A stretch of 59,995 nucleotides of DNA, taken from Bacillota bacterium (GTDB lineage Bacteria > Bacillota > UBA5301). The notes beneath the pieces were generated by a model that was given only the letters and a program-made list of their open reading frames with translations, was not told the origin of the DNA and ran no database searches. How positions within the stretch are numbered: position 1 is the stretch's first letter; each line of letters begins with the position of its first letter. The stretch covers positions 1 to 59,995 of the forward strand of contig JAAYHC010000070.1 of assembly GCA_012735535.1 (NCBI GenBank). Direction: 5' to 3'. Positions 1-59,995 of the stretch are shown here, piece by piece. The position numbers and the translations under genes were made by a program.

Positions 1-104
1 CCCCACCTCTAATCACGCTAGACTGTACTGCCTCTTTCGAGTGGGAGTCCCACCCGGAGCAACCTGACAGAGAGCGATTAATGTGCCGGATTTTCTGTCA
101 ATTA

Positions 105-152
105 AGGCGATTTTAGTTAGCCAATCGCAATATTAGTTAACTAAAATCGCCT
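105..152. repeat. 15-bp perfect inverted repeat (AGGCGATTTTAGTTA ... TAACTAAAATCGCCT)
   Basis: Arms at 105-119 and 138-152 are exact reverse complements; the right arm overlaps the palindrome TTAGTTAACTAA (133-144). Confidence 0.85.
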
Positions 153-174
153 ACGATAGCACCATTCTGATTTA

Positions 175-525
175 TCAGCAGTCTGTTTTTTGTAAAATCT
201 TAATCACAATGCCTGCACTTCTAATTGTTTTTTTGCGAGAGGAGGGGCTTACCCTTAACAATGTTGTCGGAACTAGCAAAACTTCGTAATCATTTACGTC
301 AAGCGTTTGTAGCCAATAACAGTTCACATTGGTTCGACCGCTTAAAAAATCCAAAGACACTCCAAAATAATCGGATATCGCTAGAGCTGTTTGCAGATCC
401 GCCTGCCGCAACCCGTTCTCATAGTGGGACAAGGTCGCCCGACAGAGATTCAACTTCCGCGCCAACTGTTCTTGTGTTAATCCATGCATTAATCGCAAAT
501 CACGCACACGCTCAGGAAAGCCCAT
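175..525 (-). CDS. XRE-family helix-turn-helix transcriptional regulator
   Basis: N-terminal HTH: RVRDLRLMHGLTQEQLARKLNLCRATLSHYENGLRQADLQTALAISDYFGVSLDFLSGR. Confidence 0.85.
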   Translation of the reverse strand: MGFPERVRDLRLMHGLTQEQLARKLNLCRATLSHYENGLRQADLQTALAISDYFGVSLDFLSGRTNVNCYWLQTLDVNDYEVLLVPTTLLRVSPSSRKKTIRSAGIVIKILQKTDC

Positions 526-891
526 CTTGTTCTCACCTGTTTTCTCCGAATATTAATACAAGAATCTGAAAAATGCAATAAACGGATACAAAGCGTAGCG
601 ATTTCGTACCAAGTTACTCAGTTTATGTCAATTATTTCTATTGCCGTTAAATACCTATATTTGTAAGTGGAGAAACTATTTTCCATGATAATACCATTCT
701 GCGTAAGCAAAGTGACCGTTTCAATAGCCGTCAACACTGGAATACCCATTATTTGTTAACATTTTAGCTATTTTTAGCAATATTTGTAACTAGCGCATCA
801 TAACGAAAAACGGAAAGAATGTCGCGAAACGAGTTGTGAGGAGTATTTGGACGTAGTAACATCCACGCGATCAGTATATAATGGAGCCGAG

Positions 892-1419
892 ATGAATAAC
901 CGGTTACTGATTGTTTGCTTGCTTTTGACCCCGTTTTTGCTCGGCGGCTGCTTCTTCAGCCCACCGAGGCAGACAACCTTGCCGCCGGAAATCGCGGCCG
1001 AGGCCCTCCAATACGCGTTCAGCGTCGAAGGCGCTCCCTATGCCTGGGCCGGGAACGGCCCGCACGAGTTTGACTGTTCCGGTTTGATCGTCTGGTCGTA
1101 TCGGCAGGCTTATCCTGATCTGATGTTCAGAATTGGCCGTAAAAGAGTAGTAGATGTCTCCATGGACGACATCTACCGCTACAACTCGGTGCCGCTTAAG
1201 CCCAGTGAACTCCGGCCGGGTGATCTTGTCTTTATCACCGACTCCGACCACAGAATCACCCATGGCGGCCTGTTCATACACTGGATCGACGAGTCTACTT
1301 TCAGATTTATTAACGCCTCCTCCACCCACAACGCGGTCGTGGTGGACACATGGCCGCTTGACGGCAGGGTCAGAGACCAGTGGTTTGCCGGCGCCGGCCG
1401 ATTACAAACGGTTTTCTAA
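892..1419 (+). CDS. NlpC/P60-family cell-wall hydrolase, lipoprotein
   Basis: Signal with lipobox (LLTPFLLGGC), then GAPYAWAGNGPHEFDCSGLIVWSY (catalytic Cys) and ITHGGLFI (His). ATG at 892 preferred over the track start at 847. Confidence 0.85.
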   Translation: MNNRLLIVCLLLTPFLLGGCFFSPPRQTTLPPEIAAEALQYAFSVEGAPYAWAGNGPHEFDCSGLIVWSYRQAYPDLMFRIGRKRVVDVSMDDIYRYNSVPLKPSELRPGDLVFITDSDHRITHGGLFIHWIDESTFRFINASSTHNAVVVDTWPLDGRVRDQWFAGAGRLQTVF

Positions 1420-1456
1420 GCCCAAGCGGATACTCCCCCACCCTAACCAGGCTTCT

Positions 1457-2845
1457 TTACATCTGCAACCAGCCCGGCCAAACACCGGTCACCATCACCA
1501 CGACAACCGCAACCAAAACCACCGCCTCTAAGGCCGCATTCTTCGTGATGGGAGCGATCCATTCGCTATCCTCAAAGAAAGCGCTGCGCAGCATCCGGTA
1601 ATAGTACACTACCGAGAGGACGCCGTTTAAAACCATAATCACCGCCAAGATATAATGGGCCTCTTGGACGCTGGCCATAAACAGGAGCAGTTTTCCCATA
1701 AACCCGCCGGTCGGCGGTATCCCCACCAGCGAAAAGACAAAGACGCCAAGGGCCAGACCAAAGAGCGGCTGCACCCGGCCTAAACCACGAAAACTGTCGA
1801 TCTCGATACCGCGGTTCTGGCTTTCGGTCCAAGTAATGATGGCGAAGATACCCAGATTAGCTGCTGCATACACGCCCACATAGACTCGGAGCGCCGCGTA
1901 AGCCTCCGGAGTACCGAGAAAATAGGCAACCAAAAGATACCCGATATGCGCAATTGACGAGTAAGCCATCAGCCGCTTGAGGTTGGTCTGACGCAAGGCG
2001 ACCAGGTTGCCGACGGTCATGCTGCCGATGGCGACTAGGAGTAAATAGTAGTGCACCTCCTGGGCCAAGACGCCGGAAAAGTGCGATATGAACCGCCCGG
2101 CCAGCACCAAAACCGCGACCTTCGAGCCCACCGAAAAGAAGGCGGTAATCGGGGTTGGCGCCCCTTGCAGCGCATCCGGTGCCCAGACGTGGAACGGCAC
2201 CGCCGCCAGCTTAAACAGGAGACCACACAAGAAAAGGAGGCTCCCGATCACTACCATCCCTTCCCCCGTGCTGAGGCTGCCGGCAATGGTAGCCAGCTCC
2301 AGCGAGCCGGTATAACCGTAGAGAAAACTGATACCAAACAGCAAGGTCGCCGAGGCCACCGAACCTAAAATAAAGTACTTCAAGCCGGCCTCGGTCGATA
2401 ACGGATCCTGCCTCAGAAAAGCCGCCAACAGGTAAGAAGTCAGCGAGACGAGCTCTAAGCCGACGTACGCCGTCAAGAGCTGCTCTGAACTGACCATCAG
2501 CGACATTCCCAAGTATGCGCCGAGCAGCAAGGCGACGAACTCGGCCGGGGCCAGAGAGCGCTGCCCGACGTAGCTATACGACAGAAACAGCAACAGCAGA
2601 CCGGTCACGCCGAAAAAGAGCTTAAAGAAACTGCCCCAAGGATCGACCAGCAAATGGCCGGCAAAAGCATGTTCCGTCACCCCACCGAGAGCAGCCGCCG
2701 CCATTAAATAAATGGTTAGCGTCAGCAAACCCAAGCCAAAAGCTGTCTGCCGCCTGCTCTCCCGGGCCACAACGAGGTCGGCACAGATGATGGCGAGTAT
2801 TCCCGCTGCCAAGGTTATTTCCGGCAATAGCAACTTGTACTGCAA
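1457..2845 (-). CDS. nuoN: NADH-quinone oxidoreductase subunit N
   Basis: Polytopic proton-translocating family protein (LFKLAAVPFHVWAPDALQGAPTPITAFFSVGSKVA) at the end of the nuo operon. Confidence 0.95.
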   Translation of the reverse strand: MQYKLLLPEITLAAGILAIICADLVVARESRRQTAFGLGLLTLTIYLMAAAALGGVTEHAFAGHLLVDPWGSFFKLFFGVTGLLLLFLSYSYVGQRSLAPAEFVALLLGAYLGMSLMVSSEQLLTAYVGLELVSLTSYLLAAFLRQDPLSTEAGLKYFILGSVASATLLFGISFLYGYTGSLELATIAGSLSTGEGMVVIGSLLFLCGLLFKLAAVPFHVWAPDALQGAPTPITAFFSVGSKVAVLVLAGRFISHFSGVLAQEVHYYLLLVAIGSMTVGNLVALRQTNLKRLMAYSSIAHIGYLLVAYFLGTPEAYAALRVYVGVYAAANLGIFAIITWTESQNRGIEIDSFRGLGRVQPLFGLALGVFVFSLVGIPPTGGFMGKLLLFMASVQEAHYILAVIMVLNGVLSVVYYYRMLRSAFFEDSEWIAPITKNAALEAVVLVAVVVVMVTGVWPGWLQM

Positions 2846-2846
2846 C

Positions 2847-4313
2847 TTAGTTCCCTCCCAGCAGGGTCAAGATGCCGTTAACGGTTGGGCTGCTCAGGTT
2901 GAGTAATAAGGCCGGATAAACCCCTAGGATGATCGCGGCCAGAATCAATGGCGCTGCAACCACCAGTTCCGAGCCTGCGAGATCAGCCACCTGCCCCCAG
3001 GCGGCAGGTGGCTGACCCAACAGCACCCGCTGCATCATCCACAAGAGATAACCGGCGGTAAGGATCATCCCTAGACCGGCCACGAAGACCAACGGCCGCA
3101 GGGTCGCAAAGGTACCCAGCAAGACAAAGAACTCCGCGATAAACCCGCTCATACCCGGCAGACCAAGGGAGGCAAAGGCCGCAATCGCCAAGATCACGCC
3201 GACAGCCGGGATCTTCACCAACACCCCGCCGAGTTCGGAAATTTGCCGCGTGTGGGTACGCGTATAAATCAGGCCGACGGTGAAAAAGAGCAAGGCCGAG
3301 ATCACGCCGTGGGAGAACATCTGAAAGACAGCGCCGTTAACCGCGGCCGGAGTCAAGGCGGCCACACCCAACAGGACAAAGCCCATATGGCTGATCGACG
3401 AGTAGGCGACCATCTTCTTCAAATCATCCTGGGCCATCGCAGCCAAGGCGCCATAGACGATATTGACTACTCCCAGGACGCCCAAGAGCGGGGCAAATTG
3501 CGCCATCGCCTCCGGCAAGGTCGGGAGCATAATCCGGAAAAAGCCGTAGGCCCCCATCTTGAGCAAAACTCCCGCCAGCAACATGCTCACTGCGGTTGGC
3601 GCTTCGACGTGGGCATCCGGCAGCCAGGTATGGAAGGGAAAGACCGGCACTTTGACCGCTAATCCGATGAAGAAGGCGAGAAAAACCCAGAGCTGCAAAC
3701 TGCGTCCATAGGTTCCCTGCGCTAACTCCAGGATACTGAAGGTCGTGCCCCCGGCACCAAAAAAGAGAGCCAAGATGCCGACCAGCATGATCACACTACC
3801 GAAGAGGGTGTAGACAAAGAACTTCAAGGCCGCATATTCTTTACGCGGGCCGCCCCAGATGCCGATCAAAAAGTACATCGGCACCAAGACGACCTCCCAG
3901 AAAATATAGAAAAGGATGTAGTCGAGGGCCAAGAAGACCCCGATCAGACCCGCCTCGAGCAGCATCAGCAGTGAAAAATAGGCTTTGGCCCGATACTCCA
4001 CCGACCAGGAAGCGATAACCGCCAGGGTCGTCAAGAGAGCCGACAGCAAGACCATCGGATACGAGAGACCATCGATTCCGAGATGGTAGCTGACCCCGTA
4101 TTGCGGCAGCCACTTGGCTACCTCTGCGAGTTGGATCCGCCCGCTGCTCAGATCGGCCTCTAGCCCCATCACCCCGACGATCACCAGGGTAATCAGCGAA
4201 CAGACGAGCGCCAGAGTCCTCTGCCAATGCACCCGCTCATGGGGCAGTAGCGCAATTACCAAACTGCCCGCTGCCGGCATCAATATTGCCAGTGTTAAGA
4301 TTGGTATCTCCAT
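2847..4313 (-). CDS. nuoM: NADH-quinone oxidoreductase subunit M
   Basis: KVPVFPFHTWLPDAHVEAPTAVSMLLAGVLLKMGAYGFFR, diagnostic of NuoM. Confidence 0.95.
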   Translation of the reverse strand: MEIPILTLAILMPAAGSLVIALLPHERVHWQRTLALVCSLITLVIVGVMGLEADLSSGRIQLAEVAKWLPQYGVSYHLGIDGLSYPMVLLSALLTTLAVIASWSVEYRAKAYFSLLMLLEAGLIGVFLALDYILFYIFWEVVLVPMYFLIGIWGGPRKEYAALKFFVYTLFGSVIMLVGILALFFGAGGTTFSILELAQGTYGRSLQLWVFLAFFIGLAVKVPVFPFHTWLPDAHVEAPTAVSMLLAGVLLKMGAYGFFRIMLPTLPEAMAQFAPLLGVLGVVNIVYGALAAMAQDDLKKMVAYSSISHMGFVLLGVAALTPAAVNGAVFQMFSHGVISALLFFTVGLIYTRTHTRQISELGGVLVKIPAVGVILAIAAFASLGLPGMSGFIAEFFVLLGTFATLRPLVFVAGLGMILTAGYLLWMMQRVLLGQPPAAWGQVADLAGSELVVAAPLILAAIILGVYPALLLNLSSPTVNGILTLLGGN

Positions 4314-4332
4314 CTTGTTCTCTCCTCCACCG

Positions 4333-6258
4333 CTAACCGAAGATCTTGAAGGTCAATATGCTGATCAAAACAGCCCACACCAAGGACAACAAATAGTTGG
4401 CGATCTGACCGCTTTGCCACCGGCGGACCTTTTCGCCGGCCAGGTCGAGACCGGTACCCATACCAACCACGAAACCGTCGATCAACACTCGATCAAGCTT
4501 GGCAATTCCCATGGCTAAGCTCCGCGTAGCACTACCAACCCAGTTAACAAACTTATCAATCACGTTCAGGTCGAAGCGGGAAACCTGTTCCGACAGGCTG
4601 ATCGTGCCTTGCACGAAAACCCGCATGTACAAAGCGTCAAAACCATAGGCCTGCTGCAAGATCCGGTGCAGGCGGCTAAAGCGCTGCGCCATTCGCTGTG
4701 GGTCAAACCACCGGAAGTGGTAGAAAGCCAAGGCCGAACCGATACCGAGCATGGCCGCGAGCGAGGCAACCAGCGTGACCATCCGGTGCACCGCATCGGT
4801 ATGATGCACCTCGCTGCCGAGAAAACGCGGCAACAGGTTGCCGGCAAACTCGGCCCCCAGCCAACCGGCGCTCAGCGCCAAAAGGCTCAGAATCACCAGC
4901 GGCACGGTCATGACCGGACCGGACTCGTGCGCCTCGGCTGCCGCCTCACTCCGCGGCCGGTGCCAGAAGGTCAAGACCACCGCCCGAGTGATGTAGAAGG
5001 CCGTAATCACCGCCGCCAGGATCCCCAGCCAAAAGAGCACCCGGTGACCCGAGAGATAAACCTCGGCTAAAATGCTATCTTTGCTGTAAAAACCGGCAAA
5101 CGGGTAGACCCCGGCCAAAGCCAGCGCACCGATCAAAAAAGCTGCCGAGGTATACGGGAGGCGTTTGGCCAGCCCTCCCATCCGGCGCATATCCTGCGTA
5201 TGCACAGCGTGAATTACGCTGCCGGCGGCCAAAAACAGCAACGCCTTGAAGAAAGCATGGGTCATTAAATGAAAAACCCCGGGGTAATAGGCCCCTACCC
5301 CCAACCCTAGCATCATATAGCCTAGCTGGCTGATTGTGGAATAAGCTAAAACTTTCTTAATATCATGAACCACTAACCCGACAGCAGCCGCCAAGAGCGC
5401 GGTCAGTCCGCCAACCCACGCGATCAGCTGCATCACCTCCGGCACCGCGAGATACAACGGAAGCGAACGGGCGATGAGATAGACCCCGGCAGCCACCATC
5501 GTGGCCGCATGGATCAGAGCGCTAACCGGCGTCGGTCCGGCCATCGCATCCGGCAGCCACACCTGAAACGGCAGCTGTGCCGATTTACCGGCGGCCCCCA
5601 AAAAGAGGCCGATCGTGATCCAAACTAACGTACTTTGGGCAATCCCCCCGCTTTCCGCCAGGGCAAAGACCTCGGAGAAAGAGAAGGTGCCGGTGCCGGC
5701 GAAAAGCGCAGCCAGCGCAATAATTAGGCCGATATCCCCGACTCTGGTAGTCAAGAAAGCCTTGTTAGCCGCTTGGGGCACCCCGGAATTTTGGAAATAG
5801 TGGCCAATCAACAAGTATGAACACAGGCCGACGATCTCCCAGGCCATCAACAACAACAGATAATTATCCGCCATCACCAGGGTCAACATCGCGGCCGTAA
5901 AGAGCGAGAGGTTTGCATAATAGCGAGAGTAATGGCCATCCCCCGCCATATACCCGAGCGAGTAAACTTGCACCAAGGTGCTGACCAAACTCACAACGAC
6001 CAACATCATCGCTGATAAGGGGTCAACCTGCAAACCGAAGGAGATCGCGAACCCCGGCCACTCCAACCAGGTCCAAGATGTCTCCGGCTGCGCTCCCCCG
6101 GCGACCTGTACGAGGGTGATCACGCTGCACACCAGCGAAACTACCACCGCCGGAATGGCCAACTGGCTCCCCGTGTTCTGCATTTCTTTCCCGCTGAGGC
6201 CGATAATCAACCAAGCCAAGGCCGGAAATACCGGAATTAACCAGGCCAAGGTGAACAT
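4333..6258 (-). CDS. nuoL: NADH-quinone oxidoreductase subunit L
   Basis: QLPFQVWLPDAMAGPTPVSALIHAATMVAAGVYLIAR, diagnostic of NuoL. ATG at 6258 with GGGGAG upstream. Confidence 0.95.
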   Translation of the reverse strand: MFTLAWLIPVFPALAWLIIGLSGKEMQNTGSQLAIPAVVVSLVCSVITLVQVAGGAQPETSWTWLEWPGFAISFGLQVDPLSAMMLVVVSLVSTLVQVYSLGYMAGDGHYSRYYANLSLFTAAMLTLVMADNYLLLLMAWEIVGLCSYLLIGHYFQNSGVPQAANKAFLTTRVGDIGLIIALAALFAGTGTFSFSEVFALAESGGIAQSTLVWITIGLFLGAAGKSAQLPFQVWLPDAMAGPTPVSALIHAATMVAAGVYLIARSLPLYLAVPEVMQLIAWVGGLTALLAAAVGLVVHDIKKVLAYSTISQLGYMMLGLGVGAYYPGVFHLMTHAFFKALLFLAAGSVIHAVHTQDMRRMGGLAKRLPYTSAAFLIGALALAGVYPFAGFYSKDSILAEVYLSGHRVLFWLGILAAVITAFYITRAVVLTFWHRPRSEAAAEAHESGPVMTVPLVILSLLALSAGWLGAEFAGNLLPRFLGSEVHHTDAVHRMVTLVASLAAMLGIGSALAFYHFRWFDPQRMAQRFSRLHRILQQAYGFDALYMRVFVQGTISLSEQVSRFDLNVIDKFVNWVGSATRSLAMGIAKLDRVLIDGFVVGMGTGLDLAGEKVRRWQSGQIANYLLSLVWAVLISILTFKIFG

Positions 6259-6272
6259 TTGGAAATCTCCCC

Positions 6273-6581
6273 TTACCACTTCAGCAGATTAATCTTGTCA
6301 ATATCGATGAGCTTAGAGTTACGAGCAACTGCTACGAAGATCGCCAGGCCTACCGCCGCCTCTGCTGCGCCGACCACCATGGCAAAAATGGCAGCGATCT
6401 CCCCATGCGGTTGGCTCGCCCCATAGTATCTGGAAAAGGCAACCAAGTTGATGTTGACCGCATTCAGCATCAGCTCAATACTGATTAGCATCCGCACCGC
6501 ATTAGTTGAGAGCAGGGCCCCTAACAGTCCGATGCCGAAGAGCAGTCCGGCCAAGGTAACGAGCCACGACAACGGGATCAC
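6273..6581 (-). CDS. nuoK: NADH-quinone oxidoreductase subunit K
   Basis: ~100 aa, SIELMLNAVNINLVAFSRY motif; overlaps nuoJ. Confidence 0.95.
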   Translation of the reverse strand: MIPLSWLVTLAGLLFGIGLLGALLSTNAVRMLISIELMLNAVNINLVAFSRYYGASQPHGEIAAIFAMVVGAAEAAVGLAIFVAVARNSKLIDIDKINLLKW

Positions 6582-7111
6582 TGGGGATCACTCTCCTTTC
6601 TGGCGATGACCACCGCACCGATGAGAACCAACAGGAGTAATAGCGAGATCACTTCAAAGGGTAGAAGATAATCATAAAACAGCAACTGACCGAGGAACCG
6701 TAAGCTGGTAGCCGACTCGGCGGCCATCGGCGCGTTCGCCGGACCGGAGGCCGGCACCGTCAAGTTGAGGGTGAACTGAAAAACCATTACTAAGCCCACC
6801 ACAAAAGCCGCCCAGGTTAAGACGGTTTTCCACCGGGCTTGCCGCCTAATCGGGCTGCCCCCGGCGATATCTTTTTGCCCGGAGAGCATGACCGCAAAGA
6901 CCAGGACGGTAGCTACCGCGCCGATGTAGATCAGCACCTGAGCCACGGCAATGAAGTAACTGCCGATAATGGCATAGATCCCACCGACCGCGGTAAAGAC
7001 AACCACCGCACATAAAGCGGCATGCATGATCCGACGGGCAAAGACCGCTCCCAGAGCGGCCAGCACAATCACCGCAGCCACGACCAAAAACAGCAGTTGT
7101 TCAAGGCTCAT
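6578..7111 (-). CDS. nuoJ: NADH-quinone oxidoreductase subunit J
   Basis: Five-TM protein with GAVATVLVFAVML motif; operon position. Confidence 0.93.
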   Translation of the reverse strand: MSLEQLLFLVVAAVIVLAALGAVFARRIMHAALCAVVVFTAVGGIYAIIGSYFIAVAQVLIYIGAVATVLVFAVMLSGQKDIAGGSPIRRQARWKTVLTWAAFVVGLVMVFQFTLNLTVPASGPANAPMAAESATSLRFLGQLLFYDYLLPFEVISLLLLLVLIGAVVIARKESDPQ

Positions 7112-7701
7112 CGCTGACTCACCTCATTTACCTGCCCGCGCCGGCCGAACCGAGTGCGGATCTTGCCGGCAGATTGCTGCGCTTTATCGTTTTTCAAGTA
7201 ACAGAAACCACCCTCGGCAAAGTAGGCGCTGAAGACGCTCTGTGGAAGCGGTTTCTGATTGTTTTCCGTATACGCTTTGCCGATCTCGGCCAGCTCGTCC
7301 AAGTTATACACCAATTGCTCCCTCGTGTAACCCGCCAACTCATAATTGCCGGCCATGGTCAAGGCCTCAAAGGGACAGGACTCGGCACAGAGACCGCACG
7401 CGATGCACCTGGCCATATCTACGCGATACCCCGTAAGTTGTTTGCGCCGATTCTCTCCGACCACCGTCTCGAGCTTGATCGCCTCAACCGCGCAAGTCCG
7501 CTCACAAATCCCACAGGCGGTACACTTGAGCCGGCCGGTTTCCGGGTCGCTCAACAAAGCAGGCATCCCGCGAAAGGTCGGGGTGAGATGCCACCGCTCA
7601 TCCGGATACTGCATCGTATATTTTGGTTCAAGCATCTTTTTAAAGGTCAGCCCTAACCCTTTGGCCAGGTTCAAGAGAGCACTCCCTATTTCCCGAAACA
7701 C
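7108..7701 (-). CDS. nuoI: NADH-quinone oxidoreductase subunit I (2x[4Fe-4S])
   Basis: CTACGICERTCAVEAI and CIACGLCAESCPFEAL ferredoxin motifs. Confidence 0.95.
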   Translation of the reverse strand: MFREIGSALLNLAKGLGLTFKKMLEPKYTMQYPDERWHLTPTFRGMPALLSDPETGRLKCTACGICERTCAVEAIKLETVVGENRRKQLTGYRVDMARCIACGLCAESCPFEALTMAGNYELAGYTREQLVYNLDELAEIGKAYTENNQKPLPQSVFSAYFAEGGFCYLKNDKAQQSAGKIRTRFGRRGQVNEVSQR

Positions 7702-7738
7702 TTTACCACCAACCTTTTTTCACGCTTCGCTCGACTGA

Positions 7739-8695
7739 CTAAATGAAGACCACATACAGACTTGTTAGGGCCAGATTGACCAATGACGCCGGTAAAAGGT
7801 ACTTCCACCCCAACTTACTCAGTTGATCGGGTCGCACCCGGGGGAAGGTCCAGCGGAACCAGATAATCACAAAGGCCACCAGATAGATCTTGAGTAAAAA
7901 CCAGACGAGCGGGGGTAAGATCGGCCCCTGCCAACCACCCAGAAAGAGTGTGACTATCATCGCGCTCATCACTGCTAGATTGCCGTACTCCGCCAGAAAG
8001 AAGAAGGCCCAACGCATTCCCGAGTACTCGGTATTGTACCCGGCCACCAACTCCGATTCGGCCTCTAAGAGATCGAAGGGAACGCGATTTAGTTCGGCCA
8101 AGGCCGCGATAAAGAAGACCAAGAAACCGATCGGCTGGAGGATAACGTACGGCCAGCTTGCTTGGCTCTGCACAATCTCCTGCGTACTCATGGAACCGGC
8201 GAGTAAGACTACTGCCGCCACGCTGATAATCAGGGGCAGTTCGTAGCCGATCAGCTGGGCGATCGCGCGGATCGCTCCCAACAATGAGTACTTGTTGTTG
8301 GAAGCCCAACCGGCCATCACGACCGCGAGGGTCGTAAAACCGGAGACCGCGAAGAAATACAGTACGCCCATCTCCATATCCTTGACGATCAGGTTCGGTC
8401 CAAATGGAATCACGATATGCAAGAGGAAGGTGGGAACGATCATCACCAAGGGCGCTAAGATAAAAATCTTGCGGTCGGCCAAAGCCGGAATGATATCCTC
8501 TTTCGCCAACAGTTTAACGGCATCGGCAATCGTCTGCAGCCAACCATGGGGCTTGCCGGTGACCATCGGACCATAGCGGTACTGGATGAACCCGGCCACT
8601 TTCCGCTCGAGCCAGACCAGAAAGATCGCGTTAAACGACATAAACCCTAATACCGCCGCGAATTTGATCGCCGCCCACACCAGCTGCTCCACCAC
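7739..8695 (-). CDS. nuoH: NADH-quinone oxidoreductase subunit H
   Basis: WLERKVAGFIQYRYGPMVTG...FDLLEAESELVAGYNTEYSGMRWAFFFLAEY. Confidence 0.97.
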   Translation of the reverse strand: MVEQLVWAAIKFAAVLGFMSFNAIFLVWLERKVAGFIQYRYGPMVTGKPHGWLQTIADAVKLLAKEDIIPALADRKIFILAPLVMIVPTFLLHIVIPFGPNLIVKDMEMGVLYFFAVSGFTTLAVVMAGWASNNKYSLLGAIRAIAQLIGYELPLIISVAAVVLLAGSMSTQEIVQSQASWPYVILQPIGFLVFFIAALAELNRVPFDLLEAESELVAGYNTEYSGMRWAFFFLAEYGNLAVMSAMIVTLFLGGWQGPILPPLVWFLLKIYLVAFVIIWFRWTFPRVRPDQLSKLGWKYLLPASLVNLALTSLYVVFI

Positions 8696-9825
8696 TAGCG
8701 ATCCACCTCCCCGAGGATAATGTCGATGCTGCCTAAAATGGCGATGAAATCAGCTAATTTCGTTCCCTTAACCAACTCCGGGAGGGTGCTGAGATTGACA
8801 AAGGAGGGTGAACGCCACTTTAACCGGTACGGGCTGGTCCCGCCATCGCTGACCAAGTAGACCCCAACCTCCCCGCGCGGCGATTCAACCGCGGTATAGA
8901 CCTCACCGGCCGGGACCTTGAGCACCTTGGGCGTCTTGGCTCTGATCTCGCCCGCCGGCATCTGTGCCAAGGCCTGTCTGATGATCTTCATACTCTCGCG
9001 CATCTCGGCCAAGCGCACCACGGTCCGGTCATAGCAATCACCATTGGTGCCGGTCGGCACCTCAAACTTAAAGCGATCATAGACCGAATAGGGCTCGCTG
9101 ACGCGCAGATCCAAGCGCGGACCCGAAGCCCGCAAAAACGGACCGGTGGCCGCATAGGCCAAGCCCACCTCCGCCGTTAGAACCCCGACCATCTTGCTGC
9201 GGGCGACGAAAATCGGGTTCTTAACTAACAAAGTCTCATAATTGACGAGGAATTCTTCGAGCACAGCGAAGAACTGCTCGATGAGCGTCGGAAACTCTTC
9301 CGGGATATCCTGCTTAACCCCGCCGATGCGCAGATAGTTATACATTTGGCGGGCTCCGGTCACGAGCTCGAAGATGTTCAATAAGTCTTCCCTTACTCTA
9401 AAGACCCAGGTAAATGGGGTGGTAGCCCCTAAATCCATCCCAAAGGTACCTACAGCGATGAGATGGCTGCCGATCCGATTCAGTTCGGCCATGATAACCC
9501 GCAAATACTCGGCGCGCTCAGGGATCTCTAGCCCCATGAGGCTCTCCACCGCCCGGCAATACACCCACTCATTAAAGATGGCACTGATGTAATCCAAACG
9601 ATCAGTGAGCGGAATAATCTGCGGATAGCTCCAGCCCTCGCAAATCTTCTCGAAACAACGGTGCAAATAGCCTAGCTCCGGTTCGGCGGAGATGACGGTC
9701 TCCCCCTCGAGCTCGACTATAACCTGTAAAACTCCGTGGGTGCTCGGGTGCTGCGGGCCAATATTCACCAGTATCCGGCCATCGGCGAGTTCTCGCCCGT
9801 TAAGGCCATAAACCGCTGCCGGCAC
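8695..9825 (-). CDS. nuoD: NADH-quinone oxidoreductase subunit D
   Basis: NIGPQHPSTHGVLQVIVELEGE...GYLHRCFEKICE. Confidence 0.97.
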   Translation of the reverse strand: MPAAVYGLNGRELADGRILVNIGPQHPSTHGVLQVIVELEGETVISAEPELGYLHRCFEKICEGWSYPQIIPLTDRLDYISAIFNEWVYCRAVESLMGLEIPERAEYLRVIMAELNRIGSHLIAVGTFGMDLGATTPFTWVFRVREDLLNIFELVTGARQMYNYLRIGGVKQDIPEEFPTLIEQFFAVLEEFLVNYETLLVKNPIFVARSKMVGVLTAEVGLAYAATGPFLRASGPRLDLRVSEPYSVYDRFKFEVPTGTNGDCYDRTVVRLAEMRESMKIIRQALAQMPAGEIRAKTPKVLKVPAGEVYTAVESPRGEVGVYLVSDGGTSPYRLKWRSPSFVNLSTLPELVKGTKLADFIAILGSIDIILGEVDR

Positions 9826-9827
9826 GG

Positions 9828-10232
9828 CTACTCTCCCCCCTTCGCTGCGCCATCGCGAGCAGCCGTAAAGTTTTTGCGTAAAGGGTGACCGGAAAAGTCC
9901 TCTTTGAGGAGGATTCTTTTCAGATTGGGATGACCGAGAAAAGTGATCCCGAAGAGATCATAGCACTCGCGCTCGTGCCAATTGGCCGCCGGCCAGAGCG
10001 AACACAGACTTGGAATGGCGGGTTCGCTTGAGTCAACCGGCGCTTTCACCACAACGCGCTCCAAGTCGGTGGAGCGGGCCAAGTGCACTACGACCTCGAG
10101 CGAGTCGCCGCGATCAACCGCGGTCAGCGAGATCAGCAGATCGAACCCTTCATTACGCAGCTGCTCGAGGCAAGCATAATACTCCGATTTATCGACCACC
10201 GGATTCTGCCGCACCTGTTCGAGTACGCTCAT
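9828..10232 (-). CDS. nuoC: NADH-quinone oxidoreductase subunit C
   Basis: [40 protein letters not shown]. Confidence 0.95.
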
Positions 10233-10777
10233 TTCCGGGCCCCCTTCTCCGCTTGCGCCATGATTTTGGCCTGGATTTGCAGGATGCCCTGGAAAACCGC
10301 CTCCGGACGGGGCGGACAGCCCGGAACATAGACATCAACCGGAATAATCTGATCAACCCCATCGATCATGTTGTATGAGCCCCGGAATGGTCCTCCGCTG
10401 CAAGCGCAGCTCCCCATCGCCAGGACGTACCTGGGTTCGGCCATTTGCTCATAGAGCGTCTTGACGACCTCGGCCATCTTGAGATTGACATTGCCGGCCA
10501 CAATCATTAGATCGGCTTGGCGCGGGGTTGCCCGGAAAAAGGAACCGAGTCGGTCCAGGTCAAAGCGGGGTCCGCCTGCCGCCATCAGTCCCTCAATCGC
10601 ACAACAGGCGATACCAAAAGAAAGATACCAGACCGAGGATTTACGCCCCCACTGCACCAACCGTTTAAGGTGCACCCCGAGTCCTGCGGGCACTAGATTT
10701 GCCAGCGGGATCTCAGGATCGGTCACCGACTCCGCCGGTAGATAGATTTTTTGTTGGGAGGGCTCGCTTACTGCCAT
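10229..10777 (-). CDS. nuoB: NADH-quinone oxidoreductase subunit B
   Basis: [26 protein letters not shown]...[11 protein letters not shown]...[10 protein letters not shown]. Confidence 0.97.
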
Positions 10778-11139
10778 TGGATCACCTTCTTCTTCCAGGC
10801 GTAGACCAGACCTACGACGATAATACCGAGGAAGACGAACATCTCAGCCAATCCGAAGAAACCAAGCTCTTTGAGTTGTACCGCCCACGGAAAGAGAAAA
10901 ACCGCTTCTACATCAAGGACGACAAACAGTAATGCTAAGAGATAATAATTGGGGTGAAACTGCACTTGCGCTTGGCCGATCGGCTGCACGCCACATTCGT
11001 AGTTGGCAAGTTTGCGCGCACTTGATCCGGACGGCCGGAACAGTCTGGCGGCCTGCATGGTGAAGGGGTAGAACAAGAGCCCTGCGCAGATAAAAAAAAG
11101 AACCTCGAAATAGGTCTCCATTCCTGACAACTCCCTCAT
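10768..11139 (-). CDS. nuoA: NADH-quinone oxidoreductase subunit A
   Basis: [41 protein letters not shown]. Confidence 0.96.
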
Positions 11140-11175
11140 TTTGGTTCATGCGAAAATCGCTTGCAGGTTACCCCA

Positions 11176-11205
11176 ATTATATTGGTCCCGTTTCGCCAAT
11201 GTCAA
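11176..11205 (-). promoter_or_regulatory. Sigma-A-type promoter for the nuo operon
   Basis: Minus strand: TTGACA (11205-11200), 18-nt spacer, TATAAT (11181-11176), ~30 nt upstream of nuoA. Confidence 0.7.
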
Positions 11206-11310
11206 CAAGCTGACGAAAATCAACCATATGCAGTTATTTTTAGCACTATTAATTGCACCGCATATACTGGTGGTGGACAAGTAGATAGGATCAAGAGGAG
11301 CGTGAGTGAA

Positions 11311-11820
11311 ATGCCCCAATACCGGCGGTTTGAGCTGAGACCGCTGACCGCGGACGATTATGAACAACTCGGCACCCTGGTTTTGCGCCAATCCGACCAG
11401 GCTGAACTGATCGCTGCCTATGGGTTGAGCCCGACCGAGGCCCTGCAAAAAAGCGTAGCAGCCTCTAAACAAGCCTGGGCCATCGTCTTCGCCGGGAAGC
11501 TCGAAGGGGTTGTCGGGGTTAATGAATACCGCAGAAATTGGTACGAAAAGCCCGCCGGAATCCCCTGGCTGCTGGCCACGAACAAATTCCCCGAGTTTCG
11601 CATTAGCCTGGCCAAAGAAGTGAAAAGACGCCTCAAAAGCTTGACCGAACGCTACGCTTATCTATTTAATTATGTTGATTCGCGCAATACCACCTCCATC
11701 GCCTGGCTGAAGTGGCTCGGTTTTACCGTTGATGAAAACAAGCCGTATTTCTTTCATGACCCGGCCGTACCATTCTATCTTTTCTACCTAAAACAAGCTC
11801 CGGCAGCCGACAGGTTTTAA
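11311..11820 (+). CDS. GNAT-like protein resembling phage T7 gp13 internal virion protein (DUF2833-type)
   Basis: GIPWLLATNKF...RRLKSLTERYAYLFNYVDSRNTTSIAWLKWLGFTVDENKPYF resembles the T7 gp13 C-terminal pattern (LWNYVWVGNTSHIRFLKTIGAVF). Start ATG 11311 (alternative GTG 11302). Confidence 0.55.
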   Translation: MPQYRRFELRPLTADDYEQLGTLVLRQSDQAELIAAYGLSPTEALQKSVAASKQAWAIVFAGKLEGVVGVNEYRRNWYEKPAGIPWLLATNKFPEFRISLAKEVKRRLKSLTERYAYLFNYVDSRNTTSIAWLKWLGFTVDENKPYFFHDPAVPFYLFYLKQAPAADRF

Positions 11821-12725
11821 AGCGCGGGCGAAACCCTCTCCTGGTTGCCCTCGAGGGGTTCCTCAGCCACCTCCGGACTCGCATCCGTCAACAGCTCGGC
11901 CAGTGGTACAATCTCATACCCTTTGGCTAACAAACCTTCGATTATCAGCGGTAAAGCCTCGACCGTCGCCGCCCGCGAAGCCTCTTGACCGGCCACGAGG
12001 CCGCCGCCATCGTGCAGGAGGATTACATCACCCGCCTGGACACGGCTGAGAATTCGGTTGGCGATCATTTCGCCGGTACGCCCGGGCATCCAATCTTCGC
12101 CGGATAGGCTCCATAAGACAATCCGCATCCCTAAAAGCCGGGCAAACTGACGCAGCTCGGAATTGTACAACCCGCGTGGCGGCCGTAGATAACGCGGATA
12201 TCCGCTGCCCGCGTTGATCATCGCGATAATCGTCTGCAAAAGTTCGCGGGTGAGCGCCACCGTCGACAAGGTCGGCAGATTGAGGTGATGGTAGGCGTGA
12301 ACCCCGATCTCATGCCCGTCAGCCAAAATCGCTTCCTGAATCTCCGGGTATCGGTCGACCTGTGAACCAAGTACGAAGAAAGTGGCCGGAACCCGGTATT
12401 TCCGCAGGATCGCCAAGACCTGCGGCGTGTATTCCGGATGTGGACCGTCATCAAAGGTTAGCGCCACCTGGCGCCGCTCGGAACTGCCGCGCCTGTAAAT
12501 ATCGGCCTGGCGGCCAAAGCCGTGATAGACATAATAATTGCCCAACAGGAGCAGCAAGCCCAACGACCCAAAGACCGTCCCGTAGTTGACCACCAGCTTC
12601 TTCGTATATCCGGTTAGCGAACTGCCGATGAGCGACATCACCGCATAAGCTAAAGCAATACATGCACCGACTATGCACACTACTCCGAGCCACCGGAGCA
12701 GGGCTTGCAAACGATAGTTCATCAT
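11817..12725 (-). CDS. Polysaccharide deacetylase (NodB domain), membrane-anchored
   Basis: QVALTFDDGPHPEYTPQVLAILRKYRVPATFFVLG, HAYHHLNLPTLS, LRPPRGLYN, VILLHDGGG; N-terminal TM segments. Confidence 0.92.
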   Translation of the reverse strand: MMNYRLQALLRWLGVVCIVGACIALAYAVMSLIGSSLTGYTKKLVVNYGTVFGSLGLLLLLGNYYVYHGFGRQADIYRRGSSERRQVALTFDDGPHPEYTPQVLAILRKYRVPATFFVLGSQVDRYPEIQEAILADGHEIGVHAYHHLNLPTLSTVALTRELLQTIIAMINAGSGYPRYLRPPRGLYNSELRQFARLLGMRIVLWSLSGEDWMPGRTGEMIANRILSRVQAGDVILLHDGGGLVAGQEASRAATVEALPLIIEGLLAKGYEIVPLAELLTDASPEVAEEPLEGNQERVSPAL

Positions 12726-12752
12726 CTCTCCCCCTCGCTGTCCCATAGGCAA

Positions 12753-12781
12753 TTGACACAAACCATGCTGTATAATATAGT
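12753..12781 (+). promoter_or_regulatory. Sigma-A-type promoter for the leu operon
   Basis: TTGACA, 17-nt spacer, TATAGT, ~60 nt upstream of leuA. Confidence 0.6.
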
Positions 12782-12841
12782 ATTTTAAATAATATCGTGC
12801 CGCACCTACAATAGTAGAGTAGATGAGTAGGAGGGATTAGT

Positions 12842-14371
12842 GTGCGGAAGATTCTTGTATTCGACACCACGCTCAGGGATGGTGAACAGACCCCCGGCGT
12901 AAATCTCAATGCCGCCGAGAAGGTAGAAATCGCCAGAAGCCTGGAGCGGCTAGGGGTTGACCTCATCGAAGCCGGTTTTCCGGTCGCCTCTCCCGGTGAC
13001 TTTGCGGCAGTCGCTGAGGTTGCCCGCGCAGTCAAAGATTGTTCCGTGGTTGCCTTGGCCAGAGCTCTTCCCAAGGACATCGCCGAAGCTGCTGCGGCCC
13101 TGCGCGACGCCGTAAGCCCGGTTATCCACACCTTTATTGCCACCAGCGACATCCACATCCAGTACAAATTGCGCAGCACTAAAGAGAAGGTTCTGGAACA
13201 AGCGGTCGAAGCCGTTAAACTGGCGAGAAACTACACTGACCGGGTGGAGTTTTCCGCTGAGGACGCCACCCGCAGCGACCCTGAATTCTTGCGCCAGATC
13301 TTCGCGGCCGTAATTGCCGCCGGAGCCACCACGATCAACATCCCCGATACGGTCGGCTATACAACTCCGGGAGAATTTGCCCAGTTAATTACCTATCTGC
13401 GCGAAAACACCCCCGGCATGGATCAGGTGACGATCAGTGTACATTGCCACAATGATCTGGGCTTGGCCGTCGCCAACTCGCTGGCGGCGATCGAAGCAGG
13501 GGCAACCCAGGTAGAGTGTACCATCAACGGGCTCGGTGAGCGGGCCGGCAACGCCGCTCTCGAAGAGATCGTGATGGCCCTCGTGACCCGCGGACAGTAT
13601 TATCAAGCTGAAACCGGGATCAACACCAGACAGATCGCTTTCACCAGCCGCTTGGTTTCCTCCTTGACCGGGATCAACGTACAGCCCAACAAAGCCATCG
13701 TTGGCAAGAACGCCTTTGCCCACGAGTCCGGCATCCATCAAGACGGGATGCTCAAAAACCGCTTAACTTACGAGATTATGACCCCTGAATCGGTGGGCCT
13801 AACCCAGAGCCGGCTGGTCTTGGGCAAACATTCCGGTCGCCATGCCTTCAAGGCCCATCTGGAAGAAATGGGCTACACTTTGACCGCTGAAGAGCTCGAG
13901 CGGGCTTATGGACGTTTCATCGAATTGGCGGATAAGAAAAAAGAAGTCACCGACCGCGATATCCAAGCGCTCATCGAAGATGAAACCCAAAAGGTCGAGG
14001 AAACCTACTCCCTCGAATACCTGCATGTCTCGAGCGGCAACAGCACTGTGCCTACCGCTACGGTGATCATCAAACACGGCGACCAACTGATCCAGGAGGC
14101 CTCCTGCGGTGACGGTCCGGTAGACGCGGTCTACCACGCCATTGAGCGGGCTACCGGCATCCAGGTGTACCTGGATTCCTGGTCGATTGAGGCCACCACC
14201 GGCGGCAAAGATGCCCTGGGCGAAGTGACAGCCCGCATTATCAAGGACGGCCGGCAGTTCACCGGCCGCGGTAGCAGCACCGATATCATCGTGGCCAGCG
14301 CTAAAGCTTTCTTGCGGGCGCTCAATCGCTCATTACAAGTCCAAGGCGAAACCGAGCCGATGAAGGAGTGA
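12842..14371 (+). CDS. leuA: 2-isopropylmalate synthase
   Basis: GTG start. [65 protein letters not shown]; LeuA-type C-terminal regulatory domain. Confidence 0.95.
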
Positions 14372-15654
14372 AGAAAGTGGGATTAACCTTATCACAAAAG
14401 ATTCTCGCGGCCCATGCCGGTAAAGATTATGTCGAGCCGGGTGAACTCATCAACTGCAAGGTCGATCTGGCCTTGGCCAATGATATCACCGCACCGGTTG
14501 CGATTCAGGAGTTTAATAAAATTGGCGTGGACCGGGTCTTCGACCCGGATCGCGTCGTTTTGGTTCCCGATCATTTTGTGCCCAACAAAGACATTAAATC
14601 GGCCGAACAAGCCAAAATGCTGCGTGACTTCAGCCGCCGTTACGGTTTGACCAACCGTTTTGACGTCGGCACCATGGGCATTGAACATTGCCTCCTCCCG
14701 GAGCAAGGCCTCGTCGGCCCCGGCGATGTGGTCATCGGAGCCGATTCCCATACTTGCACCTACGGGGCTTTAGGCGCTTTCTCCACCGGGGTCGGCAGCA
14801 CCGACCTGGCCGCGGCGATGGCTACCGGCGAGGTCTGGTTTAAAGTCCCGGCCGCCAGCAAATTCACCTATTACGGCAAGCGCCGGCCTTGGGTCTCCGG
14901 CAAAGATTTGATCTTGTACACCATTGGTAAGATCGGCGTCGACGGCGCACTCTATCAGTCCATGGAGTTTGGCGGGGAAGCAATCAGCTCCTTGTCGATG
15001 GATTCCCGCTTCACCATGGCCAATATGGCTATCGAGGCCGGAGCGAAAAACGGCATTTTCCCGGTCGATGAAATAACCCTCCAATATATTAAGGGGCGTC
15101 TGAAACGCGATTATCGGATCTTCACCGCCGATCCGGATGCCGAATACGTTGCCGAATACGAGTTCAACTTGGACGAAATCGAACCCCAGGTGGCCTTCCC
15201 GCACCTGCCGTCAAATACCAAAGGAATCTCCGAGGCAGCAGGCCTGACCATTGATCAAGTGGTCATCGGCTCGTGCACCAACGGGCGTTTGGAAGACCTG
15301 CGCGTGGCCGCCCAGATCTTGCAGGGGCGCCAAGTCCACCCGGAGATTAGACTCATCGTCTTCCCCGGCACCCAACAGATTTATCTCGATGCTTTGCGGG
15401 AAGGGATTATTGAAACCCTCATCTCTGCCGGTGCGGCAGTCTCCACCCCGACCTGCGGTCCCTGTCTCGGCGGACACATGGGCATTTTAGCCAAGGGTGA
15501 ACGGGCTCTGTCGACGACGAACCGTAACTTCGTCGGCCGGATGGGGCATCCCGAATCAGAGGTATATTTGTGTAGCCCGGCCATCGCGGCCGCCTCGGCT
15601 GTGCTCGGCCGGATCGGAAGCCCGGCTGAACTCGGGCTAAAGGAGGTTGACTAA
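14368..15654 (+). CDS. leuC: 3-isopropylmalate dehydratase large subunit
   Basis: [67 protein letters not shown]. Confidence 0.96.
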
Positions 15655-15657
15655 ACG

Positions 15658-16158
15658 ATGACGATCACCGGACGTGTCTGGAAATTTGGCGATAACATCG
15701 ACACCGATGCGATCATTCCCGCTCGTTATTTAAATTCGGCAGATCCGGCCAATTTGGCCGCCCACTGTATGGAAGATGCCGATCCGACTTTTCCAAGCAA
15801 AGTGCGGCCCGGAGATATTATCGTGGCCGGCAGAAACTTTGGCTGCGGCAGTTCGCGCGAGCATGCCCCGCTGGCCCTCAAAGCTGCGGGTGTTGCTTGC
15901 GTGATCGCGCCTAGCTTTGCGCGCATCTTCTACCGCAACGCCATTAATATCGGTCTGCCGATCCTCGAGGCGCCGGAAGCGGCTGCCGCCATCTCCGAAG
16001 GAGAAACAATCACGGTGGACCTGGCCACGGGGCAGATCACGAGTCCGAATGCCCCGGAGCCTTTCCGGGCCAAACCGTTCCCACCATTTATGCAGGAGCT
16101 CATGGACGCCGGCGGGCTGATCGCCTATACCCGAAAGAAGGTGAATCGCCATGCCTAA
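15658..16158 (+). CDS. leuD: 3-isopropylmalate dehydratase small subunit
   Basis: [40 protein letters not shown]. Confidence 0.96.
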
Positions 16159-17230
16159 AATTGTCCTCCTGCCCGGTGACGGCATCGGCCCCGATATCGT
16201 TGCGGAGGCCGTCAAAGTGCTCGGGGCTGTCGGCGAAAAGTACTCGATCAGCTTTACCTTCGAGACCGCGCTGATCGGCGGGGCGGCCATCGACCAAACC
16301 GGGTGCCCCCTCCCGCCGGAAACGCTCGCACTCTGCCGCGAAGCCGATGCCATCCTCTTAGGTGCCGTCGGCGGTCCGGCTTGGGATGAGTTGCCCGGTA
16401 ATCAACGACCGGAGGCCGGCCTGTTGGGGATCCGCAAAGAGCTCGGACTTTACGCCAACCTGCGCCCGGCCAAGGTCTTCCCGGCTCTCGCCGCCTCCTC
16501 ACCGCTCAAACCTGAGCTCATCGGGGACATCGACCTCTTGGTCGTTAGAGAACTGACCGGAGATGTCTATTTCGGCCAACCGCGCGGGCGAGAATGCTGC
16601 AACGGGGAGTGTCGCGCCATCGACACCATGGCTTATACCGAAAGTGAGGTTGAACGGATAAGCCGCCTAGCCTTTGATCTGGCGCGTAAACGCCGCTCCC
16701 TCGTTACGTCGGTCGATAAGGCCAATGTCCTGGAGAGCTCGCGACTCTGGCGCGAAGTCGTTCGCCGGGTCCATGCCGACTACCCCGATGTCGAGCTGCG
16801 GGAGATGTATGTGGACAATTGTGCGATGCAGTTGGTCAATAACCCCGGACAATTTGACGTGATCCTTACTTCCAACCTCTTCGGCGATATCCTCAGCGAT
16901 GAAGCAGCGATGCTCACCGGTTCGCTCGGTATGCTGCCCTCCGCCAGCCTGGGCGGTTCGGTCGGCCTGTATGAACCGGTGCATGGCTCCGCCCCGGATA
17001 TCGCGGGCAAAGGGATTGCCAACCCGTTGGCAACCATCTTGTCGGTTGCCCTGATGCTCCGGTACTCCTTTGATCTGGCGGAAGCCGCCGAAGCGGTTGA
17101 AACGGCCGTGACCCAAGTGCTTGATGCCGGCTACCGGACCAAAGATATCTGCCGCGCCGGCGGTGAGCTGGTTTCGACCGCCGAGATGGGCGATTTAGTC
17201 GCCAATACCATTCGCCGAGGAACGATCTGA
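16151..17230 (+). CDS. leuB: 3-isopropylmalate dehydrogenase
   Basis: [61 protein letters not shown]. Confidence 0.97.
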
Positions 17231-17232
17231 TT

Positions 17233-18828
17233 ATGACGAAGCAAATTTTTTTGTATGATACAACTCTGCGTGACGGTTCCCAGGGAGAAGGAATCTCCTT
17301 CTCCTCCGAGGATAAAATCAGGATCGCCAAGCGTTTAGATGCCTTTGGCGTCCATTATATTGAAGGCGGCTGGCCGGGATCGAATCCGAAAGATATCGCC
17401 TTTTTCAAGGAAGCGGCCAAGCTGACCTGGAAAAATGCGACCATCACCGCCTTTGGCAGCACCAGAAGGCCGGGCCTCACCGCCGCCGAGGACAAAAACC
17501 TGGCCGCCATCCTCGATTCCGGCGTACGGGTCGCAACGATCTTCGGCAAGAGCTGGGACTTTCATGTGACCGATGCCCTCCGTACCACCTTGGAGGAGAA
17601 TCTCTCCATGATCAGGGAGAGCATCGAGTTTCTGCGTGCCCATGGCCTGACGGTCTTTTATGATGCCGAACACTTTTTCGATGGGTATAAAGCCAACCCG
17701 GAGTATGCCCTCGAGACGGTCAGCACAGCGGCCCAGGCCGGTGCAGCTTATATCATCTTGTGTGATACCAACGGCGGCACCCTTCCCTCCGAAGTCAGCC
17801 AGATCGTCAGGGTGGTCAAAGGGGTTGTCGGCGTTCCGTTAGGCATTCACGCCCACAACGACTCCGGTCTGGCTGTTGCTAATACGCTGATGGCGGTTGA
17901 GGCCGGCGCGGTCCAAGTACAAGGGACGGTCAACGGCATCGGCGAGCGGGCGGGGAATGCCGATCTCTGCGCCGTGATCCCAAATCTGCAGCTCAAAATG
18001 GGCAAGTCTTGTGTCACCCCCGAGCAGCTGGCGACCCTGACCAAACTCTCGCGCTTCGTCTCGGAGCTGGCCAATATGCAGCCGGTCCCGAGCCAACCCT
18101 TTGTCGGCCGCAGCGTCTTTGCTCACAAAGGGGGCGTCCACGTCAGCGCTCTCCGGCGACATCCGGAAACCTACGAGCATATCCCTCCGGAGCTGGTTGG
18201 TAATACGCGCCGGGTACTCGTCTCCGAGCTGTCGGGGTCAGCCAACATCATGTACAAGCTCGAGGAGTATGACTTGCAACCGGCCGAGCCCTTTGCCCCC
18301 CAACGCCTGGTCAACATCATCAAGGAGATGGAAAACCAGGGCTACTACTTTGAAGGAGCCGAAGCCTCTTTTGAAATCTTGCTCAAAAAGGCGCTCGGAC
18401 TGCATCAGCAACTCTTTGAGCTGATCGGTTTCAGGTTAATCATCGAAAAACACAATTCCGAGGATGCCCCGGTCGCCGAGGCCAGTATTAAATTAAAGGT
18501 GGGCGATCAGATCATTCACACCGTGGCTGACGGCAACGGTCCGGTTAATGCCCTGGATGCCGCCCTCCGCAAAGCACTCGGCGAGGTCTACCCGCAGATC
18601 AACCACATGAAACTCAGCGACTACAAGGTCCGGGTGCTCGATGAACGGTCGGGAACCGGCGCCAAAGTCCGGGTCCTCATCGAAACCACCGATAACGGCA
18701 GGTCGTGGGGGACCGTTGGGGTTTCCACCGATATTATCGAAGCCAGTTGGCGGGCCCTGAGCGATAGTATTGACTATGGGTTGCGTTTACGTGCCGACGC
18801 GAACAATTCGGTAATTAATTCCGAGTAA
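17233..18828 (+). CDS. cimA: (R)-citramalate synthase
   Basis: IFLYDTTLRDGSQGEGISFSSEDKIRIAKRLDAFGVHYIEGGWPGSNPKD; adjacent to leuB. Confidence 0.93.
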   Translation: MTKQIFLYDTTLRDGSQGEGISFSSEDKIRIAKRLDAFGVHYIEGGWPGSNPKDIAFFKEAAKLTWKNATITAFGSTRRPGLTAAEDKNLAAILDSGVRVATIFGKSWDFHVTDALRTTLEENLSMIRESIEFLRAHGLTVFYDAEHFFDGYKANPEYALETVSTAAQAGAAYIILCDTNGGTLPSEVSQIVRVVKGVVGVPLGIHAHNDSGLAVANTLMAVEAGAVQVQGTVNGIGERAGNADLCAVIPNLQLKMGKSCVTPEQLATLTKLSRFVSELANMQPVPSQPFVGRSVFAHKGGVHVSALRRHPETYEHIPPELVGNTRRVLVSELSGSANIMYKLEEYDLQPAEPFAPQRLVNIIKEMENQGYYFEGAEASFEILLKKALGLHQQLFELIGFRLIIEKHNSEDAPVAEASIKLKVGDQIIHTVADGNGPVNALDAALRKALGEVYPQINHMKLSDYKVRVLDERSGTGAKVRVLIETTDNGRSWGTVGVSTDIIEASWRALSDSIDYGLRLRADANNSVINSE

Positions 18829-18880
18829 AGTACTTGACTTTACTAGTGTTGCTTGCTAAACTTCAATTATGAAAGAGTTA

Positions 18881-18900
18881 AAGGCCGTATGGCCTTTTTA
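18881..18900 (+). terminator. Rho-independent terminator between cimA and feoB
   Basis: AAGGCC-gtat-GGCCTT followed by TTTA. Confidence 0.7.
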
Positions 18901-18911
18901 CTCGGCCAGGA

Positions 18912-18930
18912 ATTGAGAATGATTCTCATT
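18912..18930 (+). promoter_or_regulatory. Putative Fur box upstream of feoB
   Basis: TGAGAATGATTCTCA palindrome (18914-18928), close to the Fur-box core. Confidence 0.75.
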
Positions 18931-18954
18931 CATCTGTAGAAAGGATCTTGCAAA

Positions 18955-21003
18955 ATGGCAAACTGTCATGGCTCTTCCAACCGTAAGCAGCACCGGCACC
19001 GTCACCAGGGAGCGGCGAAAGCCCCTGCCCAGGTGCAGTTTTCCGACCGGCATCGCCGGTTAGTTTTGGTCGGCAACCCAAATGTCGGCAAATCGGTGAT
19101 CTTCAACGCCCTCACCGGAGCTTATGTTACCGTCTCCAATTACCCCGGGACTACCGTTGAGGTCACCCATGGCCACTTGTCCGTTGATAATGTGGTCTTT
19201 GATGTTATCGACACCCCCGGGATGTATGATCTGATCCCGATTACCGAGGAGGAGCGGGTTACCCGTACCCTTTTACTCAACGAACGACCTGATGTCGTCG
19301 TTCACGTCGTCGATGCGAAAAATCTCGATCGGATGTTGCCTTTGACTCTACAACTGATTGAGGCGGATCTCCCGCTGATCCTCGCCGTGAATATGCTTGA
19401 TGAGGCCAAAGCCACCGGTCTGAGCATTAATTTGGGGCTCCTCGAGTCCAGACTCGGCATTCCGGTCGTCGGCACCATCTCGACGCAAAATGTCGGCCTT
19501 GACGAACTGAAACAGGCGATTGTGCAGTATCACCGTAGTTGTCACTGCGCCGGTGGCGCATCAGTTCAACACTCGATTTATGATCCGGAGATCACGGCGG
19601 CGCTCAACCAGATCTCCTCCTTACTCGAACGCGACTACCAGGTCAGCAAACGGACGATCGCCATGTTGCTGCTGGCCGGAGATGAGGAGATCACCCGCCA
19701 AATCGGCGAAACCGAAGCCAACGCGGCTGAGATCAACCGGCTGGTTGCCCAAACCGCTGCCAATTACGGCCAACCCCTCAATTTCATCTTGGCCATGCAG
19801 CGCCAAGCCGCGGTGCAAGCCATTGTCGATGAAGCCGTCAGCGAAACCGGCAACGGACATGCGCGGTGGGTGCACCTGCTCAACCAGGCGACGATCAACC
19901 CGTGGACCGGCATTCCCCTCTTGTTACTCGTCCTCTATTTCGGACTATATAAGTTTGTCGGGGAGTTCGGAGCCGGCACGATTGTAGATCTCATCGAAGC
20001 GAATATGTTCGAAGAGCGGATCAACCCGTGGGTCAATAACTTCGTCGAAAACCTGATCCCGTGGCCTCTCTGGCAAAACCTGCTCGTCCACGACTACGGC
20101 ATTATCACCCTCGGCATTCGGTACGCAGTCGCGATCATCCTACCGATCGTCGGTACCTTCTTCCTAGCCTTTTCGATCATCGAAGACTCGGGGTATTTGC
20201 CGCGGATCGCCCTCTTGTTGGATCGGGTCTTTAAACGGATGGGCTTAAACGGCCGGGCGGTCATCCCCATGACTTTAGGCTTTGGCTGCGGGACGATGGC
20301 AACCATGGTCACTCGGACCCTGGAGACCCGACGGGAGCGGCTCTTGGCCACGATCCTGCTGGCTTTGGCCATCCCCTGTTCCGCCCAGCTCGGCGTAATT
20401 CTCGGTCTGCTCTCCGGAGCGCCGCGGGCCTTAGCTCTCTGGGCGGTATTGATGGTCGGAGTGCTACTCTTGGTCGGTTTTCTGGCCACCAAGGTCATCC
20501 CCGGGGAGCAGCCCGGTTTCTGCTTGGAAGTACCGCCGCTGCGTCTGCCGAAACTCAGCAACATTGTCTCGAAGACGCTTACCCGGATGCAGTGGTACTT
20601 CTTGGAGGTCTTGCCCCTCTTTGTCCTGGCCAGCGTTATCATCTGGGCCGCTGATCTGATCGGCCTCTTTGACTGGCTGATCAATGCGATCACCCCGTTG
20701 GTGCAGGCGCTGGGGCTGCCCGCAGAGGTTGCGGTCGCTTTCTTGTTCGGCTTTTTCCGGCGTGATTACGGAGCAGCCGGACTGTATGATCTCCAACAGG
20801 CCGGGACCCTGACCACGAACCAGCTCCTGGTCGCAGCGATCACTTTGACCCTTTTCGTTCCGTGTATTGCACAGTTTGCGATGATGTGGAAGGAGCGGGG
20901 TTGGAAGGTCGCGGTCGGCATTATCGCCTTTGTAATTCCGTTTGCCTTCACCGTCGGTTACCTGCTTAACCTAATTCTCACCACGTTTGGGGTGGTTCTA
21001 TGA
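18955..21003 (+). CDS. feoB: Ferrous iron transport protein B
   Basis: GTPase motifs GNPNVGKS, NYPGTTVE, DTPG, NMLDEA; membrane core GFGCGTMATMVTRTLETRRERLLATILLALAIPCSAQLGVI; FFRRDYGAAGLY; His-rich N terminus. Confidence 0.95.
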   Translation: MANCHGSSNRKQHRHRHQGAAKAPAQVQFSDRHRRLVLVGNPNVGKSVIFNALTGAYVTVSNYPGTTVEVTHGHLSVDNVVFDVIDTPGMYDLIPITEEERVTRTLLLNERPDVVVHVVDAKNLDRMLPLTLQLIEADLPLILAVNMLDEAKATGLSINLGLLESRLGIPVVGTISTQNVGLDELKQAIVQYHRSCHCAGGASVQHSIYDPEITAALNQISSLLERDYQVSKRTIAMLLLAGDEEITRQIGETEANAAEINRLVAQTAANYGQPLNFILAMQRQAAVQAIVDEAVSETGNGHARWVHLLNQATINPWTGIPLLLLVLYFGLYKFVGEFGAGTIVDLIEANMFEERINPWVNNFVENLIPWPLWQNLLVHDYGIITLGIRYAVAIILPIVGTFFLAFSIIEDSGYLPRIALLLDRVFKRMGLNGRAVIPMTLGFGCGTMATMVTRTLETRRERLLATILLALAIPCSAQLGVILGLLSGAPRALALWAVLMVGVLLLVGFLATKVIPGEQPGFCLEVPPLRLPKLSNIVSKTLTRMQWYFLEVLPLFVLASVIIWAADLIGLFDWLINAITPLVQALGLPAEVAVAFLFGFFRRDYGAAGLYDLQQAGTLTTNQLLVAAITLTLFVPCIAQFAMMWKERGWKVAVGIIAFVIPFAFTVGYLLNLILTTFGVVL

Positions 21004-21182
21004 TGACTTGCGGATTCTGTGGACGTCAGTTTAGCGAAGAGGCCGGCACCAGCTCCTGTGCCGCTTGCCCTTTAAGCAAACTGAAGGGCAATAACGGTTG
21101 CGGGATGCTCAAATGTCCGTACTGCGGCTATGAAAACCCGCGCGAATCAGGGCTTGTCAAAAAGTTATTGCGGAGGGAATAA
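21000..21182 (+). CDS. Small Cys-rich (zinc-ribbon-like) Feo-operon protein
   Basis: 60 aa, CGFCGRQF...CAACPLSK...CGMLKCPYCGYENP; 4-nt overlap with feoB and followed by feoA. Confidence 0.7.
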   Translation: MMTCGFCGRQFSEEAGTSSCAACPLSKLKGNNGCGMLKCPYCGYENPRESGLVKKLLRRE

Positions 21183-21184
21183 TA

Positions 21185-21445
21185 ATGGCGGTCAATGCAT
21201 TAACCAATACCTATACACCCAGCGGGCATTTCAGCTTGGCCGAACTGCCGGTGCACACCAAAGCCCGGATCTGTTCATTGGCGGATCCGACCGGCAAAGA
21301 CCTGCAAAAACTGCTGGTCTTCGGGCTCTTGCCCGGCCGGAGCGTTGAGATCCTACAACGTTATCCGGCGATCGTCGTCCAAGTTGGCCGGACCACCATC
21401 GCCTTGGATGAGCAGGTCGCCGCGAAGGTCATCGTCAAGGTCTAG
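21185..21445 (+). CDS. feoA: Ferrous iron transport protein A
   Basis: SH3-like FeoA: LADPTGKDLQKLLVFGLLPGRSVEILQRYPAIVVQVGRTTIALDEQVAAKVIVK. Confidence 0.85.
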   Translation: MAVNALTNTYTPSGHFSLAELPVHTKARICSLADPTGKDLQKLLVFGLLPGRSVEILQRYPAIVVQVGRTTIALDEQVAAKVIVKV

Positions 21446-21454
21446 ATCCAGAGA

Positions 21455-21484
21455 TTGACAAATCGGCTGCGGCTGTGCGATAAT
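21455..21484 (+). promoter_or_regulatory. Sigma-A-type promoter for the pyr operon
   Basis: TTGACA (21455-21460), 18-nt spacer, GATAAT (21479-21484). Confidence 0.65.
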
Positions 21485-21503
21485 ATTTGGGATAAGCCTT
21501 TAA

Positions 21504-21523
21504 GGCAGTCCGAGAGGCTGGCA
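21504..21523 (+). promoter_or_regulatory. PyrR-binding-loop-like element 1
   Basis: GGCAGTCCGAGAGGCTGGCA fits the AGTCCNGNGAGGCT-type PyrR RNA-binding consensus known from pyr attenuators, with a 1-nt difference in loop length. Confidence 0.7.
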
Positions 21524-21553
21524 AGGCACCGATCCCATCTAATATGGAACCTG

Positions 21554-21581
21554 CTCCTTGCCGCTCGGCAAGGAGTTTTTA
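21554..21581 (+). terminator. Intrinsic terminator in the pyr leader (attenuator)
   Basis: CTCCTTGCC-gctc-GGCAAGGAG followed by TTTTTA; lies between PyrR-like element 1 and pyrB. Confidence 0.8.
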
Positions 21582-21593
21582 CTATCCTTTAAG

Positions 21594-21611
21594 CGCAGTC
21601 CGGAGAGGCTG
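21594..21611 (+). promoter_or_regulatory. PyrR-binding-loop-like element 2, adjacent to the pyrB Shine-Dalgarno
   Basis: CGCAGTCCGGAGAGGCTGCA immediately followed by AAAGGAGG and ATG at 21631. Confidence 0.75.
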
Positions 21612-21630
21612 CAAAGGAGGTCAATCGTCA

Positions 21631-22527
21631 ATGTCCAACTCTCTTCTCGGCATGGCCGAGCTGACTCGTGACCAGATCAATCACTTACTGGAGCGGACCA
21701 GGTTCTGGCAAGAGCACTGGCAAGCTCCGCCCCAAGTCCTAGCCAACCGCACCATCGCCAACTTGTTCTTTGAACCGAGTACCCGAACCCGCTTCTCTTT
21801 CGAGATGGCAGCCAAGCGCATGGGAGCTCACGTGCTGAACTTTATGGAGTCGGCCTCGAGCACCACCAAGGGCGAAAGCCTCTACGATACCGTGAAAACC
21901 CTCGAAGCCATGGGCTTTGACGCCGTGGTGATCCGGCATAAGGAAAATGGGATCGTCCACAGTTTGGCCTCTTTGGTCGATGTTCCCCTCATTAATGCGG
22001 GCACCGGCACCACCGAACACCCGACCCAGTGTCTCTTAGACCTCTATACCATCTCCCAGCACTTTGGTACGGTCAAAGGCATAACCGTAGCCATTATCGG
22101 AGACATCTTGCACTCACGGGTGGCGATGTCCCACTTGGCCGCCCTGCCCAAGATGGGGGCCAGGGTGATTATCAGCGGTCCACGCCACCTGCTGCCCACC
22201 GAAGTGCTCGGCCCCATCGAGTTCTGGCCGATCGACCAAGCCGTCGCCGAAGCCGATGTCGTCATGATGCTCCGCTTACAACTGGAACGCTTTTCCGACC
22301 TAGCCCTGAGCGTCGACCAATACCACCGTGATTACGGTTTGACCGAAAAACGGGCCAAGATGATGCGCCCCGGCGCGGTCATTATGCACCCCGGGCCGGT
22401 CAACCGCGGGGTCGAAATTGCCGGCTCCTTAATCGAATGTGAGCGTTCCTTAATCAATCGGCAGGTCGCTAACGGCGTTCTGACTAGAATGGCCATTTTA
22501 GAATGGGTTATCCAAGGAGAGAGTTAG
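21631..22527 (+). CDS. pyrB: Aspartate carbamoyltransferase catalytic subunit
   Basis: FFEPSTRTRFSFEMAAKRMGAHVLNF; NAGTGTTEHPTQCLLDLYTI; HPGPVNRGVEI. The track start (21544) is replaced by ATG 21631 preceded by AAAGGAGG. Confidence 0.95.
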   Translation: MSNSLLGMAELTRDQINHLLERTRFWQEHWQAPPQVLANRTIANLFFEPSTRTRFSFEMAAKRMGAHVLNFMESASSTTKGESLYDTVKTLEAMGFDAVVIRHKENGIVHSLASLVDVPLINAGTGTTEHPTQCLLDLYTISQHFGTVKGITVAIIGDILHSRVAMSHLAALPKMGARVIISGPRHLLPTEVLGPIEFWPIDQAVAEADVVMMLRLQLERFSDLALSVDQYHRDYGLTEKRAKMMRPGAVIMHPGPVNRGVEIAGSLIECERSLINRQVANGVLTRMAILEWVIQGES

Positions 22528-22532
22528 ATCAG

Positions 22533-23788
22533 ATGGGCATCCTCTTCTCCCAAGTTAAACTCGCCCGGCCGGAACAAAACCGCTGCTGGGATGTACTGAT
22601 CATCGGCCGGGAGATCGTTGCCATTGCCCCACAGCTCCAAGCGGAGGGACAACTGGTGATCCCGGGCAACGGGCGGCTGTTAGTTCCCGGTTTCGTCGAT
22701 CTCCACTGCCACCTACGCGAACCCGGATTCGAGAACAAAGAGACCATCGCCTCCGGGACTCGCGCTGCGGCCAAAGGTGGTTTTACCACCGTTTGCGCGA
22801 TGCCTAATACCGCCCCGCCGCCGGATACGCCTGAACGACTCCACGCCATCGCCGAACGGATCGCCAAATCGGCGGTCATTCCGGTTAAGCTCGTGGCCGC
22901 AGCTACGATAGGGCGCGCCGGCCGCGAAGCTACCGATGCCGGCGCACTCAAAGCTGCCGGAGCCGTAGCCCTTTCCGATGATGGTTCGGGCATCCAAGAC
23001 CGTACGGTGCTGTCTGCGGTTCTGTCCCGCTGCGCCGCAGCCGGTCTGCCCTATTTTTCTCACTGCGAAGATGAGAGTCTGTCTGCAGGCGGGATCTTCC
23101 ATGACTCATGGCCGATAGCGGCCGAAACTACTGCCCTGGCCCGCGAATTATCGGTCGTCAAAGAGACCGGGGCGGCGTATCACCTCTGCCACACCAGTAG
23201 CGGCGAATCGGTCAGCTTGCTCGAAGAAGCCAAGAGCTTAGGCCTCGCGGTAACCGCCGAAGTTACCCCGCATCACCTTGTGCTAGCCACCGAAGATATT
23301 CCGGACTGGACCGGTCTGTATAAAGTCAATCCTCCATTGCGCCCGCGGGCGGAGGTTGAGGCCTTAATCGCCGGGTTGAATCGGGAGATTATTGATTGCA
23401 TCGCCACCGACCATGCGCCGCATACCGCTGCCGAAAAGGCCTTACCGGCTGATGAAGCACCGTTTGGTTTTAGCGGCCTGGAAGTGGCCTTTGCTGCTTT
23501 ATATACTAAGCTGGTGAAAAAGGGCCGATTGCGGATGGAGCGCTTACTGAGCGCACTCTGCCGCGAGCCGCGCAGGATGCTCGGGCAATACTGTCCGGAG
23601 CTCGGCTTGAAGCCGGGCGACCCCGCCGACCTGACCCTGCTCGATCTGGACAAGACGCAAGTTGTGACCGCGGAAAGCTTGGTCTCGCAGGGCAAAAACA
23701 CCCCGTTTATCGGCCACATCCTCACCGGTTGGCCGCAGTTAACGATGGTTAACGGGGAAATCATCTGGTCTGATAAGGAGTTTGGTCG

Positions 23789-23792
<4 letters not shown>
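22533..23792 (+). CDS. pyrC: Dihydroorotase
   Basis: VPGFVDLHCHLREPGFENKETIASGTRAAAKGGFTTVCAMPNT; CIATDHAPHTAAEKA. Start ATG 22533. Confidence 0.95.
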
Positions 23793-25502
<1,710 letters not shown>

Positions 25503-25520
25503 ATAACGGGAGGATCGGCC

Positions 25521-26219
25521 ATGAAGCCAATGGATAAAATCATCTTAGCCCTCGACTTTCCCAACCTAGCCGCGGCTGAGCAGTGTCTGGCACAACTGCC
25601 TGAACTAACCTGGGTCAAGGTCGGTATGGAGCTCTTTTACTCGGAAGGTCCACAAATCGTCCGTACCCTAAAAGATCGCGGCTACAAGGTCTTCTTAGAC
25701 CTGAAACTACATGATATTCCCAACACCGTCTACAGCGCCACCAAATCCTTACTGGGTCTGGGTGCTGATATGCTGAACTACCACGTCGCCGGAGGCCGGG
25801 CGATGCTCGCCGCCGCCGTCCAGGCCGGTACGGAAACGCCCGGAAAGCGACCAATCCTCCTGGGGGTTACCCAGCTGACCAGCACCGACCAGGTCACTCT
25901 GGAAAAGGAGATCGGCATCACCCGTCCCTTGGGCGAAGTCGTGCTCGCTTATGCTCAGTTGGCCAAAGAGAGCGGGCTACATGGCGTGGTTTGCTCGGCT
26001 TTGGAAAGCAGGGCGATCAAAGACCACTGTGGCGCCGAGTTTATCACGGTGACTCCGGGTATCCGCCTCGCGGCGGAGGATGCTCAAGACCAAAAACGGG
26101 TGGTTACCCCGAAACAAGCCAGCGCCAGCGGGAGCGATTTTCTGGTAATCGGCCGTCCCCTCACCAAGGCGGCCGAACCCGCAGCTGTTTGGGAAGAAAT
26201 CAAAAAACAATTACTTTAA
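25521..26219 (+). CDS. pyrF: Orotidine 5'-phosphate decarboxylase
   Basis: DLKLHDIPNTVYSATKSLLGLGADMLNYHVAGG; TPGIRLAAEDAQDQKRVVTP. Confidence 0.95.
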   Translation: MKPMDKIILALDFPNLAAAEQCLAQLPELTWVKVGMELFYSEGPQIVRTLKDRGYKVFLDLKLHDIPNTVYSATKSLLGLGADMLNYHVAGGRAMLAAAVQAGTETPGKRPILLGVTQLTSTDQVTLEKEIGITRPLGEVVLAYAQLAKESGLHGVVCSALESRAIKDHCGAEFITVTPGIRLAAEDAQDQKRVVTPKQASASGSDFLVIGRPLTKAAEPAAVWEEIKKQLL

Positions 26220-26237
26220 CCTGAGGGGGAATACTTG

Positions 26238-26810
26238 ATGCAAAATCAGGAGCTATGGCAGCTATTAGAAGAAACGGGGGTCTACACCACCGGACATTTT
26301 CAACTCTCCTCCGGTCGCCATTCCGGGGAGTACCTGCAATGTGCCCGTTTATTACAGTGGCCGGACAAGACCGAGCTGGTCGCCAGGGCCATGGCTGATC
26401 GTTTAGCCGGTCTGTGCCCGGATACGGTTATCGGTCCTGCCCTCGGGGGGATAATCATCGCCTATGAGCTCGCCCGCGCTTTGGGAGCCCGGGCCATTTT
26501 TGCCGAACGCGCTGCCGACAATCAAATGGCTCTGCGCCGCGGGTTTACCCTCCGGCCGGGTGAGAAAGTCTTGGTCGTTGAAGATGTCGTCACCACCGGC
26601 GGTTCGGTCCGGGAGGTCTTGGATCTCCTGGGCGGACAGGAAGTAGAAGTGGTCGGCGTCACCTCGATCATCGACCGCAGCGACGGCGAGGTCGATTTCG
26701 GCGTGCCTTTCTTCCCCCTCATCACGATGCCCGTACGTTCCTACCCTCCACAAGAGTGTCCGTTGTGCCAGGCCGGCCTCCCGGTGACCAAACCGGGCAG
26801 TCGCAAGTAG
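26238..26810 (+). CDS. pyrE: Orotate phosphoribosyltransferase
   Basis: FQLSSGRHSGEYLQCARLLQ; VLVVEDVVTTGGSVREVLDLL (PRPP-binding motif). Confidence 0.95.
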   Translation: MQNQELWQLLEETGVYTTGHFQLSSGRHSGEYLQCARLLQWPDKTELVARAMADRLAGLCPDTVIGPALGGIIIAYELARALGARAIFAERAADNQMALRRGFTLRPGEKVLVVEDVVTTGGSVREVLDLLGGQEVEVVGVTSIIDRSDGEVDFGVPFFPLITMPVRSYPPQECPLCQAGLPVTKPGSRK

Positions 26811-26827
26811 GTATAAAACCGGCCCGC

Positions 26828-26856
26828 TTGACAAAAATAGGCAGAAGAAATATAAT
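26828..26856 (+). promoter_or_regulatory. Consensus sigma-A promoter for hsp20
   Basis: TTGACA, 17-nt spacer, TATAAT (exact consensus). Confidence 0.8.
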
Positions 26857-26898
26857 ATAGTCAGACAAAGGTCAAACTTGCGAAACGGAGGGATTAGT

Positions 26899-27318
26899 AT
26901 GCATCATCTGATGAGAAGGCATCGTTGGCCGCTGCAGGAGTTTAAGCGCCTGTTAGACTCGCCGTTTTTCTCGGACTTTGCCGACTTTTGGGAGCGTCCC
27001 TTCCCGGCTACAGATGTTAAAGACCTCAAAGACAGCATCGAAGTGACCATGGATTTGCCAGGGTTTGAAAAAGATCAGATCAATATCGAATACATCAACA
27101 ATTACCTCATCGTCTCCGGCGGCACGGAAAGTGTAACCAAAGTCGAAGACAAAGACTTTTTCCGCCAGGAGCGCTACTCAGGCTCGTTCCGTCGGGAAAT
27201 TGCCTTGCCGGGCGAAGTTGATTTTGCCCAAGCCAAGGCTAGCTTCAAAAACGGTGTTCTCACCGTTGTTTTACCGAAAACCGGTCAGAGCAGAGCCAAT
27301 CGTATCGAAATCGAATAG
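26899..27318 (+). CDS. Hsp20/alpha-crystallin small heat-shock protein
   Basis: PATDVKDLKDSIEVTMDLPGFEKDQINIEYINNYLIVSGG...GSFRREIALPGEVDFAQAKASFKNGVLTVVLPKT. Confidence 0.93.
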   Translation: MHHLMRRHRWPLQEFKRLLDSPFFSDFADFWERPFPATDVKDLKDSIEVTMDLPGFEKDQINIEYINNYLIVSGGTESVTKVEDKDFFRQERYSGSFRREIALPGEVDFAQAKASFKNGVLTVVLPKTGQSRANRIEIE

Positions 27319-27351
27319 TTTGTTCGGAACCGTCTTTTACGGACGCTCCAC

Positions 27352-27375
27352 AGGCCCGTTTGGGCCTTCTTTTTT
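27352..27375 (+). terminator. Intrinsic terminator after hsp20
   Basis: AGGCCC-gttt-GGGCCT followed by TCTTTTTTT. Confidence 0.8.
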
Positions 27376-27463
27376 TGTCTTTTTCCGCCGAAAGCTGAAA
27401 CCATTTCGACCCTTTCGGACGTTATAACAACAAGTAATCTTTAGTGTTAAGGAGTGGAATGAT

Positions 27464-28027
27464 TTGGTCGAGAAGCGAGATCTCGTGCTGCAGAAGAAGA
27501 GTTCCAAGCGCACCCATCTCTTGTTAATCGCCGGAATACTCGTCTTAGCCGCGGTTGCGATTTTTAGTTTTGCCAACGTAAACAAGCAGACAGTTGCCCC
27601 GCTGCCGTATGCAACCATTCTGGCACCCCAGAACTATCAGCAACAACGGGTTGCTCAAACGCCGGTACAGGCAGTAGTCACCGGCGGGACGATCCAAATC
27701 CCGTTACAAGCAATTGAGGCCAACAAATTCATCATCACCACTTATGCCGGCGGCGGGCGGTCGCTCAAACTGACCTCCTACATCGCTCCTTCCGGTAAAG
27801 TCATCACGGCCGTGAGCATCTGTGAGCCATGTCGCTCCGAGACTTTCCACATCGCCGGAAACCAATTGGTTTGTAACGCTTGTGGTACCAAATGGGACCT
27901 CGAAACGCTGAAGGGCATCTCCGGAGGCTGTCTGAACTATCCGCCCGACGTGCTGGAAAGCACCCTCGAGAACGGAAACATCGTGATCGCCGAAAGCCTT
28001 GTCGCCAATTGGCAGCCGCGAGTATAG
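27464..28027 (+). CDS. DUF2318-type membrane-anchored Cys-rich protein (predicted iron transport accessory)
   Basis: N-terminal TM; ITAVSICEPCRSETFHIAGNQLVCNACGTKWDLETLKGISGGC. TTG start with AAGGAG upstream. Confidence 0.75.
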   Translation: MVEKRDLVLQKKSSKRTHLLLIAGILVLAAVAIFSFANVNKQTVAPLPYATILAPQNYQQQRVAQTPVQAVVTGGTIQIPLQAIEANKFIITTYAGGGRSLKLTSYIAPSGKVITAVSICEPCRSETFHIAGNQLVCNACGTKWDLETLKGISGGCLNYPPDVLESTLENGNIVIAESLVANWQPRV

Positions 28028-28037
28028 GAGAAATGTT

Positions 28038-29195
28038 ATGCGCTTGAGCCACATCGCTTACAGCAATCTCAAACGCCGCAGAGCCAAGACACTCTTTTCC
28101 GTGGTCAGCTTGGCCATGGGTGTAGCGGTCTTCGTTGCCCTCCAGGCGATTAGCGGGACACTCCAAGCTGATCTCGCCCACCAACTGGATCAATATGGCG
28201 CCAACCTCGTGATCGTTCCGAAATCTGATTCGCTGAGTTTGACGTATGGCGGGATAACCGTCGGCCAAGTCGGTTTCGGCCAACACCAGCTGGCCATGGA
28301 TGTGCTCGACAGTATCGGCCGGATTCACGATGCCGACAGCATCAGCGTTGTTTCACCGAAAGTGGTCGGTGCTGCGCCCACCGATAGCGGTGAGGTTCTA
28401 GTCGTCGGTATTGACTTTGCTCAAGAGTTCGCCTTGAAAAAATGGTGGAGCCTGACCGCCGGGCGACGCCCCGCCGACTCCACCGAGGTAATTTTGGGCT
28501 CCGAAGCCGCCAATAAGCTCGCCAAAGCACCTGGAGATCAGTTGCAACTCGGCAGCAACATGCTCTCGGTAGCCGGGATTCTCGCGGAGACCGGCTCCCA
28601 GGATGACCAGGCCATCTTTTTAGAGCTCTCCACAGCCCAAAACCTACTCAACATGCCCGGCCAACTGAGTCTGGTCGAAATCGCCGCACTCTGCACCACT
28701 TGTCCGATCGATGAGATCGCCGCCCAATTGAGCCAGGTAATTCCCGTAGCCAGGGTCACCCCATTAAAAGAGGCGGTCGCGACCAGAGAAGCGATGACCG
28801 GCCGCTTGGCGACCTTTGCCACCGCCATCTCGGTGTTGGTCATCATCATTAGCTCACTGGTCGTTTTGACAACAGTGCTGAGTTCGGTGAACGACCGGAC
28901 GCGCGAAATCGGCATTCTGCGGGCAATCGGATTTCGGCAAAGTCACGTGGCCCAGATCATTTTGCTCGAAGCGGTGGTGGTTGGGCTTTTAGGCGGAGTC
29001 TTCGGCACCATCTTGGGGTATGCGGGCTATCAGGCGGGAATTAACGCCTTGGCCGCTGATGCTGCTACCCGTTTCTCCGTAGGCCTGATCAGTTGGCCCG
29101 TCGTCGTCGCAATCGGGCTTTCCGTCTCCGCTAGCATCCCCGGGGTCATCAAGGCCACCCGCTTGGAGCCGGTCGAAGCCCTCAGAGTTTTGTAA
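28038..29195 (+). CDS. ABC transporter permease, FtsX/MacB-like
   Basis: N-terminal TM + MacB-type periplasmic domain + three C-terminal TMs; RTREIGILRAIGFRQSHVAQIILLEAVVVGLLGG. Start ATG 28038. Confidence 0.9.
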   Translation: MRLSHIAYSNLKRRRAKTLFSVVSLAMGVAVFVALQAISGTLQADLAHQLDQYGANLVIVPKSDSLSLTYGGITVGQVGFGQHQLAMDVLDSIGRIHDADSISVVSPKVVGAAPTDSGEVLVVGIDFAQEFALKKWWSLTAGRRPADSTEVILGSEAANKLAKAPGDQLQLGSNMLSVAGILAETGSQDDQAIFLELSTAQNLLNMPGQLSLVEIAALCTTCPIDEIAAQLSQVIPVARVTPLKEAVATREAMTGRLATFATAISVLVIIISSLVVLTTVLSSVNDRTREIGILRAIGFRQSHVAQIILLEAVVVGLLGGVFGTILGYAGYQAGINALAADAATRFSVGLISWPVVVAIGLSVSASIPGVIKATRLEPVEALRVL

Positions 29196-29208
29196 TGGAG
29201 GAAGCGCG

Positions 29209-29880
29209 ATGTCGATTTTAGTTAAAGCAGAGCGAATCAGTAAGGTCTACCAGACGGGTGCAGTCACCACGACCGCGCTGCGCGGGATCAATCTCTCGGT
29301 TGCCAAAGGCGAGTACCTCTCCATCATGGGACCTTCCGGGTCAGGAAAGAGCACCCTGCTCAGTATCATCGGCGGGCTTTGCCAACCAACGCAAGGCGTC
29401 TTGGAAGTGGACGGTTTCAATGTCTATGAGTTGCCCACCGAAAAACTGGCTGATTACCGGCGTGAATACATTGGCTTTGTTTTTCAACAGTTTCAGTTGA
29501 TTCCGTACTTGACCGCCTTGGAAAATGTGATGCTTCCGTTGGTAGCAGCGGGGCGGACCGGGCGTGAGCAACAGGCGGCAGCCATTGAAGTACTGGAAAA
29601 AGTCGGTCTCATTAACAAGATCGACCGACTGCCGAGCCAGCTCTCGGGCGGTGAACAAGAGCGGGTGGCGATCGCCCGGGCGATCGTGAATAAACCGCCG
29701 ATCATTCTGGCTGACGAGCCCACCGGGGCCTTAGATTCACAGACAACCGAAGAGATACTTGAGCTCCTGGCCCAGTTACATGCGGAGGGGCAAACGATCA
29801 TCGTCATTACCCATAACCCTCTTGTGGCCGCACGAGCCGACCGCGTTGTCAGAATCATCGACGGAATGATCGCCGACTAA
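29209..29880 (+). CDS. ABC transporter ATP-binding protein, LolD/MacB family
   Basis: GPSGSGKST (Walker A), LSGGEQERVAIARAI (signature), ILADEPTGALD (Walker B). Confidence 0.95.
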   Translation: MSILVKAERISKVYQTGAVTTTALRGINLSVAKGEYLSIMGPSGSGKSTLLSIIGGLCQPTQGVLEVDGFNVYELPTEKLADYRREYIGFVFQQFQLIPYLTALENVMLPLVAAGRTGREQQAAAIEVLEKVGLINKIDRLPSQLSGGEQERVAIARAIVNKPPIILADEPTGALDSQTTEEILELLAQLHAEGQTIIVITHNPLVAARADRVVRIIDGMIAD

Positions 29881-31340
29881 CTGACCGCCAGTTTTTGTAT
29901 ATACTTCTGCACGGGAGCCGGTATCTTGCCGGCTCCGGCGAAATGAGCCTTGAGGAACGAGCTGGACAGCATTTTCCTGAGGGAATTAATCAGGTAGCGC
30001 CGGTTGAAATCATCCGACATCGCCTCCCACTTGGGGAGTTTTTGCAGATAAAACTGGCGGTAACAATTCAGCATTTCCTGCTCCAATTCTTTGATCGACA
30101 GCCGCTCCGGTTTGATCACCGGGGTCACCAGATTATATTGACTATAGTCGAAGCTGACGATATGCGGTTTGAGTTCCGCATACATATCAGCGTATGGCCA
30201 GGGCGCCAGCATCAAAAAATGGGCAAAATCCGGATCATACTCGATGGCTTGGGCCAACGTCCGGGCAATTGACTGCTTAGTCTCCTCCGGGGTCCCGAGA
30301 ATAAATGATGTTTCGGAGATGATACCGGCTTGGCGCAGTATGCGCAGCGCCTCCTTGCTCTCTTCTACTTTAATGTTTTTCTTAAACCGGTCGAGCCCGT
30401 CCTGGGAAGCCGCTTCTACGCCGACATAAATGTGAATGACCCCGGCCTGCTTGTATTTGTACATGATATCCGCATCACGAACGATATCTTCTACCCGGGT
30501 CTCCATCAAGATGTAAATCGGCCGCTGTAACGCGATAATCCCGTCCAGAATCTCTTCCCAGCGGGCTCGATCCTTCGTTGGGAACTCGTCACCGAACATG
30601 AAGACATTAACCCCAAAGTCGGCATTGAGTCTGGCAATCTCGGCGACAACATTCTGCGGACTACGCCCGCGCCATTGGCGTTCCCAGAATTTCTGCTGTG
30701 AACAGAAACCGCACTCTTCACTGCAGCCCCGCGATGAACTGAGCACCGCCAAAGTGGAACCCGGAATCATGAAGTAGGTGTAGTCAGCCCAATTGAGCAG
30801 GTCCCAGGCCGGCTGGAGTTGGTCAAGTTCGCTACTGGTCATTTGCGTCCGTTTGGGGGTCACAACCAGTTTTCCATCACGCAGAAAGGCCAATCCCGGA
30901 ATGGCCGCTGCATCCTCTTGCGCACTTAGGCAATCGGCTAATTCAACGATGGTCCGCTCTCCTTCACCGCGGATGACGTAGTCAACAGCCGCAGCATGTC
31001 GGGTCAATACCTCCGCATACAGCAAAGTCGGATGGATTCCGCCGAAGACGGTGGTAATCTTGGGGTCAAGCCGCTTGACGGCGGTCAAAACCTCAATCGC
31101 CGCCGGGTACGCGGGTGTGAATGCGGTTAAGCCGACGAGATCCGGTTGCTCCCGGCGCACTCGTTCGACAATCTGAGTGAGATCATGATTGAGAGTCATC
31201 GCATCATAGATGACCGGTTCATGGCCCGCCCTTCTTAGCTCACCGGCTAAGTAGACGTAATTTACCGGGGTCCAACGACCGGCAATCTCTAAAATCCCAC
31301 AATGATACGGCGGGGTAATCAACAATATTTTCAACCCCAT
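29877..31340 (-). CDS. B12-binding domain radical SAM protein, BchE-like
   Basis: N-terminal cobalamin-binding-like fold (VFGGIHPTLLYAEVL), radical SAM SSSRGCSEECGFCSQQKFWERQWRGRSP. Confidence 0.85.
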   Translation of the reverse strand: MGLKILLITPPYHCGILEIAGRWTPVNYVYLAGELRRAGHEPVIYDAMTLNHDLTQIVERVRREQPDLVGLTAFTPAYPAAIEVLTAVKRLDPKITTVFGGIHPTLLYAEVLTRHAAAVDYVIRGEGERTIVELADCLSAQEDAAAIPGLAFLRDGKLVVTPKRTQMTSSELDQLQPAWDLLNWADYTYFMIPGSTLAVLSSSRGCSEECGFCSQQKFWERQWRGRSPQNVVAEIARLNADFGVNVFMFGDEFPTKDRARWEEILDGIIALQRPIYILMETRVEDIVRDADIMYKYKQAGVIHIYVGVEAASQDGLDRFKKNIKVEESKEALRILRQAGIISETSFILGTPEETKQSIARTLAQAIEYDPDFAHFLMLAPWPYADMYAELKPHIVSFDYSQYNLVTPVIKPERLSIKELEQEMLNCYRQFYLQKLPKWEAMSDDFNRRYLINSLRKMLSSSFLKAHFAGAGKIPAPVQKYIQKLAVS

Positions 31341-31342
31341 AT

Positions 31343-31723
31343 TTAGGCCTCCTTTCCGTGGTCAGGCCGGTTACGGTATCGCCGGCTAATTCGAGATTGC
31401 AACACAGCTCCGCTGATCGCAATCGCAGCCAACAAGATGTGCTTAACTACGAGAGCGGCTACTTGGCCGCGCCCGGCTGCCGGTAGCCATTCGTATTCAT
31501 AATAGTTGACGGTCCGGATCACTCCGCCGATGATAATCCATGCCCAGGCTGCCCAGGCCACTTTCCGCATTCGCTCGACAACCTGTTTAACCAAGGCGGT
31601 ATGCGCATGGCTCAGGGCGCTATTGGCCTGATCGACCCACCAGGTTAGCAGCATGGCACTAAACAGCAAGCCGACGGCCAGATCATGAAAATAGTTGCTG
31701 AGCATCACCAAAATCGCCGTCAT
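31343..31723 (-). CDS. Small polytopic membrane protein (about 4 TM) coupled to the cytochrome biogenesis genes
   Basis: ATG 31723 overlaps the upstream stop (ATGA); MTAILVMLSNYFHDLAVGLLFSAMLLTWWV...VVKHILLAAIAISGAVL, with His in TM contexts. Confidence 0.65.
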   Translation of the reverse strand: MTAILVMLSNYFHDLAVGLLFSAMLLTWWVDQANSALSHAHTALVKQVVERMRKVAWAAWAWIIIGGVIRTVNYYEYEWLPAAGRGQVAALVVKHILLAAIAISGAVLQSRISRRYRNRPDHGKEA

Positions 31724-32562
31724 GCCGCTCGCCTCCGGCTGCTCTGATACTGCTGCACAAGCATCGCCAGGAGCAGGCCTAGACATAAGAGAGCTAAACC
31801 TAGGTAGAGAAGGTTCAGCCCGGCTCGACAGGTCACCGCAAAACGCAACCAATACCGATAACCAGGAACATTCAGCGTATACTCGCCAATTTGCACGGGT
31901 CCGGCGCCCACCGGTACGCGCTCGGCGACACCTGTCTCCGGCAAGGTAAAGACAAAGACCGGATTGGTAGGGGTTAAACTGTTGTTCACCAGTTCACCGC
32001 GGACGGTCCGGGCCGCCGGATAAAACGAGACCAGAAACTCAAGCTCGCCAGGGGTAAAACGGTCGACTTTTCTCGCCTGTTTGTCTAGGATATCGAGTTT
32101 GGGTGCTCCTCGCCAGATTAATTCGCCTGCTTGATTAAAAACATCGACCGCCGGCGTAACCCCGATGGAGATTGGGACAAGGTCCAATCTACCCACTCGC
32201 ACCGGATGCCCCCACCCGGCTACCCCTTGGTAGCCCTTATTTTCGTGTTGATCGTACAAGAATAGACCGGCGGCAACTTCCACAATCTCACCACTAGCCG
32301 AATAGCCCAAGGCGAGCTGCTCTAGTTGCAGAGCCCACTGATACTCCGGGTTTGGCCGGCGCCACCCGTAACGCAGCTCTTCATAGCTCCGGTCGGCTTC
32401 GAGCACGGCTTCGCCTTCGGTGAGACGGAAGTAGCCGGTAAAGCGGTAACACAGATAGTACGCCGCCCCGCCGAGCGCAAGCAACAAACCGCCGAAGAGG
32501 AGCAGCACCACAATCTTTTGGGCAGTACCGGCTCGCAGATAACCAATTAACCTACAACGCAT
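31720..32562 (-). CDS. ResB-like cytochrome c biogenesis protein (second copy)
   Basis: TM - YFRLTEGEAVLE - soluble domain - YRYWLRFAVTCRAGLNLLYLGLALLCLG TM; same architecture as 33467-34447. Start ATG 32562; the track start is too long. Confidence 0.65.
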   Translation of the reverse strand: MRCRLIGYLRAGTAQKIVVLLLFGGLLLALGGAAYYLCYRFTGYFRLTEGEAVLEADRSYEELRYGWRRPNPEYQWALQLEQLALGYSASGEIVEVAAGLFLYDQHENKGYQGVAGWGHPVRVGRLDLVPISIGVTPAVDVFNQAGELIWRGAPKLDILDKQARKVDRFTPGELEFLVSFYPAARTVRGELVNNSLTPTNPVFVFTLPETGVAERVPVGAGPVQIGEYTLNVPGYRYWLRFAVTCRAGLNLLYLGLALLCLGLLLAMLVQQYQSSRRRAA

Positions 32563-32573
32563 AGTACAACACC

Positions 32574-33395
32574 TTAGAACATTCGTTGAAAGATATGGTA
32601 ACTGTCTTGGATAAAGTTGACACCCCAAAAGCTGATTAAAACCGTACTGAACGAAAGAACTGCGAGCCAAGCCGCTTTGGCCCCCCGCCAGCCAAACATA
32701 GTGCGTAAATGTAAATACAGGGCGTAAACCAACCAGCTCAGCAAAGACCAAGTTTCAACCGGGTCCCACGACCAGTAGCTGCCGTAGAGATCTTTGGCCC
32801 AAATCGCCCCCGAGGCGATCATCACGGTTGTCATCGCAAAACCAAAGGCGACCAGACGATGCGAGAGTTCGTCGAGCGTCCTAACATCTCCGAAAGCGAG
32901 CAAAGCCTCGGGCTTGCGTGCTCTGACCAAAATGACGACGCCTAAAATTGCGGCGACCAAGAATGAAGCATAGCCGAACCAGGCGAAAAAGACGTGGATA
33001 TATAGCCAAGGATTATCATAGGCCGGAGTCAGCGGCGCCAAATCCGGCTGACCGCGCTGCATCGCCCAGCCCAAAGTCAGCAAGATGACGGGCAAAACAC
33101 CGATGTTCGCTTTCCACAGGCCTGTCCACCGGCGGCCGAGATAGAGCAGCAAAACCATGGTGAACCATGCTGCCGTCAAAGCATTCTCATAATCGCCTTT
33201 CACCGGTGGGCGACCGGCAGAAACCGTTCTGACGAGCAAAGTCGCCGTGTTCAATATGACCCCGGTGATGATGACCTTTTTAGTGACGGACACCAATGAT
33301 TCTCGCTTAAAGAAAATGGCGAAAAAGAGTAGGCCTATCGCGAGCGTATAGGTGAACAAGGTTAAGTACAAGAGGACTTTTTCGGCCAGTAGCAT
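32574..33395 (-). CDS. ccsB: Cytochrome c biogenesis protein CcsB/CcsA (ResC-like)
   Basis: IHVFFAWFGYASFLVAAILGV; WAKDLYGSYWSWDPVETWSLLSWLVYALYLHLR (tryptophan-rich WWD-type motif). Confidence 0.9.
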   Translation of the reverse strand: MLLAEKVLLYLTLFTYTLAIGLLFFAIFFKRESLVSVTKKVIITGVILNTATLLVRTVSAGRPPVKGDYENALTAAWFTMVLLLYLGRRWTGLWKANIGVLPVILLTLGWAMQRGQPDLAPLTPAYDNPWLYIHVFFAWFGYASFLVAAILGVVILVRARKPEALLAFGDVRTLDELSHRLVAFGFAMTTVMIASGAIWAKDLYGSYWSWDPVETWSLLSWLVYALYLHLRTMFGWRGAKAAWLAVLSFSTVLISFWGVNFIQDSYHIFQRMF

Positions 33396-33466
33396 GGTAG
33401 ATCACTATCCCAAAAATTTACTGCTAGTAGAGTAATTCGTCAAATTACAAGAAAATACCTGTTTTG

Positions 33467-34447
33467 TTATGGATTACCTGCTCTAGCCCCCGCCCCGTCC
33501 TTTTGCAAAACAAACAAATACCTGGTAATAATGGCGATCGTCAGTACGAATAAACCAACCAACACCAGCTTCGTCCCCCGCGTGCTGGTGACCACAAACC
33601 CAAGCCAATAGCGATAATCCGGTATTTCGAGCCAGATACCCAAGAACTCAACCGGAGGGTCGCCAGGGGTAACAACAATTGCCGCTCCCGTCTGATTGCT
33701 GAGAACAAGAGTTAACTCTAAGTTCTCGTCCAAGCTCGCCTCAACCTTGATCAGTTCGCCGCTGAGCGGCCACTCAAACAAATCCGGCCTCCCGCCGACG
33801 AGGTCGAGGTTGACAAAACCGTGCCATAGCAACTCTCCCTCGGACGATCTGAGCACCAAGAGCGGGGCGAAGCCGAACTTATAGATGGTCGCTTGGCGCG
33901 ATTTAAAGGTAAAAGGTCTGTTCATTGCGGTATCAATTACTCTGCTTTTTCCGCTATCCAAATCATGAAGTTGCACCCGAGCGGCAAGGTGTTCGACCAG
34001 CCGCGGATCGTAAAAATCGACATTCACTTCAAGCAAGGTCAGGGCGAGCTCTTCGAAATCGCCGGCTTGAACAGGCCCGCGGGAGAGCACTTGGTGATTA
34101 ACGGGGCTGTCAATCAGTGTCTGGCCTTCGGTGAGAAAGAACAAAGCTTTATATTGAAAGAGAGTGTAATAAAAGCCGGCGAAAATCAGCAGCGCAATTC
34201 CGCAATGAAAAACGATTGAACCTAGCAGAGTGATTTTTTTGTTACGATCCTGAGCCCGGCGCAAATGGGGAAATCGCAAGACGGTACAGTAAAAAACCAA
34301 TGCTGCTGTAACGGCCAACAAGAACGAGAGGCTCGTCCAAAACCACTTGGGAGCGTACTGTGGGTAAAAGGTAACCCGGCAAACCATGAGCAGAGCCTCA
34401 AGAACTAACACCACAATTGTTGCTTGGAACAAACGCTTCATCGGCAA
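33467..34447 (-). CDS. ResB-like cytochrome c biogenesis protein (first copy)
   Basis: Adjacent TM segments, FHCGIALLIFAGFYYTLFQYKALFFLTEGQTLIDSP, C-terminal YRYWLGFVVTSTRGTKLVLVGLFVLTIAIIT. Confidence 0.7.
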   Translation of the reverse strand: MPMKRLFQATIVVLVLEALLMVCRVTFYPQYAPKWFWTSLSFLLAVTAALVFYCTVLRFPHLRRAQDRNKKITLLGSIVFHCGIALLIFAGFYYTLFQYKALFFLTEGQTLIDSPVNHQVLSRGPVQAGDFEELALTLLEVNVDFYDPRLVEHLAARVQLHDLDSGKSRVIDTAMNRPFTFKSRQATIYKFGFAPLLVLRSSEGELLWHGFVNLDLVGGRPDLFEWPLSGELIKVEASLDENLELTLVLSNQTGAAIVVTPGDPPVEFLGIWLEIPDYRYWLGFVVTSTRGTKLVLVGLFVLTIAIITRYLFVLQKDGAGARAGNP

Positions 34448-34572
34448 AACCTTCCTGGCAATTTATTGCACTATTTCTAGTTATCCCCAATATCTCCCTC
34501 CAGTCGCCGGCGCCTCAAAAACTCTAGGCATATGCTTAAGCCCTCCGACGCTCATCGAAGGGCTTCGATCGA

Positions 34573-36618
34573 TTAATCCCAGGCTTCCGGCGGTATCGGC
34601 CGCCGGGTATATTGTAAGCTGCTGTGTTTGTCACACCCCACACTCACACCATCTACCATGTAATCGTAGTCTCCACAAGAGACTGTTCCGCTGCTCTGCG
34701 CTATGGCTTCATCGGAGGAGAACATCTCAATGGCAAAACCGTTCAGGAAATGCACCGGACTGGTGTTAGGTTGATCACCCCTGGCGTAGTTCGCCCCATG
34801 CAATCCCCCGCTCTTGATCTCGCTGAGAGGCTTGCTAAGGTCGGAATAATCGCCATGGCATGCGAAGCAAGAGATATTCGGAACCCCCGGAGGATACTTT
34901 ACCTTGGAGGACTTATAATGCACCCGAATTCCATGGAACCAAAAGCCGGATCGCTTGTTAGCTGCCGGTACGCTTGCATTCGGGTTATTGGATTGATTTT
35001 GACCTACTTGAACATCCCGCGGACCATAGACATTAATATCATGACACAAGTAGCAGACGATCGGGTCGGTATCGGCCGGGACGGGCTCGCCATCATCGTA
35101 GTGGCTGGGGATTGTCGCTGTCCGCAGCAGCCACCGCGGTGTTTCCCCATTGACATACCCCTTCCCCCAGTTAGAGCCATGCGGTCCCCAGATCCGATCC
35201 TCACCGGTATCATCGTTGCCATGGCAATCGCTACAAGCTATAACCACCTCTTCCCAGATGCCATCCCATTTCTCCCGTAACTCCTTAACCAGACCGGCAT
35301 AGACGTAGGACTCGTGCTGCGGTTTGCGGTTTTTGCTCGGTACAATACAGCCATGCGTTGCCCAGTTATTCGGATTAAAGAAGATATCCATCGCTTTCAT
35401 GTAGTCGCGACCATCAAAACTCATCGGTGACTGAGAGCTGTGGCATTTCAAGCACAAGCCGGCTTCCTGGTCGCCTTCGATGGCCCATAAGCGACCGATT
35501 TCCGCGGTAGGTGCCTGCCAAGCCACTGTCCCATACCGGATGTTTTTCAGCCCCATAACCCCTTCCAGCTCCGGACCTACGAGATGATCGCCGATCTCGC
35601 GAATATCCGTCCGCGCCCTTACGCGGTGCGGATCATGGCAATCGACACACTCAACGTGCATAGCCACGGTAAAAGAGCCGTCCTCGAACTCATGCGGGTA
35701 ATGGACCGGGTCGCCTACCAAGTTATGTTTGAACTCTTTTTGAAACTCTCCGCGAATATCCGGTACCCCCGGAATCGTGCCATTATGGCAATTCAAACAA
35801 GCCCCGGTCTCCGGGTCATCCTCCAGCTGATCATAAATCCCGTCACGCGGATTATAACTCGGGCGCAGCAGTCTCGTCCCGCCAACCGCATTATGAACGG
35901 TATGACAACCCAGACATGCCCATCGGCCCACCGTCCGACCATTCCAGACTGCACCCGAGATTTGGTGGGCACTGCCGATCCACCCGGTCTGCTGGTGGCA
36001 CTCGGTGCACAGTTGCCCATCATCCGGCAGCGTCCGCAGGAAACTAGGAGCGTTTTTGTGCGGATCATGGCACGAACCGCACTCCACCCTGCCACCTTCC
36101 AACTTGGCATTTGCCAACGGATTAAGCATCGGATTGACCAACTCCGTACCCGGCTTTTCGGTTTCGGCAACCAACCTGATTGAGACGGGATGATGCACGG
36201 ATAAATTCGTGCCGATGAGAGTTCGGCCGGTTATCGCACCGAGACTGGGATCATTCAGCCTCCCGTAGTAATCCCCAACCGCGATCGTCCCATCATGACA
36301 GCTCAAACAAAGTTTCGATGAACCGGTCGGCTGGGCAGGGTCAGCCTCCAAACTGCTACGCGGATCTTCGGTCGGTCCCGGATACAAAGTGTACTGGGCG
36401 GAAGATAGCTCTCGGCTCCACAGTCCCGTCGTTTGCGGATTAGCGTTATGCGGGGTATGGCAAAAGATACAAACCTCATCTACCGCATCAGACCGGTAGA
36501 CGTTACCGGCAGGCGCGAATTTTGAGAAATTATGTTTTGTCTGCAGGATACTCGCCTCTGCTGGAACAGCAGTAATAGTCAGCAGTAATACGAGTATACA
36601 GCTACAGCGCTTGAGCAT
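34573..36618 (-). CDS. Exported multiheme (11 CXXCH) c-type cytochrome
   Basis: 11 CXXCH motifs (CIFCH, CLSCH, CGSCH, CTECH, CLGCH, CLNCH, CVDCH, CLKCH, CSDCH, CYLCH, CFACH). Signal peptide from ATG 36618: MLKRCSCILVLLLTITAVPAEA. Confidence 0.95.
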   Translation of the reverse strand: MLKRCSCILVLLLTITAVPAEASILQTKHNFSKFAPAGNVYRSDAVDEVCIFCHTPHNANPQTTGLWSRELSSAQYTLYPGPTEDPRSSLEADPAQPTGSSKLCLSCHDGTIAVGDYYGRLNDPSLGAITGRTLIGTNLSVHHPVSIRLVAETEKPGTELVNPMLNPLANAKLEGGRVECGSCHDPHKNAPSFLRTLPDDGQLCTECHQQTGWIGSAHQISGAVWNGRTVGRWACLGCHTVHNAVGGTRLLRPSYNPRDGIYDQLEDDPETGACLNCHNGTIPGVPDIRGEFQKEFKHNLVGDPVHYPHEFEDGSFTVAMHVECVDCHDPHRVRARTDIREIGDHLVGPELEGVMGLKNIRYGTVAWQAPTAEIGRLWAIEGDQEAGLCLKCHSSQSPMSFDGRDYMKAMDIFFNPNNWATHGCIVPSKNRKPQHESYVYAGLVKELREKWDGIWEEVVIACSDCHGNDDTGEDRIWGPHGSNWGKGYVNGETPRWLLRTATIPSHYDDGEPVPADTDPIVCYLCHDINVYGPRDVQVGQNQSNNPNASVPAANKRSGFWFHGIRVHYKSSKVKYPPGVPNISCFACHGDYSDLSKPLSEIKSGGLHGANYARGDQPNTSPVHFLNGFAIEMFSSDEAIAQSSGTVSCGDYDYMVDGVSVGCDKHSSLQYTRRPIPPEAWD

Positions 36619-36701
36619 TACTTCGCCTCCTTGACTCCCCGGAACACATTCTATTTTACTATTCATCCCGTGATCTGGAAAATCCTCCAAGAAATGCCAA
36701 A

Positions 36702-36729
36702 TGGCCCTTCTATAAGTTGCGAAGGGCCA
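36702..36729 (-). terminator. Hairpin downstream of the DUF3794 gene
   Basis: TGGCCCTTC ... GAAGGGCCA perfect 9-bp stem; weak T-tract on the minus strand. Confidence 0.5.
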
Positions 36730-36752
36730 GGCGAGCTTTTCTCAGGAGTAGC

Positions 36753-37421
36753 CTAACGTCGCGCGATATACTCGCGAACGGGCACTTTTTGAACGGCTTT
36801 GAAGACGATCCGTTCGGATTTGGCGCGCTGAGGATTTGTTTGGAGCTCAGCGCTGCGAACGGGTCGCCCCCGGCCGCTGTTAACGGCGCCCCGAACATAA
36901 ACCGGCTTGGGCTGCACTTGCTTGGCCAGCGTCGCATTACCCGAGGCCGAACTAATGGTCACCGGCAAGGGGATGCCATTTCCTCCGTTGGTTCCACCGT
37001 TCACCGGCACCGGAATCGCGCCGTTGACCGGCACCGGAATGCCATTACCGTTAAACACCGAGACCGTCACGTCAATGACGACTTTCTGCCGCAACAAGGT
37101 TGGTTCAAGTAGCTCGAATTCTACAAAGGCGATCTCAAAAGCCACCTCACAGATGTGATTGGGTGCGGCTCCCATCACATCGACGAAGCCGCTAAACGGG
37201 ATATCTTCAGCCTGGTGTACCACGACGTTGTCCGGCTCGCGAACGAAGAAAATCTGCTTGTGCAGGACGCCTTGATAGATAACTTTATTAGCAATAACAG
37301 TGCAGGTGGCATCCCGTATCGATGCGCGGATCTCATCTATCTTAACGGCCGGAACAAATAGTTCCACCGTACTGTCTACAAGTACCTGGTCGGTAACTGT
37401 GCCAATTAGGGCCATCTTCAT
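36753..37421 (-). CDS. DUF3794 (SPOCS-type) protein with repetitive Gly/Pro/Val linker and basic tail
   Basis: VIANKVIYQGVLHKQIFFVREPDNVVVHQAEDIPFSGFVDV; tail NGNGIPVPVNGAIPVPVNGGTNGGNGIPLPV. Confidence 0.8.
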   Translation of the reverse strand: MKMALIGTVTDQVLVDSTVELFVPAVKIDEIRASIRDATCTVIANKVIYQGVLHKQIFFVREPDNVVVHQAEDIPFSGFVDVMGAAPNHICEVAFEIAFVEFELLEPTLLRQKVVIDVTVSVFNGNGIPVPVNGAIPVPVNGGTNGGNGIPLPVTISSASGNATLAKQVQPKPVYVRGAVNSGRGRPVRSAELQTNPQRAKSERIVFKAVQKVPVREYIARR

Positions 37422-37487
37422 CCCTCCTTCCCTACCATCATATGAAGGATGGGGGCACAAGGGACAAGGACCTAAGCACAATTCGGA

Positions 37488-37898
37488 CTAGTTCAGCGAG
37501 CCGGAAAAGACGGAATCGCCGGGGAATTCGCCGCCGTCACGCAGCTCCATACTCCGAGCTGCCATAATGTCGGCAAAGGCTTGGAACTCCGGTAACAAGT
37601 GCGGATACTCCGCGCAGCTTAAGATGAGGCGCTGATCTTTGAGGTCGAGATAGCCGCTGAGTTTGCTGAATTGGTCATGCTCCAACCGCCTGGAAAGACC
37701 GAACACTACGCCCAGGATGAAGAAAAAATCAACACCGATAGCGGCGAGCGTCTCGACAATCGGGTGAAACTCTCGATCCGATAAGAGGTCGAGGGCTAAG
37801 TAGGTCTCTAAATATTCATTCAAATTAACATAGCCCACCAACATATCTTTGTTCAATTGAATAAAACGCGCAATCAGCCGTACAAGATCAGTTTCCAT
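37488..37898 (-). CDS. Hypothetical protein
   Basis: ORF with METDLVRLIARFIQLNKDMLVGYVNLNEYLETYL start and an upstream GGAG; no family recognised. Confidence 0.55.
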   Translation of the reverse strand: METDLVRLIARFIQLNKDMLVGYVNLNEYLETYLALDLLSDREFHPIVETLAAIGVDFFFILGVVFGLSRRLEHDQFSKLSGYLDLKDQRLILSCAEYPHLLPEFQAFADIMAARSMELRDGGEFPGDSVFSGSLN

Positions 37899-38096
37899 TA
37901 GAGCCTCCTCTCCCCTCATATTCGGCCAACTCACCCAACCACCTTTATTTTCGCTCAGCAAACAATACATAAAATGGAAGTCAATTAGTGAATTGGAGAT
38001 CCCTGTTTGCCCAAAATAATAAACGAAAGGAGTTGATCGAATCCAGAAACCGTTATCTCGAGGGGGCTGTCAGATGCGATAGCCCCCTCCCCATTT

Positions 38097-38939
38097 TCAA
38101 AATGTCCAACTCAGCGAGATAATGTGAGAATCGTAAATGTAGCAATAATCGAAGGAGTAAGCCTTTCCGGCCTGTAGACCAAAGCCGACGGTCCAGGTAT
38201 CATGATAATACCCACCCCGCAAGGCTCCATTGGCAAAGCGTTTTTCGACCCCCGCCGAAAGATCGGCCGCCCCGGTTAAATCGTAAATATCCACGGCAAT
38301 AGTTGTATCTTCGGTGACATCCCAAGCTACCCCAGGCCGGACATTATTTTTGTACGGAAGACGCAAGCCGCCGGTGTAGTTGAGATCTGTACCGAAAAGG
38401 TCTTGGCTCAACAGACCGACCCGCACGTTATCGCTCACTTGCAAGAGGACAGCCAGGTCCAGACCCGTTCCGCGCCCGGGCAAGATCCCTACCCCGGGAA
38501 CATACAGCTTTGAATCATAGAATTTCAGGTTTGCCCCAAACGACAATAGCTCGCTTACCGGAATCGCTAATGATAGCTGGTACCACGTATCGTCAGCCAG
38601 AGAGCCATATTCTTTTCCCTCAAAATCCACCAATACTCTCGGGTTATGGCTATTAATCCCACTAATCCCGAAGACAACTTTGCCGTACCGCTCCACTCCG
38701 GAGAAAAACCACTGGTAGTTAATCCGGCCGGCAACCGTTTCCATGTAGGTGTACATACTCTCCTGCGGCATTCTGGTCAAACCGGCGGGGTTCCAGTAAA
38801 CCGCATTTGCATCGTCACTAACGGCGATAAACGCGCCTCCCATCGCCAATGGGCGCGCCCCGACGCAAGCTAAAACCGGCAGATTCATGCCGAAAATCAG
38901 GCTAACCACCAAGGCCAACTTGGCTATATTCTTTGCCAT
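38097..38939 (-). CDS. Beta-barrel outer-membrane-like protein (PorV/TraF/UPF0164-like)
   Basis: Signal peptide; ARPLAMGGAFIAVSDDANAVYWNPAGL; alternating amphipathic strands; terminal residue Phe (HIISLSWTF). Confidence 0.7.
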   Translation of the reverse strand: MAKNIAKLALVVSLIFGMNLPVLACVGARPLAMGGAFIAVSDDANAVYWNPAGLTRMPQESMYTYMETVAGRINYQWFFSGVERYGKVVFGISGINSHNPRVLVDFEGKEYGSLADDTWYQLSLAIPVSELLSFGANLKFYDSKLYVPGVGILPGRGTGLDLAVLLQVSDNVRVGLLSQDLFGTDLNYTGGLRLPYKNNVRPGVAWDVTEDTTIAVDIYDLTGAADLSAGVEKRFANGALRGGYYHDTWTVGFGLQAGKAYSFDYCYIYDSHIISLSWTF

Positions 38940-38997
38940 TTACAGCCTCCCCGCCCAACACAACACAAAAACCCCACGAGTTGGTCCATATCACTTC

Positions 38998-39066
38998 GCC
39001 AATCCTTTTGGCGGCTCCTGCATATTGCCGCAGCTTCCACACATTACCGCCCTTTGCGGGATTGGC
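38998..39066. other. Highly structured intergenic element (nested inverted repeats), possible leader RNA
   Basis: GCCAATCC (38998-39005)/GGATTGGC (39059-39066); GGCGG (39010-39014)/CCGCC (39047-39051); CTGC (39018-39021)/GCAG (39030-39033). Confidence 0.6.
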
Positions 39067-39163
39067 CAGCCCCCCCAAGCTTTGCCTCAAGGTATTGCCA
39101 CGGGCATCCAGAATTAAAGAGAGTAATTGTTTCAATTTTCGGTGTAGAGAGGATGTAGTAGTA

Positions 39164-39640
39164 GTGCAGCAATCAAAAGAACAGTGGTTGGCCACCCGTA
39201 CCGACCCGATGAACTGGCCGAACAACGAGTATTTTCAGCTGTTAATCGATAAAGCCTGGCAGCTGAATGTGGAGTTAAGAAGCAGCAAGATCCATGAATT
39301 ATGGTACTACCGCCCGGATTCGCGAACAATCTATATCTGGGAACCGGATTTAATTAATGAGCCGCTCGCATACCTGCTCACGGTCTTTGGTCATGAACTC
39401 GGCCATGTGACCGATTTTGATCGCCATCCGGAATTCGTGGCGCGCACCAAAGACCTCCATTACTCCAATGTTCCTTGGGACATCGAGCTTTCCGGCTTTG
39501 TCAGCGGTTTCCGCCTGCTCTCCGAGTTGGGAATCCCTTTGGCGCCGGAGACCTTCGCCTTTTTTATCGCTCCCCCGATGCAACAACAAGTGCTGGAGAT
39601 CATCCAAGCCGGCCCGCAACAGTCCAGAGAATCGGCTTAA
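39164..39640 (+). CDS. Hypothetical protein with HELGH (HExxH) motif
   Basis: LAYLLTVFGHELGHVTDFDRHPEF; GTG start at 39164 with AGAGAGGA upstream. Confidence 0.6.
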   Translation: MQQSKEQWLATRTDPMNWPNNEYFQLLIDKAWQLNVELRSSKIHELWYYRPDSRTIYIWEPDLINEPLAYLLTVFGHELGHVTDFDRHPEFVARTKDLHYSNVPWDIELSGFVSGFRLLSELGIPLAPETFAFFIAPPMQQQVLEIIQAGPQQSRESA

Positions 39641-39701
39641 CATCTGACCCGAGTTGAATCTCGGCCCGCCTTTCCCTATAATGAGGGAGAGGCGTTTTAT
39701 T

Positions 39702-40877
39702 ATGCGCATTATCGCTCATGTTGATATGGATGCCTTCTTTGCCGCCATCGAGCAGCGCGACAACCCGCGGCTCAAGGGCAAGCCGGTCATTATCGGCGGC
39801 TCGCGCCATCGTCCGCGCGGCGTCGTTTCCACCTGTTCTTACGAAGCCCGTAAGTACGGCGTTCATTCGGCCATGCCCTTGGCTCAAGCGGTCAGGCTTT
39901 GTCCGCACGGCATTTTCCTCCCCGGCAATATGGCCAAATACCGGCAAGTCTCCGCCGAGCTCCAACAGATCTTTGCCTCATTCACCGATCTGTATGAGCC
40001 GGTCTCCATTGATGAAGCCTATCTGGATTTGACTGACCGGTACCGGGAGTACTCCTCGCTCTGGCAATTAGGATTGGCGTTAAAGAAAGCCATTCGGGAC
40101 CAATTGGACCTCACCGCATCGGTCGGGATCGCGGCGACCAAGTCCGCTGCTAAAATGGGCTCCACTTTACACAAACCGGATGGATTAACCATTATTCTGC
40201 CGGAGGATTTCGATCGGATCATTGGGCCGTTGCCGGTGCGCAGCCTGCATGGTGTGGGGGCCAAGACCGCCGAACGCCTGGAAAACCTCGGTATCCGTAC
40301 GGTTTTGGATATCCGCCGCTTCGGCCGGAAAGCAATGATCAGCCACTTTGGCAAGCTGGGTGATTGGATCTACAACCTCTCCTGCGGCATCGATCCACGG
40401 CCGGTCGAACCTCGCCAAACTCGCAAATCCGTCGGGCGCGAAACTACCTTCGACAGTGATCTCAACGATGAAGCCGAGATCAAAAAGACCTTAAAAGAGC
40501 TGGCTGCCGATGTTAGCCGCAGATTACAGGCCCATCACCTCTGGGGTGAAACGATCACCCTCAAATTGCGCGACCCTGATTTTACTACGACCACCCATAG
40601 CTTGTCGGTCAATTATGGGATCAATAGCGCGGACGAGATTAGCCAGGCGGCCCTGGTCTTGCTGGACCGCGCCTGGGCCTCCATAGAACCGAACCGGCGC
40701 AAACCGCTGCGCCTCGTCGGGATTTCCGTCTCCAACCTTTCGGAAAATCGCCAGTTAAACTTGTTTACCCCGCCCCGCGAATCTAAAGTGGATAGGTTGC
40801 TCGTCGACCTCAACCAACAGTTTGGCAAAGGCGTAATCACCACCGGCCATCTTTCGCCGCATGATAAGCGCTCTTAA
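39702..40877 (+). CDS. dinB: DNA polymerase IV (Y-family)
   Basis: HVDMDAFFAAIEQRDNPRLKGKPVIIGG; SYEARKYGVHSAMPLAQA; VSIDEAYLDLTD. Start ATG 39702. Confidence 0.94.
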   Translation: MRIIAHVDMDAFFAAIEQRDNPRLKGKPVIIGGSRHRPRGVVSTCSYEARKYGVHSAMPLAQAVRLCPHGIFLPGNMAKYRQVSAELQQIFASFTDLYEPVSIDEAYLDLTDRYREYSSLWQLGLALKKAIRDQLDLTASVGIAATKSAAKMGSTLHKPDGLTIILPEDFDRIIGPLPVRSLHGVGAKTAERLENLGIRTVLDIRRFGRKAMISHFGKLGDWIYNLSCGIDPRPVEPRQTRKSVGRETTFDSDLNDEAEIKKTLKELAADVSRRLQAHHLWGETITLKLRDPDFTTTTHSLSVNYGINSADEISQAALVLLDRAWASIEPNRRKPLRLVGISVSNLSENRQLNLFTPPRESKVDRLLVDLNQQFGKGVITTGHLSPHDKRS

Positions 40878-41107
40878 TCAATCTCCGTCTCCTCACTCTG
40901 CAGAAACGGCAGCATATCTTTGTCGATGGTCGTGATATCCTCCTCATCGATCTCAATCATCCCGCGGTCGCGTAGCTGGATGACGACATCATAGAGAGAC
41001 TTGCGCTGCTCTTCCGGCAGGCTCAGCACATACTCGTTGATCTCCGTCTCCGGCACCTTGGCGTAAAATTTGACCCCGCCATACTTAAGGTACTTACCCT
41101 TACCCAT
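40874..41107 (-). CDS. Small hypothetical protein
   Basis: 77 aa charged ORF, abuts dinB convergently. Confidence 0.6.
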   Translation of the reverse strand: MGKGKYLKYGGVKFYAKVPETEINEYVLSLPEEQRKSLYDVVIQLRDRGMIEIDEEDITTIDKDMLPFLQSEETEID

Positions 41108-41133
41108 TAATCAGGCCTCCATACAGCTTGTTA

Positions 41134-41700
41134 CTAACAGAATTCCCGAAAAGCTCCGATAGTATGAAGCCGATTAATGCGCGGCGCCACAACCATGAAA
41201 AAGAGCGATTTGAGCAGATCTCCGGGTAAAAAGATGAGAAATCCTGACTTCAAGATAAAAGCCAACGAAACCGGCGTGCCGCTAAAATACTTTAGGGCAA
41301 GGTAGAGATATGGTACCCCGATAGCATAGATGACCAAATGAGCACAGGCCGCCAACAGCAACAGCTTGCCCATAACCAGTTCCTTCGATTGCTTGGTGAA
41401 ATAACCCACTAGCCAGGCGGCCGGGATAAAACCGACCAAATACCCGAAGCTGGGTTTTAAGACATAGCTAATGCCTCCGCCGGCGGTGAAGACCGGCACC
41501 CCGACCAAGCCGATAGCCAGATAGACCAAGATGCTCAGCGGACCCAAACGCGGACCCAAAACCAAGCCGGCCAGTAATGCCACCAAGGTCTGTAAGCTGA
41601 TTGCCACCGGCGGTAGGGGAATTTGAATGAACGCTGCTACCGACATGAGAGCGGTAAACATCGCAACCAAGACGACAGTTCGTGAACTCCAGTTAGGCAT
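41134..41700 (-). CDS. bioY: Biotin transporter BioY
   Basis: AFIQIPLPPVAISLQTLVALLAGLVLGPRLGPLSILVYLAIGLVGVPVFTAGGGISYVLKPSFGYLVGF. Confidence 0.93.
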   Translation of the reverse strand: MPNWSSRTVVLVAMFTALMSVAAFIQIPLPPVAISLQTLVALLAGLVLGPRLGPLSILVYLAIGLVGVPVFTAGGGISYVLKPSFGYLVGFIPAAWLVGYFTKQSKELVMGKLLLLAACAHLVIYAIGVPYLYLALKYFSGTPVSLAFILKSGFLIFLPGDLLKSLFFMVVAPRINRLHTIGAFREFC

Positions 41701-42994
41701 CGCGTACACTCACCTCAGCAGCAAAGACTTCTTTGGCTCCGTCACTTGTCACGACGATCAAGCTCCCGGATGGGGTAATCTGGCTGGCGATCCCGACAAA
41801 CGACTCCGGGCCCAGAACCTGGACCTGGCGCCCTAGGGTACAGGAGAGGCTCTCGTACTCGGCCAAGATCCGTTCCAGGCCGTGTTTTAAATAGTCGTGG
41901 TATAAGCCGGTGAGTTCGAGGAAAAAGTTCTTGATTACGGTCGGCCGGCTCAGCTGTTTCTGCCAGGCCAGCCCAACCGAGGTGATTCTCTGGTCGAAAT
42001 CCGGCAGTTCATCCGCTGTCTGGGAAATATTGACCCCGATACCCAAAACAACGTGGCTGACTTTTTCGCCCTGGACCCCGGCCTCGGCCAAGCAGCCGCC
42101 GATCTTGGCTCCTTTAATCAACAGATCATTCGGCCACTTGATCAGTACCTTTTCTTCACCGGTCGGTGCGTACCGATTTAAGGCCCGGGCCATAGCCAAA
42201 GACCCGATAATCGTCAAGCTCGGCACAAAAGCCGGTTTAATGCCCGGCCTGAGCAGGACGCTTAACCAGACGCCGGCAAATGGTTGGGAAACCCAGGGGC
42301 GACCCTTGCGGCCTCGGCCTTTGATTTGCGTCTCGGCAATGATCGCCGTACCCTCCGGCGCACCCTCATCGGCCAGACGACGCAACTGCTCATTGGTGGA
42401 CTCAACTACTAACTCGTATAAGAGCGGTTGCCCCAGCTCCTCCGGATCCAGGCCGGCCAAGACCAGACTCGGAAAAGGCCGGTCCAACCATTGCTCTTCC
42501 TGGGTCGGCTCGTAGACCCGTACCCCTTCGACTGTTAAATCAAAAGCGGCGGCTAAATCGGCACAGGTCCGTCCATCCGGACCCGTGAGCTCCGGAGCCA
42601 GTTCGGCCAAGGGTACCAACACAAAAGCCCGCTCCCACATTCGCGGATGCGGGATGATTAAGTCGGGATCATTAATCATTTGCCCGTCAAACCATAAGAT
42701 ATCGATATCCAGTGCCCGCGGCCCCCAAATCATGCTCCGGTCGCGGCCATAATAATCTTCAATCCGGCGGGTTCGTTCTTTGAGCTCCTGCGGGGAGAGA
42801 TTAGTTTTAATCCGGATCACCCGGTTGATAAAGTCCCGCTGATTCTCCACCCCGACCGGCTTGGTCTCATAATACCGGGAAAAACCATCCAGCACCGTTT
42901 CCGGCAATTCGGCCAAGAAAACCAGGGCCCCCTCCAAATTGCGCACGCGATTGCCAACATTACTGCCCAAACAGAGATAAGCGGTTGCTTTCAT
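41693..42994 (-). CDS. Fusion protein: HPPK (FolK) N-terminal domain + biotin protein ligase (BirA catalytic) C-terminal domain
   Basis: One uninterrupted 433-aa ORF. FolK: AYLCLGSNVGNRVRNLE...YYGRDRSMIWGPRALDIDILWFDGQ...IPHPRMWERAFVLVPLAE. BirA: ELVVESTNEQLRRLADEG...QIKGRGRKGRPWVSQPFAGVWLSVLLRP...IKWPNDLLIKGAKIGGCLAE...VLGIGVNI. Confidence 0.93.
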   Translation of the reverse strand: MKATAYLCLGSNVGNRVRNLEGALVFLAELPETVLDGFSRYYETKPVGVENQRDFINRVIRIKTNLSPQELKERTRRIEDYYGRDRSMIWGPRALDIDILWFDGQMINDPDLIIPHPRMWERAFVLVPLAELAPELTGPDGRTCADLAAAFDLTVEGVRVYEPTQEEQWLDRPFPSLVLAGLDPEELGQPLLYELVVESTNEQLRRLADEGAPEGTAIIAETQIKGRGRKGRPWVSQPFAGVWLSVLLRPGIKPAFVPSLTIIGSLAMARALNRYAPTGEEKVLIKWPNDLLIKGAKIGGCLAEAGVQGEKVSHVVLGIGVNISQTADELPDFDQRITSVGLAWQKQLSRPTVIKNFFLELTGLYHDYLKHGLERILAEYESLSCTLGRQVQVLGPESFVGIASQITPSGSLIVVTSDGAKEVFAAEVSVRDA

Positions 42995-43347
42995 CTCTCG
43001 GCCTCCTTCGTCACTTCGACCTCCACGTAGTCACAGAGTCCGCCCAGGGATACCGAGGGCTTGCGGACACGCACGGTCACCCGCTCGACCGGAAAAGCGG
43101 TCAAGATCGCCTGGGCGACGGCTTCAGCCAAAGACTCGATCAGATTATAGCGTTCGCCGGAGACAAGATCCGCTACGCGCTGATAAACTTCGACATAATT
43201 AATCGTCGCAGCCAAATCGTCGGCGGGCGGTGCTGCGGTCCGGTACTCGACATCCAGCTCAAAACGCTGCCCCAATTGCTGTTCGCTCTGGAGCACGCCG
43301 TGGTATCCGTAAAAAACCAGATTGCGCAAACGAACTACCACCGACAC
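42991..43347 (-). CDS. folB: Dihydroneopterin aldolase
   Basis: NLVFYGYHGVLQSEQQLGQRFELDVEY; ATG overlaps downstream and upstream genes. Confidence 0.92.
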   Translation of the reverse strand: MSVVVRLRNLVFYGYHGVLQSEQQLGQRFELDVEYRTAAPPADDLAATINYVEVYQRVADLVSGERYNLIESLAEAVAQAILTAFPVERVTVRVRKPSVSLGGLCDYVEVEVTKEAER

Positions 43348-44573
43348 TAGTTTTCCGCCTCCTCATCCGGGTCGAACCGCACGATCGCATCGGCCATCTT
43401 GGCCACCCGAGCCATCTGGCGCACATCATGCACCCGTACGATGTCGACCCCGGCTTGAATCCCGAGGGCGACGGTCGCCGCGGTACCTTCCACCCGCTCA
43501 TTGACCGGTAAGTCAAGCACTTGGCCGATAACGGATTTCCGCGAAGTCCCCAGCAAGATCGGATAACCGAGCACCCGAAACTCCTGCAAACGCTGCAGCA
43601 ATTCTAAATTATGACTACGGGTCTTGCCGAACCCGATACCGGGATCAATCACAATTTGCTCCGGCAGCACCCGCTTTTCCTCAGCGAGTTGACAACTCCG
43701 GCGTAGCGAGGCGATGACTTCCCCGACTACATTAGTATACACCGGATTAATCTGCATCGTCTGGGGGGTACCCTTGATATGCATAACGACCAGTCCGGCG
43801 CCGGTCTCGGCCGCCAATTCAGCCAAACGCGGGTCGCGCAGCCCGCTGACATCATTAATAATCGCCGCTCCCCTAGCTAAACACTCTTTTGCCACCGCAT
43901 ATTTAGTGGTATCAACCGAAATCGGCACCGCGACCTCGCCGGCTAGGCCGTCGAGTACAGGAAGCAACCTCGCCAGCTCTTCTTCGACACTGACCGGAGG
44001 GGCGCCCGGCCGGGTGGATTCGCCACCGATATCCAGGATATCGGCGCCCTGAGCAACCAGCTCTTTGCCGCGTTCGATCGCCGCCGCAGGGTCTAGATAG
44101 GCTCCCCCATCGGAAAATGAATCCGGGGTAATATTGAGGATACCCATGATCAGCGTTTTTCGACCTAAGGGAAGCCGATACTGTCCACAACGCCAGACCC
44201 GATCCCGCTTCGGCTTTATCCTTTCGATAGCAGCGGAAATCTCCGCGCCAATCTCTTTGAGGCCAAATGGCTGGATCTGTAGTTTTTGCACCAAGCCTTG
44301 ATATTGCTTCAGAGTCCCGGCCAAGAGAACCCCGGCTTCCTCGATGGCCAGCGCCGCCGCTTTCCGGGGCAAAGCAGCCTCCCCACCCAACGAGAGCATC
44401 TCTTGCTTAATAATCAACGCCGCCCGCAGCGGGACCGGAGCAAGCTCGAGCACAAGGTGACAGAACTTTGGCGCCATCATCTCCACGCCGACCCGATCAC
44501 AACCATGTTGCGCAAGTAACCTCGCGGCTTGCGCTTCGTCAGAGATTGAATGGACTTTAATCCGCAATCCCAA
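43347..44573 (-). CDS. folP: Dihydropteroate synthase
   Basis: LIMGILNITPDSFSDGG; GADILDIGGESTRPGA; IIDPGIGFGKT-like VIDPGIGFGKTRSHNLELL. Carries an N-terminal extension of ~130 aa. Confidence 0.94.
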   Translation of the reverse strand: MGLRIKVHSISDEAQAARLLAQHGCDRVGVEMMAPKFCHLVLELAPVPLRAALIIKQEMLSLGGEAALPRKAAALAIEEAGVLLAGTLKQYQGLVQKLQIQPFGLKEIGAEISAAIERIKPKRDRVWRCGQYRLPLGRKTLIMGILNITPDSFSDGGAYLDPAAAIERGKELVAQGADILDIGGESTRPGAPPVSVEEELARLLPVLDGLAGEVAVPISVDTTKYAVAKECLARGAAIINDVSGLRDPRLAELAAETGAGLVVMHIKGTPQTMQINPVYTNVVGEVIASLRRSCQLAEEKRVLPEQIVIDPGIGFGKTRSHNLELLQRLQEFRVLGYPILLGTSRKSVIGQVLDLPVNERVEGTAATVALGIQAGVDIVRVHDVRQMARVAKMADAIVRFDPDEEAEN

Positions 44574-44598
44574 GGCTGAAACCTCCCATAATACACAA

Positions 44599-44621
44599 GA
44601 AGCATCCCCGAAGGATGCTTC
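44599..44621 (-). terminator. Hairpin between ftsH and folP
   Basis: GAAGCATCC-TTCGG-GGATGCTTC on the minus strand followed by TTGTGTATT. Confidence 0.55.
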
Positions 44622-44634
44622 ATTGCTTAATCGG

Positions 44635-46530
44635 CTATTGCTGTTCTTTCTGGTCCGAGTCTAAATTTGCATCTTGCATTTGGTCTTGAGCTACCGTTGT
44701 CTCTTGCGGTTGGCCCTGTTCATCCTCGCCGAGGGACTTGCCCTGGATGATCGCCTCGAATTCTTCTTTGTCAAGGGTCTCTTTTTCGATCAAGCCTTTG
44801 ACGACTCGCTCCAACTCGGCCCGGTGCTCACTGAGGATCTCTTTGGCTCGTTTGTACGCATTGTCGATGATATTGCGCGTCTCCAAATCGATCTTGGCGG
44901 CCACCTGTTCACTGTAGTTGCGGTCGCGGGAGATATCCCGTCCTAAGAAAATCTGATCTTCGTGGCCATGGCCAAAGGTCATCGGTCCGAGCTCCTCGCT
45001 CATCCCGTATTCGGTGATCATCTTGCGCGCCAGTTTCGTGGCTCGCTCGATATCATTTTGGGCTCCGGTACTGACCTCGTTAAAGACCAGCTCTTCCGCT
45101 GCCCGCCCGCCTAAAGCATAAGCGAGGTAATCCAAGAGCTCCGATTTGGTGGTCACATACTTATCTTCAATCGGCAGGACCATCGTGTAGCCGCCGGCGA
45201 GTCCGCGGGAAATGATACTGACCTTGTGCACCGGATCCATATTATCCAAGAAGCGGGCCACAACCGCATGGCCGGCCTCATGATAGGCAAAGACCTCTTT
45301 ATCTCGATCGCTGATCACCCGCTTCTTCCGCTCCGGACCCATCAGCACCCGATCGATCGCCTCTTCGCACTCTTGCATCGTAATCCGCTTTTTATTCTTA
45401 CGGGCAGCCAAAATAGCCGCTTCGTTCATTAAGTTCTCCAAATCGGCCCCGGTAAAACCAGGGGTGCGCCGGGCCAAGACCTGCAGATCAACATCATCAG
45501 CCAACGGCTTGTTCCGCGCGTGGATCTTGAGGATCTCGACCCGTCCTTGCACATCCGGCTTGTCGACGAGAATCTGCCGGTCAAAACGACCAGGCCGCAA
45601 TAAAGCCGGGTCAAGAACATCTGGCCGGTTGGTCGCCGCCAATACGATAATGCCGCTGTTTGGTTCGAAGCCGTCCATGTCGACCAAAAGCTGGTTTAAG
45701 GTCTGCTCGCGCTCATCATGGCCGCCGCCCAAACCTGCTCCCCGCTGCCGGCCGACGGCATCAATCTCATCGATGAAAACGATACAGGGCGCATTTTTCT
45801 TGGCATTCTCGAACATATCTCTGACGCGCGCCGCGCCAACACCGACAAACATCTCGACAAAATCGGAACCGCTCACCGAGAAGAACGGGACTCCAGCCTC
45901 GCCGGCAATCGCTCTCGCCAACAAGGTTTTCCCGGTACCGGGTGGTCCGACCAACAAGATGCCCTTCGGTATCTTGGCCCCTAACTCAACGAAGCGCTTC
46001 GGGTGTTTGAGAAACTCCACGATCTCCGCAACTTCTTGCTTGGCCTCATCCAGACCGGCAACATCGTCAAAAGTTACCTTGACCTTCTCCTCAGTATGCA
46101 GTTTGGCCCGGGACTTGCCGAAGGACATCGCCCGATTACCGCCGCCCTGCATCTGGTTGAGGATGAACAGCCAAATCCCGATGAAGATGACCAAGGTAAT
46201 CACGTTGGGCAAAATAGACATCCACCATGGCGGCGCCGGCTCCGGCTTAGCCGAGACGGCTACCCCGCTCGCCTCGAGAAACGAAACCAAATCCGGCGTC
46301 TGCGGCGGCACGGTCGTCACAAACGTATCGCCATCATGCAGCTCACCCTGAACCCGCTGCTCACCGATGAACGTGACGCTTTTGACTTTGCCCGCATTAA
46401 CCTGCTGAATGAACTCAGAATAGGTTATCTCGGTCACTTTCTCATTGGTGCTGTACAGACTGCTGACTACCGAGATCGCTAGTACAGCCAGTAGCAGATA
46501 TAAGCTAATCCCGCGTAGGAATTTATTCAA
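44635..46530 (-). CDS. ftsH: ATP-dependent zinc metalloprotease FtsH
   Basis: [60 protein letters not shown]. Confidence 0.97.
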
Positions 46531-46564
46531 AAAACGGGTCCTCCTTTCAAAATTGACTAAAAAA

Positions 46565-48004
46565 TTATATCATACCGCCCATATCCTGGCAACCGTATGG
46601 CGTCGCCGCCAGAGACAAAATTCGGCGGGTCCGCTCGGTAACCTTGCCCAGCTCCGAGCTACGCAGCCCTACAACCCACAGGATACCTTGGGAATTCGTA
46701 ACCAGCGCTATCCTATCCCGCAGCCCTGGCGATACCTTTTCATCTATCAAAAAGTCCTTGAGCTTTTTCGATCCCTGCAAACCAAAAGGCTGAAAAGAGT
46801 CCCCGGGCAGGCGAGTGCGGACAACAAGCGGCAACTCAATTTGATCAAGGTCATAATAGGCACTCATCCCTGGTGGGCGGTTTGCGGCCGATTGTAATCG
46901 TTGTAACTCCGCCGGACCACCTTCGTGAACGCTTGCTGTTATAATCAACGAATATTCCGGCAGGATAGTTTCGCCGGGAATTGCTAATTGGACCCAAGGC
47001 GGCGCAGCCTCCACCTTGGCTGCGCCTCCGGAAGCCGACTCCAACCGCAGATACCGATAATCTCTGACAACGCGCAACCCGGGCAAAGCCAACTCCCCGG
47101 TGCCTCGGCTCGACGCTGCCAAGGCTAGGACCTGTTCAACATGGGCAAAGGTGATCTCCCGTCCGCCACGCGCGGTAAGCAGCCGATTAATCACCCGGCG
47201 CCGGATGGCCAACGGCTCTTGATTCAACCGCTCGACCAGGAGACTGGCGGCCTCGGCCGTCTCCTGCACATTGGCGCTGATCCAGGCCTCGGTCACGGCA
47301 GCCAAGTAATCGTGCTCAGCCCGCAAAATCTCAGCCGAACGAGCCAAAGCCTCTTCAACTTTGGGATTATAATTATTCCGTAAATAGGGGATTAAGTGCA
47401 GGCGAATCTTATTGCGCAGATACTCCACCGAGAGGTTGGATGAATCAATCCGGTACGCCACCCCGAACTGTTGGGCATAAGCCAAAATCTCCTCCCGTTT
47501 GATCTCGATCAGTGGCCGGATATATGGAGTCCTGACCGGCGGAATGCCCCGCAAGCCCTGGCCGCCGCCGCTCAACAGTCTCATCAGCACGGTCTCGGCT
47601 TGGTCCGACAGGGTATGGGCCAAGGCAATCCGCTCCGCACCTGCCTGCTCGGCACATTCAGCCAAGAACTCGTACCTTACCCGTCTGGCCGCCACCGCTT
47701 TTGCCTCTCCCAGTAGGCGCAGCTGCGCCACATCACGCTGGCTAATAATATAAGGTAAGTTGTGCTCTTCCGCCCACCGCCGGACAAACTCGGCATCTTG
47801 CCGGCTCTCCTCCCCGCGCAGCATGTGGTTTAAGTGCGCTACCCATAAAAAAAGCCGCGCCTCTTTGGCCAAACGGCAAAAAAGGTCGGCCATCACCATC
47901 GAGTCAGGCCCACCGGAAAGAGCCAAGAGAACTCTGCTCGTTCCCTCGGGCAGCATCTGGTAATTCTCAATGGTCTGCTTCATTTTTTCCAGCAAATCAG
48001 GCAT
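46565..48004 (-). CDS. tilS: tRNA(Ile)-lysidine synthase
   Basis: [50 protein letters not shown]. Start ATG 48004. Confidence 0.93.
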
Positions 48005-48036
48005 GTAGGATTCTTCGGTAAATGAGGCGGCAATTC

Positions 48037-48315
48037 CTACGCTAACAGACCTTGTGCCCACAAAAAAGTGAGAATGAACAAGCCTACACTAATCAGAAAA
48101 AAGAGATCGACCAACAGCTCCGCGCGGCGCGACACCCGTTGACTAGCGTGTAGCTGTTCCGGCCTGCTTTGCGTGCTAGAATTATCCGTAGCTACAGGCT
48201 TGTACTCCCATTGCTCACAGCAATAACCTTTGGGCGTATAGGTAACCCTCAGATAACGGCTGCTCGTCACCGGTGGAACAGATCGAAAGCGGGGGAAAAA
48301 CTCCGGCCGGTTGTC
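48037..48315 (-). CDS. Small hypothetical protein with C-terminal TM
   Basis: MDNRPEFFPRFRSVPPVTSSRYLRVTYTPKGYCCEQW...LLVDLFFLISVGLFILTFLWAQGLLA. Confidence 0.6.
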   Translation of the reverse strand, partial: DNRPEFFPRFRSVPPVTSSRYLRVTYTPKGYCCEQWEYKPVATDNSSTQSRPEQLHASQRVSRRAELLVDLFFLISVGLFILTFLWAQGLLA

Positions 48316-48389
48316 CATGGCGGCAACTCCTTTGCTACCATATTTCTCCTTCATCATATGCCCCCGCCGGACAAATTATACGTCTTCCC

Positions 48390-50876
48390 TCAATTTTCGG
48401 CTGTATTGCGCCGCCGGGTGTAAACCGGGATCATGTTGGCGCCCATGCCTTTACTGCGCACCCTGGCAACCGCGATCGTCAGGTCATCCTGCGGCTCATG
48501 CGCGCATACATCTAGGACCTTAGCCAGCAGATAATCGGCTACCTCGGCCGCACCGAGTTTGGGGGCATGAGCTAAGAGTTTCTCAAACCACTCTGCGGTC
48601 AGGCCCGGCGCACAATCGGTTACCCCATCGGTGATCATCACAATATAATCATTCGGATACAATTCTTCGGAGATTATGGCCGCATCAAACTGAGAGACAA
48701 TTCCAATCGGTAAGGATTGCCCTTCAATCCGCAGAATATCGCTCCCCCGGATAATGTACGTTGGCTGACAGCCGACTTTCACAAACTCGGCCTCGCCGGT
48801 ATACTCATCAAAGAGCATTAAATCGAGGGTGGCAAATGTTTCTTCGGGTGACCGAAAGAGCAGCAGACTGTTTAATGCCCGCAGGGCGAACTGCTTATCA
48901 AGTCCGGCCCGCAGGAGCTGTTCCAAGAGGGATAACGTCGTACTGCTTTCCAAGGCCGCTCGGCTGCCGGAACCCATCCCATCGCTGAGCGCTACACCGA
49001 TCTTTCCGGAAGGCAGGGCCAAGAGCAGATGGTTGTCACCATTAACCTTGGATCCTTTTTTCGAGGTCTTGACCACTTGATATTCCAATTGGTAGGCCTT
49101 CTTCGGCAGCAAGCTCACCTCGCAGAGCGGTTCCCCGCTGAGATATCCACATGCCGGTCGGCCCACACTATATTGCGTATCCAACATAACCGAGGCGATC
49201 GATGCCAACTGGCGACACGCTTCTTTTCCGCCGCAATTGACACAGGTCACCCTGATTTCATACTGGCCATCGGTGCCGGCGACCGCCCGCACTTGCTGCA
49301 CCGCACAACGTTTGCGCACAAAGGCGGCGAGTAGCTCTTTAGAGGGATTTTCCTGTACATAACGGCGTTCGAGCATCTCCTTGGAGAGTGAGGAGATCAC
49401 CTCGGCTACCCCTTGCAGCTGAGTGGAAACGATCTCACGGCTGGATAGTAGTTTTTTCTCCCATGTGCTCTCAACCCGATGCAGCTCGAGCAAATAGTTG
49501 ACGGCCTGCACTAGTTTGTGGGTTTGGGTACAATGGCTCTTGATTCCCTGTGGCAGCTGCGTCAGCTGTAAGCCATCGTTATTCTCCGCTTCAACGAGGG
49601 TGATTTCGAAATTTTTAAAAGTTATGTAGAAACGATCGACCCAGCAACTCTGGTACCGCTGGCATCCGGAACAAACCCGCGCGGAAACCGCATTAATCAT
49701 TTTGCTGATATCAGGGTTATCGCTGACTACTTCTTCTTGCGGTAACTGAGCGAAACTGCGGGCCAACTCGCCGAGCACCTCACTAAAAGTGGAGAGCCTG
49801 CGTGAAAGCCAGCTTTTTAGCCGCTGTTCCTCATCGAGCTCCCGGGGATTCCGGAGTTTACCCGCCGGGAGCCAACCCTGCACGGTAGCGATCGTCTCCG
49901 GTGGGATCAAGCTAACGATCACCGCCGCCACCAGCGTGGAGGCAATCATCCCGGACAGTTCTGCCGGGGTCAGGAGCTGATAAGAGAGTAGTCCCGCCCC
50001 GGCGAAAAACCCGACGATTAAGCCGCCCTTACCGAGCGCGCGGAAAAGACCGGCCGCAATACCGGCCATCGCCAATCCGGCCAGCTGATAGGGCGAATAG
50101 TTGCTCAGCAAGCCGACCACTACCCCGATGCCGACCCCGGCGATCGCCCCGGCACCAGGTCCGGCGATCCAGGCCGCTAAAATCACGGCCAAACGTAGGC
50201 TCAGGTCAACCAGTTGCACCAGGCCCAGTGAAAGCCCATCCAAACCCGAGATGCTGATACCGAGGATCAGGGCCCCCAAGGCGATTTCTTCCGCTTCGAG
50301 CTCCTGCTGCCAGGCGGCAATAGTTTTCAAGCGGGTTCCGAAGTAACTGAGGACCCCGACCAAAAGACCGGCGAGAATCGCTTCCAGGAGGGCAAAGTAT
50401 AAAAAAACGGGCTCCTCTCCACCGGCTGTTGCCAGAATGATTCGCCCGATTAATACTGCTGCCGCAGTATAGAAAGAACCGAAAATCAACTGATATGAAA
50501 TGGTATTCCCTTGGCGTTTGGCCAAGCCGGCACCAATAAGAACCGGTATGGCCAATGCCGCGTAGCTCGCAAGCTTGGTACAGGAAAAACAAAGACCGAA
50601 ACCGATTAATGTACCGATGATGACCTCAAACAACCTCTGTGGATAAATGAGAGAAGTGATGGCAAGTGCCGCTAGAGCAAAAGGATGAAATTCTCCGAAT
50701 AAAGATGCCCTGGCCCATAACACAGCGATCAGTATCACCAGCAGAGAGCGCAGGAAAGAAGTGGTTATTCTCGCAACTAAATGGTTAAACAACGTCCGAA
50801 TGCTGCCCGGCAAAGTCTTAGGCTTAGCAATCGATACGGCCAAATCGATCCCCCCAGTTCCCAGCTTGTCCACCAA
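48390..50876 (-). CDS. spoIIE: Stage II sporulation protein E (PP2C-type phosphatase)
   Basis: Multi-TM N terminus, SARVCSGCQRYQSCW, PP2C domain GDNHLLLALPSGKIGVALSDGMGSGSRAALESSTTLSLLEQLL. Confidence 0.93.
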   Translation of the reverse strand: MVDKLGTGGIDLAVSIAKPKTLPGSIRTLFNHLVARITTSFLRSLLVILIAVLWARASLFGEFHPFALAALAITSLIYPQRLFEVIIGTLIGFGLCFSCTKLASYAALAIPVLIGAGLAKRQGNTISYQLIFGSFYTAAAVLIGRIILATAGGEEPVFLYFALLEAILAGLLVGVLSYFGTRLKTIAAWQQELEAEEIALGALILGISISGLDGLSLGLVQLVDLSLRLAVILAAWIAGPGAGAIAGVGIGVVVGLLSNYSPYQLAGLAMAGIAAGLFRALGKGGLIVGFFAGAGLLSYQLLTPAELSGMIASTLVAAVIVSLIPPETIATVQGWLPAGKLRNPRELDEEQRLKSWLSRRLSTFSEVLGELARSFAQLPQEEVVSDNPDISKMINAVSARVCSGCQRYQSCWVDRFYITFKNFEITLVEAENNDGLQLTQLPQGIKSHCTQTHKLVQAVNYLLELHRVESTWEKKLLSSREIVSTQLQGVAEVISSLSKEMLERRYVQENPSKELLAAFVRKRCAVQQVRAVAGTDGQYEIRVTCVNCGGKEACRQLASIASVMLDTQYSVGRPACGYLSGEPLCEVSLLPKKAYQLEYQVVKTSKKGSKVNGDNHLLLALPSGKIGVALSDGMGSGSRAALESSTTLSLLEQLLRAGLDKQFALRALNSLLLFRSPEETFATLDLMLFDEYTGEAEFVKVGCQPTYIIRGSDILRIEGQSLPIGIVSQFDAAIISEELYPNDYIVMITDGVTDCAPGLTAEWFEKLLAHAPKLGAAEVADYLLAKVLDVCAHEPQDDLTIAVARVRSKGMGANMIPVYTRRRNTAEN

Positions 50877-51009
50877 TACTGGTAATTTTAGCAGGTGGGA
50901 TCGCGAAAAAATGTCGAACTATTTCGAAAATGAAAATAAACTATCCTACATTTTCGCGCAAACGGATAGCAATAACAGAAAATCACACATTATAATGATC
51001 TACAGTTCG

Positions 51010-51045
51010 AAAAAGGACCAGCACGCAGGGGGCTAGTCCTTTTTC
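51010..51045 (-). terminator. Bidirectional intrinsic terminator
   Basis: AAAAAGGAC...GTCCTTTTT. Confidence 0.75.
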
Positions 51046-51069
51046 AGCAATTACTCATTACCGTTGCAA

Positions 51070-51330
51070 TTAAGCGTTCGCAGTATACTTGGTATGAGAC
51101 CAACCGGAGCCACCGCAAACTTCGCAGTTGCCATTGCCGGTCAGACTGTAACCTGAACCTTTGCAAATAGGACATTTGTAGCCTGGTCTCGCAACAAACA
51201 ATGAACCGGCACCGTTACAAATCGGACAGAATCCGTTACCGGCATCGCCAAAGCCTTTGCCTTTACATCTCCGGCAGGTTTTGAGCACGTAATCACCGGA
51301 CACTTTAGCTCGACGTTTGAGGCCAAACAA
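51070..51330 (-). CDS. DnaJ-type zinc-finger-only protein (4x CxxCxGxG)
   Basis: CRRCKGKG, CPICNGAG, CPICKGSG, CEVCGGSG in 86 aa; no J domain. Confidence 0.85.
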   Translation of the reverse strand: MFGLKRRAKVSGDYVLKTCRRCKGKGFGDAGNGFCPICNGAGSLFVARPGYKCPICKGSGYSLTGNGNCEVCGGSGWSHTKYTANA

Positions 51331-51463
51331 AGTAAACCCTCCCCTCTAATCCAATGTAATCTATAATTGTTGTTACCGACTCCACAATAGTTAACTTAAG
51401 GACAGTTATTTTCTCTCCGAACCGCTTATTCCTGCAAAAAGAGTGTCGGCAAAGAAAAGAACT

Positions 51464-51500
51464 AGGCAGCCTATACCCAGGTCTAGGGCTTTGGCTGCCT
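51464..51500. repeat. Inverted repeat/hairpin AGGCAGCC...GGCTGCCT
   Basis: 8-bp perfect stem in the gap between the DnaJ-ZF and the first OSCP-like gene. Confidence 0.5.
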
Positions 51501-51538
51501 CTTAGTTGATGAAAGCAATCTGATAAGACCGACCGCAA

Positions 51539-51581
51539 TCTGTGGCCTGCTCGTCCCGATCCCGTTCTCTGCAGCCACAGA
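51539..51581 (-). terminator. Hairpin directly downstream of the first OSCP-like gene
   Basis: TCTGTGGC...GCCACAGA perfect 8-bp stem just after the stop at 51589 (minus strand). Confidence 0.45.
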
Positions 51582-51588
51582 TTACATA

Positions 51589-51951
51589 CTATACTACTTG
51601 CTGATACTCGACATCCGGAACAGCTCTGTCAAATTGCCGCGAAATCTCCGCATGAATCCGGTTTTCTAAGTCGGCCAGCCGACCCGAGAGGCTCATATCG
51701 ATAACGATGTCCCCCAGGTGGATCAACATACCGCCCAAAATCGAGGGGTCGATGATGTTGGTCAGCTCGACCTCTTTACCGGCCAGTTGTTTCAGGATCC
51801 CGCACAATTTCTCTTGTGTTTCCTCATCGATGGGAACCACTGTCTTGACCTTAGCCTTCACCTTGCTCTGGTCAATTTTAACCGTAATACCCCTGTGTGA
51901 CTTGACTATTTGCCCATACTCTCGAGCAATCTTAGCGCGCCACTTCTCCAT
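51589..51951 (-). CDS. Stand-alone F-type ATPase delta (OSCP) C-terminal-domain protein, copy 1
   Basis: KAKVKTVVPIDEETQEKLCGILKQLAGKEVELTNIIDPSILGGMLIHLGDIVIDMSLSGRLADLENRI matches the AtpH C-terminal signature (IDxSxxxGxxIxxGDxVIDxSxxxRLxxL). Start ATG 51951. Confidence 0.85.
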   Translation of the reverse strand: MEKWRAKIAREYGQIVKSHRGITVKIDQSKVKAKVKTVVPIDEETQEKLCGILKQLAGKEVELTNIIDPSILGGMLIHLGDIVIDMSLSGRLADLENRIHAEISRQFDRAVPDVEYQQVV

Positions 51952-52167
51952 TCTGATCCCTCCTATCTTGAACTTGCTGAAACTCACCGATAATAAGCAA
52001 AAAGGGGATTTGTCAACCCCCTCGAATAATAGTACAAATTTTCTTAATGTTTTGCGACGGTCTTAGCGTGGTCTGTGCTGCGATCAAAGCCGGGTTATTA
52101 CTATCGATATTATTATTACCGCATGAGCGTGCGAAATCCTGCCAAGCGAGCGAAACAAGGAGCTTAT

Positions 52168-52530
52168 TTAGGCAATAGTACTAAACGGCGCGATTTCCTG
52201 GTCTTCATTCGTTTGAAACTCTTCGTGAATCCGTTGATGAATGGATTCGGAGAGTTTCTTTAGACGCGAGGCCATACTGAGGTCGATGACCAAATCTGCG
52301 GTCGTAATCACCATACCGGCAATAATGGAAGGATCGATCTTGTTTACGATCCGGACCGGCTTGCCGATCAGGTTGGCTAAAGCGGCAGCTAACTCGGCTT
52401 TGTCCTCTTCGGACATCTTCACTACCGTAAAGACCTTAGCCACCGTGGCATCCCGCGCCCTGAAAAAGTCCGGTGCGTCACTAACAAATCGATTATACTC
52501 CTCAGCCACTCGACTCCGCCATTTTTCCAT
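52168..52530 (-). CDS. Stand-alone F-type ATPase delta (OSCP) C-terminal-domain protein, copy 2
   Basis: VAKVFTVVKMSEEDKAELAAALANLIGKPVRIVNKIDPSIIAGMVITTADLVIDLSMASRLKKLSESI; shares N-terminal MEKWR..(V/I)A.EY with copy 1. Start ATG 52530. Confidence 0.85.
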   Translation of the reverse strand: MEKWRSRVAEEYNRFVSDAPDFFRARDATVAKVFTVVKMSEEDKAELAAALANLIGKPVRIVNKIDPSIIAGMVITTADLVIDLSMASRLKKLSESIHQRIHEEFQTNEDQEIAPFSTIA

Positions 52531-52842
52531 TCCGGACACCCCCTTCCTTCTGGTCCCACCCACGCAAGGGCGGGGAACAAAAAAGCCACAGCTTCTTTCT
52601 GTCTCTGCTGCAGCCGGTGATCCCATTATTCCGCTAAGATAATCCCGATGTTATTGTCAACGCTTTCACAATATATTGATTTCAATACCCTTCCTGTGTT
52701 ATTATTATACATCTAAATATACCGTTTGTAAACAGAAAACCCTGATTTTATGCGTTTTCCCAGCTCCTGGCAGAAAATCGTACGGAAAAACTCGGCTTGT
52801 GTCTGCTAAATAGTCTTTGCGTTCGCAATTTCCGCACAATAA

Positions 52843-52873
52843 AAAGAATCCGGACAATCGGATTCTTTTTCAC
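52843..52873. terminator. Bidirectional intrinsic terminator
   Basis: AAAAAGAATCCG-gacaat-CGGATTCTTTTT. Confidence 0.8.
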
Positions 52874-52898
52874 AACATCAATAGCTATTGCCGCTTAA

Positions 52899-53057
52899 CT
52901 AGATCGGCTTTTGGACTTTTTGGTTCTCCTTGGCTTCGTGTTGCACTTTGGCTTTGCACAGCTCGCAGACAAAATATTTCTGACCGGAATGACTCAGCTG
53001 CTTAACTCCTTCAACTTTATCCACTTTACCGCAGATGATACATCTTCTCTCTACCAT
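52899..53057 (-). CDS. 52-aa zinc-ribbon protein (DUF2197-like), not in the ORF track
   Basis: Minus-strand translation MVERRCIICGKVDKVEGVKQLSHSGQKYFVCELCKAKVQHEAKENQKVQKPI*; two CxxC pairs; AAGGTG just upstream of the ATG. Confidence 0.75.
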   Translation of the reverse strand: MVERRCIICGKVDKVEGVKQLSHSGQKYFVCELCKAKVQHEAKENQKVQKPI

Positions 53058-53138
53058 CACCTTAGGCCCCCTTGCAATATCATCATAGTAATATTTCCAC
53101 TTTCATAATAGTATTTCCTTTAACGAGAAGCCGCTCGC

Positions 53139-53906
53139 TCACGATTCTCGACCGGGACTAGGCGGAAAAATCCGTTTATGCCGGCTCTTTGCTTCGAGCA
53201 TCGCAATGCGCTCAGCCACCTCTGTCGGCAAAGGCTCACCGGCGATATAGGCATCAATCTGCTCATATGTTAGGCCCAGCTCCGCTTCATCCGTTTGCCC
53301 CGGCCACAAGCCGGCCGAAGGCGCTTTGGCGATAATCCGTTCCGGCACCCCCAACTCTCTCGCCAAACGGCGCACCTGGGTCTTGGTCAAATCAGCTAAG
53401 GGACGCAAATCAACCGCACTATCGCCCCATTTGGTAAAGTAGCCGACGGTGATCTCGCTCAAGTTCGACGTCCCCAAAACGAGCAGATTGGCCTCATTGG
53501 CAACATAATAGAGCGCATTACTGCGCAGCCTGGCTTTGAGGTTGGCTTGGGCCAGCTTGTTAGGGGGCAGATCCGCAAAGACGGTCAGAAACTGCCGGTA
53601 TACCGGGGTCAGATCGTATTCACGGGTCCGGAGGCGAAAGGTTTTGGCCACAAGCAGAGCATCCTCGATATCCTTCGGATCGCTCTCACACGGCAAGATC
53701 AAGCCTTGGGCGCCTGGCCCACAAGCCCGCACCGCCAAACCGGCCACGACCGCCGAATCAATCCCGCCGCTGAGGCCGAAAACCACACCGTCAGCCCCAG
53801 CCTCCCGCACTTTGCTCTGGATCCAGCCAACTATCTCGGGTAGCCCTTTCCCCACAAACTCCACTATCCTTTCTCTGCCGCTGTCAAGATTACGCTTTAC
53901 TAGCAA
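53139..53906 (-). CDS. nadE: NAD+ synthase (ammonia-dependent type)
   Basis: VVFGLSGGIDSAVVAGLAVRA; LLVLGTSNLSEITVGYFTKWGDSAVDLRPLADLTKTQVR. Confidence 0.95.
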   Translation of the reverse strand: MLVKRNLDSGRERIVEFVGKGLPEIVGWIQSKVREAGADGVVFGLSGGIDSAVVAGLAVRACGPGAQGLILPCESDPKDIEDALLVAKTFRLRTREYDLTPVYRQFLTVFADLPPNKLAQANLKARLRSNALYYVANEANLLVLGTSNLSEITVGYFTKWGDSAVDLRPLADLTKTQVRRLARELGVPERIIAKAPSAGLWPGQTDEAELGLTYEQIDAYIAGEPLPTEVAERIAMLEAKSRHKRIFPPSPGRES

Positions 53907-53941
53907 ACCCTGGCCGGGTATAATAGCGCCGAGGTGAGAAA

Positions 53942-54409
53942 ATGTTCCGCGTTGCGCTCGTTGAACCGGAGATTGCTCCCAATACCGGCAACATCGCCAG
54001 ACTGTGCGCCGCTACCGGCTGCGAACTCCACTTGGTCCACCCCCTGGGGTTCATCCTCAGCGACAAGAAGATGAAGCGGGCCGGTTTAGATTACTGGTCG
54101 CAAGTCACGGTGGTCGAGCATAATTCGTTGGACGAGTTCATGCTGACGGTATATACATCAGGACGCGGCTTTTACTTGCTGAGCACCAAAGGCACCCACA
54201 ACCATACCGAAGTCAACTACCAACCTGGTGACTTCTTGATTTTCGGCCCGGAGACGCGCGGTCTCCCTGCGGACCTCTTAGCACACCACCCGGATCACTG
54301 TCTGCGCATTCCCATGCGCGAGGGAGCTCGCTCCCTTAACCTGGCCAATTCCGTCTCCATCATCGTCTACGAAGCCCTTCGCCAGCATAACTTCGGCGAT
54401 CTGCGTTAA
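53942..54409 (+). CDS. trmL: tRNA (cytidine(34)-2'-O)-methyltransferase (SPOUT)
   Basis: VALVEPEIAPNTGNIARLCAATGCELHLVHPLGF; LIFGPETRGLP; RSLNLANSVSIIVYEALRQ. Confidence 0.94.
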   Translation: MFRVALVEPEIAPNTGNIARLCAATGCELHLVHPLGFILSDKKMKRAGLDYWSQVTVVEHNSLDEFMLTVYTSGRGFYLLSTKGTHNHTEVNYQPGDFLIFGPETRGLPADLLAHHPDHCLRIPMREGARSLNLANSVSIIVYEALRQHNFGDLR

Positions 54410-54415
54410 CATCGC

Positions 54416-55789
54416 TTAACCACGGCGCAACTTGCTCGAAACAGCCGAGAGAGCGAGTTTGCCGAGCCCGCTATTGGTCTTGAGCAAATGTTCCAGAGAG
54501 TTCAGAACTTGGTCGATCTGGGCTTTGGTCACGACGAGCGGCGGCTCCATCCGGATCACATTCGGATTATTTAATGTGTAAGCTGTGAGAATAGCATGCT
54601 TGTTCAACAGCTCACTAGCCACTAGTCCGCCGAGATACTCTTCGCTGACCTTACGCAGCAAATTACCGCCGATCCGGCCAAAGAGCGAGGTCGCTGAGGT
54701 GAACTCGAGGCCAATCAATAAACCCCGGCCCCGCACCTCTTGAATGATCGGATAGACATCAGCCAACTTGTACAATTCGCCCAAAAAATAACTGCCCAGC
54801 TCGTCGGCTCGCTCGGCGAGCTTTTCCGTGAGCAGGACTTCGAGAGTCGCCAGCGCAACCGCGGTAGCCGTCGTGTTTCCGCCAAAAGTGGAAGTGTGAA
54901 GGAGAGCCTTGTCCAAGCCGCCATAAGCAGCATCCCAGACTTGGTCGGTACAGCCGAAAGCGCCAATCGGGACATACCCGCCCCCGAGGGACTTCGCCAG
55001 GCAAATGATATCAGGGCTGACCCCATCCCACTCAGCGGCAAAGAGTCTCCCGGTCCGCCCAAAGCCGGTTTGGATCTCATCAAGAATGAAGAGCGCGCCG
55101 TAACGGTGGCAGAGCTCGCAGGCCTCGCGCAGATACCCTTCCGGCGGCACAATCACCCCGCCCTCGCCTTGGATCGGTTCGACGATCAAGGCGGCAACCT
55201 CATTGGCCTTCAGTACGCCTTCCAAGGCTTCGAGATCCCCATATGGCACGCTGAAGGTACCGGGAACCAACGGAACAAACGGCTTACGGTATTTCTCCCG
55301 GCCGGTCACGGATAAGGCCCCGAAAGTCTTACCATGAAAGCCGCCATCGGCATAGATCAACCCTTGCCTGCCGGTGGCCGCCCGCGCTGTTTTCAGCGCT
55401 CCCTCAACGGCCTCGGCTCCGCTGTTGCCGAAGAAAAAGCGGTTAATGTTTCCGGGAGTCAGCAGACTTAAATTATGCGCTAGTGCGGCCGCAAAGGGAT
55501 TAATGGCCGCAGGCAAAATCTTGGGCCTGGCCTCAATTTGCTGCAAGACCTCAAGCACGCGCGGATGGTTATGCCCGATATTTAATGCCCCGTAACCGCC
55601 CAAAAAATCGAGGTATTCGCGGCCGTTTTGGTCGTATATGAAGACGCCTTGAGCGCGCACAAATTGTTTGTCAAAATCGAGCAACCCGAGCATCTTAACA
55701 AAGCCGGGGTTCACGTGATCCCTGTACTCTTTGGCGGTCCGCTCCAGATCCCAAGTTACGACCTCTGCTACTGTGATCAAGCCCTCCAC
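54416..55789 (-). CDS. Class III PLP-dependent aminotransferase (putrescine/ornithine-type)
   Basis: [83 protein letters not shown]. Confidence 0.88.
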
Positions 55790-55857
55790 AACAAAATCCC
55801 CCCAGGCAAGAAGATTATGCTAATAGGATTCTCCTGACCTGGGGGTTTATTCCTCTA

Positions 55858-57006
55858 TTATTCCGAGTATTTATTCACAGCGACCCCGGCTTGGACCAGC
55901 CCGACCCCTTGATACTCCGGAGCAAAATTCGGCAGCCGGTAAGCGCTCCGCCTGAGAATTGCCTTGATCTCTGCCAGATCAAGCTCGGCTTTTCGGGCTT
56001 TTAACAGGGCAATCGTGCCCGTGATGTGCGGCGTCGCCATTGAGGTCCCGCTTAAACTACGGTATTCTCCTTTCAGATAGGTGGAGGGTATCTCCACACC
56101 AGGTGCGGTAATGTCTACTTCCCGCCCCCGACTGGAAAAATCGGCAATCGCATCCTGCTGGTCACTGGCTGCGACCGCAATCGTCTCCGGGTAGCGCGCC
56201 GGATAATCGATTGAATCCATGGCCGGACCACTATTTCCGGCAGCGGCCACGATAATGATGCCGCGCTCGGCCGCCAGCTTGATCATTTCCCGGAAGGTCT
56301 CACTATCCTGTCTGGCACCTAGACTCATATTAATGAGATCAACCTTCTGTTCAATACACCACTGCAAACCCTCAATCACGTCGGACAATGATCCGGCACC
56401 GGTGGAATCAAGTACCTTAACCGGATGAATAATCACCTCGGGCGCAACTCCGACCACCCCAATATCATTATCGGCCGCCGCGATAATCCCGGCTACGTGA
56501 GTGCCATGTCCATTGTCATCATTGGCGCTGCGCCCGGTGGAGATGGCGTTAAAGCCTTTGCCCAGGCGGCCTTGCAAATCAGGGTGATCAAGCTGGACAC
56601 CGGTATCGATGACGGCCACCGCAACCTGTGCCCCACGCGATATTGGCCAGGCCTCCGGAGCACCAATCCGGCGCACACCCCACCCGACCTCCTGCGGTTT
56701 TTGCTGGGGGGAGCTGCGTCTGCGAAAGAAATAGTTCAAGCACGACGTGTGAAACTTGATATCATCTTCGATCCGCTTGACACCGCTGGTTGATTCGAGC
56801 TCATACATCAGAACGTCGGGTAATTCGCAAACTAAGCCGTTGACCAACGGTAATTCCTTGACAACGGTTCCGCCGATCCGGTGGATATGCTTGCGGCACT
56901 GGATCAAATCGGCGTTGGATTGACAAATAAGAATTTTCCGGATCGTCTCCGGTTTCGGCTGGCGTTTCAACTTCAATTTATCAAACATGGCCTTGTCCCC
57001 CATCAT
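55858..57006 (-). CDS. S8-family subtilisin-like serine protease without obvious signal peptide
   Basis: VAVIDTGVQLDHPDL (Asp), DDNGHGTHVAGIIAA (His), SLSGTSMATPHITGTIALLK (Ser). Confidence 0.93.
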   Translation of the reverse strand: MMGDKAMFDKLKLKRQPKPETIRKILICQSNADLIQCRKHIHRIGGTVVKELPLVNGLVCELPDVLMYELESTSGVKRIEDDIKFHTSCLNYFFRRRSSPQQKPQEVGWGVRRIGAPEAWPISRGAQVAVAVIDTGVQLDHPDLQGRLGKGFNAISTGRSANDDNGHGTHVAGIIAAADNDIGVVGVAPEVIIHPVKVLDSTGAGSLSDVIEGLQWCIEQKVDLINMSLGARQDSETFREMIKLAAERGIIIVAAAGNSGPAMDSIDYPARYPETIAVAASDQQDAIADFSSRGREVDITAPGVEIPSTYLKGEYRSLSGTSMATPHITGTIALLKARKAELDLAEIKAILRRSAYRLPNFAPEYQGVGLVQAGVAVNKYSE

Positions 57007-57110
57007 GCAATAGTTGTCCTAATACAGACTACGTAGCGGGGGAGACGAATGCGCTTATTTGCCAACCTTTTTATACTTTCCGTGCTTTTGGGAGATACTA
57101 CCGGAAGGGG

Positions 57111-57302
57111 GTGATCACTGTGCTCGTTGATGGCCGGGATTTTCTGACCTTAGAACAAGCGGCTGAAATTGCCCAGGTCCCATCAACCAGAATTTTGGCG
57201 TGGACTCAGGAAGGCCTGCCGTATCTACGAATTCATGACAGCATCAGAATCGAACGCGAAAATCTCTTTGAATGGCTGGCCGAAATACGGGCGAAAAGGT
57301 GA
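57111..57302 (+). CDS. Small excisionase/MerR-like HTH DNA-binding protein
   Basis: FLTLEQAAEIAQVPSTRILAWTQEGLPYLRIHDSIRIERENLFEWLAEI. Confidence 0.7.
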   Translation: MITVLVDGRDFLTLEQAAEIAQVPSTRILAWTQEGLPYLRIHDSIRIERENLFEWLAEIRAKR

Positions 57303-57333
57303 AAGGAGCCGACCCTTCCGGGCGGCTCCTTTC
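57302..57333 (+). terminator. Intrinsic terminator after the HTH gene
   Basis: AAAGGAGCCG...CGGCTCCTTTCT. Confidence 0.75.
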
Positions 57334-57358
57334 TGAGGGAGTGCACAAACTAATTAGT

Positions 57359-59443
57359 CTAGCCTAATAGCCCAGCCTTAGCCAACCGATCAGCTGCGTC
57401 TTTTAGGCCCAAGCGTTCCAAGGTTGCTCTCGTGGGGAGACCCTCTTTGTTCCAGCCACACTCTTCATAGAAGAGGTCTTTGGCCAGCTCAACATCTTCC
57501 CGTGGCAAGCGGTTGCTGCCCGGAGTGAAGGGTTCTCCACCTTCTTCGAAGACCCAATCAGGCACGGTGTCATGCTGATTGCGCATATCGCGGGTGTTCA
57601 TCTGCAGAATCGTCAAGCAGCGATGCAGATTGAAGATCCGCTCAGCAACCAGATCCAACTCTTCCTCGCTCATTTGGATACCGGTGGCCAGGCTGAAGTA
57701 CTTGGCCTCCAAAGCGGTATCACCTTCGTAATTGCGCTCTTTGAGCGGGGAGGCGACCCATGGGTACATCCAGTTGCACAAGGACAGGCTGTCATGCAGC
57801 TCTTTCCGGAGTACCGACCACTTGGCTGCTTTCGCTTTATACCGGTTCATCGGGGTCCATTGACCTTTAGCGTCAACCGCATCCGGCGAACCCCAGGTCT
57901 TGGCAGCTAGCTGCTTCAAGATCTCAATCGGCAAACCGGCGTTTTGGAAGTTGGTATGGGAGTGGGTCTGCGCATCCCGGTTGTACTGGAGGTTAATCAG
58001 CAAGCCAATCTGGGCGCTGTCCTCAGTGGAGTGATGCAGCGGGTGACCCATCTTCCAGTACTTGTTCTTCGAGGTCTTGTAGAAGTCTTCCGGAATATTC
58101 CATTTCTTCATGGTCTTGAGGGTGCTGTCGCCCAGAGCTTTGCCTAGCTCACCCTCACGGTAGGCGATGCGGCGATAGAAATCGAGCAAGAAGGCCGGAT
58201 CGCCATTTTTCCAGAGATCCCACGGAATGCTCTTATACTCATCTGCCGGCAGAACCCGCTCCAAGATACCGTTGTTAGCGGCATAGATGAAGACGGCCTG
58301 CATGAGGGCATAGTTGTCCCAGACCCCGTAGTCGTCGCAGAGGTGTTTACCTAACAACATAGCCTCGCTGGAGTTGATGCCGGAGATCGAAGCATAGACA
58401 GACCGCGGTGAGAACCAGCCCATGCAGGTGTTGGCCGCATACCGGCTATAGCCGTACTTCTCTTCGATCGGCGGATAATCCATCTGCGCATGGCAGCGGA
58501 TCGGGCAAGCGTAGCAACCACCCATCCGCACGGTGTGTTTTTCACCAAACTCGCGGCCGAAATCAAAGGAACCTTTCTGGCAGCGCAGACCCAGGCTCTG
58601 CATATCATGCGGATCGCAGGTACCGGTTTCGACCGGCGGATTGGCAGCACCCCAGAAGTGACCTTTGCTACCGGTCCAGCGGCTACCGCTCGACCAGTAC
58701 TCGGCCCAGGGCTGCGGGCTGTTCGGTACGACGTGCTGGTTGTTCGAACCGGCCAAGGTCAGAGCATACTGGATGAGCTTTTTCCATTCGGCCTTGTCGG
58801 CAGCGATCTTCACCGAACCGGTACCGCGCACGCCAATAGCCTTGAGGTTCTTGGAACCCATGACTCCGCCAACACCGCCGGCAGAGTGACTGTAGCCGGT
58901 AATAACGGTTGCTAGTGGAACCATGTTTTCCCCGGCCTGGCCGATTGCGGCGACCTGGGCTTCCGGTCCCATCTCCGCATTAATTTCCGCGGTCGTTCTG
59001 TAAACACCGTTCCCCCAGAGGCGTCTGGCATCGCGGAGTTCAACCTTGTCATCCTCAATGCAGAGCCAGACCGGGTGTGGGGCTTTACCTTCAATGATGA
59101 TCGAGTCCCAACCGGCAAACTTGAGCTCAGAAGCGAAATGACCGCCCATGTGTCCGGTTGCTACATAGATATCAGGATCTGTTACCGGCCAGATCGAGGT
59201 GATCGCAGTCCGGCCGTTGCACGGAGCGCCGGTACCGGCCAGCGGCCCGACACCAAAGATGATCTTGTTGGCTTCGTCAAAAGCACGAGTTCCCACCGGC
59301 ACTTCGTCCCAAATGACTTTATAGCCAATACCGGTACCGCCTAAATAATCTTTATATTTAGCAAGTGTGTCTTCAGCAGTAATTTTACCGGTCGTTAAGT
59401 TGACCCGTAGGGTCTTACCGGTCCATCCACCGATTTTTGCCAT
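57359..59443 (-). CDS. Aldehyde:ferredoxin oxidoreductase family protein (tungsten/molybdopterin)
   Basis: WTGKTLRVNLTTGKITAEDTLAKYKDYLGGTGIGYKVIWDEVP; GHMGGHFASELKFAGWDSIIIEGKAP; GGVGGVMGSKNLKAIGVRG; CYACPIRCH...C cluster ligands. Confidence 0.92.
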   Translation of the reverse strand: MAKIGGWTGKTLRVNLTTGKITAEDTLAKYKDYLGGTGIGYKVIWDEVPVGTRAFDEANKIIFGVGPLAGTGAPCNGRTAITSIWPVTDPDIYVATGHMGGHFASELKFAGWDSIIIEGKAPHPVWLCIEDDKVELRDARRLWGNGVYRTTAEINAEMGPEAQVAAIGQAGENMVPLATVITGYSHSAGGVGGVMGSKNLKAIGVRGTGSVKIAADKAEWKKLIQYALTLAGSNNQHVVPNSPQPWAEYWSSGSRWTGSKGHFWGAANPPVETGTCDPHDMQSLGLRCQKGSFDFGREFGEKHTVRMGGCYACPIRCHAQMDYPPIEEKYGYSRYAANTCMGWFSPRSVYASISGINSSEAMLLGKHLCDDYGVWDNYALMQAVFIYAANNGILERVLPADEYKSIPWDLWKNGDPAFLLDFYRRIAYREGELGKALGDSTLKTMKKWNIPEDFYKTSKNKYWKMGHPLHHSTEDSAQIGLLINLQYNRDAQTHSHTNFQNAGLPIEILKQLAAKTWGSPDAVDAKGQWTPMNRYKAKAAKWSVLRKELHDSLSLCNWMYPWVASPLKERNYEGDTALEAKYFSLATGIQMSEEELDLVAERIFNLHRCLTILQMNTRDMRNQHDTVPDWVFEEGGEPFTPGSNRLPREDVELAKDLFYEECGWNKEGLPTRATLERLGLKDAADRLAKAGLLG

Positions 59444-59466
59444 AATCTCTTATCCTCCCTTACGTA

Positions 59467-59995
59467 TTAGTGACAACCGCGGCAGCTTTCATCAACGGAC
59501 AGCAATCCCGCCTGACGAACCGGACTCTGTTTGGTCAGGTCACGCCAAGCGACATACCGCAAGCTTCCGGTCGGACAGGCCTCGACACACTGCGGCTTGC
59601 CATCACACAGCGTACACTTGGTGGCTTTGCCGATCTCTTCGTCGAAGCTCATCATATCCCACGGGCAGGCACGCTGGCAGACTTTGCAGCCGACGCACTT
59701 TTCGGTGCTGACCACGCGTGCGTTGACCGGACCCTTGACCTCAATCGCGTCATTGGGGCAAGCGGCCGCACAGGGAACCGGATGCGGGCACTGGTTGCAC
59801 AAATCCTGAATGATCAGGAAGTTGCCGTACTTACCCGCGTTGCGCTGGAAGCCGAACTGGACACCTTGCGGACCATAGTTCAGGTTGCGCGCAACTTTAA
59901 TCCGGGATACGGTGGGTGAGGACTTGCCATCGTTGTACTCGGTACAGGCCAATTCACAGCGCCGACAACCGACACAGCGTGTGGGATCGGAGACC
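59467..59995 (-). CDS. 4Fe-4S ferredoxin-type electron-transfer subunit partnered with AOR (5' truncated by window edge)
   Basis: CNQCPHPVPCAAACP, CVGCKVCQRACP, CTLCDGKPQCVEACP. The frame stays open beyond the track start to the window edge and encodes VSDPTRCVGCRRCELACTEYND, a further cluster motif. Confidence 0.88.
   Translation of the reverse strand, partial: VSDPTRCVGCRRCELACTEYNDGKSSPTVSRIKVARNLNYGPQGVQFGFQRNAGKYGNFLIIQDLCNQCPHPVPCAAACPNDAIEVKGPVNARVVSTEKCVGCKVCQRACPWDMMSFDEEIGKATKCTLCDGKPQCVEACPTGSLRYVAWRDLTKQSPVRQAGLLSVDESCRGCH

Follow-up and report, generated by a model that had tools for sequence, protein, structure and literature searches.

The window, a 59,995-nucleotide stretch of DNA from a member of the Bacillota, carries upstream of spoIIE two genes for free-standing proteins of 120 amino acids. 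Both begin with MEKWR, just downstream of the ribosome-binding sites GGAGG / AAGGAAGGGGG, and the local gene order reads nadE, a zinc-ribbon gene, copies 2 and 1, a gene for a zinc protein and spoIIE (Table 1). The initial annotation had described the pair as paralogues matching the C-terminal half of the F-ATPase delta subunit, and HMM searches bear this out well above the Pfam threshold. Against the OSCP family PF00213, copy 1 (P0001) scores 71.6 bits (E 1.1e-19, profile positions 97-171 of 172) and copy 2 (P0002) scores 62.7 bits (E 6.1e-17, positions 99-171 of 172), which places them 49 and 40 bits above the curated cut-off of 22.3 bits. Since the match is limited to profile positions ~97-171, both proteins possess only the C-terminal domain (CTD). 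Scores of 50-51 against TIGR01145, the full-length delta equivalog, fall below its cut-off of 57.5, and both profile coverage and the 120-residue length indicate that the N-terminal bundle, which docks delta on the alpha3beta3 crown, is absent.

AlphaFold2 models, built from the window proteins and related loci only, gave mean pLDDT values of 85.5 for copy 1 and 82.6 for copy 2, with a pTM of 0.54. Both are predicted to consist of a helix (residues 2-18/20), an OSCP CTD and an extended C-terminal helix reaching residue 110-112; in copy 1 these elements span residues 2-20, 30-85 and 88-110. Foldseek searches with both models retrieved delta/OSCP chains of the PDB at a best E of about 4e-7, and matches with E < 0.001 were exclusively ATP-synthase chains, the delta/OSCP among them in complex with b. 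V-ATPase subunit E was matched weakly, at E 0.07-0.11. A search of the PDB with the family profile also found mitochondrial OSCP and bacterial delta chains. By score and by predicted fold, copies 1 and 2 belong to the CTD of the OSCP/delta superfamily.

Table 1. Features of the locus, in window coordinates
Feature	Position	Strand	Basis
86-aa protein with CxxCxGxG zinc repeats	51070..51330	-	DnaJ central domain / Anti-TRAP-like, below cut-off
Copy 1, stand-alone delta/OSCP C-terminal-domain protein	51589..51951	-	PF00213 and AlphaFold2
Terminator-like hairpin between copy 2 and copy 1	52002..52023	-	GAGGGGGTTGACAAATCCCCTT then TTTTTGC
Copy 2, stand-alone delta/OSCP C-terminal-domain protein	52168..52530	-	PF00213 and AlphaFold2
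Hairpin with T-run in the copy-2 leader, possible attenuator	52570..52620 (about)	-	9-pair stem, 14-base loop, T6
Sigma-A-type promoter of copy 2, TTTACA-17-TATAAT	52704..52732	-	11/12 matches
Zinc-ribbon protein like DUF2197, recurrent family neighbor	52899..53060	-	PF09963 E 4.6e-4, just under cut-off

In each of the three genera compared (the window, G001 and G002), copy 2 is preceded by a sigma-A-type promoter whose elements are 17 bases apart and match the consensus at 10-11 of 12 positions; shuffled sequences yielded a comparable promoter in 2-8% of cases. Each gene had been thought to be separated by its own hairpins. One terminator-like hairpin does lie between the copies, though the scan count was no higher than in shuffles and is weak evidence alone; the other is instead located between the copy-2 promoter and the copy-2 start codon. 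A similar arrangement occurs in G002 (L044) and is missing from G001, and the T-run hairpin in these two leaders could be an attenuator. The copy-2 leader has a T-box-like look, but an Rfam scan of the locus including this leader returned nothing at the gathering threshold, and a known leader RNA was set aside.

Rotary machines elsewhere in the genome

The genome containing the window (G000; 1.94 Mb, 98% complete) encodes a canonical atpH with atpA, G, D and C in an atpHAGDC cluster on contig C13. This atpH is near-complete, interrupted by the contig start, and the same cluster in G001 (C181) encodes an intact delta of 189 amino acids. The atpA of G000 begins normally, and the stand-alone copies are free ORFs unfused to alpha. 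An atpIBEF cluster with a single b gene lies on contig C60. The division of F-ATPase genes into atpIBEF and atpHAGDC clusters was observed in the family (G000:C13 and G000:C60, loci L041 and L185; G001:C181, locus L187).

The copies had been reported to have no other ATPase genes nearby. Among the F-ATPase families searched, none was found on the window's contig besides both copies, and matches to PF00006, PF00430 and canonical PF00213 fell on other contigs. That the copies might simply be the missing delta of this genome, an objection foreseen by the initial annotation, is ruled out by the canonical atpH on another contig; neither copy is a sole delta encoded with ATP-synthase genes. As a full-length delta is present, the copies are extra. 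G000 also encodes a V-type ATPase (C19) and FliI, FliH and FliG (C51), named from sequence. With the normal delta, the V-type ATPase and FliI/FliH, the genome thus contains three machines with stalk-like parts, to which the stand-alone proteins are additional.

Distribution, conservation and origin

Three genera of the family have orthologues at this position upstream of spoIIE, and two of the three possess a third copy. In G001 the order is nadE, an HTH regulator, copy 3, zinc ribbon, AAA ATPase, VWA protein, copy 2, copy 1, a DnaJ-type zinc protein and spoIIE; in G002 it is copy 3, AAA, VWA, copy 2, copy 1, zinc protein and spoIIE, with a different gene preceding copy 3. The window has neither copy 3 nor the AAA/VWA pair. 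This pair, whose AAA member is Mg-chelatase-like, lies between copies 3 and 2 at L043:9158-12022 (G001) and L044:9251-12126 (G002); a partnership with it was considered and rejected, as the pair was not found in G000 by a search run without a positive control. The 86-residue CxxCxGxG protein is kept between copy 1 and spoIIE in both G001 and G002. In G006, from another family of the same class, three members reside at two places, one with a longer predicted-helical tail, and two of them adjoin a zinc-ribbon gene of the same kind. The zinc-ribbon neighbor recurs at loci L043 and L046.

Altogether, 11 intact stand-alone copies were found in four genomes, all carriers belonging to a class sample of only seven genomes, the other three of which lack the genes. 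A search of 399 phylum genomes at 1e-20 yielded nothing else except three matches in frames of full delta length, and no other such stand-alone family appeared in samples of 250-399 phylum genomes, consistent with a lineage-specific family. Among the best 80 loci listed from a wider contig search, the G006 record was the only stand-alone of this type, plus one ORF of a Nitrospirota MAG (L086:8052-8291), a 79-residue delta-CTD-only frame that could represent either a further stand-alone or a canonical delta with a frameshift. A short match in G025 proved to be a contig-end fragment nearly identical to the full delta of that genome. Phage or plasmid origin was also discarded: searched with the proteins, the phage and plasmid collections yielded only ordinary delta genes or weak matches of <60% identity that lack annotation. 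A link to sporulation is not supported: spoIIE is present in seven of seven class genomes and the stand-alone genes in four, and the promoters 5′ of copy 2 are of sigma-A type in three genera.

Across the three genera, orthologues are 46-68% identical and ribosome-binding sites are conserved. Values of dN are 0.24-0.29 for copy 1, 0.31-0.52 for copy 2 and 0.27 for copy 3, with dS saturated in all comparisons but one. Saturated dS alongside proteins that remain alike indicates purifying selection across the three genera. Truncation relative to delta, and an origin from the family's own atpH that topology tests do not reject, might suggest functionless, decaying remnants of a duplicated atpH, but we regard this as very improbable given the number of intact copies, the identity of the orthologues at mostly saturated dS, and the conservation of ribosome-binding sites and promoter.

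In a 46-row alignment with canonical deltas, the CTD core residues D66, P67, G72, D83 and S85 are invariant. At column 84, all 11 stand-alones have M/L in place of G; M is also found there in bovine OSCP, which is a true b binder. Columns 76, 87 and 94, where canonical delta commonly has a basic residue, mostly lack one here; together with the change at column 84, these losses imply that the binding surface may have changed.

The initial annotation had correctly taken copies 1 and 2 for two diverged paralogues. A CTD tree, weak at 84 columns, groups all 11 stand-alones in one supported bipartition (96/90) that also holds three long-branch delta-deltaN-alpha fusions and one odd delta, apart from the canonical deltas of the class. 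Monophyly of the 11 was not rejected (AU p 0.49), nor was origin from the family's own atpH, which fitted 13 lnL worse (AU p 0.30). A recent truncation of the genome's own atpH is disfavored by this likelihood difference, though the AU value does not reject it. The N-terminal helix of copy 1 resembles the last N-domain helix of canonical delta (p about 0.001 in three of three orthologues, which are non-independent), whereas copy 2 gave mixed results (p 0.002-0.15) and copy 3 nothing. The MEKWR...EY segment of copy 1 thus looks like a retained last helix of the delta N-terminal domain, and truncation of a delta that kept this linker helix would be the simplest origin. The N-terminal bundle is indeed missing, as had been noted, but its replacement by a wholly new segment is probably incorrect.

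Delta C-terminal domains relocated within ATP synthases

Delta CTDs were also observed in long frames of about 590-650 amino acids, which are N-terminal fusions to AtpA where read. They comprise matches in G027, G070, G171, G195, G086, G218 and G118 and the second matches of G054, G092, G127, G182 and G206 (loci L028, L165-L175, L182, L183 and L186). These fusions are natural delta-deltaN-alpha proteins and candidates for multi-stalk ATP synthases. In G127 the delta CTD sits in a second ATPase operon of a genome that also has a canonical delta. A 290-residue delta in G050 (L184:3692-4564) carries a second CTD appended in frame, within a complete atp operon ordered a, c, b, delta-CTD-CTD, alpha, gamma, beta, epsilon. 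Six PDB entries of the Chloroflexus aurantiacus ATP synthase (9itj and related) contain 12 delta chains of 157 amino acids, a mean of two per entry, which suggests a natural two-stalk enzyme. The atpH of G139 (C65:1043-1539; L180) appears split into an N-half frame (100 aa) and a C-half frame (101 aa), possibly by a frameshift, and a full-length delta is encoded elsewhere in that genome.

The delta CTD of ATP synthase binds b together with one alpha N-terminus. The N-domain contacts the other two alphas; it lies on the F1 symmetry axis and restricts the enzyme to one stalk (PMC6131620; PMC12229609). Where canonical delta is absent, several deltas without this domain might seat on alpha N-termini, attach more than one b2/a stalk and raise the H+/ATP ratio. 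The stand-alones have the same domain content as an engineered deltaN construct whose enzyme carried two to three stalks and reached an H+/ATP of 5.8 (PMC12229609), genomes carry several copies, and natural deltaN-alpha fusions exist in the phylum. We nevertheless consider this reading unlikely by a wide margin: the copies are unfused to alpha, and poor F1 binding by an unfused deltaN was expected by the designers of that construct (PMC12229609); the canonical delta would occupy the crown; and the leftover N-helix is too short to stand in for the N-domain. Equally improbable, in our estimate, is that full-length delta and separately transcribed N-domain-less paralogues together change how many stalks and a subunits an ATP synthase contains, with a corresponding shift in H+/ATP. 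Were stalks added in this way, the proteins would constitute a natural H+/ATP switch, a gear shift so far only engineered.

Candidate partners and known systems

Copies 1 and 2 are probably accessory stalk-binding delta paralogues. A CTD without the N-domain should grip a stalk coiled coil and not dock normally on F1. Under the specific mechanism we propose, to which we assign a probability of roughly 0.36, the proteins would grip a rotary-ATPase stalk coiled coil without F1 docking; the foremost candidate partner is b2 of the F-ATPase in the same cell. Ancient delta paralogues would have shed the F1-docking N-domain and kept the CTD, which in ATP synthase holds b2 and one alpha N-terminus, and the copies would be expressed from their own housekeeping-type promoter beside normal delta. 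Gripping the C-terminal coiled coil of the stalk, b2 first, without seating on the F1 crown, the CTD may thereby cap, hold or regulate free stalks or those under assembly. What the analysis directly supports is the domain make-up of the copies and their predicted fold, their presence beside a full-length delta, their conservation and the conserved promoter motif. The intact CTD core, a fold matching delta/OSCP bound to b, the full-length delta, purifying selection across three genera, the sigma-A-type promoter conserved upstream of copy 2, and the additional or displaced delta CTDs found in ATP synthases of this phylum all favor stalk binding; the lost basic residues, the column 84 change, the distance from atp genes and the three of seven class genomes that manage without copies argue against it.

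Several of these observations would also fit a CTD fold repurposed as a helix-gripping adaptor that has lost its F-ATPase contact and serves the V-type ATPase stalk (E/G), FliH/FliI or an unrelated coiled-coil protein, a tenable alternative short of even odds. Loss of surface basic residues, family-specific columns, the distinctive C-terminal helix extension with the longer tail in one G006 copy, and gene placement away from atp genes point in this direction. FliI/FliH are present in the window's genome, and V-ATPase E is encoded in four of four carriers versus one of three non-carriers, with two E genes in G006. However, the CTD core is wholly conserved, fold matches to V-ATPase E are weak, and the co-occurrence, drawn from seven genomes, is not significant (p about 0.14). 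Summed over this broad class, repurposing for some other partner is about as likely as binding to the b2 stalk, the single most specific mechanism.

The delta N-domain presumably limits an ATP synthase to a single stalk. A conserved natural delta family lacking it and kept beside normal delta would regulate the assembly of stalks, serve as an adaptor to a different machine or switch the stalk number. Any of these would be new, and these small soluble proteins make the question amenable to testing. Relocation of the delta CTD is itself already known, from b-delta fusions, from delta-deltaN-alpha fusions (Acidaminococcus) and from the two-CTD delta seen here in an atp operon; in the open-licence literature, free-standing multi-copy CTD paralogues beside a full-length delta were not found described.

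V-ATPase subunit E and FliH form a class of peripheral-stalk proteins akin to delta. The stand-alones gave no significant match to either in Pfam scans, the predicted fold reaching V-ATPase E only at the weak values given above. With F-type delta/OSCP (PF00213, TIGR01145) they share CTD sequence, predicted fold and the DP..GG / D.S core motif, but they lack the N-terminal F1-docking bundle, have a longer C-terminal helix, carry M/L for G at column 84 with loss of basic residues, and are encoded outside the atp operon beside a full-length delta. The mycobacterial b-delta fusion and the delta-like C-terminus of alternate F0 subunit B (TIGR03321, matched at E 3.6e-4) likewise place a CTD outside its normal architecture; in contrast, the stand-alones have no b part and no transmembrane helix and span about 120 amino acids. 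The delta-deltaN-alpha fusion, engineered in PS3 (PDB 9jc1) and natural in the Acidaminococcus fermentans type (PMC12229609), is similarly a delta minus its N-domain. Its multi-stalk architecture has the CTD fused to the alpha N-terminus, whereas the stand-alones are free proteins, unfused to alpha, that coexist with a canonical delta.
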